45,875 nt of DNA, from the IMG/VR virus record IMGVR_UViG_3300021057_000275, positions 1-45,875 of that record; one strand, written 5' to 3'. How positions within the stretch are numbered: the first letter of the stretch is position 1; each line of letters begins with the position of its first letter. The position numbers and the translations under genes were made by a program. The stretch is from a virus. This document shows, one piece after another, positions 1 to 45,875 of the stretch. Below the pieces are notes generated by a model, which was not told the origin of the DNA, did not search any database, and saw nothing but the letters and a program-made list of their open reading frames with translations.

Positions 1-42
1 TTAATCCGTGTGTCCCTGGTTCGAGCCCAGGTCGGGGAGCCA
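1..42 (+). tRNA. 3' part of tRNA-Asn (GTT), cut by the window edge; prophage attachment locus
   Basis: The first bases are the last two anticodon bases and the remaining 3' half of a tRNA. The T arm is visible as CCTGG, loop TTCGAGC, CCAGG, followed by the acceptor strand TCGGGGA, discriminator G and CCA. The anticodon context CTGTTAATCCG (first bases outside the window) and this acceptor strand fit tRNA-Asn. The recombinase gene on the other strand runs into it, so this is the likely attL or attR of the prophage. The 5' half lies outside the window. Confidence 0.88.
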
Positions 43-1587
43 AATAGCGTGACTATGAACCGTGCCTTCCTGGGCGCGGTTCATGATCCGTTCCCCGTTG
101 TACTCGATTTTCACTTCTTTGGCCTCAATTACGATTTTTTCAACAAATGAACTGAAAAAGCCACGTAGCTTACGTTCGTCCGTCGTATTTAAAACTACGT
201 CACGCATCAATTCCGCCATTTCCTCAATCTCGACTCGGGAAATGTTCCCAGTTGGTGGTTTTTCAGCTTCGAGAGCAATAAGAGCGGTTTCAGCTGCATC
301 ACGTTGAAGACGCAATTCACGAATACGAATAGTGAGGTCACCCAAGTTGGGAGCATCCTTTCCATGTAACTCCAAGACCTCGTACAAATTCCTTAAACGC
401 GTCTCTACTCCGCGCATGGTGTTGCTAAGGTCTGCTCGCTTTTGAGCGCGGTCATTGATCCATTTACTACTTAACTCATGCAGATCGGCCACGGTCTCAG
501 CCATCATGTGAGCAGTCAACACCTTGTCTAGGATCGTTGTGATAAGAAAAACATCCAATTCCTCGGCGGGGAATCGTCGTGGTACGCAAGACTTGCCAAC
601 AAGCCAGTTCCTGCAGTTGTAGTAGTGATAGACGCGATCGCGGCCTGTGGCCGTCTCGATTTGCAAGGTGGCGCCGCAGCTGCCGCATTTCAGCATTCCA
701 GTAAAGACAAAGTTGCTCTTGGGAGACCCCACACCAATAGCCGGCTTCCGGCTATCAAATAATGATTGAACGGCCATGAAAGTGACCTCCTCGATGATAG
801 GTTCGTGACTTTTGGTAATGATCCACTCTTCCCTGGGGCGCAGTTTCCTAGTCGTGCGGTTCGTCTTGTTAAATACGATCAGGCCACAGTAGACCTCGCT
901 TTTCAGAAGGTGAGTGAGCTGGTTTTTTGTCCATGGCCCGCTCCGGTAGTAGAGACCTCGTTCGTTAAGATTCGTACAGATCGCCTTGATCCCGATCCCT
1001 TCCAAGTAATGGCGGTATATCTCTCGAACAATGGCTGCCTCCTGGTCGTTGATGAACAGTTTTACTCGCTTGCCTACAATATGAGCTGTATATCCAAAAG
1101 GGACAGTGCCGCCATTGAAAAACCCATCCTTGGCATTTTTAATCATGCTGCGGAGAGTGTCGGAACTAATCTGTCGGCTGTAATGCTCATCGAAGATTTC
1201 AAGGATTGACTCCATCATCCAGCCAGCATCAGTCCGATTGTCCAGATCGACGCTTACATAAACCACGCGAGTCCCATTTTTTTCGAGCTCGCGCTTGTAC
1301 AGCGCTGCATCAAGCTTATTACGTGCGAAACGTGAAGTGCTCCAGCAGATGAAATAATCGATCGAGTATGTCTTGCAATAGGCTATCGCTTCCCTGAAAG
1401 CCGGACGTTCATCTGTCCTGCCCGAAATCCCTGCGTCGGTAAATTCTCTTACCACTTGGGCAGGCAGCGATTCGGCTTTTTTATAGCCGTGCTCAATTTG
1501 GCTTTCTATCGGCAGTCCGTCATCAGCCTGCCTGACGGTAGATACACGTGAATAAATGATGGCCGTTTTTTCTTTTTCCATACCCAA
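1..1587 (-). CDS. Large serine recombinase (phage integrase)
   Basis: Site-specific DNA recombinase of the large serine family, which cuts and rejoins attachment sites through a phosphoserine link. The resolvase domain carries YSRVST near the N terminus with catalytic Ser16 and Arg14, and the DAGISG...RP motif at residues 51-62. The recombinase domain follows, including PFGY at 163-166. A zinc-ribbon has Cys301, Cys304, Cys325 and Cys334, and a coiled-coil region precedes the C terminus. At 528 residues it is normal for the family. The start shown is TTG with AGCAGG seven bases upstream; an ATG two codons later is possible. The last 13-14 codons, including the stop, lie inside the tRNA-Asn gene, giving the C-terminal LPDLGSNQGHTD. 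Such a junction usually marks an integrase next to its own attachment site. Family assignment is firm; the role as the integrase of this prophage is inferred. Confidence 0.93.
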   Translation of the reverse strand: MGMEKEKTAIIYSRVSTVRQADDGLPIESQIEHGYKKAESLPAQVVREFTDAGISGRTDERPAFREAIAYCKTYSIDYFICWSTSRFARNKLDAALYKRELEKNGTRVVYVSVDLDNRTDAGWMMESILEIFDEHYSRQISSDTLRSMIKNAKDGFFNGGTVPFGYTAHIVGKRVKLFINDQEAAIVREIYRHYLEGIGIKAICTNLNERGLYYRSGPWTKNQLTHLLKSEVYCGLIVFNKTNRTTRKLRPREEWIITKSHEPIIEEVTFMAVQSLFDSRKPAIGVGSPKSNFVFTGMLKCGSCGATLQIETATGRDRVYHYYNCRNWLVGKSCVPRRFPAEELDVFLITTILDKVLTAHMMAETVADLHELSSKWINDRAQKRADLSNTMRGVETRLRNLYEVLELHGKDAPNLGDLTIRIRELRLQRDAAETALIALEAEKPPTGNISRVEIEEMAELMRDVVLNTTDERKLRGFFSSFVEKIVIEAKEVKIEYNGERIMNRAQEGTVHSHAIWLPDLGSNQGHTD

Positions 1588-1589
1588 GT

Positions 1590-2087
1590 TTATGCCTGCT
1601 TTCTGAAACGCTTTATGTGACGCGCGCTTATGTTTTCACCGATGCGTTTCGCCAAAATGGCTGCAATCTCCTCTGCCGTCTTACCAGTGGCCACAAGCGA
1701 TTCAATATAGCGGTTACGTTGGTAACGCTCGAAGCATGCATAACCACGCATCGGCACTAGCCGGCGACCATCGTCGGTTTTGTTTGTAGGGTCGGCATCG
1801 AGGATTCTCCAGACCTTGAGAAATGCGTCGACGCCGACAGCCTCAGCGACTTCGAGCCAAATTCGTTGCAGCCCCATTTCGCGCAACTCATCAAGGCGCG
1901 GATCGCGTTTTTTTTCGGGGTCGATTCGAAAATTTAAAATTGTGCAATTTTCTAGGTACCCACCCCCCCCAGCTGGTTCGGGTGTGTCGCCCTGCCGACC
2001 CCCCACCCCTCCGGCAGTCATGCTACTGAGCTGCCCTACCTGGGCAATTCCTAACCCCGAATGTCGCTTTTCATTGTCTTCATTCAT
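1590..2087 (-). CDS. Probable DNA-binding regulator or recombination accessory protein
   Basis: A 165-residue protein whose stop lies two bases before the serine recombinase start, so the two are co-translated. The last 45 residues, from RNRYIESL through ISARHIKRF, have the pattern of a helix-turn-helix and resemble the C-terminal domain of Mor-type activators. The N-terminal 45 residues are Gly-rich and look disordered. A run of eight G residues (coding strand, complement of 1963-1970) lies in the Gly-rich part. Position beside an integrase suggests a regulator or a recombination directionality factor, but no family was recognised with certainty. The ATG has GGGGG seven bases upstream. Confidence 0.7.
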   Translation of the reverse strand: MNEDNEKRHSGLGIAQVGQLSSMTAGGVGGRQGDTPEPAGGGGYLENCTILNFRIDPEKKRDPRLDELREMGLQRIWLEVAEAVGVDAFLKVWRILDADPTNKTDDGRRLVPMRGYACFERYQRNRYIESLVATGKTAEEIAAILAKRIGENISARHIKRFRKQA

Positions 2088-2144
2088 GATCTAACCCCCG
2101 TCCTACAGTGAATGAATGTCGCCTTTCTACATTCCACGACATTC
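2059..2144. promoter_or_regulatory. GAATGTCG repeats upstream of the integrase operon
   Basis: The 8-mer GAATGTCG occurs at 2059-2066 and 2114-2121, and its inverse CGACATTC at 2137-2144. The last two form an inverted repeat with a 15-bp spacer. They lie just before and over the start of the leftward orf165-integrase pair. The arrangement is what an operator or a directionality-factor binding site would look like. No promoter hexamers are convincing. The rest of the gene-free stretch 2088-2361 shows no other feature that I can identify. Confidence 0.4.
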
Positions 2145-2361
2145 GAATAGTTGCGCCACCCTGTTTGTTTTAGCCCGCTCTCTATGCCAGTTGCGAACCC
2201 CGCGAGACCGGTGCACATCACCTCACTGCAACCCGCATGGGTGCTGCATTCCTGTATTTCTATATCTATCTACTCAGCATCCCCGACGATGAGTTGCGCC
2301 AGTCTAAAACCAAATGAACGCGTGCTTGGATGTCTGGTAGGAAATTCCAGCCGCGGCATAG

Positions 2362-3366
2362 TTAAGGCTTCCCCTTCAGCTTTTGCAGAAGATCACTCAC
2401 GGGAGTGCGCATCTTGGCCATGGGGTTGGCTCGGTCTACCTCGCGCGTCAGCTTACGGCGTGCGGTGTGGGTGTAGATGGATGTGCTCTTGGGATCGGCA
2501 TGTCCCATGAGCAGTTGAGTGTTGAGGAGCTGCACGTCGTCCTCGACCAGCTCAGTACCGTATAGGTGACGGAATGCATGCGGGTGCAGTTGGCCCTCGG
2601 GAATGCCCAGCGCCTGGCCATAGCGCTTCACCATCTGCAGCACAGCGCGGCGGTTGAGGCGGCGCTTCTCGCCGATGTACTCATGCGCGCCTATCGAGCG
2701 GTTATTCAGGCTGACGAACAGCACGCGATCACCATCCGGAAGCATGCGGTCGATCCCCTGTAGCTCGGGATGCTCGAGGTAGATGCGCAACATCAGGTCG
2801 GCCTCGATCGGTACCGGCAGGATCCGTTCCTTGCTCCCCTTCTCCAGCACACGCAGCATCAGCCGCACCTTGCCGTCGATCTCATCCTGGAGGAGATGGC
2901 TTTCGTTCAGGTGGACCAATCCGGAAGCACGCAGGCCGCAGCCGGTCATTACAGCCAGCATCGCGCCGTCGCGCACGCCGGCGAATGTAGAGAAATCCGG
3001 AGCCCACATCAGTTTCTCGGCATTGGCCAAGGTGATCACGCGCGGTATCTTGCGTCCGCTGGTCGGATACGGTATGCCGGAGGCCGGGTTATCACGCAGG
3101 TGCCGATTATCCTTGCACCAGGCATAAAAGCCGCGCACCGCAGCGATGTGCGTACGCCGACTGACTGGATCCTTGAGGCCTTGCTTGTGTAGCCAAACGC
3201 CGCAAAACACGATCAAGTCATCATGGGTCGCGCTCAACGGATCCCGTTCAGCGAAGTATTGGCCAAGCCGGCGCAGGGCGAGGCGGTAGACCTCGATCGT
3301 CCGGACGGCTTGACCTGTATTCATTAGCTTGTATTCGAGCCATTGCTCGGTCAGGTCGGCAAACAT
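2362..3366 (-). CDS. Tyrosine recombinase, full length (XerC/D or phage integrase type)
   Basis: A 334-residue tyrosine recombinase. Residues 1-95 form the SAM-like core-binding domain typical of Xer and phage integrases. The catalytic domain has Arg146 in TGCGLR, Lys176 in EKGSKER, His263 and Arg266 in HPHAFRH, His289 in LLMGH and nucleophile Tyr298 in SIYTH, so all active-site residues are present. The ATG has AGAGG five bases upstream. It sits beside the serine recombinase and next to the presumed origin. It may be a second integrase or, by analogy with phage-encoded Xer-like enzymes, a multimer-resolution enzyme. That choice cannot be made from the sequence. Confidence 0.92.
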   Translation of the reverse strand: MFADLTEQWLEYKLMNTGQAVRTIEVYRLALRRLGQYFAERDPLSATHDDLIVFCGVWLHKQGLKDPVSRRTHIAAVRGFYAWCKDNRHLRDNPASGIPYPTSGRKIPRVITLANAEKLMWAPDFSTFAGVRDGAMLAVMTGCGLRASGLVHLNESHLLQDEIDGKVRLMLRVLEKGSKERILPVPIEADLMLRIYLEHPELQGIDRMLPDGDRVLFVSLNNRSIGAHEYIGEKRRLNRRAVLQMVKRYGQALGIPEGQLHPHAFRHLYGTELVEDDVQLLNTQLLMGHADPKSTSIYTHTARRKLTREVDRANPMAKMRTPVSDLLQKLKGKP

Positions 3367-3486
3367 CTATACCTCTTTCAACAAACCCAGGGGCAAAACA
3401 AAGCGTGGATGCGCGGATCGGGCTATGGAAAAAACTATGACATTTATATTCATGTACTTAGCCTCCACGACTATCCACGGAAAACC

Positions 3487-3545
3487 CGTGGATGAGAGGT
3501 GAAACCCGTGGATTAAAAAATAGGCAACCTCGATAACCCGTGGAT
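3487..3545 (+). repeat. Three AACCCGTGGAT repeats (left iteron cluster)
   Basis: The 11-mer AACCCGTGGAT occurs at 3483-3493, 3503-3513 and 3535-3545 (core CGTGGAT 3487, 3507, 3539). The first two are 20 bp apart and the third 32 bp further. An inverted ATCCACG lies at 3473-3479. Confidence 0.8.
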
Positions 3546-3640
3546 GCAGCTTTTTTCCTTCCCGGCTTCTTCTTCTCTTCTTCTTCTTTTAAAAATAAAG
3601 AGATAGAGAGAAGAGGACCGAGCCGCCCAAAAATGTCATG

Positions 3641-3692
3641 CGTGGATAAACAAACGAAACACGTGGATAAATCAGGCAAACACGTGGATAAA
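3641..3692 (+). repeat. Three CGTGGATAAA iterons at 21-bp spacing (right cluster)
   Basis: CGTGGATAAA occurs at 3641-3650, 3662-3671 and 3683-3692. The exact 21-bp period places the copies on one face of the helix, as in iteron or DnaA-type origins. Confidence 0.85.
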
Positions 3693-3851
3693 TTGGAAAG
3701 AGTTGCGGGACCAATCTTGTCCAGCATCAATAACTTATCTGCGTATGGCGCACAATTCCACGCTTCCGCACGCGCACGCCCCCTTACCTTTAAGGAAAGA
3801 GCGCGAAGCGCAAAAAAAAGCGGCTGCTTTTCTCGTTGGGGGGTACGGGGG

Positions 3852-6623
3852 TTAGCCATGAGAGATGCCTGCATCGACGGTCGGGGTTGCATGGAGGCCG
3901 TACTGCGCCAGCCGGGAGGTAACGAGGGCCGTGAGATGGGCTACACGCTGGTTACGGATCGTGCGCTCAACACCCTCAGGTAGCATCACGTTCGCATGCA
4001 TCAGCTGCTTCTTGAACACTCGGTCGCTCTTCACTGGCAGGCCGTTCCACTTGTCGCGCAATGCCGGCGTATTGGCCAGGTGTTCCATGATGTGGCTGGT
4101 ACGCACCAGGAGTACTTCCTCCGCATCGATCCAGTCCCACTTGTAGGGGTAGCGGAACTCGCCCCGGGCAATCTCGGCCAGCACGGTCTCCATAATCCAC
4201 ACCCATGGCTCGCGATCCGCGCTTGTTTCCCCGATGTGAGCGTTCATCTCCGCCAGCAGGTCATTTCCAAAGCTGCCCTGCCGCGCGTCGATCTCGGCAA
4301 ACTCGCACAGGAAGCGCCAACACGTAAGCAGCGCGGCGTAGTTACCCGCCATGCGCACAGCACCGTCATCCTCGCCACTGGCGCATGAATTGTTAAGGCA
4401 GTGCTCCTTGAGTTGATGGTAGACGGCCTGCACCTGGCTTTTTTTCAGCCCGGTCAGGAACTCCAGCCATTGACGCACTGGGAAACGCGGCAGATCGTCG
4501 GGCATCAGCGGACCCTTCTTGCCTGTCAGCTCGGTCCGGACGATCTTGCCGATCAGGCTGCGCACCGGAACGTCCTCGCCGGCGAGCAGTACCGGAGCCG
4601 AGATCAGGAATTCCGTCATATCGGCGCCGCGACGGTTGACCGTGTATTGGTAATTCTCCTGCAGCAGTCCGACCGCTTTGTCGATGATGTCCTGCCGGCG
4701 TGCCGACAGCTCTTCCCAGCCTACGGGGTGCGAGGTGTGGCTGATCGATGTGAGCAGCCGGAACTCGGTCTGCAACGACTGTCCGGAAAACATAGTGAAG
4801 CCGATCGTGCGCTCGAGGCGCTTGATCAGGGTCGATTTGCCGTGCCCCTTGTCCGCCTGCATCTGCATGTGCGGCCAGAACCCCAGCAACACCTTCAAAT
4901 GCCCGCCAAGGCTCCATACAAGAGGCAAAGTCGCTGCATTACGTTTGAACGTGTTCTGGTATGCCTCGATCACTTTTCGCGCGTCTGAGCGCGATCCTGA
5001 AGGGAAGGTCAGATTGAAGTACGGGCACTGCTGCTCAGGCTGGGTGAAATAGCAGTCCGGCCCCTCGTTGACGATCAATTTCCCGTCGCGGTAGCACAGG
5101 CCGACGAAATTGGCCGCGTTGCGGGCCCCGAGGTGCGCGCCGCGCTCCAGGATGTTCAGCATGCGCAGGAAAGAGGATTGATCCCACACCGGCCCGATCT
5201 TCTTCCAGGTGTCGACGTTGTGCAGCTTCTCATCCTCGATTACCCGGCGCTGTAACTTGGCGCCATGCCGAGGCGTCTGCGCACTGACGGCGAACAGCAC
5301 CCTGGGCTGAGTGTCCGGGTCTCCGCTCATGGTCGACGTGGCGCCGGCGATCGTTACGCGCGACAGCGAGGCAACGCGGAATCCGGCCAGGTCCTTGTAT
5401 TCCAGCTTCTCGTTGCCGTTTTCGTCGGTCTTGATTTCGGCGATGTACTGCGTGAAATCCTCGCTGACGCGATAGCGCCAGTAGCGAACGTCATCACGGA
5501 ATGGCAGATAGACGCGCTGGCGCCCAAAGTTCTCCTCCACCTTGCCAGGCTGGCCCTGTATCAGCCACGGGTCGAGACGATACAGCGCGCGGCGCATCTC
5601 GTCCCGTCCCATAGTTTTCAGCATGTCGTTGAGGTCGTTGATCGGCTCTTCGTTCTCGTCCACCCACTTGGATTGATCGATCATCATTGCCGAGATATCC
5701 AGCGCGGTCAGGATCTCGTGCAATTCCCATGCAGCCTCCGGTCCTGGGCGACGGCGCGCTTGCGGATGCGGCCGGCCATCATCGGTCAGCTCAGGCAGCG
5801 GCGCATCGTTGTCGAAGCACAGCACCACATGCTTGCCGCGGAGGAAGGTCCAGTCGATCGCACTTACGTTGAGGCCGCGTACTGCAAAGGCGGCCGTGTG
5901 GGGAATGTCCGCCGTCTCGACGGACAAGGCATTGATCGGCGACTCCACGACATAGACCTTCTCGGCACGCTGCAGTCGCTTGATGTCGCTGGTCCAGCCA
6001 TAACCGAACTTCTCCCCCTGGCATTGGGTTTTCGTTCCGCCGTTGATGGCCGGGTCAAGGTAGCGCAGATCCACCGCCACCACGTGGCCAGGGTTAAGCG
6101 TACGGGCAATGAAGGCCACGGCTGGCCCACCGTGGCCATGCTCGCCCGCCGGCGTCTTGTCGCTCTCCCAGTCGTTGAACCCCACGGACCGGGCCTTGAT
6201 GGCGCGATGCACCACCTCCTCCGAAATGCCGCGGCCGGTCAAGTACTCAACACTGCGTTCCGGTTCTACCAGGCAGCGTTCCGCGATGTATTCCACCAGC
6301 GATCTTTCCCGCTGCTCCGCAGGCTGGTCAGGCTTATCGAGCGGGATGCCTAGGAAGTTATGCAGCTCCTTGATCGCCTCACCTACATCTATGTTCTTCA
6401 CGTAGCACACCAGGTCTACGCAGCTGCCGGCGGCATCCTTGCCGCCTGAATAGTCCCGCCACTTGTCCGGGCCGGCCTTGGTGCCGATCTGCAGCGAGGG
6501 GGATTTGTCATCGTGGTGCGGGCTCTTGTAGTTGCCCTTGCTACCTGCCGGACGCTCCAGCCCCAGCCAATCGGCCAGGGCATGGAGGTCAACGCGAGCT
6601 TTGAGATCGTCTATGGTTGCCAT
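3852..6623 (-). CDS. Phage primase-helicase
   Basis: A 923-residue replication protein. The N-terminal 90 residues resemble the DnaG/CHC2 zinc-binding domain (YKSPHHDDKSPSLQI, residues 32-46), but the usual first Cys is Ser, so zinc binding may be lost. A TOPRIM primase core follows with Glu227 in VVESPINALS and Asp271/Asp273 in CFDNDAP. The C-terminal half has a P-loop at about 590-599 (ADKGHGKSTL), indicating a helicase ATPase. It would lay primers and unwind DNA at the phage fork. It lies immediately downstream, in transcription direction, of small early genes and next to the repeat-rich presumed origin. Domain calls are strong; the exact helicase superfamily is not settled. Confidence 0.88.
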   Translation of the reverse strand: MATIDDLKARVDLHALADWLGLERPAGSKGNYKSPHHDDKSPSLQIGTKAGPDKWRDYSGGKDAAGSCVDLVCYVKNIDVGEAIKELHNFLGIPLDKPDQPAEQRERSLVEYIAERCLVEPERSVEYLTGRGISEEVVHRAIKARSVGFNDWESDKTPAGEHGHGGPAVAFIARTLNPGHVVAVDLRYLDPAINGGTKTQCQGEKFGYGWTSDIKRLQRAEKVYVVESPINALSVETADIPHTAAFAVRGLNVSAIDWTFLRGKHVVLCFDNDAPLPELTDDGRPHPQARRRPGPEAAWELHEILTALDISAMMIDQSKWVDENEEPINDLNDMLKTMGRDEMRRALYRLDPWLIQGQPGKVEENFGRQRVYLPFRDDVRYWRYRVSEDFTQYIAEIKTDENGNEKLEYKDLAGFRVASLSRVTIAGATSTMSGDPDTQPRVLFAVSAQTPRHGAKLQRRVIEDEKLHNVDTWKKIGPVWDQSSFLRMLNILERGAHLGARNAANFVGLCYRDGKLIVNEGPDCYFTQPEQQCPYFNLTFPSGSRSDARKVIEAYQNTFKRNAATLPLVWSLGGHLKVLLGFWPHMQMQADKGHGKSTLIKRLERTIGFTMFSGQSLQTEFRLLTSISHTSHPVGWEELSARRQDIIDKAVGLLQENYQYTVNRRGADMTEFLISAPVLLAGEDVPVRSLIGKIVRTELTGKKGPLMPDDLPRFPVRQWLEFLTGLKKSQVQAVYHQLKEHCLNNSCASGEDDGAVRMAGNYAALLTCWRFLCEFAEIDARQGSFGNDLLAEMNAHIGETSADREPWVWIMETVLAEIARGEFRYPYKWDWIDAEEVLLVRTSHIMEHLANTPALRDKWNGLPVKSDRVFKKQLMHANVMLPEGVERTIRNQRVAHLTALVTSRLAQYGLHATPTVDAGISHG

Positions 6624-6641
6624 TACTTTATTCCGTCCTGG

Positions 6642-7058
6642 TTAAACCAATACACGCGTGGCAATAGCACAGCGGACTCCGCTGGGGTGCTTCAAGCGCA
6701 AGATGTTGCGGCGCGCATTGTCGTGCACGCCGATGAAATCGAATTCCCAACTGCTGCGCTCCAGTCCTAGCGGCGCCAAGCGCTTTACTTCCGTATGGAT
6801 CGTCGGCATATGCGCCAGCTCCATAAGGAACGGCTCCCCCTCTGTCTCAATCACGGAATAAACCTCCTCCCATGGCACGGGACATCCGTCGATGACATCG
6901 TGGAAGCGCCCCTGTACCACGATCAGCGGTGCAACCAACAGCGTGCCGTGCGTTGCGGCAATCAGGTGGTCATAGGCGCGGTACAGTCGGCCATTCGCCG
7001 AGAACTGCTGCAGCGCGTCGAAGTTAACCAGGTAAGGGAGAAAAAGGGGATGCGACAT
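6642..7058 (-). CDS. Unknown early protein
   Basis: A 138-residue protein from the second ATG (AGGA eight bases upstream); an earlier ATG two codons before is possible. It overlaps the end of the preceding gene by about 35 bases. No motif recognised and no membrane segment. It sits between a DNA-processing cluster and the primase-helicase, in the same leftward operon, so an early replication or host-takeover role is possible but not shown. Confidence 0.65.
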   Translation of the reverse strand: MSHPLFLPYLVNFDALQQFSANGRLYRAYDHLIAATHGTLLVAPLIVVQGRFHDVIDGCPVPWEEVYSVIETEGEPFLMELAHMPTIHTEVKRLAPLGLERSSWEFDFIGVHDNARRNILRLKHPSGVRCAIATRVLV

Positions 7059-7341
7059 GATCATGGTCCTGTGGTCCGTTATTGATGGGGCTGGTCTTGG
7101 AAAAAGTGAGCTGAGCGTGGCGCGCGGCCAATACCTTGTTCAGTTCCTTGTGCGGGCGGATGATCGAGCCGCGGTTATAGGGCTTGGTAGAGATCACGCC
7201 GAGCTGGTTCATTACGCGGAAGATCGGCGGCGCCGGCCACCACAACTTGATGGACCGAAGTACTCGCCACTGGCCACGGCGTCCAGCAGGAAGGTTGACG
7301 TGCTCGGGTTCATATATGCAGTACACACGGTAGAGGGTCAT
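7024..7341 (-). CDS. Unknown basic early protein
   Basis: A 105-residue protein. The ATG at 7341 has GGAG six bases upstream and is preferred over a GTG four codons earlier. The protein is rich in Arg, Lys and His, with HVNLPAGRRGQWRVLRSIKLWWP near residues 15-40. No family was recognised. Its 3' end overlaps the next gene by about 35 bases, and it starts 12 bases after the preceding stop, within the early operon. Confidence 0.6.
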   Translation of the reverse strand: MTLYRVYCIYEPEHVNLPAGRRGQWRVLRSIKLWWPAPPIFRVMNQLGVISTKPYNRGSIIRPHKELNKVLAARHAQLTFSKTSPINNGPQDHDHVASPFSPLPG

Positions 7342-7353
7342 GTTTCTCTCCAC

Positions 7354-7596
7354 TCAGGCTTCTGGATATGCATCGTTGATAACTGCCTGTAGCAACCGGA
7401 TCGGTACCTTGGATTTACGCGGCCAATTGCGGATCGCACCTTCCTTCAAGAAAGGACCATCACGTCCGTAAACCTGGTATTTATAGTTACCGCGGTACTT
7501 GGTACCGGTTCCGTCATTGCTGATCACGATGCGGACCAACTGCTGCACGCGGATGCCGAGGCCGAAACTGTCCAAGTTCATGCGAACGTCGATCAT
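7354..7596 (-). CDS. Small unknown early protein
   Basis: An 80-residue protein whose ATG overlaps the stop of the J-domain gene (AAATGA), with AGGAGA seven bases upstream. The fold looks mixed alpha/beta, with VQQLVRIVISNDGTGT and KYQVYGRDGPFLKEG stretches. No family recognised. Tight overlap shows translational coupling to the upstream gene. Confidence 0.7.
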   Translation of the reverse strand: MIDVRMNLDSFGLGIRVQQLVRIVISNDGTGTKYRGNYKYQVYGRDGPFLKEGAIRNWPRKSKVPIRLLQAVINDAYPEA

Positions 7597-8186
7597 TTCA
7601 GCGTCTCCTGAGCCTGTGCCCATGCGCGGTTAAGTTCCGCCATAGCTTCGTCGCTGCCTCCACGGTCCGGATGCCGCTCACCGCACAAGCGCCGGTACAA
7701 GTGCTTGATGTAGTCCAGATCGTCGATACCTTCGGCAACGCCCATCACCTCGCGCCAGCTGCGCACACGTGTCTTCCCCGGTGCCGGCAGCTGCATGAAG
7801 CCGCTGAATGCGCGTTGCATCATGTCCGACGCACCCCACCGCTCAATCCCGCGCAAGGCCTCGATCGTCAGCCGAATGGCCTGGATGTTTTCCTTCACGC
7901 GCCAGTACTTGTCGCAGGCGAAGCACATTGACTGCCCCTTGTAGAGGAAGTACACGGCCACACCGGCATCCATCGGCTCGGGATCGGTGGCATATGGCAT
8001 GCCGTCGCGTTTCAGGCGGATGTTGGTCGAAAGCACCACGTGCATGCCGCCAAGTCGCGCGATCTCCTCCATTAGCCCGTCACGCGCGACGGCAAAGGAT
8101 GTCTGGAAGCGGCTGTTACCGATCTTGGTGTTAGGGGTGCGGGGCCAGTCCTCTGGCCAGTTGAGTGGGTAGGCTTCGACGGTCAT
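7593..8186 (-). CDS. J-domain (DnaJ-like) phage protein
   Basis: A 197-residue protein ending in a J domain: the helix LYRRLCGERHPDRGG carries the HPD tripeptide at 172-174, the residues that stimulate DnaK ATPase. A CFACDKYW segment lies at 88-95 and the N-terminal 100 residues are unfamiliar. ATG at 8186 has GGAGGT five bases upstream, so the longer reading frame to 8255 is rejected. It overlaps the upstream gene by ATGA. A likely role is to recruit host DnaK to a phage replication or helicase complex, by analogy with other replisome-remodelling J proteins; that is inference. Confidence 0.82.
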   Translation of the reverse strand: MTVEAYPLNWPEDWPRTPNTKIGNSRFQTSFAVARDGLMEEIARLGGMHVVLSTNIRLKRDGMPYATDPEPMDAGVAVYFLYKGQSMCFACDKYWRVKENIQAIRLTIEALRGIERWGASDMMQRAFSGFMQLPAPGKTRVRSWREVMGVAEGIDDLDYIKHLYRRLCGERHPDRGGSDEAMAELNRAWAQAQETLK

Positions 8187-8419
8187 GCTTGACCTCCAAT
8201 CAAGGCCCGTTTCTTCTTGGGCACGTAGACAAAAATGGCTTCGCCGTCTCGACAAACCACTCGGATCACCTTCTTTGCAGTACAGAGGTGGCGCAATGCA
8301 CCGGCGAGAGAGCGACCTTTGATCAAGGTCTTTTCTGAAATCCTTGCGGATGTGGCAAAGCCGACAGGCCGAAGGAAATGGAGGATCTGCTCAGGCTTGG
8401 TTGGTAATGGAGCGCTCAT
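8183..8419 (-). CDS. Small winged-helix-like DNA-binding protein
   Basis: A 78-residue protein overlapping both neighbours by ATGA. The sequence EQILHFLRPVGFATSARI, then LAGALRHLCTAKKVIRV and an IFVYVPKKKR hairpin, has the pattern of a winged helix. It lies between the SF2 helicase and the J-domain gene. No family name can be given. Confidence 0.65.
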   Translation of the reverse strand: MSAPLPTKPEQILHFLRPVGFATSARISEKTLIKGRSLAGALRHLCTAKKVIRVVCRDGEAIFVYVPKKKRALIGGQA

Positions 8420-10521
8420 GCAGCCACCCCTTCCCTCATTCCAAGGATCTGCAGCCAGGGGTTAGTGGTTGAATGCACGACGATCGGAGGCAGGTCCTCG
8501 CATGAATCCGAGAAGACCTCGATGCTGAACTTGAAGCCACGCACTTCTAGCGACTGCAGGCGCTTGCTGTAGCGCGAAAATTCAAGGCGGGTCATCATCA
8601 CGGTGTGCTGCAACGGATTTCGACTGTGCAGCAGCCGGCCGTAGCGCTGCAGCTCCTGGTTGCGACTACCCCGCTGGAAGGTGAACTCGATGACCTCCTC
8701 CAGATCCTGGATATCGATGCCGCAGTCCCCTACCCGGCTCATGCAAACCACCTGGTGTTTTTGGATCAGTTCGAGGCGGTGCTGCGTCGCTGCATGAATG
8801 AAGGGGATATCGTTTTCACGGGCTACGCGCTCACCGCATTCGATGTAGTCCGAGAAAACTATTGTTTTGCGTTTGGTGAGGATCTTCCTTAGCGCGAGGT
8901 ACTTGTGTTCCATGTCCTCGACGATCAGCACCTTGATCGGTACGTCCTCCAGCGCCCCGGCCTCTCGCAGCTCGTTCCAGTTCTCGCCCACGCTATGGCC
9001 CGTCATCATCTGTATCAGGTCACTGCGGCCGTCCTCGCGGAACGGTGTCGCGGTCAAGCCGACACGGAACTCGCTGTTGATGAGCGATAGACGGTGTGCG
9101 TTGTTACCCGGGAGGAAGTGGGCCTCGTCAAACCCGGCCACCACAAACTTGTCATGGCTGAAGTCCTGCGCGGTCTGATAGGTGTAGATCTCAATCTTGC
9201 AGCGTTCCGCTCCACCGGCATCGAGGATCGAGATCTCGTGATGCTTGGGCTTCCACTTCAAGCGCAGGTCGTGTGATGGGGCCCAGTTCGCGAAGAAGGC
9301 GCACCACTGTTCGCGGATCGTGTCGTTATTCACGAAGAGGATGTGACGACCCGGTATCCGGGTAAATACCATTCCGAGGAAATACATCTTGCCCTGGCCA
9401 GGTGGCCAGTACACCCCGATGTTTCCGTTCTGCATGAAGGAGTCGAACGCCAGCTGCTGGTTGGGACGCAAGTCATATCCAAGAATGTTCTCCTTGATAT
9501 AGCATCCCTCCACGGGTCGCGGCGGCGCGATCTTCATGCCGATCTCTAGCAGCTTGCGGAAAGCTCGAAACGCGTCCCCCGAGGTGCGGTTTGTACTGAA
9601 GACGTAGCGCAACATCTTCTCATCCTCGACAGGCTCACCTTCAGCATTGAAGAACTGGCCATCCTTGAATGTCAGGCCAAGTTTGCTGGCGATCGCCTTG
9701 AGCACGTCGCCTTCACCTGGGTCCTCGTCCGTGTAAATCGCAGATTCGCTGAAGCGCGACACCAGGCATCCGCATCGCGGGCAATTTATCTGAACAGCAT
9801 AAGTCGGCACCCAAAAATTGACACCGCCGATCGCGCTGCAGGTCTCAAGGCTGAAAGAATGATGCGTCATTGCGAGGCCAGGACCGGACTCAACATCATG
9901 CTTGCCCATAGGAGTGAGCCGCTCCCCATCCTTCCAGGAATCCGACGTGCACGTCACCCGCTTGAATCGAGGGGGCGCAGGCAAATCATGCAGCTCGAGG
10001 ACGCCCTTGGCGTACGCGCTCGCAGATTGGTAGTCGAATACCTCTGGGTGTTCGGTGAAGAATTTCTTGAGGTTGGGTAGCGATACCCGCACGGCCTCCA
10101 CCTTATTAAAGCCGTGCTGCTCCCAGGCTTTGAGCCATCCGGCATCGATAAAGCGTTGCCACAGGCGATGATCGATCTTGGTCAGGTCCTCGATGTCGCG
10201 GATGGTCAGGTCGTCGATTTGACGGGTGGAATAATTGATGCGTTTGAGCCGGTTGCGGATCGATGCGTATGAGCAGCCCAAGTGCTCCAGCACCTCCACC
10301 ATCGGCACGCGACCATAGTTATCGCGAAGCCACTGATCCTTTTCAGTCGTCCACTCGATCCGGGGTTTGCGCGACTGGTATCCCCCTTGCCTAGCGGCAA
10401 CGTGAATGTTGTGCCGCTTTACCTGGTATTTGGCGACCAGCTTGTCGATAGTCTCCGAAGTCCCGTCGTAAAGCGCGGCGATGTCGCTAATCTGATCGGT
10501 AGTAAGAAGTGGGCGGCTCAT
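8416..10521 (-). CDS. SF2 DEAH-box helicase with N-terminal DNA-binding domain
   Basis: A 701-residue ATPase of the Rad25/XPB-like SF2 group. Motifs are Q-like LRPNQQ at 351-356, P-loop GQGKMY at 375-380, DEAH at 465-468, LTATP at 489-493 and QRYGRLLHSR at 625-634. The position after the P-loop Lys, almost always Thr or Ser, is Met379, which may alter Mg-ATP binding. Residues 55-95 look like a SANT/Myb or helix-turn-helix unit, and CPRC at 247-250 could be half of a zinc site. The ATG follows GAGGG by seven bases and overlaps the DUF5131 stop. Likely a replication or recombination helicase. Confidence 0.87.
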   Translation of the reverse strand: MSRPLLTTDQISDIAALYDGTSETIDKLVAKYQVKRHNIHVAARQGGYQSRKPRIEWTTEKDQWLRDNYGRVPMVEVLEHLGCSYASIRNRLKRINYSTRQIDDLTIRDIEDLTKIDHRLWQRFIDAGWLKAWEQHGFNKVEAVRVSLPNLKKFFTEHPEVFDYQSASAYAKGVLELHDLPAPPRFKRVTCTSDSWKDGERLTPMGKHDVESGPGLAMTHHSFSLETCSAIGGVNFWVPTYAVQINCPRCGCLVSRFSESAIYTDEDPGEGDVLKAIASKLGLTFKDGQFFNAEGEPVEDEKMLRYVFSTNRTSGDAFRAFRKLLEIGMKIAPPRPVEGCYIKENILGYDLRPNQQLAFDSFMQNGNIGVYWPPGQGKMYFLGMVFTRIPGRHILFVNNDTIREQWCAFFANWAPSHDLRLKWKPKHHEISILDAGGAERCKIEIYTYQTAQDFSHDKFVVAGFDEAHFLPGNNAHRLSLINSEFRVGLTATPFREDGRSDLIQMMTGHSVGENWNELREAGALEDVPIKVLIVEDMEHKYLALRKILTKRKTIVFSDYIECGERVARENDIPFIHAATQHRLELIQKHQVVCMSRVGDCGIDIQDLEEVIEFTFQRGSRNQELQRYGRLLHSRNPLQHTVMMTRLEFSRYSKRLQSLEVRGFKFSIEVFSDSCEDLPPIVVHSTTNPWLQILGMREGVAA

Positions 10522-11510
10522 GACGTAGCCCTCGGAAACTCGTCATGAGTGCGACCGTCGAGCTGACGGCCGGCGGTTTTTTTGCCAGCGCGGTTCATCC
10601 AGACATCGTTCCCGCCATCAGAGCTAAGGTCTTGCCCGTCATGGCCGGCATCAGTCATACGGAAACGTGGCACACCATCGACAGAAGGATAGCCACGTGA
10701 TGCTGGGCCTCTCGGGCACCATTCGCCCCATTGCTTGAAAAGAAACGGGACGCCAGCAGCCTCGCACTGATCACGCAAGCTGCAAGCCCACTCGGGGTGC
10801 ATAGGCCGAGCATTTGGACCGCTCTCGCCACCGACGATGACCCAATCTAATAAGTCGACTAACTTTGTCCGGTGCTCGCCGGCAAGCCTCGGAAAGGGGT
10901 AGGAGCCTCCGCACTTTGAGGCGAGATATTCCTTCGTTAGGTCCACCGGTCCAAGCAGCGGCTCCATGCTCAGGAAGCGAACGGCGGCCGGCACATTCAG
11001 CAGCTTGGGAATATCGCGGTCGGCTTCTTCCTGGTTGCAGATCGTGGCGCCTATCCAGACGTTTTCCAGAGGGCGATAGCGGTCATTGGCATCCATCAAG
11101 CGGCCGTCATGCTCGCAGGCGTTTTGAAGCATGCGCTCGACGTTACCGATGCGCTTGGTCAGCAACAGCCAATCCAGATTCGGAGTGTCGGCGATCAGAC
11201 TCAGGAGGCGCTGCCGCCATGCGTTCGGAACTTCGTTATCGAACACGTCCGCCAGACTGGCGCAGAACACGCGCTGGCGGCGACCATGCTCGGCGAAGAA
11301 CTGTTCATGCTGGGCATTCCAGCGAAGCGGCAGCTTCCAATTGCTGTCCGAAGTAACACGGCGCGGCTCGCCGGCGCCCCATTTAACTTCGAGCGTGCGC
11401 GATGGTGTGCTGACCTCGGCATAGCAGTGATCGCATGCCGGGCTTACCTTGGTGCAGCCTATCCACGGGTTGAAGGTGTGGTCCGTCCATTCAATCTTGG
11501 TATTTTTCAC
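10518..11510 (-). CDS. DUF5131 (phage Gp37/Gp68) family protein
   Basis: A 330-residue member of the Gp37/Gp68 family known from mycobacteriophages and many prophages. The N terminus has TFNPWIGCTKVSPACDHCYAE with Cys19, Cys26 and Cys29, a three-cysteine pattern reminiscent of iron-sulfur or radical SAM sites. Conserved WLLLTKR, VWIGAT, RFLSMEPLLGP and DWVIVGGESG segments follow. The start is GTG, with AGAGGT six bases upstream, overlapping the previous stop. The biochemical function is not known to me. No TcmP-type partner gene is seen beside it. Confidence 0.85.
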   Translation of the reverse strand: MKNTKIEWTDHTFNPWIGCTKVSPACDHCYAEVSTPSRTLEVKWGAGEPRRVTSDSNWKLPLRWNAQHEQFFAEHGRRQRVFCASLADVFDNEVPNAWRQRLLSLIADTPNLDWLLLTKRIGNVERMLQNACEHDGRLMDANDRYRPLENVWIGATICNQEEADRDIPKLLNVPAAVRFLSMEPLLGPVDLTKEYLASKCGGSYPFPRLAGEHRTKLVDLLDWVIVGGESGPNARPMHPEWACSLRDQCEAAGVPFLFKQWGEWCPRGPASRGYPSVDGVPRFRMTDAGHDGQDLSSDGGNDVWMNRAGKKTAGRQLDGRTHDEFPRATS

Positions 11511-11791
11511 AGAAGCACCTCTGCTTCCTTGATTGTGTTGCGGATCGTGGCCAGCCTTTCATTGATCCCATCCTGCAATTCGTCATCCTCAAATCCAGCG
11601 ATGAAGTCCTCGGCTAATTTCAGGCTGGCCAGCAGTATGAGAGGTAGTTCTGCCAGTGCTGCGCGACGTTCTGCTTCCTGCCGCGCAGCCTGCTGACGTG
11701 CTTTATAGGATTTGCACGGCTCAGCCTCTCGGCTATGGATGCAGGGGTCGTCGCCGCAATAATTGAGGCAGCCGCACTTAAATTTGCTCAT
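11507..11791 (-). CDS. Small Cys-rich early protein with helical C terminus
   Basis: A 94-residue protein. The first 27 residues hold five Cys (KCGCLNYCGDDPCIH, then EPCKSY), a possible small metal site. The rest is a predicted long helix rich in Ala and Glu. The ATG follows a GGGAGG motif and overlaps the HD gene stop by ATGA; its own stop overlaps the DUF5131 start. No family assigned. Confidence 0.72.
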   Translation of the reverse strand: MSKFKCGCLNYCGDDPCIHSREAEPCKSYKARQQAARQEAERRAALAELPLILLASLKLAEDFIAGFEDDELQDGINERLATIRNTIKEAEVLL

Positions 11792-12366
11792 GAAGTCCTC
11801 CCTGCTCCAGGCACAATGCGATCGCCCCTCATGCCAAGAACAATTTCACTGAAACGAATCAGGAAAGCTTGCTTCGCTTCAAAGGGCAGGAGCGGGACTA
11901 TCGTTTCCTTTAAGGGAATGATGTTGTCCAGGATCTCCCAACGCTCTTGCTGCTCCGCCATCAGATCCCGGCGCTCGGTCGCAAGCATGACAAGATCGGC
12001 ATGCTTCACGGACGCGGGCATGTGGCCCCTGAGCCCAAACAACTCCAGGACTTCGCCTTCAACGCGCTTTTCTATTTTCTTGTAGTCAGGAATGAGCTGC
12101 TTCAGAGGGGTCGGAATGTCGCCGACGTACGCCTCAGCCGCATCGTGCAGGAGCGCCCAAAGAGCATCCTGTGTGGGCACGATATAGCTGGCGAGAATGC
12201 TGTGCTGCGCCACACTATAAAACTGACGGCAATGCCCACCAAAACGGCAGATATTCGAAAGCGCATGGCTGATATCGTCGATTAGGACGACATTGCCAAA
12301 CTCGGTGAAATCGAATTTATTGCCGCTGTAGGTCTGGATGCTGGGGTGGATGAAGGGAATATTCAT
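11788..12366 (-). CDS. HD-domain phosphohydrolase (YfbR-like nucleotidase)
   Basis: A 192-residue HD hydrolase. His55 in VAQHS, His74-Asp75 in ALLHDAAEAYVGDIPTPLK, and Asp124 in KHADLVMLATERRDL match the metal-binding set of YfbR-type 5'-deoxyribonucleotidases. The conserved GD[IV]P[TS]PLK follows the HD. A role in trimming nucleotide pools during phage replication is the usual interpretation; substrate is not shown by the sequence. ATG follows GGAGGT by nine bases and both ends overlap neighbours by four bases. Confidence 0.86.
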   Translation of the reverse strand: MNIPFIHPSIQTYSGNKFDFTEFGNVVLIDDISHALSNICRFGGHCRQFYSVAQHSILASYIVPTQDALWALLHDAAEAYVGDIPTPLKQLIPDYKKIEKRVEGEVLELFGLRGHMPASVKHADLVMLATERRDLMAEQQERWEILDNIIPLKETIVPLLPFEAKQAFLIRFSEIVLGMRGDRIVPGAGRTS

Positions 12367-12740
12367 GATTCCATTACCTCCATCATTTGCTCGGCGTAAT
12401 ACTTACGCCATTGGAAATAACGGCCTATCTTGCAGTCCTTCAAATACTCCTGCTTGTCTTGTTGGTGAGCCTTAAACTGACTTTCGAACCACTCTAGATG
12501 AGTGGGAAGGTCCCAAACTCCATCCTCCAGCCAGGCTGATATCAAGGATTTCTCCTCGGCAGATAGCGCCTCATACTCTTTGCTGGAGAGCGGAGAACCC
12601 TCACCTTCAAAGTCCGGATTGTTTCCTTCAAACCATGCTGGAATTTCAGTCGGAGCATGGGCTGCGTAATAGTCCTTCAGCGAGGGGCCAATGTAACCTT
12701 CTGACGCCTGTAAAACTTCAATTTCCGAGGTTCCGTTCAT
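12363..12740 (-). CDS. Unknown acidic early protein
   Basis: A 125-residue protein starting MNGTSEIEVL; the ATG lies just after the upstream stop (TGATATG) with GGAG ten bases before. It is acidic and rich in Trp, Tyr and Glu, with no membrane segment or known motif. The longer frame to 12773 overlaps the upstream gene and is not preferred. Confidence 0.65.
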   Translation of the reverse strand: MNGTSEIEVLQASEGYIGPSLKDYYAAHAPTEIPAWFEGNNPDFEGEGSPLSSKEYEALSAEEKSLISAWLEDGVWDLPTHLEWFESQFKAHQQDKQEYLKDCKIGRYFQWRKYYAEQMMEVMES

Positions 12741-12741
12741 A

Positions 12742-13041
12742 TCAGTAGCTCTCCATTCCAGCCAGATCAGCACGCGGCTGATACGGGCAACGAGTTGCCC
12801 GAGGCTTGACGTGTTCCCGAACGATCTCGACGCGCTCGACCAGGTGGCGCAATGCCATTTCGTGGCCGTCCTTTAGCCGCACGTAAAGCTCGTCGCCGGG
12901 TTTAACGATTTGATGGTTGAGGACTTTGGTGCCGTTCCAGACATGAGCCTGGAACGGATGGCAATCGACCACCATGCCCTCATTGGTGACCAGCCAGCGC
13001 AGGAAGTCCTGGCCGTTGTCCTTGAAGTGAATGCGCTTCAT
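12742..13041 (-). CDS. Unknown early protein
   Basis: A 99-residue protein in the ATGA-coupled early chain. It has a beta-rich N terminus (VVDCHPFQAHVWNGTKVLNH) and a basic helix. No family recognised. Confidence 0.65.
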   Translation of the reverse strand: MKRIHFKDNGQDFLRWLVTNEGMVVDCHPFQAHVWNGTKVLNHQIVKPGDELYVRLKDGHEMALRHLVERVEIVREHVKPRATRCPYQPRADLAGMESY

Positions 13042-13265
13042 GATTCGCCCCCGTAGTACCTCTGCTGTTCGGCTGGTGAAAGCTCGCTTATGTCTAGCGG
13101 CCGCAAGTCCTCAAATGTGCGACCGTAGAACTCCTCTCGGCAGCGTTTGCAATGCAGGAGCGCGTAATCATTTACAACGAAAGCGCCGTTTTCCATAGGC
13201 CAATCGTGATCAAATAGCTGGCACAAGGTGTTGCCCTTGAGGCGTTGAAAGAAGGTACGCTTCAT
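13038..13265 (-). CDS. Small Cys-containing protein (DUF1660-like)
   Basis: A 75-residue protein with LCQLFDHDWPMENG and CKRCREEFYGR; the Cys...HDW...CxxC spacing resembles the DUF1660 group of prophage proteins, which probably bind one zinc. Coupled by ATGA overlaps on both sides. Function unknown. Confidence 0.68.
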   Translation of the reverse strand: MKRTFFQRLKGNTLCQLFDHDWPMENGAFVVNDYALLHCKRCREEFYGRTFEDLRPLDISELSPAEQQRYYGGES

Positions 13266-13543
13266 GCTCCACCCCGATTCTTGCGATCGATGGATTCGAC
13301 GGCGGCGACAGCGAGGGCTGCCACCTGGATCAGACGGGCACGCGCCTTATCCGGACTATTCATGCCACTCATTGCGCGTGCCCAGCCTGCGTAATCCTTG
13401 ATGAGCTGGACGAACTCCTCGGTCGGATGCTGATCGTCGTGCTCAGGGCCGCCCCACTTCGCGTTTTGCCGATCCCGTTCCTGCGACACTTCACGCAGCA
13501 CGAGTTGAGTTTTACTCGGAATACTTGCGCTAGAATCGCTCAT
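13262..13543 (-). CDS. MazG-like (all-alpha NTP-PPase fold) protein, acidic motif degenerate
   Basis: A 93-residue protein starting MSDSSASIP at 13543, where the ATG overlaps the stop of the recombinase. ERDRQNAKWGGPEHDDQH and ARLIQVAALAVAAVESIDR match a common phage MazG-like family. In active relatives the central helix carries an EEVGE-type acidic motif; here it reads QLIKDYAGWARAMS, so catalysis is doubtful. The longer frame to 13807 is spurious, lying within the recombinase gene. Confidence 0.75.
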   Translation of the reverse strand: MSDSSASIPSKTQLVLREVSQERDRQNAKWGGPEHDDQHPTEEFVQLIKDYAGWARAMSGMNSPDKARARLIQVAALAVAAVESIDRKNRGGA

Positions 13544-14196
13544 GCCGCGGCCCTCCGTTGATATTCGCGGCGCACGTCGCGCTTGCGGATCGATGGTGCG
13601 CCGTCGACTTCGCGCAGGGCTTGCTCGAGATCCTCGCGGGTGACGCCGGTGTACACCCCAGTGCTGGAAATCGTGGAATGTCCGAGCTCTACCTGGACGA
13701 TGCCGCGAGGATCCTTGGCTTGAGTGCGGCGCATGATGTTCATGCCGCGGGTATGGCGCATCCAGTGCGGGCTGACGTTGCCCTGAATACCGGCGTCGCG
13801 CGCCCATTGCGCAAGGCGGTGCTGGAAAGCACGGACGGACATGCCAACGTGCTTGCGGCTCATGACCAGGGGCACGTCGCCATCATCCAGATAGCCCATT
13901 TCGCGGCGGATATCGAGCAGGTCCAGCAAGGCGGCGCGGACCGGCTCAGTGACGAGCTTGCTGTGGTCGCGCTTCTTGCCCTTGCGGTGCTCGCGCGGGA
14001 TGTAGATATAACCGGTCTGCAGCGACACGAGGGCCGTATTGACCGTAATCAAGCTGAACTCCGTGATACGGAATCCGGTATCCCTCAATAGGCGAATCCA
14101 GGCATAGTCCCGCCTCGCCAGCACATCCGTGTATCTCTTCACCGTTCCAAGCAGGGTCTTCTGCTCGTCCTCGGTGAGGTAGTGTTTCAACATCAT
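13540..14196 (-). CDS. Short tyrosine recombinase, catalytic domain only
   Basis: A 218-residue protein; start ATG at 14196 with GGAAGGAG about seven bases upstream. In the longer 229-residue numbering the catalytic residues are Arg54 in DTGFR, His155 and Arg158 in SPHWMRH, His184 in LGHS and Tyr193 in GVYTG, with a Lys-rich KGKKR hairpin supplying the Lys. There is no N-terminal core-binding domain, in contrast to the other tyrosine recombinase in this prophage. It lies deep inside the early operon rather than at an end. Its target may be a phage site (dimer resolution, inversion) rather than the attachment site; this is inference. Confidence 0.85.
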   Translation of the reverse strand: MMLKHYLTEDEQKTLLGTVKRYTDVLARRDYAWIRLLRDTGFRITEFSLITVNTALVSLQTGYIYIPREHRKGKKRDHSKLVTEPVRAALLDLLDIRREMGYLDDGDVPLVMSRKHVGMSVRAFQHRLAQWARDAGIQGNVSPHWMRHTRGMNIMRRTQAKDPRGIVQVELGHSTISSTGVYTGVTREDLEQALREVDGAPSIRKRDVRREYQRRAAA

Positions 14197-14317
14197 GGCT
14201 CGCTCCTTCCATGGTTTCCCCCGTGTCAAATACGGCTGGCAACTCCCACGGGTATGGAGGTACCAGCACTACCAGCAGCAATACGAACACCATCATCAAA
14301 GTGCGAATGTGCGTCAT
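14197..14317 (-). CDS. Possible small membrane peptide, 3' end uncertain
   Basis: An ATG at 14317 overlaps the preceding stop by ATGA and opens a frame beginning MTHIRTLMMVFVLLLVV, a clear hydrophobic segment followed by Pro-rich residues. The frame stays open to 13946, but beyond 14197 it runs through the recombinase gene in another frame, so that part could be chance. If not a gene, 14197-14313 is simply a gap. The ribosome site (GAAGAG) is weak. Confidence 0.35.
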
Positions 14318-14598
14318 GGCCGCGGCTCTTCGAGCACGACGTCGACCATTCCGATCGCATTTCGAATTTCCGCTCGGGCTTCATCCCACTCGCCTCGAGC
14401 GAGGTGTGCGAAGCTTCTATTAGCCAATGTCATGGCATGCCGTATTGCTTTCATATCGAAGCCATCTAGCCCGCGACGAAGTCGCTTTTGCTTCAGCCGC
14501 AGCCTGCCGCTGCCATCCATCACCAGCAAACATCCGTTCTCTGAGGCAATACGTTTCGCTTCGTGCGGATTTATGGTCGGATGCAGCAACACGTTCAT
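14314..14598 (-). CDS. Unknown early protein
   Basis: A 94-residue protein starting MNVLLHPTINPHEAKRI; ATG has AGGA eight bases upstream and overlaps the stop of the upstream gene. A beta-rich LLVMDGSGRLRLKQKRLRRGLDG segment leads into helices. No family recognised. Confidence 0.65.
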   Translation of the reverse strand: MNVLLHPTINPHEAKRIASENGCLLVMDGSGRLRLKQKRLRRGLDGFDMKAIRHAMTLANRSFAHLARGEWDEARAEIRNAIGMVDVVLEEPRP

Positions 14599-14795
14599 AC
14601 CGTCTGTCCTTTCATTGCTGTTGTGATGGCGATGTTGCGGATGCACATTCGCCACATCGGGTCTTCCATGGCCTGCTCGAAACTGATATGCAGGCGGGTC
14701 GCCACGCGCTCATGTGCGGCGCGCAGCAAGCGCTCGGGTATATCTGTTACTCCGAGCGCGAGGGAACGTTGACGCCGGCTGCAGCCGCGTCGCAT
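14595..14795 (-). CDS. Unknown small early protein, start uncertain
   Basis: Up to 66 residues. The only ATG (14795) has no usable ribosome site and overlaps the previous gene by about 49 bases. A later non-ATG start is likely: a GGAG lies just inside, near the previous stop at 14747. The C-terminal part, HISFEQAMEDPMWRMCIRN, looks like a real folded segment. No family assigned. Confidence 0.5.
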   Translation of the reverse strand: MRRGCSRRQRSLALGVTDIPERLLRAAHERVATRLHISFEQAMEDPMWRMCIRNIAITTAMKGQTV

Positions 14796-14950
14796 TCCTT
14801 GGATTCCTTGTTGAAAAGCCGCTCCTCGAGTTCAGTGCGGAAAATCCGGTTGAAGATGCGGCCGACACTCAGGTATTCGCCCGGAGCAAGGTTGTCGGAG
14901 ACCTGCACGATGCCGCGCTTGGCAATGGATTGGGGAATGGGAACGCTCAT
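14747..14950 (-). CDS. Unknown small early protein
   Basis: A 67-residue protein starting MSVPIPQSIAKRGIVQVS; its ATG overlaps the stop of the CII-like gene (ATGA). GEYLSVGRIFNRIFRTELEERLF resembles a helix-turn-helix-like or coiled segment. The longer frame to 15010 is not supported. No function assigned. Confidence 0.62.
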   Translation of the reverse strand: MSVPIPQSIAKRGIVQVSDNLAPGEYLSVGRIFNRIFRTELEERLFNKESKECDAAAAGVNVPSRSE

Positions 14951-15444
14951 TGCTCGACACCAGCCATTTCCCGAAGGCGATGCACCGTCTCGAGGATGGC
15001 GGCAACCCATTGATGAGCTTCGGCTTCAATTGCCTGGAATTCTTTATGGGTCAGGTCGCTGTCTTGACGCAACGATTTATCGATACAGGAGTAAAAATCG
15101 CCGGATTCGGCTTCAATGCGCGTCAGGTGAAGCAGCAATGCGTCGGTGGAAAAATCGGAGAGGTCCGGCAGCCTGTAAAACACGCCGCCAGCGGTATGGC
15201 ATAGGGATTGGATAATGCGGACATCGCCTGAAAGAATGGTGGCTAAAACCACATCCTTAAGCGTGGGCTTGTTGTGATTGTTATCGTTTTCGCTGGTGTT
15301 GGCTTTGTTATACAGGGTGCCGGGAGGCATACCCATCAACCTGGCCAATGCAGGTACCCCGCCCCCATCCTGTTCGCCACCGTTGTAGTCGTGGACTACG
15401 CGATGGAATGCTTCATAAACGTCAGACGGCGTGCGTGACCGCAT
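14947..15444 (-). CDS. CII-like phage regulator (CP76 family)
   Basis: A 165-residue protein resembling the phage regulatory CII/CP76 family: VPALARLMGMPPGTLYNKAN forms the helix-turn-helix at about 28-50, followed by LKDVVLATILSGDVRIIQSLCHTAGGVFYRLPD, which is typical of the family. It is the first gene after Cro in the leftward operon, the position expected of a lysis-lysogeny regulator. ATG has AGGGG eight bases upstream. Confidence 0.8.
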   Translation of the reverse strand: MRSRTPSDVYEAFHRVVHDYNGGEQDGGGVPALARLMGMPPGTLYNKANTSENDNNHNKPTLKDVVLATILSGDVRIIQSLCHTAGGVFYRLPDLSDFSTDALLLHLTRIEAESGDFYSCIDKSLRQDSDLTHKEFQAIEAEAHQWVAAILETVHRLREMAGVEQ

Positions 15445-15529
15445 ATATGTGACCCCTGTAGAAAAATTAACCTACTGTGATTAGGGGTGCGGCCAGATAC
15501 TTGGCTTGCGAGCGAGTATCACCGCACCG

Positions 15530-15559
15530 GCTCGCCTCATGCGTCAACATGGGGCGAGC
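15530..15559. other. Long hairpin between cro-like and CII-like genes
   Basis: GCTCGCC (15530-15536) pairs with GGCGAGC (15553-15559), and the inner CATG pair (15538-15541 and 15548-15551) extends the stem around a 6-base loop. It sits just after the Cro-like stop. No U-run follows on the leftward strand, so it is not a standard terminator; it may attenuate or process the early mRNA. Confidence 0.4.
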
Positions 15560-15563
15560 TTAT

Positions 15564-15785
15564 TTATGCTGCTTGTTGATCCACGTATCTCTCTGGATAG
15601 AGGATTTCTTGTTCGGTAATGCCTTCACCAAAAAACTTTGATATCCGAGCAGCCATGTCGGGCGAGACACCTTGATCACCGCGCTCAACTCGAGACACGG
15701 TAGAGGCGGAGCATTTAACACCGTCGGCAACCTCGTAAATGCTCAGCTCGCGCTTGATTCTGATTCTCTTAAGTGGGGTTTCCAT
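15564..15785 (-). CDS. Cro-like Xre-family repressor
   Basis: A 73-residue protein starting METPLKRIRI. Residues 14-33 (SIYEVADGVKCSASTVSRVE) form a helix-turn-helix of the Xre/Cro type. It is divergent from the CI-like gene with a shared operator region between them, the classic arrangement of a lambda-type switch. The longer frame to 15899 extends through the operators and is rejected. The ribosome site is weak. Confidence 0.84.
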   Translation of the reverse strand: METPLKRIRIKRELSIYEVADGVKCSASTVSRVERGDQGVSPDMAARISKFFGEGITEQEILYPERYVDQQAA

Positions 15786-15796
15786 GTTCCGTATCT

Positions 15797-15878
15797 CGCA
15801 ACATTTTTTGTAATGTTGCGCCACGCTCAACATCATGTCAACAAAAAGTTGCGTAATTCGTGTTGCGCGCGGCGCAAC
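15797..15878. promoter_or_regulatory. Immunity operators: GTTGCG/CGCAAC half sites
   Basis: Between the divergent repressors lies a 24-bp palindrome at 15797-15820 with 9-bp arms CGCAACATT and AATGTTGCG, and a second at 15862-15878 with arms GTTGCGC and GCGCAAC around three bases. A lone GTTGCG half site is at 15848-15853. The second palindrome ends directly before TAGAAT (15879-15884), a -10-like hexamer for the rightward repressor operon. This fits operators through which Cro and CI exclude each other's transcription. Which protein binds which site is unknown. Confidence 0.72.
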
Positions 15879-15897
15879 TAGAATAGAAAATCCGGGC

Positions 15898-16248
15898 ATG
15901 AAAATCGGCTCAGTAATTGAGCAGCTCCGGATCGATCGCGGATGGTCTCAAGATGAATTGGCAGACCGGACAGGGACAACAAAATCAAACCTATCCCGTA
16001 TAGAAAAAAACAATCAGTGGCCGCGCCCGGAACTACTCGACGCAATTTCCCAGGCTTTTGGGGTGAAGGTCTATCAACTTTTTGCTATAGCAGAATCTGT
16101 TAAATTACCCGTGGATCCAGTGCAGTTGAACCGCGACGAAATCCAGTTGCTGTCCACCTACAAAGCCATGGAGCCAGATCAGCAAAAGGCTTACCTCGAC
16201 ATGGGCAAGGCTGTGACCAAGCCTAAAAAGAAAGGGCCGCGGAAGTGA
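15898..16248 (+). CDS. CI-like Xre-family repressor
   Basis: A 116-residue repressor. Residues 17-36 (WSQDELADRTGTTKSNLSRI) form a helix-turn-helix of the Xre type, and a short C-terminal helical region ends in a Lys-rich tail. There is no LexA/CI-type peptidase domain, so it cannot self-cleave; induction must work in another way, such as an antirepressor. It begins the rightward lysogeny operon and its stop overlaps the next gene by ATGA. The ribosome site is weak, suggesting leaderless-like or low expression. Confidence 0.86.
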   Translation: MKIGSVIEQLRIDRGWSQDELADRTGTTKSNLSRIEKNNQWPRPELLDAISQAFGVKVYQLFAIAESVKLPVDPVQLNRDEIQLLSTYKAMEPDQQKAYLDMGKAVTKPKKKGPRK

Positions 16249-16928
16249 AATATGATGAGCACGAAACCGATGCCCGAAAATTGCATGAGAGTTACATCAC
16301 GGAACGCTGGAGCCAACTCAGCCAGATCGAGATGGACTGGACAACGGATGCCATCAAGTACCTGTTCTTAATCAATGCTGGTGCGTCAGCTGCCATTCTT
16401 ACCTTTATTGGCGCGGTCGAAGGTGTGCGGGGAATGTACTGGCCTTGGTTGATGCTGCTTTGCTTCACGCTAGGCATCATCTGCGTAGGTTTTATCCATG
16501 TGATACGCGTGAGGCGTGTGGATTATCTTTATTCCAACTGGCGGTCAGACGTCAGGGATTATTATGATCTCAAGATTTGCTGGGACAAGCTGGTCAACGA
16601 TGATGATACGAGAGCATACAAATTCGATTTGGCATACATCTGCGGTTACAGCGGATTTGCTCTATTTATCTTGGGAGTAATTGTTGGAGCAGTAAACTTC
16701 CAATCGCTTAACAAAGGGGATGAAAATGGGCAACGAAATCAAAAGACCGAACAAGCCGTTACCAGGCAAACAACCGACACGACCGTCAAGACCGGAACCG
16801 TCACGGCCCGGGAGGATAAACGAACGGCCGTCAAGCAAGAGCGATGGACCGACAGTCGGGTCAGCAATCCCCCCACCGCCACCGATCACCAAGAAATAGC
16901 GCCGGCACAGCCCAAGGAAAAACAATAA
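16245..16928 (+). CDS. Lysogeny-operon membrane protein (three predicted TM helices)
   Basis: A 227-residue protein with predicted membrane helices at about 37-59, 66-87 and 130-150, and a hydrophilic, Thr/Gln-rich C-terminal tail from 155. Its start overlaps the CI-like stop, so it is expressed in the lysogen. The layout recalls SLATT-type effectors and superinfection-exclusion proteins, but no family match can be proven. Part of the low-complexity tail is encoded over a second reading frame (16726-16899). A role in protecting the lysogen against other phages is inference from position. Confidence 0.78.
   Translation: MKYDEHETDARKLHESYITERWSQLSQIEMDWTTDAIKYLFLINAGASAAILTFIGAVEGVRGMYWPWLMLLCFTLGIICVGFIHVIRVRRVDYLYSNWRSDVRDYYDLKICWDKLVNDDDTRAYKFDLAYICGYSGFALFILGVIVGAVNFQSLNKGDENGQRNQKTEQAVTRQTTDTTVKTGTVTAREDKRTAVKQERWTDSRVSNPPTATDHQEIAPAQPKEKQ
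16726..16899 (+). CDS. Nested proline-rich small protein in another frame
   Basis: A complete 57-codon frame lies inside the 3' part of the membrane-protein gene, one frame on. It starts MGNEIKRPNKPLPGK and ends AIPPPPPITKK, basic and Pro-rich. The ATG has AGGGG at 16715-16719, about seven bases upstream, a better ribosome site than those of several called genes. The host gene's tail over this stretch is low complexity, as expected if the nested frame is the constrained one. No function known. Confidence 0.62.
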   Translation: MGNEIKRPNKPLPGKQPTRPSRPEPSRPGRINERPSSKSDGPTVGSAIPPPPPITKK

Positions 16929-17176
16929 TGAACTTCTTCCTAATCTTAATTATTGTCCTGTCGGTATTGTTTGGTGCCGGAAGTACGATTTTTGGATCGA
17001 GCGTCATTCATGAAATCTACGGCATCATTTGCTTCCTGATCGCCGTTGTCGCTCTGATCGGAAACACCATCGTAAACCAGCTGGCAGATATCAAAAAATT
17101 GTTAGGAGCGAAAGAAGCTCCGAGCACAAGAAAAATTTTAGCCGAAGAACCATCCAAAGCCGGCATTAACGGCTAG
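16928..17176 (+). CDS. Small two-TM membrane protein
   Basis: An 82-residue protein starting MNFFLILIIVLSVLFGAG at the TAATG overlap with the preceding gene. Two hydrophobic segments, about 3-20 and 29-50, are followed by a Lys/Glu-rich cytoplasmic tail. Third member of the lysogeny operon. Could be a partner of the larger membrane protein or a superinfection-immunity factor; not recognised. Confidence 0.72.
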   Translation: MNFFLILIIVLSVLFGAGSTIFGSSVIHEIYGIICFLIAVVALIGNTIVNQLADIKKLLGAKEAPSTRKILAEEPSKAGING

Positions 17177-17181
17177 GGCAC

Positions 17182-17823
17182 ATGTGCTCCCACTATGAAC
17201 CCTTGATCGATATAAATCGGCTGCTGAATTATTTCGCGGTCAGTGAATTGCCCCCAGCCATGCCGCCCGAGTTATGGCCTGGGTACATGGGCCCTTTCAT
17301 TCGCAAGCATGAGCATGCAGATGTCGGTGACGAGGCGGTACCGTTTCGCGAGCTGATGACAGGATCTTTCGGCCTGATCCCACATTGGGCGAAAGATACG
17401 AAGATTGCGCGCCAGACGTATAACGCGCGTTCGGAAACCGCCCACGAAAAACCTAGCTTTCGGGACTCATGGCGCCTTGGCCGGCATTGCATCATTCCGG
17501 CCGCTGCTATCTATGAGCCTGATTGGCGAAGCGGCAAGGCCATCCCGACCAGGATCGTCCGGGCGGACGGAAAACCGATGGGCATTGCTGGTCTATGGAC
17601 AGGCTGGAAGCAGCCCAATGGGGAGATATTACGCAGCTTCACGATGCTGACAGTGAACGCCGACGATCACCCTTTCATGCGCAACTATCACAAACCCCAG
17701 GACGAAAAACGCATGGTCGTTATCCTGCAGGATGACGAATACGATGTATGGTTGTCGGCGCCGCCGGAAGAAAGTCGCTTCTACCTTCGCCAGTTCCCCG
17801 CTGATGCCATGGCAGTAGCCTAG
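17182..17823 (+). CDS. SRAP domain protein (YedK/HMCES family)
   Basis: A 213-residue SRAP protein, which in known members forms a covalent thiazolidine link to abasic sites in single-stranded DNA. The nucleophile Cys2 becomes N-terminal after Met removal. Asn81 and Arg83 (YNARSET), Glu112 (AIYEPDW) and His170 (NYHKPQ) match the active site. It starts five bases after the preceding stop in the lysogeny operon, and overlaps the converging small gene by four bases. Presence with umuC nearby gives the prophage a DNA-damage tolerance set. Confidence 0.9.
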   Translation: MCSHYEPLIDINRLLNYFAVSELPPAMPPELWPGYMGPFIRKHEHADVGDEAVPFRELMTGSFGLIPHWAKDTKIARQTYNARSETAHEKPSFRDSWRLGRHCIIPAAAIYEPDWRSGKAIPTRIVRADGKPMGIAGLWTGWKQPNGEILRSFTMLTVNADDHPFMRNYHKPQDEKRMVVILQDDEYDVWLSAPPEESRFYLRQFPADAMAVA

Positions 17824-18044
17824 CTCGCATGTTCAGCGATCAACTGATCTAGCGCACCTCTCGCCTCGTGCGTGTGAAAACATAGGTCATCGACGATGGT
17901 CATCATCTTGCGCGATGGCGGATTACCTTTCCCTGCCAGATAGAGCCGCATCAGCGCGTCGACCTCCTCCTGTGCGGATTCCTGCGCAGCCTTGGCCGCT
18001 TTCCAATCGCTTTCGAGTTGCTGCCATAACGTTTCGTCGCTCAT
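17820..18044 (-). CDS. Small helical unknown protein
   Basis: A 74-residue, almost entirely helical protein (WQQLESDWKAAKAAQESAQEEV). The ATG has AGGAGG six bases upstream, a near-perfect ribosome site that argues it is real. It converges on the SRAP gene and is divergent from umuC. Function unknown. Confidence 0.75.
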   Translation of the reverse strand: MSDETLWQQLESDWKAAKAAQESAQEEVDALMRLYLAGKGNPPSRKMMTIVDDLCFHTHEARGALDQLIAEHAS

Positions 18045-18108
18045 GTAAATCCTCCTGAGCGTGAGAGTTGAATCAGGGCGGCCGGTTCCCGGTCATTGCT
18101 CGCTAACG

Positions 18109-18124
18109 CTGTACGTTCGTACAA
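18109..18124. promoter_or_regulatory. LexA-type SOS box before umuC
   Basis: CTGT, eight bases, ACAA at 18109-18124 matches the LexA pattern CTGT-N8-ACAG except for the last base. It contains the perfect palindrome TGTACGTTCGTACA. It ends eight bases before the umuC ATG, where a bound repressor would block transcription. Supported by sequence and by the known control of umuC genes. Confidence 0.72.
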
Positions 18125-18131
18125 TGGCGGC

Positions 18132-19403
18132 ATGAATCGCGCCATCGCTCTCATCGACGTCAATAATTTCTATGCCAGTTGCGAAAGGGTCTTTAATCCC
18201 AAGCTCAACGGACAGCCTGTGGTCGTCCTATCCAATAACGACGGCTGCGCCATCGCGCGCAGCGCCGAGGCGAAGGCGCTGGGAATCAAGATGGGGGAGC
18301 CCTGGTTTAAGCTGAAGGACATTGCCAGGCAGCACGGCATTATTGCCATGTCATCGAACTATGCGCTCTATGCGGACATGAGTAATCGGGTCATGGCCAT
18401 CCTCTCGAAGTTCAGTCCGGATCAAGAGGTGTACTCAATCGATGAGTCATTCCTGGACCTCACTGGCATGCCCGGGCGGCATCTGGATATTGCGCAGGAA
18501 ATGCGCGGCCGTATACGGCAGGAAACCGGCCTACCCGTCTGCGTCGGAATCGGCCCGTCGAAAACTCTGGCCAAGCTGGCCAACCATGCCGCGAAGAAAG
18601 GCTATGCACCGGATGGGGTGTGCGACTTCAATGGCTTCAATGAACGAGATCTCGAGACCCTGCTTGCCGGAATTGAAATCGGCGAAGTATGGGGCATCGG
18701 CCGCCGCCTTGTGCCGCGGTTGAATGGTCTCGGAATCAAGTCGGTGCTGGACCTGAAACGCGCCGATCCGGAGCACATGCGCCAGCAGTTCAGCGTCGTG
18801 ATGGAAAAGACCGTCCGCGAGCTGCGCGGCCAAGCGTGCATCGAGCTGAAAGAAGTCGCGCCGCCAAAGAAACAGATTATCAGCTCGCGCTCGTTTGGCT
18901 TCCCCGTTACAGACCTGGACAGCCTGAGTGAAGCCGTCAGCCTGTACGTGTCGCGCGCCGCAGAGAAACTGCGCCGGCAGGAGAGTTACGCCGCCCTGCT
19001 CCATGTCTTCATCCATACCAGCCCTTTCGGTGATGGGCCGAAATACAGCGGCTCGCTGAGCGTGAAGCTGCCGGCACCGACCGACGACTCGCTGCAGCTC
19101 GTCCGCGTGGCCATGTGGATCCTGCGACAGATATATCGGCCAGGCTTCCGCTACCAGAAGGCCGGGGTCATGCTGAGCGAGATCACGCCGGCGGGCGGCC
19201 AGCAAACGGATATGTTCGGGTTTCGTCCGGCAGACGATCGATCAGCGCGCCGAATGGTGGCGATGGATGCGATTAATGGGCGATGGGGAAAGCAGACAAT
19301 ACGTGCCGCTTCACAGGGCTATAAGGCGCCTTGGGCAATGCGTCAGGGCAATCTTAGTCCTAGTTATACGACGCGATGGGATGAAGTGCTTCTGGTTGAT
19401 TGA
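18132..19403 (+). CDS. umuC: Y-family translesion DNA polymerase, UmuC
   Basis: A 423-residue UmuC-type polymerase. Catalytic Asp9 lies in [13 protein letters not shown] and Asp104-Glu105 in [10 protein letters not shown]. The little-finger domain follows, and QTDMFG at 358-363 is a likely sliding-clamp binding motif. The start is the ATG after the LexA box; the longer frame to 18096 would place the operator inside the gene. No umuD is in the window, so it must use a host UmuD' or act without one. Likely a lysogenic conversion gene expressed after DNA damage. Confidence 0.93.
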
Positions 19404-19408
19404 TAAAA

Positions 19409-20824
19409 TCATACCCAGGAATGCACAGAAGCTTCTTCTGTAGCGTTGCCCGCCACATGGTTCAAGGAATGCGAGTTCAATCGATTGAATCCCGACGTCA
19501 GCCCGAAGGTATGCAGAAGCTGGCAAGCATCACCCGGTGCATTCCTGACCGTCCACATGGGATGGATCCCCGATACCTGGCTGACGCTGACGTTGCCGCC
19601 GGATGACGACGAGGTATTCACGTCCCAGCCGTCGATGGGAGCTCCTTCGACAGTGACTGCCTCGATATATCCGTCAGCATAATATTTCTCCTGGTGCTGC
19701 TCGAAAGTGGCGGTTTCTTCGGCTACTACGACCCCGCCGACCAGCAGCTTGCTCAAGGTGGAATTGGACGTAATCGACACGAACTGCGCGTCATACTTGA
19801 ACGGCGTATCCACCACGACGTTCCAGCTACCGCAAGGCGCCGCTTCTTCCTCGTGGCTCTGGCCTTCGATGACGCGCTCCACGGTCTCGGTCGTCGCATC
19901 GTTACGGTTCACCGTCAAGCGCACGCTCTTGCCGATGCCGTCCTGGTACACGGCACCCAGCAGCTCGTTGATATTCTGCGTGAAGGTCGAGTTTCCGAGG
20001 TAGCGGAATCCGACATTCAGGACCAGTGTTTCATAGGCTGCGCTTTCAGGCTCGGTCAGCGGTACCAGCAAGGGCGTGCGCACCGTCTGGTGCAGCGGCA
20101 CTTCGATGTCTTCGGCACCCCCGTTGTTGCAGGTATAGCTGCCGATGACTGTGGTGTCTTGCTGGTAGGTGTATTTCCTGATTCTGTCTAACGTGGATCC
20201 AGAGGTATTGCTTGTGGGCACGTTGTCGATCACATTCTCGACCAGGGTGACTTCGCCAGTCTCGGTGTTGTAGCTCAATACGTATTCGAGCACGGCCTGG
20301 TTGCTGCCGGTGAGCGCACTGGTCTTCATCAGCATGACCTTGTCGCCGGCACCGTCGCAGACATCGGCGAGGCGCAACGTCAGGTTGGTGAGCGTTACGC
20401 TATATATCTCAGCGCCGTTCACCACGCCGATCTTGTAAGTCCGATCCGGCCCCGGATAACTCACGCCCGGACCGACCATGCGCATTTGGAATTTCTTCCC
20501 GAAGACCGGCATGTAGAACCATTCGCCGAGCACTTCTTCCGCGCTGCTGCCGCTGGACAAATTGTTCTGATGGTAAGGGTCGGTCGAGCCGTACTGATAC
20601 AGCACATAGTTGCGCCACTCGCGGCCAGCCTCGGTTTCCTCGGGAGTGGTACTGACTGCCGGCGCATCGGGCGCCTTGAGCTTGACCGGGGTATAGCTGG
20701 GGCTCAGTGAGTACGGCCACGGCATGGTGGACCCATTGGGGAGATGCACCTGGCCGGCCAGTATCTTGCCGTGAAACGGGTTGCCGATCCTGCTCGGCAC
20801 TTGCCAGGGCAACAGGTCAGCCAT
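19409..20824 (-). CDS. Distal tail protein, unknown (last late gene)
   Basis: A 471-residue Ser/Thr/Val-rich, beta-rich protein from MADLLPWQVPSRIG; its ATG overlaps the upstream stop by eight bases. It contains Cys residues and many TY/TV strands, typical of tail tip or fibre proteins. No family recognised. It closes the late operon, five bases from the end of umuC. Position among tail genes suggests a virion tail-tip component. Confidence 0.7.
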   Translation of the reverse strand: MADLLPWQVPSRIGNPFHGKILAGQVHLPNGSTMPWPYSLSPSYTPVKLKAPDAPAVSTTPEETEAGREWRNYVLYQYGSTDPYHQNNLSSGSSAEEVLGEWFYMPVFGKKFQMRMVGPGVSYPGPDRTYKIGVVNGAEIYSVTLTNLTLRLADVCDGAGDKVMLMKTSALTGSNQAVLEYVLSYNTETGEVTLVENVIDNVPTSNTSGSTLDRIRKYTYQQDTTVIGSYTCNNGGAEDIEVPLHQTVRTPLLVPLTEPESAAYETLVLNVGFRYLGNSTFTQNINELLGAVYQDGIGKSVRLTVNRNDATTETVERVIEGQSHEEEAAPCGSWNVVVDTPFKYDAQFVSITSNSTLSKLLVGGVVVAEETATFEQHQEKYYADGYIEAVTVEGAPIDGWDVNTSSSSGGNVSVSQVSGIHPMWTVRNAPGDACQLLHTFGLTSGFNRLNSHSLNHVAGNATEEASVHSWV

Positions 20825-21134
20825 TGATGTATTGCAGGTCGACCAGGCGTTGATTGGCATCGCGCATGGTGACGGTCACGCGTTGCGGCACCTGTAGCAC
20901 GATGAAACCGTCCGTGCTGATAATGTCCACCATTTCAACCGAACTGGTGCGCTTGGTCTCGACAAGAGGACTCGCGATGCCGGCACTGTTGCCGCCCCCG
21001 CCAGCCGGCGCCTGGGGCTTGGCGAAACCGACCGAGGCCGGGATCGGAGTCTTGGCTTGCGCAGCCGGCAGCGGGTTCCTGACCCGCGGGGGCTTCACCA
21101 GCTGGTTGACGGCGGTTTTCAGGGACTCGGTCAC
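20817..21134 (-). CDS. Small tail-associated protein
   Basis: A 105-residue protein with GTG start overlapping the previous stop (GTGA). The N-terminal half is Pro/Ala/Gly-rich linker; the C-terminal 40 residues (DIISTDGFIVLQVPQRVTVTMRDANQRLV) form strands. No family recognised. Confidence 0.65.
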   Translation of the reverse strand: MTESLKTAVNQLVKPPRVRNPLPAAQAKTPIPASVGFAKPQAPAGGGGNSAGIASPLVETKRTSSVEMVDIISTDGFIVLQVPQRVTVTMRDANQRLVDLQYING

Positions 21135-21538
21135 GCCGGCGCATCCTCCACGTCCAGGATGGTCAGGGTTACTGCGTTGAGAAACTCAGCAACCGTGCCG
21201 CTGGTGTCGGTGTACTGCATCCAGAATTCAACTGCACCGTCCACCCCGGATTCAATAGTAGTTCCCAAATTCAGAGGCGCACCAGGCGTAGCAGCTGCAA
21301 GCCCGACTTCGGTCAACGCGAACCTGAAATTTTCCAGTTCAACGATATCGCCTGTATTGTTGTCCACCAAGGCGACCTGCAGTTGATTGGTTCCCGGCAA
21401 GGTCTTGCGGCGATGAATAATGCCTTCCTCCGGAGAACCAGCTTTCAGTCGTTGATTTGTCGACTCATTGATAATGCCATTAAACGTTGAGAACAACGTG
21501 GTCAATGGGTCGTCAATGTAGATACCAAGGTTGGTCAT
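21131..21538 (-). CDS. Tail structural protein, unknown
   Basis: A 135-residue protein with a good AGGAG site seven bases before the ATG. Sequence from NQLQVALVDNNTGDIVELENFRFALTEVG looks like an immunoglobulin- or jelly-roll-like beta protein. Stands between the tail hub-like protein and the small tail gene. No family recognised. Confidence 0.68.
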   Translation of the reverse strand: MTNLGIYIDDPLTTLFSTFNGIINESTNQRLKAGSPEEGIIHRRKTLPGTNQLQVALVDNNTGDIVELENFRFALTEVGLAAATPGAPLNLGTTIESGVDGAVEFWMQYTDTSGTVAEFLNAVTLTILDVEDAPA

Positions 21539-21546
21539 GATTGCTC

Positions 21547-23814
21547 CTATGCAGTGATGGTGAGTTCGTCCTCGACAATGGCGAGGGTGTAGGTGCTCTT
21601 GATTTCCGGCGCGATCGCATCGCGCGCGGCCGCCTCGACTTCCGGCAGAACCACGCGGAAGCCGGTCTGTGCATACGCCTTATCCGGACGGTAAAGCGGA
21701 TTGGCGGTCGAGCCGCTGTAAGGATCGTTCACCAGCTGCTGCTCAGTCTTCTGCGTTTCCGGATTGATGCGCGGCTCACTGCTGCCCGGATCATCGATGT
21801 TGTAGCTGCTTGGCACGTTGACGATCCAGCCGGTCCAGTTCTCGTCGAACTCGGGCGAGTCGGCCAGCCCGCCGATGTGCAGGCTCATCTGGCCGCTCAG
21901 CGCGGCGCGCACGGCGTTGCTGACTTCCGGCACGGCCGGTGCTGCCGGCGGTTCGCTCGGGGTGTCCGCCGGCGGATCGATGCCGACGGCGCCGTGGCGG
22001 GTGATGGCTATTTCGAACTCCGTCGTGAAACGTGCATTCTTCATATCCCAGCTATGCTCGAACACGACGACCTTGCCCTCGCCGGCCTCATCGCCAGTGT
22101 CAATGCGCAATCGGCGACTGGTGTCCAGTTCAGGGGTCAACCAAGTACGCGCGCCTCCGCGCGCGCCGCGGTGCGATCCGTCAACCCGCACCTTGAGGGT
22201 GTCCACGAAGGTCTCCAGGGCGACATCTCGATCGGCCGTCGTCACGTCCGGTGCGTAGTCCATCACCTCGATGCGTCCGCCGGCGTTGAGGGTCGGCTCG
22301 GCAGCCGGATTGTTCTCCCATTCGCCGGCATCCCACTCGCTGGCCAGGCTCGCACGGTCCTCGCGCTTGTGCTCGCCGTTGGCCGCGATGCTCTCGGGCG
22401 CGGTGACGGTCAGGGTGTAGGTCTCGGTAACGGTTTGCGACCAGCGGTTCCAGAGGGTGCAGCTGAATTCGAGACAGGTTGTGTCCAGCTCGGTCTGGTA
22501 CCAGATTCCGCCGCCGGGAATGTCCACCTGCTCAGGATATGGCACGTAATTGATATCGCGCTTGACCGGTTCGCCGTTGGTCGCGCCGAAGCGCGTGGTG
22601 CCGGTATTGGTCTGCGATACACCCAGCCCGCCGCCATAATAGAAATTCCAGCCGGTGTTCTCCAGCGCCGCTTCGACCGTCGAACGTGCGAGCAGCGGCA
22701 GGCCGTACTGGATGGTCTTGTCCAAGTCGCCGCGGAACGTGACGCTGGCAGTGCGTCGATGCAGGCGCGAGAAGCGGTACTCGAAGGTGCCGACCACCTT
22801 GTTGATGATGCCGGTGCGGGATGGCGGTGTGAACCATATGCTGTCCTGCTCGGTATTGGCCAGTGTGTAGGTGCGCCAGATCTCGGTGGTGTGCCAAGGT
22901 GTGACGCGCAGCGCGCCGTAGGCATCGGCATCGAGCGAGCCGGCAACGGTTTCCATCACAGCCTGCGCGTAGTCCCAGTTATTTGCCTGCTCGCCTTGCA
23001 CGGCCAGATGAAAGCGGCCGCCGCTTATGGCATTGATCGTCGCTCGTGGCAACGCTGCAAGGCGATTCTGCAGATCGTCGGTGCAGGTTAGCGACAGCGT
23101 TCCAGTGGTGAGACTGTAGACCGGCTTATCGACCTTGCCGGTAAAAAGACGCCGCGATGACCAGCTCCCGCCAACCCGTACCATAAAGTCGATGATGACC
23201 GGAAAACCTGACAGCGCTTCCAGATCGAGAGGGCCGATCTCGGGCTTCATCACCAGACTTGCGATACGCGCACCACCTTCCTCGCCACGGACCGAGCCCT
23301 GGCCGGTCGTGCGGTTGCTGATGTCCACGCCGCCAACGATCGTGCGTACGCGCGACACTTGGCTAACTGCGGCAGGATCATTGATTGCCACGGTAAGCGG
23401 CTGGAACAAGTCGCCGCTGCCAATCAGGCGCACGGTCAAAGATTGTTCTATGTCGCCGTGAGGGGCCGAAATCTCAACGGCTAGCATCTGCTCGACATCG
23501 CCGAAGCTGGTCAGACGCACGGTCAACGGCCGCACCACGCGATCGGCGTAAAACGCCCAGGGCGTCATCAGTTCGACATCGAGCACCTGGGCGACATTGC
23601 CGAAGGGGTAACCGATATCGATGGTGAGCGTCTGGTTGAGATTACCGAAAGCCGTCAGGCGGACGGTCAGCGCTTGGGCGACGTCCCCGAAGGGATTCTC
23701 GGTGCCCGTGTCGGACCAGTCGAACGGTATCGCATCGCCAGCCGGCGGCGTGTATGGCACATCGTCCGTCCAGTTGAACGGAAGCGCGTCACCAGATGGA
23801 GGAACGTATGGCAT
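21547..23814 (-). CDS. Large tail tip or hub protein with N-terminal short repeats
   Basis: A 755-residue protein from MPYVPPSGDALPFNW, where the ATG overlaps the upstream stop (TAATG). The first 40 residues contain PYVPPSGDALPFNW and then PYTPPAGDAIPFDW, a duplicated phage-tail motif. About six 14- to 20-residue units of the form GDVxQxLTVRL follow (residues about 40-160). The middle region (CTDDLQNRLAALPRATI, IWFTPPSRTGIINKVVGTFEY) resembles tail hub proteins that thread the tail tube. It is next to the propeller protein. Exact homology is not established. Confidence 0.72.
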   Translation of the reverse strand: MPYVPPSGDALPFNWTDDVPYTPPAGDAIPFDWSDTGTENPFGDVAQALTVRLTAFGNLNQTLTIDIGYPFGNVAQVLDVELMTPWAFYADRVVRPLTVRLTSFGDVEQMLAVEISAPHGDIEQSLTVRLIGSGDLFQPLTVAINDPAAVSQVSRVRTIVGGVDISNRTTGQGSVRGEEGGARIASLVMKPEIGPLDLEALSGFPVIIDFMVRVGGSWSSRRLFTGKVDKPVYSLTTGTLSLTCTDDLQNRLAALPRATINAISGGRFHLAVQGEQANNWDYAQAVMETVAGSLDADAYGALRVTPWHTTEIWRTYTLANTEQDSIWFTPPSRTGIINKVVGTFEYRFSRLHRRTASVTFRGDLDKTIQYGLPLLARSTVEAALENTGWNFYYGGGLGVSQTNTGTTRFGATNGEPVKRDINYVPYPEQVDIPGGGIWYQTELDTTCLEFSCTLWNRWSQTVTETYTLTVTAPESIAANGEHKREDRASLASEWDAGEWENNPAAEPTLNAGGRIEVMDYAPDVTTADRDVALETFVDTLKVRVDGSHRGARGGARTWLTPELDTSRRLRIDTGDEAGEGKVVVFEHSWDMKNARFTTEFEIAITRHGAVGIDPPADTPSEPPAAPAVPEVSNAVRAALSGQMSLHIGGLADSPEFDENWTGWIVNVPSSYNIDDPGSSEPRINPETQKTEQQLVNDPYSGSTANPLYRPDKAYAQTGFRVVLPEVEAAARDAIAPEIKSTYTLAIVEDELTITA

Positions 23815-25130
23815 TAGGCGAGCAGCGGCGTGATGTGGGAATAAACCTTGGCGTTGTAATCCAGCCCGGCATCGTCGTCGAAGCCGACGATGTAGCACAG
23901 CGCGGAGGTACAAACGCCGATTTCGAGGTAACCATCGACATCGCTCATGGCGGCGCCGACCATGCGGCCGGTTGCCTGCTCATGCACTACGAACTGCCGC
24001 TCGGCGGGCGCGCCGGCGTCGTCCAGCACCAGATCGGCGGCGGTGCCGTTCCAGTTGGCCAGCAGGTAGCGGAAGAAGTCGTAGGTGTAAACGCCACCCT
24101 GCGAGGTGGTCGGGCGCGCCCAGGCTTCGGAACCGATCACGATGCGCGTTCCGTCTGCAGTCATGGCGACGCCCCGCCCGAAGTTGTAGCTGGAGCCAGG
24201 ATCGTGCGCCTGCAGCGTGCCCGGACCAAAGCTCGCCCACGCGGCGCCGTTCCACTTGTAGAAGTAAACGCCGCCCTGGTCCGATGTTCCGCCTTCCCAT
24301 GTAGGTGCGCCGATAAGCAGCATTGCGCCATCGGCACTCATGGCCAGCGACGAGCCGAAATAATCAAAGCTCGCCGCATCGCCCGCGCTGATAACGGAAC
24401 CGCGCTGTACATACAGGCTGCTGCCGCTGTTCCAGTCAAAGATGTAAACGCCGCCCTGGTCGGAAGTGCCACCTTCCCACTGACGGGAGCCGACAGCCAA
24501 TACGGTCGCATCCGTGTTCATCGCGATGGCGTAGCCGAACCAGTCATCGTTCGTTGCGTCGCCGGCGACGAGCACGCTGCCGCGTTGCACCCAGCTGCTG
24601 CTGCCGCTGATCCAGTCGAAGATGTACACGCCGCCCTGATTGGTGCTGCCGCCTTCCCACAGGGCAGCGCCAACGGCCAGCACCAGGCCGTCCTGGCTCA
24701 GGGCAACGGAGATGCCGAAGTTATCGGCGGCCGCGACATCCGTGGCAATCACGGTACCGCGCTGCGTCCAGGCCGAACCGTTCCAATCGAGGATGTACAC
24801 CGTTCCGCCGGTGCCGGCGACGGGTGAGCCCACTGCTAGGATTGAACCGTCCTCATTCAGGGCGACCGAGGAGCCGAATTGACCAGACCCTACCACTGGC
24901 GATGCCACCATAACCGACCCGCGTTCCTCCCAGCGGCTGTCGATCCAGTCATAGATATAGACGCCGCCCTGATTGGTCGAAGTGCCTTCCCACTGGCGTG
25001 CACCGACGGCCATCACCAGGCCGTCACCGCTCAGGGCCACTGCACTGCCGAAGGTGTCACTGGCAGCCGCATCGAGTGCCGTCAGGATGCGTGCAGCGCG
25101 TCGAATGTCGTTGGTGTAAGTCGTTTCCAT
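23814..25130 (-). CDS. Tail protein with integrin-like FG-GAP beta-propeller
   Basis: A 438-residue protein with about six repeats of roughly 55 residues, each with FGSAVALSGDGLVMAVGA-type and QGGVYIYDW-type strands. This is the FG-GAP or integrin alpha propeller pattern. After about residue 350 a C-terminal domain (VVHEQATGRMVGAAMSDVDGYLEIG) looks like a carboxypeptidase regulatory-like beta-sandwich. The gene lies between the tape-measure side and the tail hub gene. The surface-binding fold suggests host receptor recognition at the tail tip; that is inference. Confidence 0.85.
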   Translation of the reverse strand: METTYTNDIRRAARILTALDAAASDTFGSAVALSGDGLVMAVGARQWEGTSTNQGGVYIYDWIDSRWEERGSVMVASPVVGSGQFGSSVALNEDGSILAVGSPVAGTGGTVYILDWNGSAWTQRGTVIATDVAAADNFGISVALSQDGLVLAVGAALWEGGSTNQGGVYIFDWISGSSSWVQRGSVLVAGDATNDDWFGYAIAMNTDATVLAVGSRQWEGGTSDQGGVYIFDWNSGSSLYVQRGSVISAGDAASFDYFGSSLAMSADGAMLLIGAPTWEGGTSDQGGVYFYKWNGAAWASFGPGTLQAHDPGSSYNFGRGVAMTADGTRIVIGSEAWARPTTSQGGVYTYDFFRYLLANWNGTAADLVLDDAGAPAERQFVVHEQATGRMVGAAMSDVDGYLEIGVCTSALCYIVGFDDDAGLDYNAKVYSHITPLLA

Positions 25131-25654
25131 TACAACTCCTCTCCCTCGATCGAAAAGGCGTATTCATTACTGCGGCTGGAGTAGCCTGGCTTCACACCGC
25201 CTGGGCAGAAAAATGTCATGATCGGCAGCCACTCGACCTTGTACTGCGTCGCGCCTGTCACTACCGTGAGGGTGGCGACATTGCCGGCCAGGCTCACTTC
25301 GGTTTGCACTTGGAGATTGCCGAGCATCGCATAGCCAAGTACTGGCTCATCGGTGCGATAAACGCCTGGTATCGTTATGACGTTGCTTGCCTTGATGATG
25401 GACTTCGGCTTGATGCAGGCGATTTCGAGGCCGGCAGGATCCTTCCAGTTGAGCCCATCGAGGCCGGCCGACGACCAGCCCGAGCAGCTGATGGAGGTAG
25501 AGCACTTCTCCCATTCGGCCGCCTGGATGATCCCGTCCCCGTTTCCCATCCGCAGTAGCGAGGCGGCGCCGATCGGCTTATAGTCCTGATCGATGGTGTG
25601 ACACGCCATGCGCGGCACGCGAATGCCAGCAATGATCAGATCGGGGAAACTCAC
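25130..25654 (-). CDS. Minor tail protein, unknown
   Basis: A 174-residue protein with GTG start (GGAGG nine bases upstream) overlapping the tape-measure stop by GTGA, and TAATG overlap downstream. It contains several Cys and beta strands (NVITIPGVYRTDEPVLGYAML). Directly after the tape measure, so likely a distal tail or tip-initiating protein. Family not recognised. Confidence 0.7.
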   Translation of the reverse strand: MSFPDLIIAGIRVPRMACHTIDQDYKPIGAASLLRMGNGDGIIQAAEWEKCSTSISCSGWSSAGLDGLNWKDPAGLEIACIKPKSIIKASNVITIPGVYRTDEPVLGYAMLGNLQVQTEVSLAGNVATLTVVTGATQYKVEWLPIMTFFCPGGVKPGYSSRSNEYAFSIEGEEL

Positions 25655-28107
25655 CCTTTAAGTCCTCCATGCATTAGTGCAGCCCGCTCGACGTCGTTGC
25701 GCAGCGATGTCGTAGTTTTGCGATCGGCACGGACCGGATAAGTCCCGAGGCCGGGAATCGTGAGATTGATGGTATCCCCTGCATAATTTGCCAGTGGTCC
25801 AAGTGCTGGCATTTGCAATCGATCGATCACCGAGCGATGAGCTCTGGATGCTCCCCCTGCCCCTCCCACATCAAACCGTTGCAGCAACCCCATCCGGGCA
25901 AGCTGGCGGAGTCGATACATCTGCTCATGACCACCCACAGCATCGACTTCGGCGCTCGTCCATACATGCTCATTCGGATCTAGAAGTGCATATACAGAAT
26001 CCACTCCCTTGGGTCCTGAACCAGGGGGCTTGCCTCCGCCCGCCAATGCAGGAATTACTTCTGTGGCACCAGAAGCTGGAGCAACAACAGACGATGATTC
26101 GAGCGCTTTCTTTTTGCGGAGTAGATCATCGAGCTTTGCATTCACATTGGCGAAAGCGGCTTCGTCCGCCTCGATCGCTACAGTGTTTTTGCGCTCCGCA
26201 AGTTCCTTCAACTTGGAATCGATACTGTCCAGATCCCCTTGCAGACTCTCCAAGCGAGCATCGTTTTCGGCGATGATTTTTCCTAGCTCCTCACGGCGTA
26301 CACTTTCAACCTTGGAGCGCCGCTGCTCCGCTTCCGCTCTTTTTTCGTCGTTCTGCGCCAGTCGTTCAGCGATTTCCTCCAATGCGCTGCGTGCACGGGA
26401 CTCATCGTTGATTTGGTCTGCAAATTGGCTGGCGCGTTGTATCTGCTCATCAGAAAGATCGAGCAATCGCTCGGCACCTTCGACGTTACCCTTATTAAGC
26501 TCCTCGATCGCCCTGGCGCGTGCCTGTGAGGCCTCGTATAGCCTGTCAGCGATAGCGCTTGATCGTTTGGCGTCCGCTTCATCCTTTGCCTTGAGACGTA
26601 CTATCTCGGCGTCCTCGGGTGTAAGGCCAGTGGTATCGGGACGTTCGATTGCGTCGATATTGCGATCTAATATCTTGTCCTTGGCCGATTTTCTCACTCG
26701 GGTGGCACGATCAAGAAATCCTTGAGCCCTGCTCTCTGCGTCTTCCGCTGCTCGGCCGGCATCATCAAATGCATTGAGCATGGCAAGCCGAAGGCTTTTG
26801 TAGCCTTGTATCTGGTCACGCAGCCCGTCACGTTGCTCTGTCAGGTTTTTAGTGCTCGCTTTGTCTCGCTCGATGTTCAAGCGTTTTTCAATTGCTGCCC
26901 TATTTTCGAGGAGATTATTTATCTCCTGCTCCAGCTTGCCCTTTTCCGCCAAGCGTTTTTCATCGGCGTCGGCACCCTTTTGCGCTTCTTTTTGCGCCGT
27001 CTGGATGTCGGGTAGGAGGAACGGGAATACAGGTCCAGTCGAAGCCTTCAAACTGTAAAGTAAGCGATCAAGCCAATCCCCGTTCTCAGCCAGGTCCTTG
27101 AGTTCCTTGAGCTCATTGGTGATTCCATTCAGCGCACCACCGACAATGATTTCAGAGCCTTTTGTTTTACCCAGTGTCTCGGTCAATTCATCCCAGGCCT
27201 TGGTGGCATCGCTAGTCGCCTTGGTCATACCATTGTCTATTCGGTCAGCCGTTCCACCGACCTGGCGCTCCAATTCGTCCAGTATCAGCCCCATGGCCTT
27301 GGCACGCTCTCCGGACTCGACCATCTGTTTGATCACTTCTTTTTGGGCATCCGAGAATGTGATACCTGCACGTGTCAGCGCGGTAATGCCGGACTCTGGT
27401 TCCTGTAGCGCCTTGCCGATCTGAAGAGCCGCACTCTTGAGGTCGCCCTGCATCAGCTCAGCCAGATCGGCGGATAGCGTGATCGCGCGCTCGAAGCTGG
27501 TTTCCGAAACATTTCGGAAAGTCTGCAGCACGGCAATCGCGTTCAGCAGCTCCTCATCATCGAAGCGGGAGGCGGCGGCGAGACGGTCAGCCATCGCTTC
27601 CAGCTCCGCCTTGGTTAGTCCGGCAGCGTGCCCCGTTGCTTTCAGCACAGACTCGATACGTGCCCCGGCCTGCTCCGCCTCTTGAGCTGCATTGATGCTG
27701 GCCCGCCCGACCTCATAGATGGCTGTCGCCACTGCCGCAGCCGTCAGCGCGCCACCCAGCCTACCGATGCCCAGCTCGGCCTCCAGGGCGGCATCCTTCG
27801 TCGCTTGGAATTCACTTTGTAATAGACGGTAACCGTTGGCTGCCTGCTGCTGCGTGATTAGGTTGGCCTTCATACCCCGCTCGAGCAATGCCTGGCCTTC
27901 AGTGAAACGAGCTTGTGCGGCATAGGCAGGATCCAGCCGCTTCAAAAGATTGTCAAACTCGCCGACCATCTTCTTTTCCTGATCAGCTGTTAGCTTTGTC
28001 GCCTGGCCAAGCTTATTGACGTTGTCGGTAGCACCCTTGATCACTGGGCCCGTATTTCGGTCCAGTGCCTCAAGAATGATGCGGATGATGCTGGTGTTAT
28101 CGCTCAC
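25651..28107 (-). CDS. Tape measure protein
   Basis: An 818-residue protein. Long predicted helices and coiled coils run through residues 40-660 (GLRDQIQGYKSLRLAMLNAF, KSAKDKILDRNIDAI). A hydrophobic Gly/Ala stretch at about 118-140 could cross a membrane. The C-terminal part (about 700-818) is Gly/Pro-rich. The combination is typical of siphovirus tape measures, which set tail length, and the length predicts a tail of about 120 nm by the usual 1.5 A per residue rule. GTG start overlaps the end of the frameshifted chaperone frame. Confidence 0.88.
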   Translation of the reverse strand: MSDNTSIIRIILEALDRNTGPVIKGATDNVNKLGQATKLTADQEKKMVGEFDNLLKRLDPAYAAQARFTEGQALLERGMKANLITQQQAANGYRLLQSEFQATKDAALEAELGIGRLGGALTAAAVATAIYEVGRASINAAQEAEQAGARIESVLKATGHAAGLTKAELEAMADRLAAASRFDDEELLNAIAVLQTFRNVSETSFERAITLSADLAELMQGDLKSAALQIGKALQEPESGITALTRAGITFSDAQKEVIKQMVESGERAKAMGLILDELERQVGGTADRIDNGMTKATSDATKAWDELTETLGKTKGSEIIVGGALNGITNELKELKDLAENGDWLDRLLYSLKASTGPVFPFLLPDIQTAQKEAQKGADADEKRLAEKGKLEQEINNLLENRAAIEKRLNIERDKASTKNLTEQRDGLRDQIQGYKSLRLAMLNAFDDAGRAAEDAESRAQGFLDRATRVRKSAKDKILDRNIDAIERPDTTGLTPEDAEIVRLKAKDEADAKRSSAIADRLYEASQARARAIEELNKGNVEGAERLLDLSDEQIQRASQFADQINDESRARSALEEIAERLAQNDEKRAEAEQRRSKVESVRREELGKIIAENDARLESLQGDLDSIDSKLKELAERKNTVAIEADEAAFANVNAKLDDLLRKKKALESSSVVAPASGATEVIPALAGGGKPPGSGPKGVDSVYALLDPNEHVWTSAEVDAVGGHEQMYRLRQLARMGLLQRFDVGGAGGASRAHRSVIDRLQMPALGPLANYAGDTINLTIPGLGTYPVRADRKTTTSLRNDVERAALMHGGLKG

Positions 28108-28539
28108 GATTGGCGTCTTCTAGTTCTTTAATCGCAGCCAGGTAGAAAGACCACGGATAATCCGCGACGCCAATGTGTCCGAGACGGATGAGGCGGCAGG
28201 CGTTTTGGTTAAGCCAAAATACTCGATTGCCATTTTTAACGGACCCAGAATCTGAGCCCTCAGGGCGAAAAAACGCTGATTCACCTCAAGACAGCCCTGG
28301 TACACCTTTTCCATTTCGCTCGGCGGAAACTCGCCCAAATTGGCGGGGGTGAGATCAGTCATTCGCAGCAGGTCGGTAGGATTGAAATCCTCCATCAGCA
28401 TCATGTCCGCAGCGGTAATGCCGCCGTTTTTGATGCCCGCCTCCAACTCGCGCTCCCACAACTGGATTTCGTTCCAGGTAAGCTCGCGACATGTAACATT
28501 CATGCCCTCGAGTTCAACGATTTTGGTAAGTCCTCGCAT
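28097..28539 (-). CDS. Tail assembly chaperone, -1 frameshift form (GT-like)
   Basis: Reading T-TTT-TTC at plus 28273-28267 and slipping back one base adds 56 residues beginning RPEGSDSGSVKNGNRV and containing CRLIRLGHIGVADYPW and AAIKELEDANRER before a stop at 28097-28099. That frame is coherent, has no stop, and ends exactly over the start of the tape measure, as the T part of lambda-type GT proteins does. The expected product is 147 residues. Frameshifting in tail chaperone genes is well known for siphoviruses (lambda G-T). The shift itself is predicted, not shown. Confidence 0.72.
28120..28539 (-). CDS. Tail assembly chaperone, short form (G-like)
   Basis: A 139-residue protein directly upstream of the tape measure, the place of the lambda G/GT chaperones. 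The sequence TKIVELEGMNVTCRELTWNEIQLWERELEAG is helical and acidic. ATG follows AGGGG by five bases. In the unshifted frame it ends LRLKN. A slippery TTTTTTC lies at codons 90-91 (plus strand 28267-28273), so a second product is expected (next entry). Confidence 0.8.
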   Translation of the reverse strand: MRGLTKIVELEGMNVTCRELTWNEIQLWERELEAGIKNGGITAADMMLMEDFNPTDLLRMTDLTPANLGEFPPSEMEKVYQGCLEVNQRFFALRAQILGPLKMAIEYFGLTKTPAASSVSDTLASRIIRGLSTWLRLKN

Positions 28540-28712
28540 GTTTTCCCCTAAAGCTATAAATTCAATTCCAAGTGTCCCGCTTCATGTCATCCCCAGCGTT
28601 GATTCTGGCTGCGGAACAACCTGATCCCACGCGATACGTTCGGGGCCGCCACCGTATACCGGATAGTTACCGCGGCCGAGACGAGTTTTAGTCCACCAGT
28701 CAGCGTTGGCAC
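28540..28712 (-). other. Gap with an open frame continuing past the fibre-like gene
   Basis: No start codon-bearing gene fits this 173-bp gap. One frame, -1 relative to the 28713-29735 gene, is open from about 28795 to a TGA at 28582-28584 and reads TKTRLGRGNYPVYGGGPE and WDQVVPQPESTLGMT. It has no ATG, GTG or TTG. It may be a frameshift-accessible extension or a remnant of a lost gene. Confidence 0.3.
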
Positions 28713-29735
28713 TTACGCCACCTTCAGCGCTATGCGCGCAGTCGGAGTACGTGGCGGCGACACAAGCAGATAACTGTCGCTGCCTACGGTGAGGGTGTCG
28801 TTGTCAGCACCGATTCCGTACTGCGCCAAGTAAACGGAATCGTTCTTTGCGGAAAGGTCTCCGCCGAGTAATACGCCCGCAACAACAGAGTTGGCTTGCT
28901 GACGCATATGCAGCGGGTACAGGTATTTCGCAGCATTCTTGGAAGCGTCGGCCCCTTGCACCTCAACTCCGGGAGGTGTACTAGAGGTTGGTGGGACGAT
29001 GTTGCAGGCAGTGGCTTGGGCAGAGTTGTTCGTAGTTCCACCTAAAACGCCAGTCATATCGGCGTTCATTACAGCCCCACCAGATGCCGTATCCGCAAGC
29101 GTGGTCGTGATAAGCGCACGCGGGATAGCGATATTATCCAGGGTGATATTCACAGCCGAATTGGAATAATTCCCCGACTGCATCCATGACGGGTAGCCAT
29201 TCGCCACCGTGTTCCAGGGATCGTCCCGGGTGTATTCAGAAAAGAAAGTCCACGGTCCCGGTACGTTGGCGCTGGTGTACACCTGAATATAGATGTGCTT
29301 GGACGACGCGGAGATGATCAGCTTGCCCCCTGCATAGGTCGCAGAGGTAAGGTCGATGGACTGCCAGGAGGAAATCACCGGCGTCGTCTTCATCGGGAAC
29401 GTGCCAGCGTGCGTTCCGGAATTCCACGTCTCCCAACCATTGAACGTCAGCTGAGTGGTGTTGAGCGCACTGATGTAGACGTTCTTGTACTTGGTACCGT
29501 CGTCCGACCAGGGCGCGTGTATCACCGCCGGCGTCACACCGTTCGCAGCTGCTGCAGCAGCGTTATCGTGCATCGTCCAGCCAGGGGCGACCGTGCTGAC
29601 GATCGAGCTGGACCCGGCATTGAAAGAAGCGCTCAAACCGGCGGGCGTTGTAATGGAGCCTGTAAGAACGCCGATGATGTCCGCGAATACCTGGGCTAGG
29701 TTAATGGTGCCGGAGAAGGTCAACTGTGCGAGCAT
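28713..29735 (-). CDS. Tail fibre-like protein, Ser/Thr-rich
   Basis: A 340-residue beta-rich protein (QLTFNGWETWNSGTHAGTF, WQSIDLTSATYAGGKLIIS), with ATG after an AGAGG at six bases. It stands between fibre-like genes and the chaperone, unusual because fibres commonly follow the tape measure. C terminus ends YLLVSPPRTPTARIALKVA. Likely a tail appendage or decoration protein; not recognised by family. Confidence 0.68.
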   Translation of the reverse strand: MLAQLTFSGTINLAQVFADIIGVLTGSITTPAGLSASFNAGSSSIVSTVAPGWTMHDNAAAAAANGVTPAVIHAPWSDDGTKYKNVYISALNTTQLTFNGWETWNSGTHAGTFPMKTTPVISSWQSIDLTSATYAGGKLIISASSKHIYIQVYTSANVPGPWTFFSEYTRDDPWNTVANGYPSWMQSGNYSNSAVNITLDNIAIPRALITTTLADTASGGAVMNADMTGVLGGTTNNSAQATACNIVPPTSSTPPGVEVQGADASKNAAKYLYPLHMRQQANSVVAGVLLGGDLSAKNDSVYLAQYGIGADNDTLTVGSDSYLLVSPPRTPTARIALKVA

Positions 29736-29737
29736 GC

Positions 29738-30208
29738 TTAGCCTCTTGTTCTGTAAACAATGACGGCCGTCAGATATTGGCCGTCCGATCCCGTGGTGAC
29801 ATCCACTGTCAGATAATCAGCGCTCGTCAGCGCGATCGCCAGGCCGCTGATCACACTGGACTTGTAGGCGCCGGCCGCCGCAGTGGGAAACGTGCCGCTG
29901 AATATGCTCACCCCATTCTTCTTCACATCGATCACCGTGTTGCTGTTGACGGCTGCGTGGCCAAGGGAGAAGTAGACCGAGGTGATCGTGATGTTGCGGT
30001 CGGGATACCACCGGGCAGATCCGGTAATGAGAGAGGCGTCCGACAGACTGAACAGCCGTTGCTCCTCTGCTCCCAGCGGATACCAGTTGGTGCCGTCAGA
30101 CAGATAAGCCTTGCCACCCACGAGCACGATGCTGTTCTCGTAAGCGCCCCCTGCTGCGGGCAATGCCGGCAGCGTCAGGATCTTCCGCGGGTAAAGCTCC
30201 TGGACCAT
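29738..30208 (-). CDS. Tail fibre-associated protein
   Basis: A 156-residue beta-rich protein, ATG overlapping the upstream stop (TAATG). Residues such as GGAYENSIVLVGGKAYLSDG resemble phage fibre or collar head domains. Ends 2 bases before the next gene. Function unproven. Confidence 0.67.
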   Translation of the reverse strand: MVQELYPRKILTLPALPAAGGAYENSIVLVGGKAYLSDGTNWYPLGAEEQRLFSLSDASLITGSARWYPDRNITITSVYFSLGHAAVNSNTVIDVKKNGVSIFSGTFPTAAAGAYKSSVISGLAIALTSADYLTVDVTTGSDGQYLTAVIVYRTRG

Positions 30209-30996
30209 TACGCCATCACCACCACGTTGAACTGGTTGAGCGTGGGCGCCTCGGCGAACAGCAGATCCACCGAGTTCACGTTATTGCGGCGCTTCTCGAC
30301 CTCCACTTCGTCGTAGTTGCCGCTGTTGCGGAAGACTTGCACCAGGACGTTACGGCTGTTGAAGTTGTGAGTGAGGGTGAAGCTGGTCGCACTGCCGTCG
30401 CCTATCGTCGCCGTACCCTTGCGCATGCGGCCGGACCAGTTGGCCAACTTCTCGGGCGTGATGGCCTTGCCGTCGTCGGTACCCGCATCGGTTTCTGTCT
30501 GGTCAGCGATCTCGATGATGCCGGGGGTCGATTCCGATGCGGGCGGGGCGCTGGTACCGAAAGGTGTAAATGTGATCGGGTCGGTACCCAGGGTGAGGTT
30601 GACCGCGGTTTGACGGAAGGTTGCGCCTGCCGAGGTGCCTTCCTCGATCGTGGTGGTAGCCTGTTCGAGTTCGGCGGCAGTGCTCGCGTCGGCCGCACGA
30701 GTCATCGCCACCGCAGCGCCGTTCCAAATATAGATCCCGTTTTCCTCGTCGGCAGTCTGTTGCCGTACCAGCACGCGATCACCGGCCGCCAGCGCTATGC
30801 CGTCGATGGCTGCGCCAGGAGAGGCCAGATTCACATTCGCCTGAGTGGACACCCGGCAGCTGTCCTTCCAGGCAATACCTTCCACGGCACTATTGAGGTC
30901 GACCAGCCGCACGGCATCGTTCGGATCTACCGGCGCCTTCAGGTTTTTGATGCCGGCGACGTTGTTAAAGTCGAGGTCAATCAACACTTGCTTCAT
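30208..30996 (-). CDS. Tail fibre protein
   Basis: A 262-residue protein with a GAAW-type beta strand N terminus (DSCRVSTQANVNL, GDRVLVRQQTADEENGIYIWNG) that matches the repeating collar unit of phage tail fibres. The C terminus (SFTLTHNFNSRNVLVQVFRN, FNVVVMA) is a short beta domain also seen in the next gene. ATG with AGGAG seven bases upstream. Confidence 0.74.
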   Translation of the reverse strand: MKQVLIDLDFNNVAGIKNLKAPVDPNDAVRLVDLNSAVEGIAWKDSCRVSTQANVNLASPGAAIDGIALAAGDRVLVRQQTADEENGIYIWNGAAVAMTRAADASTAAELEQATTTIEEGTSAGATFRQTAVNLTLGTDPITFTPFGTSAPPASESTPGIIEIADQTETDAGTDDGKAITPEKLANWSGRMRKGTATIGDGSATSFTLTHNFNSRNVLVQVFRNSGNYDEVEVEKRRNNVNSVDLLFAEAPTLNQFNVVVMA

Positions 30997-31008
30997 GTTC
31001 GTCTCCTG

Positions 31009-31338
31009 TCAGATGCAGCGGGCGCTGCCGGCCACCAGAGTGGCAAAGTAGGCTCGCGCCTGGTTGTTGCTGATATGCACTACCTCGCCCTCGATCTCGG
31101 CGCCGCCAGTGCTGTAAAGCGTTACGCTCGGCCGATAGCCGAGGTTGTGATTAATGGTCCATTGGTCAGAGGGGGTGGACTGGTTGAAGCCAAAGGCCTG
31201 TGCCACACCGTCGCGGCCACGTTGAGCGATGTTGACCACAGTCAGCGCCCTGCCGAGAGGGTGAAGTTTCAATGCTGGTCCAGCCGGGGGACGGATGACA
31301 GTCAGAGTCTTGCGCGGCTGGATTACAGTTAAGCTCAT
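31009..31338 (-). CDS. Tail fibre-like protein
   Basis: A 109-residue protein with QWTINHNLGYRPSVTLYS, a C-terminal fibre domain resembling that of the 262-residue protein. Coupled by ATGA to its upstream gene. Possibly an alternative or accessory fibre tip. Confidence 0.7.
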   Translation of the reverse strand: MSLTVIQPRKTLTVIRPPAGPALKLHPLGRALTVVNIAQRGRDGVAQAFGFNQSTPSDQWTINHNLGYRPSVTLYSTGGAEIEGEVVHISNNQARAYFATLVAGSARCI

Positions 31339-31661
31339 TCGGTCACATCGGATTCGATGACGATGGCAAAAGTCTCACTGGAAGCGACTGAGCCATCGAG
31401 GGTGTACTGGATATCGGCGATCAGCTTTTCAGTTGGCCACGTGGCGATATCTCCGGCAGCACCCGTGAGCCGGCCCTGACCTGCGAAATTCACCTGGTCA
31501 GGATCCTTGATGATGACAAGCTCCCCGACCAACTCGCGCCCGACGGCCTTTCTTACCTGGCACTCGATTTGATGTTCGGTCAGGTCCACCGGCTGGCCAT
31601 CCACCGAGTAGGTGAACGGCCAGTCGATGGTATCGCCGCGCTTGTGCCGGATTTCTTCCAT
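31335..31661 (-). CDS. Small tail protein, beta-sandwich-like
   Basis: A 108-residue protein (KRGDTIDWPFTYSVDGQPVDL, FAGQGRLTGAAGD) resembling beta-rich phage proteins placed beside fibre genes. ATG with GGGG upstream, ATGA-coupled to the next gene. Precise role unknown. Confidence 0.68.
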   Translation of the reverse strand: MEEIRHKRGDTIDWPFTYSVDGQPVDLTEHQIECQVRKAVGRELVGELVIIKDPDQVNFAGQGRLTGAAGDIATWPTEKLIADIQYTLDGSVASSETFAIVIESDVTE

Positions 31662-31672
31662 GCTGCCCCGAC

Positions 31673-32410
31673 TTAGTTGGGACGCCAGACGCGGTAATAC
31701 TGCGATTTGCCGACACCCGTCACCGTCTCATCGCGATACACCTTGGCGCTCATCGTCAACGGGCTGTGCTCGTTGGCGATGAGGTTGAAGTTCTGGTACG
31801 GGCCGAAACGCACCTTGTACCACTCCCACATTTCGTACTCACCGGAGTACTCGTTATAGCCCTCGAGCATGGCAGAGTAATAGCTGCCGGAATTGACCAA
31901 GGCCTCGAGCACGTATTGGGCGATGCGGGTGTAGCTGATCTCGATGTCGCTATTAGCCGCAATGGTTGAGCCTTCCGGAATGATGAGGCCGGTAGGCGCC
32001 ACAACATAATCGGTGCCTGCCACGTATGGATCAGTTCCGTCGGTCACAGTAACGGTGGCTGAAGTGTCAATCAGGAAGTTGGTCCGAACACGACGGCCGG
32101 GAGTGGCCTTGTGCGCTTCTTCAGTGACCGCAAGACTGGTGGTGATCACCGTCGCTTCTGCGCGATGCGCAATGAGCTCGTTGTCCTTCAGCAGCGAAGT
32201 TAGAACCACAGCTAGCGTCACGTCCTGGATGCGCTCCAGTCCTTCATCGTTGCCACCAGATGCATCCCTCATATTTGGGATGTTCACTTCCTGCGTTGCA
32301 AAGCTCGGCACCAGGCTGGTGCAGTTGCCCGTATCGCGGTAAGCCAGCAGTGACTTATCCGCATCCCAGGCTGCGAGAGACAAAATGCCCTTGCCTAAAA
32401 AGCCTTTCAT
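31673..32410 (-). CDS. Major tail tube protein (putative)
   Basis: A 245-residue protein with GGAGGT five bases before ATG, the strongest ribosome site among the tail genes, as expected for an abundant protein. Sequence (MKGFLGKGILSLAAWDADK, TNFLIDTSATVTVTDG, MSAKVYRDETVTG) is beta-rich with a tube-protein-like start and follows the tail completion genes. Assignment by position, size and expression signal. Confidence 0.74.
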   Translation of the reverse strand: MKGFLGKGILSLAAWDADKSLLAYRDTGNCTSLVPSFATQEVNIPNMRDASGGNDEGLERIQDVTLAVVLTSLLKDNELIAHRAEATVITTSLAVTEEAHKATPGRRVRTNFLIDTSATVTVTDGTDPYVAGTDYVVAPTGLIIPEGSTIAANSDIEISYTRIAQYVLEALVNSGSYYSAMLEGYNEYSGEYEMWEWYKVRFGPYQNFNLIANEHSPLTMSAKVYRDETVTGVGKSQYYRVWRPN

Positions 32411-32426
32411 GATTTACCTCCGTAAG

Positions 32427-32855
32427 TTAATTGCATTTCATGGTCCAGTACATTTCCAGCACTACCGCCACCCATCCGTAAGGGTGTTCCATCTGCGTGC
32501 TTGATGCGCAGTCGATGGCCTTCATGCGAGGGATATCGGGATACTTCGCCTCGGCTGCGCGCAGCACCTGCGTGATTTCCTCAAGCATTTGCAACTCGCC
32601 AGCCTCGATCTCGCTGCCGGTGTACTTTTCTTCGATCTGGAACTGCCCCAGCAGGAACAGCTTCACGCCAGCCGGCGAAGCCCCGAGCTCACCAAATTTC
32701 GGCACGCCGTGAAACAACAGGGTGAAAACGCCGAGCCTCAAATCTTCTTCGCGGTGCTCCGAAGCAGGTTTGTAATCGCGTGTCACCACGCGATCAGGCA
32801 GTACTTCGATCATCAGATTCTTGAACGCCTCAATCTTGTCGTCGAGCTGGCTCAT
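32427..32855 (-). CDS. Tail terminator or minor tail protein (putative)
   Basis: A 142-residue alpha/beta protein (DDKIEAFKNLMIEVLPDRVVTR, DYKPASEHREEDLRLGVFTL). Between the HK97 gp10-like protein and the tube protein, the place of lambda gpU or equivalents. Coupled by ATGA. Confidence 0.68.
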   Translation of the reverse strand: MSQLDDKIEAFKNLMIEVLPDRVVTRDYKPASEHREEDLRLGVFTLLFHGVPKFGELGASPAGVKLFLLGQFQIEEKYTGSEIEAGELQMLEEITQVLRAAEAKYPDIPRMKAIDCASSTQMEHPYGWVAVVLEMYWTMKCN

Positions 32856-33334
32856 CTCATCGCCTCAGCTAGTCCACGCTCAACACCAGCAGCAACAAGT
32901 TCACGAATGCGGGCAGTCATCTGCTCGGCAGCAGGCTGCATATACGGCTTCGGTTTGATACCCTTGCGGGCAATGCTGCGAGCAATCAGGTACGTCGCGC
33001 TTTCCAGCGGCTTTCCAGTTAGGCCGGTCTTCTGCTTCACCCACTCCTGCAGTCCATTGCCAGTACCAGGCTGTTTGCCAGGCTTGCGACCGAGTTCCAC
33101 CGAAAGAGCGTAGTTCGTTCCCGGGGCAATCAGTCGCTTCAGTCGACCCAAAACCACCATGCGTATGCTGTTGACCAAGGTGCTGAAAGACTTGGGCGCC
33201 AACTCACGGGCACGGCGAGTTAATTCCAGCCCTGCACGATCGAGAGCGAGCTCAACATTGCGCTCGACTTGTGCAGGTGCTTTCTTAAGCCCTTCAAGCA
33301 CTTGCTTGCTGTCGATGCTGATGCGGGTTTCCAT
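32852..33334 (-). CDS. HK97 gp10-like tail completion protein
   Basis: A 160-residue protein with AQVERNVELALDRAGLELTRRARELAPKS near the start, the pattern of HK97 gp10-type neck proteins. Contains conserved Lys/Arg-rich helices and a C-terminal helix. ATG overlaps the next-upstream stop (TGATG). Confidence 0.78.
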   Translation of the reverse strand: METRISIDSKQVLEGLKKAPAQVERNVELALDRAGLELTRRARELAPKSFSTLVNSIRMVVLGRLKRLIAPGTNYALSVELGRKPGKQPGTGNGLQEWVKQKTGLTGKPLESATYLIARSIARKGIKPKPYMQPAAEQMTARIRELVAAGVERGLAEAMR

Positions 33335-33657
33335 CAGATCAACACCCCTTTCGCTACTGCCAGCCCGAGCAATGCCACCAGTCCTATCACGCCAGAGACT
33401 ACCCAGCCTCGAGCCATGCGCATCGTGGGCATTTCAGCCTCAATCTTGCGCAGGCGCTCTTCGTGATCGTTGATTTCCAAAAAAGCCCTGGTCAGTCCGT
33501 TGCGGGTTTCCGCATGGGCGACTTCCAGCCTGACCAGTTCCTTCAGGCTTCCATCGATCGATCTAACCGCATCACGTACCTCATGCACGGTTTTCTCCAA
33601 AAAATCGACGCGACTTTCCAGCTGGTCCTTTTCACCGTGAGGGGGTTGCGCCGGCAT
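33334..33657 (-). CDS. Coiled-coil protein with C-terminal TM (XhlA-like lysis protein)
   Basis: A 107-residue protein. Residues 10-77 form a strong coiled coil (SRVDFLEKTVHEVRDAVRS), and 84-106 (GWVVSGVIGLVALLGLAVAKGV) is a single TM helix. The pattern matches the haemolysin XhlA family, found in phage lysis cassettes. It lies beside the spanins and holin. Its start overlaps the spanin gene end. Role in lysis is inferred. Confidence 0.68.
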   Translation of the reverse strand: MPAQPPHGEKDQLESRVDFLEKTVHEVRDAVRSIDGSLKELVRLEVAHAETRNGLTRAFLEINDHEERLRKIEAEMPTMRMARGWVVSGVIGLVALLGLAVAKGVLI

Positions 33658-34198
33658 TTCGTTTTCCCCGTAACAAGTCGATCAGTTTGCGTTGCCGTTC
33701 TCTGTCTTCGGCGCAGCTTTCGGCGTTGGTTTTGTGGTTTCCAAGCGCTTCGCGGGGCGTAGCGGGACCGGTTCCGACGGATAGGTCAACAGCTCCTCCG
33801 GTATGTCCAGGGAGTCCGTTCGGGAACAAGGCATCGTTGTACAGCCCGACCCAATCAGCGCTAAGCATGCACACATGGGCAACAGCAGGCGGTGAATAAG
33901 GGGCCGGGATGCATTCTGAAAGCTGTGGATCTTGTGTGTCATCAAGCTTCTCCTGCCATTTTCTATAGTAATTTCCAGCCTTTCGGCGCCATTCAATGAC
34001 TTGCTTTGCGTATTCCCGACCAGTTGCCAGGGCGTCCAGGAAATCCTTTTGCGCCTTTTTCTCGGCCTTCAGCTCGATCGCATCGCGCCGGTCCGATTCG
34101 CGCGATAACCCTTTGGTGTATCCATGGCCCCAAACCGATCCACAGAGAATCACTACTGCAAGAATCCGGTACGCCAGGGGAATGGATTTCAGGAGCAC
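33632..34198 (-). CDS. Inner-membrane spanin (Rz-like)
   Basis: A 188-residue protein from GTG 34198, with GGGAG six bases upstream; the frame's far upstream ATG is rejected since it would run through the lysozyme gene. Residues 1-30 hold a TM helix (SIPLAYRILAVVILCGSVW), and the rest is a periplasmic coiled coil with MLSADWVGLYNDALF, a mark of Rz proteins. It overlaps the lysis gene before and contains the outer-membrane spanin gene in another frame. Confidence 0.82.
   Translation of the reverse strand: MLLKSIPLAYRILAVVILCGSVWGHGYTKGLSRESDRRDAIELKAEKKAQKDFLDALATGREYAKQVIEWRRKAGNYYRKWQEKLDDTQDPQLSECIPAPYSPPAVAHVCMLSADWVGLYNDALFPNGLPGHTGGAVDLSVGTGPATPREALGNHKTNAESCAEDRERQRKLIDLLRGKRNAGATPSR
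33682..33942 (-). CDS. Outer-membrane spanin (Rz1-like lipoprotein), nested
   Basis: An 86-residue frame inside the Rz gene in another frame. ATG 33942 follows AGGAGA by six bases. The N terminus is a lipoprotein signal peptide (LLLPMCACLALIGSGC) with lipobox Cys, then a Pro-rich tail (PVPLRPAKRLETTKPTP). Nested Rz1 genes are classic in phage lysis cassettes. The pair would fuse inner and outer membrane at lysis. Confidence 0.82.
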   Translation of the reverse strand: MTHKIHSFQNASRPLIHRLLLPMCACLALIGSGCTTMPCSRTDSLDIPEELLTYPSEPVPLRPAKRLETTKPTPKAAPKTENGNAN

Positions 34199-34905
34199 GT
34201 GATACTCCCACCCCAGCTCGCATAGACGGGTTGCCAGCGAAGCAGGATATTGCGTGGGTACCCCCTGTTTTCGCGCCAGTTGGCGACGGATCGTCCGGCG
34301 TTCACTTTTTCCACATGCCCAAACCAGCGCGAACGATCGAGTCCGGATTCGGAAGCGAGCTTCTGGTCGCGGTAGACCCATCCAAGGCCGCCGTTATAAG
34401 AAGATAGGGTCATACCCATCCGCTGGCAGTTGTCAGAAGCCTTGATCCGATCCCATAGGTGCCGGTCATAGGTCACCAAGGCCCGCAAGGCCCATCCTGG
34501 GTTATACGGCTGCGGCTCACCCCACTTGTAGGCGCCCGAGATCCACGTCGCCGTTGCCGGCATGAACTGGGCAAGGCCCTGCGCACCCACGCGGGAACGC
34601 GCCTCGGATTTCCACATGCTTTCTTGATGGATCTGCGCGGCGAAAACAGCTACTGGAGCCTGCAAGCCCCACGCAGCATGCGCATGGCGGGTCAGGTCGC
34701 GCTGATATGGTTTTGCAGCGGCGGGGATAGTGGCAGCATGGGCCGGCGTGAAGAACCCGCCCCACCACAGAACTAGGCTCCAGAGAAGAACCCGCAGGCA
34801 ACAAGCGGCGATTGAATACTTCGGCGGAGTCTGCCCATGTTTAAGAGCGTGGATGGTTACCGATATCGCCATTAGAACGATGATGATGATCTGAGGCGCG
34901 CCCAT
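34189..34905 (-). CDS. Endolysin: lytic transglycosylase fused to a holin-like N terminus
   Basis: A 238-residue protein from ATG 34905 (TGATG overlap with the holin stop). Residues 5-20 and 36-52 are TM-like (MGAPQIIIIVLMAISV; LRVLLWSLVLWWGGFF), and the whole stretch resembles small two-TM phage proteins ending in WGGFF. The remainder is an SLT transglycosylase with catalytic Glu95 in IHQESMWKSEARSRVGAQGL. A signal-peptide-like AHA-A lies at the junction. It could be a fusion of a holin-like protein with an endolysin, or an exported endolysin anchored by two helices. Confidence 0.83.
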   Translation of the reverse strand: MGAPQIIIIVLMAISVTIHALKHGQTPPKYSIAACCLRVLLWSLVLWWGGFFTPAHAATIPAAAKPYQRDLTRHAHAAWGLQAPVAVFAAQIHQESMWKSEARSRVGAQGLAQFMPATATWISGAYKWGEPQPYNPGWALRALVTYDRHLWDRIKASDNCQRMGMTLSSYNGGLGWVYRDQKLASESGLDRSRWFGHVEKVNAGRSVANWRENRGYPRNILLRWQPVYASWGGSITCS

Positions 34906-35174
34906 CACACCCCCAAGCTCACCGCTACCATGGCGGCGCCGACAATGATGGCGCGCCGCAGCATCGCGGATGCGTGTGCTTCAACCAGTTTCACCTGGTC
35001 GGGGCGCGAATACGGAAACAAGGAACGATCAATCCAGTACCCCGCAACCGCGCCCATAGTTATCAACGAAAGCTTGTACAGCGAAACGGGAAGCTGTTGC
35101 GGCGCCACCAGGTAGATGACGATGAGGAGCCCGATGGTGAAAAGCAGCCAATCGGTCATTCTTGGAATCTTCAT
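34905..35174 (-). CDS. Phage holin (Phage_holin_8-like)
   Basis: An 89-residue protein with TM helices at about 8-25 and 33-50 and a C-terminal hydrophobic helix (AIIVGAAMVAVSLGV). VAPQQLPVSLYKLSLITMGAVAGYW followed by DRSLFPYSRPD matches a known holin family. ATG has GGAGG seven bases upstream and is ATGA-coupled. It precedes the endolysin and spanin genes. Confidence 0.82.
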   Translation of the reverse strand: MKIPRMTDWLLFTIGLLIVIYLVAPQQLPVSLYKLSLITMGAVAGYWIDRSLFPYSRPDQVKLVEAHASAMLRRAIIVGAAMVAVSLGV

Positions 35175-35785
35175 CGCACTGCCTCCATAAATTCATCCAT
35201 CAATGCCTGATACAGGGCAGCAGGCGTGCCGTTACGCGGCGCACTCGAAATACCGTCCCGCATCTGTACCGGCTTTCCTATGTTGCGGATCGCCATCTCA
35301 CGCATGGCCTCAGCCTGGGCGCGTAGCAGCAGTAACCCACGCTGGCCTGAAAGGATGGTGCTATTGCCATCCTCGTCACCCAGTTGGTGCGAGGCGAAAT
35401 ACCAGTATTGGTAATTGCTGCCGAGCACCGAGATCTGATGCGCGGTCGGCGCCGGAGCAAATTGAAGCTCCCGCTCGCCCCCGTTTTCGGCGACGACGAC
35501 ATCTGGCAGCTTCCCCGGCCAGCCCTTATCCCAAGGCTGGTATCGGCGATCAGTGCCCCACAGCGCTGATTTGTAGGTCAGCAAATCAGCGGGCGCGGGG
35601 TAGTTGTATTGATCCGCCACCAGAGTCACCTCGCCTAGCAAGGTGCGGGGACGGACGCGGTGAAAATCCAGGACGGCCTTGTCCACACAGCGCAGCAAAT
35701 CCGCGCCGTCGTCGGCGTCAAAGACACTGGCCGCGTCGTGAAGGCTCGCCTTCAGATCCTCGGCCAATTCCGTCCTGGTCATCAT
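35171..35785 (-). CDS. Head completion or head-tail connector protein (putative)
   Basis: A 204-residue protein (MMTRTELAEDLKASLHDAA, LLRCVDKAVLDFHRVRPR, YNYPAPADLL) with a helical fold like head-tail connector proteins. Between capsid/connector genes and the lysis cassette. ATG with GGAG eight bases upstream. Assignment by position and size. Confidence 0.64.
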   Translation of the reverse strand: MMTRTELAEDLKASLHDAASVFDADDGADLLRCVDKAVLDFHRVRPRTLLGEVTLVADQYNYPAPADLLTYKSALWGTDRRYQPWDKGWPGKLPDVVVAENGGERELQFAPAPTAHQISVLGSNYQYWYFASHQLGDEDGNSTILSGQRGLLLLRAQAEAMREMAIRNIGKPVQMRDGISSAPRNGTPAALYQALMDEFMEAVR

Positions 35786-35790
35786 TACTG

Positions 35791-36339
35791 CTACTCCGCC
35801 TTAGCCGCAGATTGCTTCAGCGTTTCGATCTGCGCGTTCAGCAGCTCGTCGAGCTTGTCATCCGGCAGTGCGTTCCACGCTTCGGCGGTCAGGCCGCTGG
35901 CAAGATGTGCCGCGGCGACAACCTCCCCTAGTTGCACAGTCTTACCTTCCGCGATTTCGATGGTGGCCGACAGCTTGCTGCTACCGTGCAGCGATGGCTG
36001 TTGCTCACCTGTCGCTGGAGCAGCATTGGCCAGCAGCTTTTCAGCGATGGCGGACAGCACGCCCTTGCGGGCAGCGCCTTGCTGTTCCATCTCGCCGAGC
36101 TTTTCGATCTCCTCGGTGCTCATGTGCTCGAGCGCGGCGACCACGGTCTGCACGTTGTGCGACAGCAGATCGGCGAAGGGATCGATCTCGGGTGCAGGCA
36201 CAGCGACCGGTTCCTGTGGACGCAAATGGGGCGGCACCTGGCTTTCTGGTATGTCGCGAGTCTCGCCCGCCGGTACCATATAGCTGCCGACAAAAAGAGT
36301 GATCTTGGTGAGGTTTGATACTGGGATACGGCGTTCCAT
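35791..36339 (-). CDS. Virion-associated protein near capsid, unknown
   Basis: A 182-residue protein starting MERRIPVSNLTKITLFVGS, with AGGAG six bases before the ATG at 36339. First 30 residues are beta, then a Pro-rich linker and helices (EEIEKLGEMEQQGAARKG). It follows the capsid gene directly and could be a capsid decoration or connector protein. No family recognised. Confidence 0.66.
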   Translation of the reverse strand: MERRIPVSNLTKITLFVGSYMVPAGETRDIPESQVPPHLRPQEPVAVPAPEIDPFADLLSHNVQTVVAALEHMSTEEIEKLGEMEQQGAARKGVLSAIAEKLLANAAPATGEQQPSLHGSSKLSATIEIAEGKTVQLGEVVAAAHLASGLTAEAWNALPDDKLDELLNAQIETLKQSAAKAE

Positions 36340-36431
36340 ATCGGTCTCCTGTCGTCCCGGACCATCTCCGCCTCGCCCGTGGGTTGCCACGAGGTCTACG
36401 GCGGATGATGGTTTCAGGGCTGGGTTATGGA

Positions 36432-38999
36432 TTAACGATCGACGCGGCCAGTACCGCTGTACACGACGATCGAGGTCAGAGCGCCCTTTAGCAGCTGGGG
36501 CGTGTGTACGACGATGAACTGATCACCGTAGGCTTCCTTCTTGCCAGTGAAACGGCCGTTGGAATCCTTCTGGTTCTCCAACTCGCCCAGGGTCCACGGC
36601 TTGACCATGCGGAAGCGCACGGTGCCGCGTTCGCCGATGACCGTCCGGACATCGCCATGAGGCAAGCCTGGCGCGAAGCTACGGAAACCGGGAACGTCCT
36701 TGATACGGCCAAGGTTGCCGTCAGCGGACAAGTCGGTGCCCGGGCGCTTGTGGTTCGCGCCGAACTGCTTGGCCTGCTCGATCTGCGTCATCAAGGTGCC
36801 GCTCATCAAAGCCATGTTGGCCATGTATGCGCGGTCCTCGATGATGGTCTTGCGCAGGCCGAAGCGGTACAGGAATTGGTCGTACTTCACATCGGCTTCC
36901 AGGCTGCCTAGATCGCTATCCCACTTGTAAACGTTGGTGGTGTATGTGTAGCTTGCGACCACTGCATGCGTGTTGCTCGGAGGAGTCGGCACACCCAACT
37001 CGTTGACGAAGGTAATTTCGCCCAGGTTGTAGTCGATGGTGTAGTACAGCCCTGCGGCTTGCGTGCCGGTGCCGTCGTATTCAGAACGGGCAACAGAGTT
37101 GGTTGTTACCGTGACCGCGTACAGCGTGCTACCCACTTGAACGCCCTGCAGGTCATAGATTTTCTTCGGACGAACAATCGGGAATTGATTTGTCACGAAG
37201 ATGGTCTTAGTCCCATCTGCAGTCGCTACCGCTTCGTTGCTGACCGCTACGGTAGAGTACTGGTCGGCCGCATTCAGGTGTTCGCCGAAGATCAGGCCTT
37301 CGCTGTCCTCGCCCACGATTCGCGAGGCATTGCGTGCATTTTCGGCCACGATATCGAAGTTAATCTGGCCGTTTCCGACCAGGTAGCGCAGTTCATCGGA
37401 CACTTCGAACGCCAGCTTTTGCGGGATGGGACGGGCTTCTTCCAGCGCTTGCTTCACTGCCGCACGTGCGATGCCCTGGCCTTCATACTTGCGGGCATTG
37501 GCTACGCCGGCACCGGTCGTATCGCGGTAGCTGTAAGGCAACTGGATAGTGCTGCCGAACTGCGCAGTGCCGACATCGCACAATCCCAGGCCAACCAGTT
37601 GATACAACGCTTCACGCACTACGGTACGCTCAAAGATTGCAGGCACGGCGACGTCGGATACGACCGAATCCCCTGCTGCCAGGCGGCGATGGGCATCGCA
37701 TTCACGATGCAGGCGCTCCGCATGCAAAGAGTCGTAGAGGGCCAGGGCCTGATCGACCAGTGCGCGATTACCCTCGATCGGGACACCGCCCGACAAGGTG
37801 TAGCGCCTATGGCTTGGCATGTTACCGAACACGCGCTTGTCGACTTCTTCCTGCAGTGCCTTGATCTGGTTGGAGCTGTCTACGCTGATGTGGACATTGC
37901 CTTGCGGCCAGTTCCAACCCAGGTCCGTCAGCTTTTTCGCCGCGGCCATCTTGTTGCCGAAGGCGATCTGGTTGTCGGCCAGCTTCTTGACTTGATCGCC
38001 AGTCATTTCAGCCGTGATCAGGTCGACGACCGACTCCGCCAGTTCTTTCTTGGTGGTTTCATCGAAACCGGAAACTGCGTTGATCGTATCGGTCAGCATC
38101 TTCACGTTGCCGTCCCGCTTCTCGGCCAGTTGCTTGGCTTCGTTAGCGACGCGCTCGGTTTCTTGCTGCATCAACTTCTTGACTTCCTCGGCGGACAGCC
38201 CGCCCTTGAAGTCAGGTGCCTGGATCGACAGAGTGACGATACGGTCGCCGATCTGCTCGGCCAGCTTCTTGCCCGACTCCTCGAAGGAAGTCATCAGTGC
38301 AGCTGCCTGGCCTTCGTCGGTCAGCGGCTCGACGGCCTTTTCAAAGGCCTCGGTTAGGGATTTGACTACGGGAGCGGCCAGGTTCAAGCCGGCCAGGATA
38401 GCCATCAATTTGGCGACGAGTGCTTTATGCATGTTAGTAATCTCCGCGAGTAAAGTGGATTGCAATTCGGGATGGAGCAACGTGGGGACACCGGAATCGT
38501 CAATTTCGGAAAGCTGCACAGGATCCAGTCGCTTCACGACCGGCCGCACGCACAGCCCTGCACCGAGCATCACGGGGCCATAGGCCTTGCCGGTCTCGTT
38601 GTCCTTGAAGTTCTCCTGATATTCGATCGAGAGGTAGCGGTAACCCTTGTTCTTGATGGCGTCGACGCCTAGAGGCGTCCATTCCACCAGCGCACGCAGC
38701 CGGTCGCCTTCGACGGCCAGCTTGAGCACCTTGGCTGCTGCGCCATCGCTGGGGCGATGCGATACGTCGAAAAAGATTTCTTGCCCGTAAGCGTTGTTTT
38801 CGAAGTTCGCGACCATGGCCAACAGCATTTGTCGGCTGATCTCGAATTTGCCGTAACGGGGATCGCTAAACGTACCAGTGCGGGTAACCGTCACCCAGCT
38901 GGTCTTTTTACCTTCCTCCAGGTTCACATGGAGTCCGGACAGGAATCGCACTGTCCCGGGATCGGCTTCGGATAGCTGTATGGTTTTGGCTGGCTGCAT
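36432..38999 (-). CDS. Capsid maturation protease fused to scaffold and major capsid protein
   Basis: An 855-residue polyprotein; ATG 38999 has GGAGG at five bases. Residues about 40-165 match the Mu gpI-like capsid protease (SDPRYGKFEISRQMLLAM, FFDVSHRPSDGAA). A helical, Lys/Glu-rich region (about 190-360) looks like scaffold. From about 370 to the end is a major capsid protein (QVDKRVFGNMPSHRRYTL; ARKYEGQGIARAAVKQAL). An in-frame ATG at 38432, with GGAG nine bases before, could make scaffold-capsid alone. Fusion of protease to capsid is unusual; the protease must cut itself free. Confidence 0.83.
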   Translation of the reverse strand: MQPAKTIQLSEADPGTVRFLSGLHVNLEEGKKTSWVTVTRTGTFSDPRYGKFEISRQMLLAMVANFENNAYGQEIFFDVSHRPSDGAAAKVLKLAVEGDRLRALVEWTPLGVDAIKNKGYRYLSIEYQENFKDNETGKAYGPVMLGAGLCVRPVVKRLDPVQLSEIDDSGVPTLLHPELQSTLLAEITNMHKALVAKLMAILAGLNLAAPVVKSLTEAFEKAVEPLTDEGQAAALMTSFEESGKKLAEQIGDRIVTLSIQAPDFKGGLSAEEVKKLMQQETERVANEAKQLAEKRDGNVKMLTDTINAVSGFDETTKKELAESVVDLITAEMTGDQVKKLADNQIAFGNKMAAAKKLTDLGWNWPQGNVHISVDSSNQIKALQEEVDKRVFGNMPSHRRYTLSGGVPIEGNRALVDQALALYDSLHAERLHRECDAHRRLAAGDSVVSDVAVPAIFERTVVREALYQLVGLGLCDVGTAQFGSTIQLPYSYRDTTGAGVANARKYEGQGIARAAVKQALEEARPIPQKLAFEVSDELRYLVGNGQINFDIVAENARNASRIVGEDSEGLIFGEHLNAADQYSTVAVSNEAVATADGTKTIFVTNQFPIVRPKKIYDLQGVQVGSTLYAVTVTTNSVARSEYDGTGTQAAGLYYTIDYNLGEITFVNELGVPTPPSNTHAVVASYTYTTNVYKWDSDLGSLEADVKYDQFLYRFGLRKTIIEDRAYMANMALMSGTLMTQIEQAKQFGANHKRPGTDLSADGNLGRIKDVPGFRSFAPGLPHGDVRTVIGERGTVRFRMVKPWTLGELENQKDSNGRFTGKKEAYGDQFIVVHTPQLLKGALTSIVVYSGTGRVDR
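38432..38445 (-). promoter_or_regulatory. Internal ribosome site and start for scaffold-capsid product
   Basis: On the leftward strand GGAG precedes an in-frame ATG (38432) by nine bases at the boundary between protease and scaffold. Start there would give a 666-residue protein without the protease, echoing the Mu I/Z arrangement. Confidence 0.45.
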
Positions 39000-39100
39000 C
39001 AAATCCTCCAAGGGCTCCAGCGCGTGGGCGGCACATGGAAGGCGAGCGAGCCAGTGAGAGCCGCCCACGACGGAGCTGTGGCGAATGATGCGGTTTAGAT

Positions 39101-39128
39101 CAAGCCATGTTCAGGGGGGGTAAATGGC
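39101..39128. repeat. 28-bp motif, copy 1, before the capsid gene
   Basis: The sequence containing CATGTTCAGGGGGGGTA is repeated at 45621-45648; the first 22 bases are identical and 26 of 28 match. On the leftward strand it reads TACCCCCCCTGAACATGG and lies 101 bp before the capsid start. The region 39000-39225 holds no gene; it also has a TCCACA-TGTGGA hairpin at 39204-39220. Confidence 0.75.
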
Positions 39129-39225
39129 AGGGTGATGAAAAAACGGGCACGGCTACAGATAGCTCAAACAGTGCGGCAGCAGACAAGCCTGGGCACAGCT
39201 TTGTCCACAGATTTTGTGGATGGAT

Positions 39226-39567
39226 TTAGTGCAGGATTTGCACTGGGATACGGTTGCCGCTTGCGTCCTGCAATGTGGGAAGTTCTTCGTCGGGAGGGAC
39301 GTGCAACAATGCGGTTTGCTCCACAGTTAGCACCCAGCATTGTCCGAGAACGGCAAACATTTCGGCAGCATTGGCCAGGGGCTGCTCGATCTTGTAGGTC
39401 GTCGGCCAGGGATGGCTGACAATTTCGCCCGCCTTGACGGCGTCCAGCAGCAGCTCGAGCACAAGCTGGGCATCCCTGCCGCGCACCTGGCGCGCATCAG
39501 GATCCCATTCGAACTCGATATCCGGCTTGTGCCAGACCGAGGATTTCAAAGCGAGCTTACGGTACAT
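39226..39567 (-). CDS. Small virion-region protein, unknown
   Basis: A 113-residue protein overlapping the MuF gene end by 11 bases. Contains DARQVRGRDAQLVLELLLDAV, PWPTTYKIEQPLANAAEMFAV, mixed alpha/beta. No family recognised. A gap with the repeat follows. Confidence 0.6.
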   Translation of the reverse strand: MYRKLALKSSVWHKPDIEFEWDPDARQVRGRDAQLVLELLLDAVKAGEIVSHPWPTTYKIEQPLANAAEMFAVLGQCWVLTVEQTALLHVPPDEELPTLQDASGNRIPVQILH

Positions 39568-41425
39568 AGTGGAACAGCAGCCCGATCACCAAATTCAGCA
39601 TTTCTCGATCCTTTCCGACCAGCTCTTCAAGTCGCCAGGCCTGGCCCCCCAGCACGTCTTCAAAAGCCATTGTCATGACTTCGAGCGCGCCGTGCCTACC
39701 CAGGTAGTAGTGCCCGGAATATTCCTTACCTTGGTACGGGTTGCGGTACTTATCTTCGCGGGTCACCTCGCTTTTAGCATAGCCGTGATGCGGATACAAG
39801 TCTCTCATGCGCCGCAACGGGTCACCTTTCGTCCGCCGTCCATGCAGCTCCTGGAAGAAATCATCCAGCGAGGGCAAGGCGTGCTGCAGCCTATGGGTAT
39901 ATTCGTGCACCATGGTCGCAAAACTTCCGCCGCGGACAAAACCATCGCCGCCACGGGCAACCCCTGAAAACCCCAGCAAACCACGATAGTGCTGGCCGGC
40001 CACATCGGCAGGCAGTGTCACCTGTCCCCCGCGCGATGCCGAGTATTTGGCCCATAGAGGGCCAAGTCGATCGGCAGTCTTGGTCCAGTCGTCGGGAAAC
40101 AAGCGCGAAGCTGCCTTTACCAACTCCGCCCCCTTGCCACCGTTTTGCACCTTAGCCGGTGTATTGATGGGCCTCGCATCACTTAGGCGCGTGTGCAGGC
40201 TTTCGAGCAACTTGCCGCCATCCACCGATCCATCACCGCGGCGAGAGGATTCGATCAGCTCCGTGACGATCGGCTCGCCTCGAGAAATCATATCGTCCAC
40301 GTCCAGCCTTTTGGACGGTCGCGGCCTTGGAGGTTCTGGCGGTTGCTGCCCAATCCGCTTGCGCACTGAGCGCAATGGCGCTTTGATCATGCCCTGCGTC
40401 AATCCTCCGGACTTGAACACATCGTACTTGTGCTTTCCCAATACGCCGCGCTGTTGCGCTGGTGTAAGACGGTCAAGGGCTTGCATCGGCGTTTCCTTGC
40501 CTGCGCGATCCGCATCCGTCACTTCGTTCCTGAACACGATTTCCACATAACTCAATGTGTTCGGGTGCGCTGGCCAAGGGCACTTTTCACGGCTGGGATA
40601 CACCCCACGCCCGATTCCGTGAAGGTTGGCCGCGGCATGCAAATCACAGATGTCATACTTGGGATGCGCCGGCGAAAGCAGGAAGCGCCACCCAGCAAAG
40701 TCCGGATGATCCTCACCGCCGCGCATATATGCCTCCCCATGCGCCCGATTGAGCTCGGTTCGCATCAGTCGCATGGCATGGTCGAGAGGCGAACCATTGC
40801 CGGTCATGAGCTGGTTAATGATGGTCTGCGAGATCCGTGAGGCGTTAGCTGCGTCGATTTTTGCTTGCAAGTCCAACGGTACCGGCTTGCCCTGCAGCAG
40901 CAGTTCCCTAGCCGCCTGCCCTGCGCCGTATCCCTGGATCACCGCCTGCTCGATAGCATTGATGACGATGTCACGGGCGTGTCGATCGAGCCGCCAAATG
41001 CGGTCGGATAGCTGCAGGCCATCCCCGCCGATGAATGTGACGATGAATCGCAATGCCTCATCAGCTATACGTTGCGCCGCCAGGGTATTCAACAGCGGTA
41101 CCACTTCACCAGTTGCAGCAGTATACGGGCTGAGGCCCAGCGTTGCCGCCTGTTGCATACCTTGCTGCAACAGCAGGTCCCGGGCATCGCCCAGTTGTTT
41201 CAGTCGCGCATTGACCTGGCTCAGGACATCTTGTAGTTGTGTCAGTTCTATATTGTCATCGGCGCCCGCGGCGAGGCGAAGACTTTGTGTAATTTCATCA
41301 GCCGCTTGCTGGTAGATCGTCTGCAAACGCTGCAGCGCTTCGGCGTCGAGCTGATCCATCTGACGCTGAGCGACGGTGGTGGATCGGCGGATGCGGGCCT
41401 GCTGCGCCAGTCGCGACTCAGTCAT
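39557..41425 (-). CDS. MuF-like minor head protein with C-terminal metallopeptidase-like domain
   Basis: A 622-residue protein. Coiled-coil N terminus, then a MuF-like head morphogenesis domain at about 215-300 (RTELNRAHGEAYMRGGE; SPAHPKYDICDLHAAANLHG). A Pro-rich linker (360-372) leads to a C-terminal domain with HEYTH at 507-511, the HExxH zinc motif, and Glu582 or Glu589 about 75 residues on, as in gluzincin peptidases. MuF proteins with C-terminal effector domains are known as phage polymorphic toxins delivered or carried by the virion. The ATG overlaps the portal stop by eight bases. Confidence 0.83.
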   Translation of the reverse strand: MTESRLAQQARIRRSTTVAQRQMDQLDAEALQRLQTIYQQAADEITQSLRLAAGADDNIELTQLQDVLSQVNARLKQLGDARDLLLQQGMQQAATLGLSPYTAATGEVVPLLNTLAAQRIADEALRFIVTFIGGDGLQLSDRIWRLDRHARDIVINAIEQAVIQGYGAGQAARELLLQGKPVPLDLQAKIDAANASRISQTIINQLMTGNGSPLDHAMRLMRTELNRAHGEAYMRGGEDHPDFAGWRFLLSPAHPKYDICDLHAAANLHGIGRGVYPSREKCPWPAHPNTLSYVEIVFRNEVTDADRAGKETPMQALDRLTPAQQRGVLGKHKYDVFKSGGLTQGMIKAPLRSVRKRIGQQPPEPPRPRPSKRLDVDDMISRGEPIVTELIESSRRGDGSVDGGKLLESLHTRLSDARPINTPAKVQNGGKGAELVKAASRLFPDDWTKTADRLGPLWAKYSASRGGQVTLPADVAGQHYRGLLGFSGVARGGDGFVRGGSFATMVHEYTHRLQHALPSLDDFFQELHGRRTKGDPLRRMRDLYPHHGYAKSEVTREDKYRNPYQGKEYSGHYYLGRHGALEVMTMAFEDVLGGQAWRLEELVGKDREMLNLVIGLLFHYVP

Positions 41426-42776
41426 TGGTGATGCTCGTGCCGCTTTCCCCCTTGCGCTGGTTGCCCGGGGTGATGCTCACTTGCTGGGGATTCGCACCGC
41501 CTTTCGCATCCGGATAGGGGTCGTAGTTTTCTGCGTCGCTTTGCCGGCGCTCTTCCACCGTGGCAGCGTCGTAGCCCAGCTCCTCCCATACCATGCTTTG
41601 GGGCAGGCCGAGCGCCTTGAGCTTTAGCGCCCTGTCCGTCGTCTGTGTGGGGGTCTCCGTCCGTCGCTCGGCGTAAGTGATGGCAAATTCGTCCGAGTCA
41701 GGGTTGATCCCCTTGAGCAGCAGGTGGAAGCGGAATCCAGCCTCATAAACGAAGGCCAGTGTGTCCTGCAGGTCGTCAATTTCGTCGAAATAGGTCCGCT
41801 TGAGGTCCTCCAGGATGTCGCGCGCCATCCCATCCGTGTATCCCATCATTCCCTTTGGTAATGGAGAGCCCGCAAAGAATGTATCGAGCAGGTGCACGAT
41901 GTCTGCGACATGGTCGAGATTGCTGTCACCCTGAACCGCCGTAACGCCACCCTCGCGATTCATGTAATAGTCCGTGGTCATGCCTTCGGCTTGGTCTTTC
42001 TCAACCGTCTGTCGATAGGTGTTGAGATCGGCCTCGCTAGCACCCTTGAGCACATGCGCCATTCGCAACGGGGCGCGCATGCGACGGCGGATGACCAAGT
42101 CTTCTTCTGTCATGCGCAGCTTGCGCCAGGTGGTGCGCGTCGCGTCGAGAAACGGACGGCCCAGACTGCCGACATCGTCGAAGTTGTCCGGGTCGAATCG
42201 TGCATGGAATAGTTTCCATAGCGGGAAGGCCGCCAGCTCGGTTCCGGTCAGGATGTCGTACTGGATATACGCGCGGGTTAAGTCCTTGAAGCGGCCGGAT
42301 TCGTTGACGTTGGGCATGATGGTTTCCGAAGGCATGCGCACCCCAGCCACCACATTGTTCTGCTGATCCAGCACCCACTGCATCGGCAGATTACCCTCCA
42401 TGACGAAGCCACGTGCATCCGACTTCAATTTTTCCCTACGGTTGAACTGCATCCGTGTCTGAAACTCCTTCCAGTGTTTCGATAGCACTGGGCTGGGCGT
42501 GGTCTGCTGCATGATAAGACCGCCCTTTATGATGTCTCTCGCCACGCGACCATGGATCAACTTTGCCCGACCATCGAGACGATCCATTTCGCGAATATCC
42601 AGAATCGCCTGGCGCAGGTCCGGATCCACCCACATGATTCGGTACAGGTAGTCGGTGCGCGACTCTGGTGTCGGACGATAGCCAGCCTCTGATGTATTGG
42701 CACCGACGCTTGCCGTCTCCTGCGGCAGTGACGGTGCCCCTTTGAGGTAGTGGAAAGCTTTCTGCAGCAGGTTCAT
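41418..42776 (-). CDS. Portal protein
   Basis: A 452-residue protein from MNLLQKAFHYLKG; ATG has AGGAGA at six bases and ATGA overlap with the small gene before. Contains a wing region, helical stem (DILEDLKRTYFDEIDDLQDTL) and clip-like parts with DIIKGGLIMQQT; order after TerL and before MuF is the standard portal place. The longer frame to 42824 is not preferred. Confidence 0.82.
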   Translation of the reverse strand: MNLLQKAFHYLKGAPSLPQETASVGANTSEAGYRPTPESRTDYLYRIMWVDPDLRQAILDIREMDRLDGRAKLIHGRVARDIIKGGLIMQQTTPSPVLSKHWKEFQTRMQFNRREKLKSDARGFVMEGNLPMQWVLDQQNNVVAGVRMPSETIMPNVNESGRFKDLTRAYIQYDILTGTELAAFPLWKLFHARFDPDNFDDVGSLGRPFLDATRTTWRKLRMTEEDLVIRRRMRAPLRMAHVLKGASEADLNTYRQTVEKDQAEGMTTDYYMNREGGVTAVQGDSNLDHVADIVHLLDTFFAGSPLPKGMMGYTDGMARDILEDLKRTYFDEIDDLQDTLAFVYEAGFRFHLLLKGINPDSDEFAITYAERRTETPTQTTDRALKLKALGLPQSMVWEELGYDAATVEERRQSDAENYDPYPDAKGGANPQQVSITPGNQRKGESGTSITND

Positions 42777-43039
42777 GCCACTTCTCCTGTGTCGAATACT
42801 TCGATACGTATGACGTTGCGCCAACCGTCGATCAAGCCAGCATCTACCAGCGCCTTAATTTCCGGTACCAGCTCGGGCATGTGCTCATGCACCAGCGCCC
42901 GACGACGCGCAACGGCTTCTTGTTCCTGTTCATTAAGCGGCCGCAAGGCAGTTCGCCGCTCGGGAACTGCAAGCGATTCCGCGTCGCCGTCCGTGCCGGC
43001 GTACGGACTCTTACCCCGCGCTCGTGCGTAATCGTTCAT
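42773..43039 (-). CDS. Small protein between terminase and portal, unknown
   Basis: An 88-residue helical protein (LRPLNEQEQEAVARRRALVHEHMPEL) coupled by ATGA on both sides. Such small genes between TerL and portal are common; it may be a head-assembly helper. No motif found. Confidence 0.65.
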   Translation of the reverse strand: MNDYARARGKSPYAGTDGDAESLAVPERRTALRPLNEQEQEAVARRRALVHEHMPELVPEIKALVDAGLIDGWRNVIRIEVFDTGEVA

Positions 43040-44655
43040 GCTGCGGCTTCGCCCAACAATTGAGCGCGCGACTGCACGCGACTGCCGATCACCGTCGGCA
43101 CGTCCTCAGCGCCACGCGTCACCAGCGCCCAGACTGATGCGCAGGCTGCGTCGAAGAAGTCGTCGCCCAACTTTGGATTGGCCATCTTGTAGCTGGCATA
43201 GCTGGTCTTGGTCGGTACTGCCTTGATATTCCCCAACTGGCGGATAAATGCCTGCCAGTCAGCAGACCCCTTTCCCGACTTCCAGGCGGCGTCCGGCACC
43301 CACACCACGTTCGGCGCGGCATCGCCCACCAGCTCGTCATCGAAATACGGAATGGCCGCCTGACCGTTGTGGAAGGCCGCGCGCAGCGCAGTCGCCATGC
43401 TGTGCTTGGTCATCCCCTCGAAGCGGATCGGGGCGAAGGCCCATTGCGGCCAGGCACTGGCCGTGCTCTGCCCGTCGCTGATGGTCTGCCGGTCGATATC
43501 GGTCAGTCCTCGCTGGAACAGTCGGTCGTTCAGGCTGGTCAGCATGCCCAGGCCGTAGGCGTCACCCATCGCGTAATCCGGCCGGAAGTACTCCCACAGC
43601 CCGAGCAGATCCATCTCGACCACCTTGTCGTCGGTGCCAGCCGGCCACGACTTCACGAACGGGAAGGTAATGAAATTGCCGATCTGTTCGGTCACCACCA
43701 GCGCAGACTTGGAAGCTGTAAGGCTTTCACCGTGGCCTGAATGGTCGTAACCGAAGCCGATCAATCCGCGCCGTTTGTATCGATGGCCAGGCAGAGGATC
43801 CGCAATTTCTAGTCGCGCCTTCAATCCGATGGTCATCGCCGCACGAATGTGCTTTTCCCAGATATGGTTCTGTGCCGAGACGTTCTTGCACAGAAACTGG
43901 CGTATGAATTCCCCCTCAGGCAGCTGGGCACGCATCTCCAGCATGAATGCCTCATTGAGAATACCCATCTCCATGCCCAGGTACACGTTGATGATCGGTA
44001 GCAAATGGTATTGCTTTGAGTCGATCAAGGACTGCACAACGTCGGCACCCTTGAATACACCGGTGACCCGGATCTGCGGCTTGAACGATACATCCTTCGA
44101 GACGCCCATCCGTCGAGCCGAGCCGAGCATGGGCAAGAAGCGCGACAGCAGCCGGTCGCCCGGCATGTCGTCGACTTCCTCGATCGACGCGTAGCTGATC
44201 GCGTCGCCATCGATCTGGCTCATGATTCCGTAGGCGCTGGCCTTGGAGCCGTTCGCGAACTGGTACTTGGTATCCGTCAGCTGCTCGCGACCGGACTTGT
44301 GCGCCACGTAGGCGCGCAGCATCGGGGACCGGCGGATCGCCTCGAGGTGATAGTTCAGGTTGTTCTGCGACTGCTGCAGCCGCGGCGCCACGATGCCCAG
44401 TTCTTGCATGGGAATAGTGGATAGGTGCTTCAGCGCGTGCATTTCTTTCCCGGCCGTCTTGCCCGTGCGCCGGGAGGAAACGTCGATAGTGTTCGGGTGC
44501 ATGTCCATTTCGATGCTCTTCAGCACCTGCATCGGATCCAGCTCAACGTTGTGCACGTGCTTATGCCAGAGCAGATGATCATCCTTGTAACGAAGTATCT
44601 CCTCCTCGGCGCGAGTGGAAACTCGGATACGCTCAGCAGTGGAGGTACGAATCAA
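43036..44655 (-). CDS. terL: Large terminase subunit
   Basis: A 539-residue packaging ATPase and nuclease. Walker A SSRRTGKT at 60-67; Walker B region ISYASIEEVDDMP at about 153-165. The C-terminal nuclease has Asp-rich sites in GFGYDHSGHG, AMGDAYGLG and DDFFDAACA. The start is TTG (MIRTSTAERI), overlapping the previous stop as TTGA, with AGGAG eight bases upstream. It follows the putative small terminase and precedes portal. Confidence 0.9.
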   Translation of the reverse strand: MIRTSTAERIRVSTRAEEEILRYKDDHLLWHKHVHNVELDPMQVLKSIEMDMHPNTIDVSSRRTGKTAGKEMHALKHLSTIPMQELGIVAPRLQQSQNNLNYHLEAIRRSPMLRAYVAHKSGREQLTDTKYQFANGSKASAYGIMSQIDGDAISYASIEEVDDMPGDRLLSRFLPMLGSARRMGVSKDVSFKPQIRVTGVFKGADVVQSLIDSKQYHLLPIINVYLGMEMGILNEAFMLEMRAQLPEGEFIRQFLCKNVSAQNHIWEKHIRAAMTIGLKARLEIADPLPGHRYKRRGLIGFGYDHSGHGESLTASKSALVVTEQIGNFITFPFVKSWPAGTDDKVVEMDLLGLWEYFRPDYAMGDAYGLGMLTSLNDRLFQRGLTDIDRQTISDGQSTASAWPQWAFAPIRFEGMTKHSMATALRAAFHNGQAAIPYFDDELVGDAAPNVVWVPDAAWKSGKGSADWQAFIRQLGNIKAVPTKTSYASYKMANPKLGDDFFDAACASVWALVTRGAEDVPTVIGSRVQSRAQLLGEAAA

Positions 44656-45596
44656 CTCCCGGACTCCTGGTTGTACTCGATCAGAATCGGATCGCTCTCC
44701 GTCTGCTTGTTGGCGCGCATAACCTTGCCAGCCAGGTTGGCCAGCAGCTCGGACTGCCGCTGGCGGAATGCATCCATGCTTTCCTTGCCGCCGTGGTCAT
44801 CGCCCAGCTTGCCGAACTCGGATTCTTCGCCATCGATGACCTTGGCGGTCATACCCATGTCGGTGAGGGATAGGCCAGTGCGAGACAGCAGTTCGCCGAG
44901 TGGCTTAAATAATGGATGCGCCTCGATATCCTTGATGATCCGGCGGTCACCGTTCTCATCGATGTACTCGGCGATGATTAGCTCGTTGGTTTCCTTGTCC
45001 GTGTACCATTGCGGCGCCTCAATCTTCACGCCATCCGCCACGATCGTCTGCAAAATCATCTGCAGCAGTGAAAAAACAGTTGCTTGAAGATCTGAGTAAA
45101 TGCCGTTGAGGTGCTTGGTATTGCGCTGCTCGAAAGCAGCGTGATGCTTCAGGAATATCTCTGTCTGTTTTACGCAAGCCGGCTGTTCCTTGCACCACAC
45201 CCGATCGACGTCGCAACTTGCACAAAATGGATAGCCGTCAGGCTTGGACGGGAAATAGGTGGCGGTACGGGCATACATACCGTGCTTCATTCCATTGAAA
45301 CGGGTACGCATCGCCTCTTCTGACGTCGGATGTCCGACCAGGTTAGCCGCTGAAGCAGCCTTTCCCTCGTCAGTCCTGGGCCCAGTCGCAGCAGCATGAG
45401 CTTTCAGCAAGTTCTGCTCGAACCAGGCTTGTTCGCGCTCTTTCCCGCAAATAGGACAATTGCCGTAATAGGCAAAGGGATGGTGCTCCTGCTCCGGGAC
45501 TTCTTCCACACGATCAGGCTCGGCCTTAAAGGTGCGAAGACACGGTTTGCAGTAAAAGGTAATCTCGGAAAGCGGTTTAGAGCGGTCTTTCGCCAT
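44652..45596 (-). CDS. Putative small terminase subunit with two Cys4 sites
   Basis: A 314-residue protein from ATG 45596 (a GTG five codons earlier is possible). Two Cys4 clusters: Cys16, 19, 47, 50 (CKPC, CPIC) and Cys125, 128, 135, 141. Helices rich in Glu and Lys follow. It lies immediately before TerL, the place of small terminase genes, but its size and zinc sites are unusual for TerS. Confidence in function is moderate. Confidence 0.65.
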   Translation of the reverse strand: MAKDRSKPLSEITFYCKPCLRTFKAEPDRVEEVPEQEHHPFAYYGNCPICGKEREQAWFEQNLLKAHAAATGPRTDEGKAASAANLVGHPTSEEAMRTRFNGMKHGMYARTATYFPSKPDGYPFCASCDVDRVWCKEQPACVKQTEIFLKHHAAFEQRNTKHLNGIYSDLQATVFSLLQMILQTIVADGVKIEAPQWYTDKETNELIIAEYIDENGDRRIIKDIEAHPLFKPLGELLSRTGLSLTDMGMTAKVIDGEESEFGKLGDDHGGKESMDAFRQRQSELLANLAGKVMRANKQTESDPILIEYNQESGS

Positions 45597-45620
45597 GCTG
45601 CGCAGTGTCACGCCTCACAG

Positions 45621-45648
45621 CAAGCCATGTTCAGGGGGGGTATTTGGC
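45621..45648. repeat. 28-bp motif, copy 2, before the terminase genes
   Basis: Second copy of the motif at 39101-39128, identical over the first 22 bases, here 25 bp before the small terminase ATG on the leftward strand. Its presence before two late gene groups suggests a promoter, operator or processing element. There is no gene at 45597-45650. Confidence 0.75.
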
Positions 45649-45650
45649 GA

Positions 45651-45875
45651 TCAGCGTAAATTTGCTACCGCGCGATTCAATTCATTGTAAGTCCTGGCCT
45701 GTCGAGCTTTCTTCAAGAAACGTTCGGGTAAAGCTACCGATACAGATTTGGTTCGCAGTAGGGTCTGCACGGGGAGCCAGATCAGAAAACGGCCCACAGC
45801 AATGTGGGCCGTTTTCATTTGTTTCGCCGTCTCCAGCCGCACCTCAGGAATTTGATCCTCTTTCTCGAAACTCAT
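45651..45875 (-). CDS. Small basic protein at the window edge
   Basis: A 74-residue protein whose ATG is at the last base of the window; it looks complete. It contains GRFLIWLPVQTLLRTKSVSVALPERFLKKARQARTYNEL, helical and basic. It lies upstream of the terminase genes in the same direction. No family recognised. Confidence 0.55.
   Translation of the reverse strand: MSFEKEDQIPEVRLETAKQMKTAHIAVGRFLIWLPVQTLLRTKSVSVALPERFLKKARQARTYNELNRAVANLR

What the first reader, a model, noticed from the sequence alone, without database searches (positions are those of the whole stretch)
39557..41425. MuF head protein carrying an HExxH metallopeptidase-like domain
The C-terminal 250 residues have HEYTH and a later Glu, beyond a Pro-rich linker. 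MuF-linked toxins are known, and a peptidase here would be a virion-borne effector that could enter the host at injection to disable a target.
Basis: partly seen in the sequence, partly recalled or inferred. Interest (0 to 1): 0.7.

Follow-up and report, generated by a model that had tools for sequence, protein, structure and literature searches.

The report
Phage head-borne protease toxin with antidote
A temperate phage's head protein carries on its tail end an intact zinc-protease domain, followed by a small partner gene that always travels with it, so the pair looks like a virion-borne protease toxin and its antidote: a new family within the known "MuF toxin" kind.

Summary
The 622-aa product has a MuF-like head-morphogenesis N-terminus, a Pro-rich linker and a C-terminal domain with HEYTH (507-511) and Glu582. 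H507, E508, H511 and E582 are invariant in 82 of 82 full-length homologous domains. The AlphaFold2 model (pLDDT 95.1) resembles M34-type zinc peptidases: PPEP-1/2/3 and the lethal-factor catalytic domain, Z 8.0-8.7.

A 113-aa acidic ORF (39226-39567) overlaps the muf stop codon. Among 77 intact loci with the same MuF, 12 of 12 with the peptidase have this ORF and 0 of 65 without it do. The two change together in 7 of 7 independent gains or losses on the MuF tree. The same MuF also carries other C-terminal domains, most with their own small ORF. The peptidase and ORF also occur on an unrelated Pfam Phage_Mu_F protein.

These are hallmarks of MuF polymorphic toxin-immunity systems, in which metallopeptidase domains are already reported. 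I conclude it is a new, previously unnamed peptidase family plus its probable immunity protein: a new member of a known kind. Activity, target, inhibition and delivery are inferred, not shown.

The parts
39557..41425 (-). muf-like gene, 622 aa: head-morphogenesis N-terminus + Pro-rich linker + metallopeptidase domain
   Evidence: ORF; PHROG 1657 E 9.7e-32; C-term family
40388..41425 (-). MuF-like head-morphogenesis region, residues 1-346
   Evidence: PHROG 1657/115/4728; conserved in 80 viral loci; next to portal
40316..40387 (-). linker, residues 347-370, Pro-rich (QQPPEPPRPRP)
   Evidence: sequence; a Pro-Pro pair is present in 29 of 70 homologues, so not conserved
39560..40315 (-). C-terminal gluzincin-type metallopeptidase domain, residues 371-622
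   Evidence: alignments A1/A3; AF2 pLDDT 95.1, pTM 0.92; PDB fold match Z 8.0-8.7
39893..39907 (-). HEYTH, residues 507-511 (predicted zinc ligands H507, H511; general base E508)
   Evidence: invariant 82/82; lies in a model helix
39680..39682 (-). E582, predicted third zinc ligand, at the start of a following conserved helix
   Evidence: invariant 82/82; helix 212-222 of the model
39226..39567 (-). 113-aa acidic ORF overlapping the muf stop by 11 nt: probable cognate immunity protein / inhibitor
   Evidence: linked to the peptidase domain 12/12 vs 0/65, 7/7 independent events; AF2 pLDDT 90.7
41418..42824 (-). portal protein, directly upstream
   Evidence: PF07230 Portal_T4 E 7.3e-6
36432..39068 (-). 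separate Mu I-like head-maturation protease (N-terminal part of an 878-aa ORF)
   Evidence: PF10123 E 7.5e-10; phrog_328 E 2.4e-7
2362..3366 (-). integrase: the phage is probably temperate
   Evidence: phrog_1 E 2.1e-34

Best explanation
It is a MuF-type polymorphic toxin of a temperate phage. The N-terminal head protein anchors the molecule in the capsid at the portal. The C-terminal domain is an active-site-complete zinc gluzincin with a fold like M34 peptidases (PPEP, lethal factor), carried as a replaceable effector cassette. The overlapping 113-aa ORF makes its cognate immunity protein, translated together with it, which most likely blocks the active site in the producing cell or lysogen. 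On infection the few copies in the virion would enter with the DNA and cleave one or more cytoplasmic proteins of a cell that lacks the antidote. Shown here: the conserved catalytic residues, the predicted fold, the repeated exchange of the C-terminal domain, and the strict linkage of the small ORF to this domain. Inferred: zinc binding, proteolysis, inhibition by the small protein, presence in virions, ejection, and the target.
For: Catalytic residues invariant 82/82. Confident model whose best PDB matches are all zinc peptidases with HExxH...E: PPEP-1/Zmp1, PPEP-2, PPEP-3 and anthrax LF catalytic domain, Z 8.0-8.7 over 135-146 residues. Cassette behaviour: the same MuF N-terminus (44-64% identity) carries no C-terminal domain, this one, or at least nine others, including two further HExxH peptidase types, a JAMM-like HNHP domain, a phosphoribosyltransferase-like domain, DUF6883 and PBECR3. 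The peptidase label needs 9 changes on the MuF tree, at least 7 forced by well-supported branches. The peptidase also sits on a Phage_Mu_F (PF04233, E 9e-17) N-terminus not linked to the window's by BLAST at 1e-5. Partner: 12/12 vs 0/65 intact loci, Fisher p 3e-14; 7/7 independent tree events, p 0.016; recoverable small-ORF families sort with C-terminal class; a small ORF starts within 15 nt of the muf stop in 31/40 loci with a long C-terminal extension vs 8/35 short ones, p 3e-6. The small ORF diverges faster than the peptidase in 40/40 comparisons (mean 27% vs 46% identity), as IapK does relative to Aph1 in Apk2 loci (PMC12226406). Precedents: Apk2+IapK (PMC12226406) and Bxa with two immunity proteins (PMC11699363); Jamet 2017 reports metallopeptidase domains in 20% of MuF toxins and a <150-aa ORF after 89% of them (PMC5576092). 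Integrase in the window fits the temperate association.
Against: No biochemical evidence of any kind. No virion proteomics for this family was found; database 'structural protein' labels for relatives were not traced to mass spectrometry. The window's N-terminus is not itself above threshold for PF04233, and profile comparison with a true Phage_Mu_F set is inconclusive (21.7% probability). The small ORF has no known family and no PDB fold match, so 'immunity' rests on linkage and analogy. pippi8-1, which carries a homologue, was isolated as a lytic phage, so not every carrier is temperate. PDB matches have Z only just above background levels quoted by the tool and 9-14% identity.
Confidence: 0.72

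Rival explanations
1. The domain is a processing protease: it cuts its own MuF linker or other head proteins during assembly or after ejection, and the small ORF is a regulator or chaperone of that maturation.
For: Polyvalent-protein MPTases are proposed to self-process, as in P1 DdrB (PMC5512222). The fold resembles Pro-Pro endopeptidases and the linker has Pro-Pro pairs.
Against: A separate Mu I-like head protease lies in the same cluster. Many close relatives of this MuF lack the domain altogether or carry non-peptidase domains, so it is not needed for the head. Pro-Pro in the linker is present in only 29 of 70 homologues. Maturation would not predict different, matched small ORFs for each C-terminal class.
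Confidence: 0.12
2. The delivered peptidase is a mild effector, not a killer: it removes a host defence protein or a repressor and so favours establishment of the infection or tunes lysis versus lysogeny. The small ORF stops it acting in the lysogen.
For: Jamet et al. propose exactly this for low-toxicity MuF peptidases (PMC5576092). The 80alpha gp44 ejection protein, a minor capsid protein assigned to the MuF family, promotes lytic growth and protects DNA ends. Only a few copies per virion are expected.
Against: A dedicated, tightly linked partner is usually needed for toxic effectors; other characterised MuF C-termini (Apk2, Bxa) are bactericidal or growth-inhibiting. Nothing here separates the two readings.
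Confidence: 0.3
3. The domain is a structural relic of a peptidase and the linkage of the small ORF reflects folding or assembly of that domain only.
For: No activity has been measured; fold similarity shows no function (one search gives fold only).
Against: H507, E508, H511 and E582 are all invariant in 82 distinct domains down to about 19% identity, which is not expected of a relic.
Confidence: 0.06

Closest known systems
MuF polymorphic toxins (Jamet et al. 2017, PMC5576092), class with metallopeptidase C-terminus
   Same: Head protein next to the portal, replaceable C-terminal enzymatic domain, small ORF directly downstream, temperate phages; about 20% of the listed MuF toxins have a metallopeptidase domain.
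   Different: This peptidase family has no Pfam or NCBIfam model and only function-less PHROGs plus one 'minor head protein'; the window's N-terminus is not above threshold for PF04233.
Bxa (MuF-ADP-ribosyltransferase, PMC11699363) and Apk2 (MuF-(p)ppApp synthetase, PMC12226406)
   Same: Same layout; adjacent small ORFs proven to be immunity proteins, some by blocking the active site.
   Different: Different chemistry: those modify proteins or make alarmones; here a predicted peptidase, untested.
Zincin-like MPTase domains of polyvalent proteins (Iyer et al. 2017, PMC5512222)
   Same: HExxH helix and Glu on a following helix; phage or element proteins delivered with DNA; one homologue sits in a 1959-aa multidomain protein (L039).
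   Different: Those are mostly hubs in large multidomain proteins with proposed self-processing; here one domain at the end of a head protein with a linked partner. Which of their 12 clades, if any, this is was not tested (their alignments were not available).
M34 peptidases: PPEP-1/Zmp1, PPEP-2, PPEP-3, lethal-factor catalytic domain
   Same: Best structural matches, Z 8.0-8.7; gluzincin layout HExxH...E.
   Different: 9-14% identity; 70 residues between the end of HExxH and the Glu, with a conserved RT...Y...E...D...YxGxxY segment there; different delivery.

Membership tests
MuF polymorphic toxin | N-terminal MuF / phage head domain encoded next to the portal | tested here: met
   PHROG head morphogenesis/minor head E 1e-31 and 9e-13; portal adjacent. 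Pfam PF04233 itself not reached by the window, but reached by relatives carrying the same C-terminus (L012, L111).
MuF polymorphic toxin | Variable, exchangeable C-terminal domains on a conserved N-terminus | tested here: met
   At least ten C-terminal classes or none on the same MuF; at least 7 supported changes of this class
MuF polymorphic toxin | C-terminal domain shared with other polymorphic toxin families | tested here: inconclusive
   Found on at least two MuF types, in cyanophage proteins, and apparently stand-alone with its small ORF in L121 and L124; no RHS/CdiA/T6SS fusion seen in the collections searched
MuF polymorphic toxin | Cognate immunity gene directly downstream | tested here: inconclusive
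   Strict linkage of a small overlapping ORF; protection itself not testable here
MuF polymorphic toxin | Toxic activity of the C-terminal domain | not testable with these tools
   Needs expression experiments
Gluzincin (clan MA) metallopeptidase | HExxH on a helix and a conserved Glu on a following helix | tested here: met
   Invariant residues; model helices 132-146 and 212-222, in domain numbering
Gluzincin (clan MA) metallopeptidase | Overall fold | tested here: met
   Best PDB matches are gluzincins at Z 8.0-8.7; the next group lies at about 2.7-4.7
Peptidase family M34 (PPEP / lethal factor) | Sequence-level membership | tested here: inconclusive
   No M34 chain among profile hits in PDB sequences; similarity seen only by fold
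Peptidase family M34 (PPEP / lethal factor) | Catalytic Tyr shortly before the third ligand Glu | not testable with these tools
   Invariant or nearly invariant Tyr564 and Tyr569 lie 18 and 13 residues before E582; no coordinates available to check placement

The most novel reading that the evidence does not exclude
A previously unnamed family of M34-like protease toxins carried in phage heads, whose dedicated immunity proteins inhibit by threading a conserved C-terminal tail (hydrophobic residue then Tyr/Phe/His/Asn and the free carboxylate) into the zinc site. In 61 distinct small ORFs, 39 end in Tyr or Phe and 51 have Val, Ile or Leu just before, although the proteins otherwise barely align across strep, cyanobacterial, Flavobacterium and betaproteobacterial phages; the partner ORFs of the other C-terminal classes do not end this way.
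Probability: 0.25. Interest if true: 0.65.

Novelty: new member of a known kind. Interest (0 to 1): 0.48.

Why it matters
The MuF toxins for which I found a tested activity (Apk2, Bxa and the EFV toxin) act by nucleotide synthesis or ADP-ribosylation; I found no peptidase MuF toxin that has been characterised. This locus gives a defined catalytic domain with exact boundaries, its probable antidote and clear mutants, so whether phages inject proteases at infection becomes testable. It would also name two protein families that Pfam and NCBIfam do not recognise, present in phages of Proteobacteria, Streptococcus, Flavobacterium and cyanobacteria.

Tried and rejected
Head-maturation protease: disfavoured because a separate Mu I-like protease is in the cluster and the domain is dispensable. 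Self-cleavage at Pro-Pro in the linker, suggested by the PPEP-like fold: Pro-Pro present in only 29/70 homologues. Pfam, NCBIfam and PADLOC scans of the domain: nothing significant. PDB by sequence: nothing significant. Fold search for the small ORF: best Z 2.7, no usable match, which does not show a new fold. The first control set for linkage (L013-L040) was too distant in its MuF part, so I replaced it with 44-64% identical MuF loci. Virion proteomics for relatives: the pippi8-1 paper has none; the PaV-LD 'virion structural protein' label was not traceable to data. No tool predicts complexes, so docking of the small ORF to the peptidase was not tried. Model coordinates are not returned, so zinc-site geometry and the catalytic Tyr were not measured.

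Full report
WHAT IS THERE. The finding's ORF is on the minus strand (39557-41425, 622 aa, ATG). Residues 18-297 match head-morphogenesis families (phrog_1657 E 9.7e-32; phrog_115 'minor head protein' E 8.6e-13), and the portal gene lies directly upstream (PF07230), the usual place of muf genes. A Pro-rich linker follows at about 361-369, then a C-terminal domain from about residue 371. HEYTH is at 507-511 and the later Glu is E582. By composition 0.03 HExxH motifs are expected in the protein.

CONSERVATION. Homologues of the C-terminal domain were collected from phage records, viral contigs and genome contigs. In 82 distinct full-length domains H507, E508, H511, D558, G566, E582 and D606 are invariant, and R531, T532, Y549, E553, Y564 and Y569 are at 96-99%; members go down to about 19% identity. 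Hits without HExxH are fragments cut before the motif. The viral scan used patterns that do not include HExxH, so the result is not circular. No Pfam or NCBIfam model matches significantly; only PHROGs without function, and one called 'minor head protein', do.

FOLD. An AlphaFold2 model of residues 371-622 on a 61-sequence alignment has mean pLDDT 95.1 and pTM 0.92. HEYTH lies in one helix and E582 begins a following conserved helix. The best PDB matches by VIA-align 2 are all zinc peptidases of the M34 type: PPEP-1/Zmp1, PPEP-2, PPEP-3 and the anthrax lethal-factor catalytic domain, Z 8.0-8.7, rmsd 3.2-3.7 over 135-146 residues, 9-14% identity; other peptidases follow at Z 4.7 and below. Foldseek alone gave no significant match and sequence profiles find no M34 chain. 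I therefore call it M34-like in fold and do not claim membership. Coordinates are not returned, so zinc geometry was not measured.

THE PARTNER GENE. The muf stop codon overlaps by 11 nt the start of a 113-aa acidic ORF (39226-39567:-). Homologues follow the peptidase domain almost everywhere. To test linkage properly I collected 80 viral loci with the same MuF N-terminus (44-64% identity), plus the more distant yong1 phage locus. Among intact loci all 12 with the peptidase have the ORF and none of 65 without it does (Fisher p 3e-14; loci are not independent). On a tree of the MuF part the peptidase label changes at least 7 times on well-supported branches, and the small ORF changes with it in 7 of 7 independent pairs (sign test p 0.016). 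The small ORF is less conserved than the peptidase in 40 of 40 comparisons (mean 27% against 46%). Its model is confident (pLDDT 90.7) but has no useful PDB match and no known family.

A POLYMORPHIC LOCUS. The same MuF N-terminus ends short, or carries one of at least ten C-terminal types. Assigned by motif reading: this peptidase; a second HExxH family (HEAGH, L150/L158/L169); HEYGH types (L167/L202 and L181/L187/L200); a JAMM-like HNHP domain (L170 and five others); a GNAT-like domain (L148/L162/L198). Supported by Pfam: a weak phosphoribosyltransferase match (L131/L132/L149, E 0.0023), DUF6883 (E 1e-27) and PBECR3 (E 3e-6, below the curated cut-off). Small downstream ORFs sort with C-terminal class where more than one can be compared; DUF6883 is paired with DUF4926. 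An ATG ORF of 50-150 aa starts within 15 nt of the muf stop in 31 of 40 loci with a long extension and 8 of 35 short ones (p 3e-6), close to the 89% versus 25% of Jamet et al. (PMC5576092). The peptidase and its ORF also sit on a Phage_Mu_F N-terminus (PF04233 E 9e-17) that BLAST does not link to the window's. They appear without either MuF type in L121 and L124. In L128 only the last 52 residues of the peptidase protein remain, next to an intact small ORF, as an orphan antidote would look.

MECHANISM. From this anatomy and established MuF biology I conclude that the protein is anchored in the head by its MuF part, that the C-terminal domain is a zinc peptidase effector, and that the 113-aa protein is its immunity protein, probably acting at the active site as IapK does for Apk2 (PMC12226406) and as modelled for Bxa-type partners (PMC11699363). 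Delivery with DNA is inferred: MuF proteins are minor capsid components, and 80alpha gp44, assigned to the MuF family in PMC12323379, is an ejection protein (PMC7290940). Targets are unknown. An observation that may bear on inhibition: in 61 distinct small ORFs, 39 end in Tyr or Phe and 51 have Val, Ile or Leu just before, even where the rest hardly aligns; ORFs of other C-terminal classes do not. A tail inserted into the zinc site would explain this, but that is a hypothesis.

WHAT IS KNOWN AND NEW. MuF toxins with metallopeptidase domains are already reported as a class (PMC5576092), zincin-like domains in phage-delivered proteins are known (PMC5512222), and small immunity ORFs next to MuF toxins are proven for two other chemistries. 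New here are this peptidase family, its fold assignment, its partner gene and the evidence that the two move together. I therefore rate it a new member of a known kind. Whether it kills, tunes lysogeny or counters defence cannot be told from sequence.

Noticed in passing
L170, L173, L185, L186, L195, L196 (C-terminal 230-245 aa of the MuF-like protein): The same MuF carries a JAMM-like domain (VVHNHPSSSSLS.PDL-type motif) with its own 54-61 aa partner ORF starting IIDPP. A virion-borne isopeptidase-like effector could be aimed at ubiquitin-like defence conjugation; motif reading only.
   Followed up: partly
L150, L151, L158, L159, L169 and L167, L202, L181, L187, L200: Further HExxH families (HEAGH...E.FAEV and HEYGH...E.FAN) on the same MuF, each with a distinct small downstream ORF; the HEAGH partner is Cys-rich.
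   Followed up: partly
L131, L132, L149 and L148, L162, L198: Phosphoribosyltransferase-like (weak PF00156, E 0.0023) and GNAT-like (motif reading) C-terminal domains on the same MuF.
   Followed up: partly
L043, L066, L068, L070, L072-L075: Cyanophages of the PaV-LD type carry two or three tandem paralogues of this peptidase with a different N-terminus (TSYNCGxxCIN motif), followed by a small ORF ending in IVY or IIY.
   Followed up: partly
L039:3-5879: A 1959-aa protein with a helicase-like N-terminal part holds a distant copy of the peptidase (HENTH), like a polyvalent protein.
   Followed up: no
L128 (Gallionella MAG, about 5990-6500): Only the last 52 residues of the peptidase protein remain, next to an intact small ORF: a possible orphan immunity gene.
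   Followed up: partly
window 36432-39068 (-): An 878-aa ORF has a Mu I-like protease at its N-terminus; its position and length suggest a protease-scaffold-major capsid fusion, repeated in relatives (ORFs of about 850-880 aa).
   Followed up: no
L174, L176, L177, L180: Short MuF genes without an extension are followed by a 59-64 aa Cys-rich ORF resembling Mu Com, so not every overlapping small ORF after muf is an immunity candidate.
   Followed up: no
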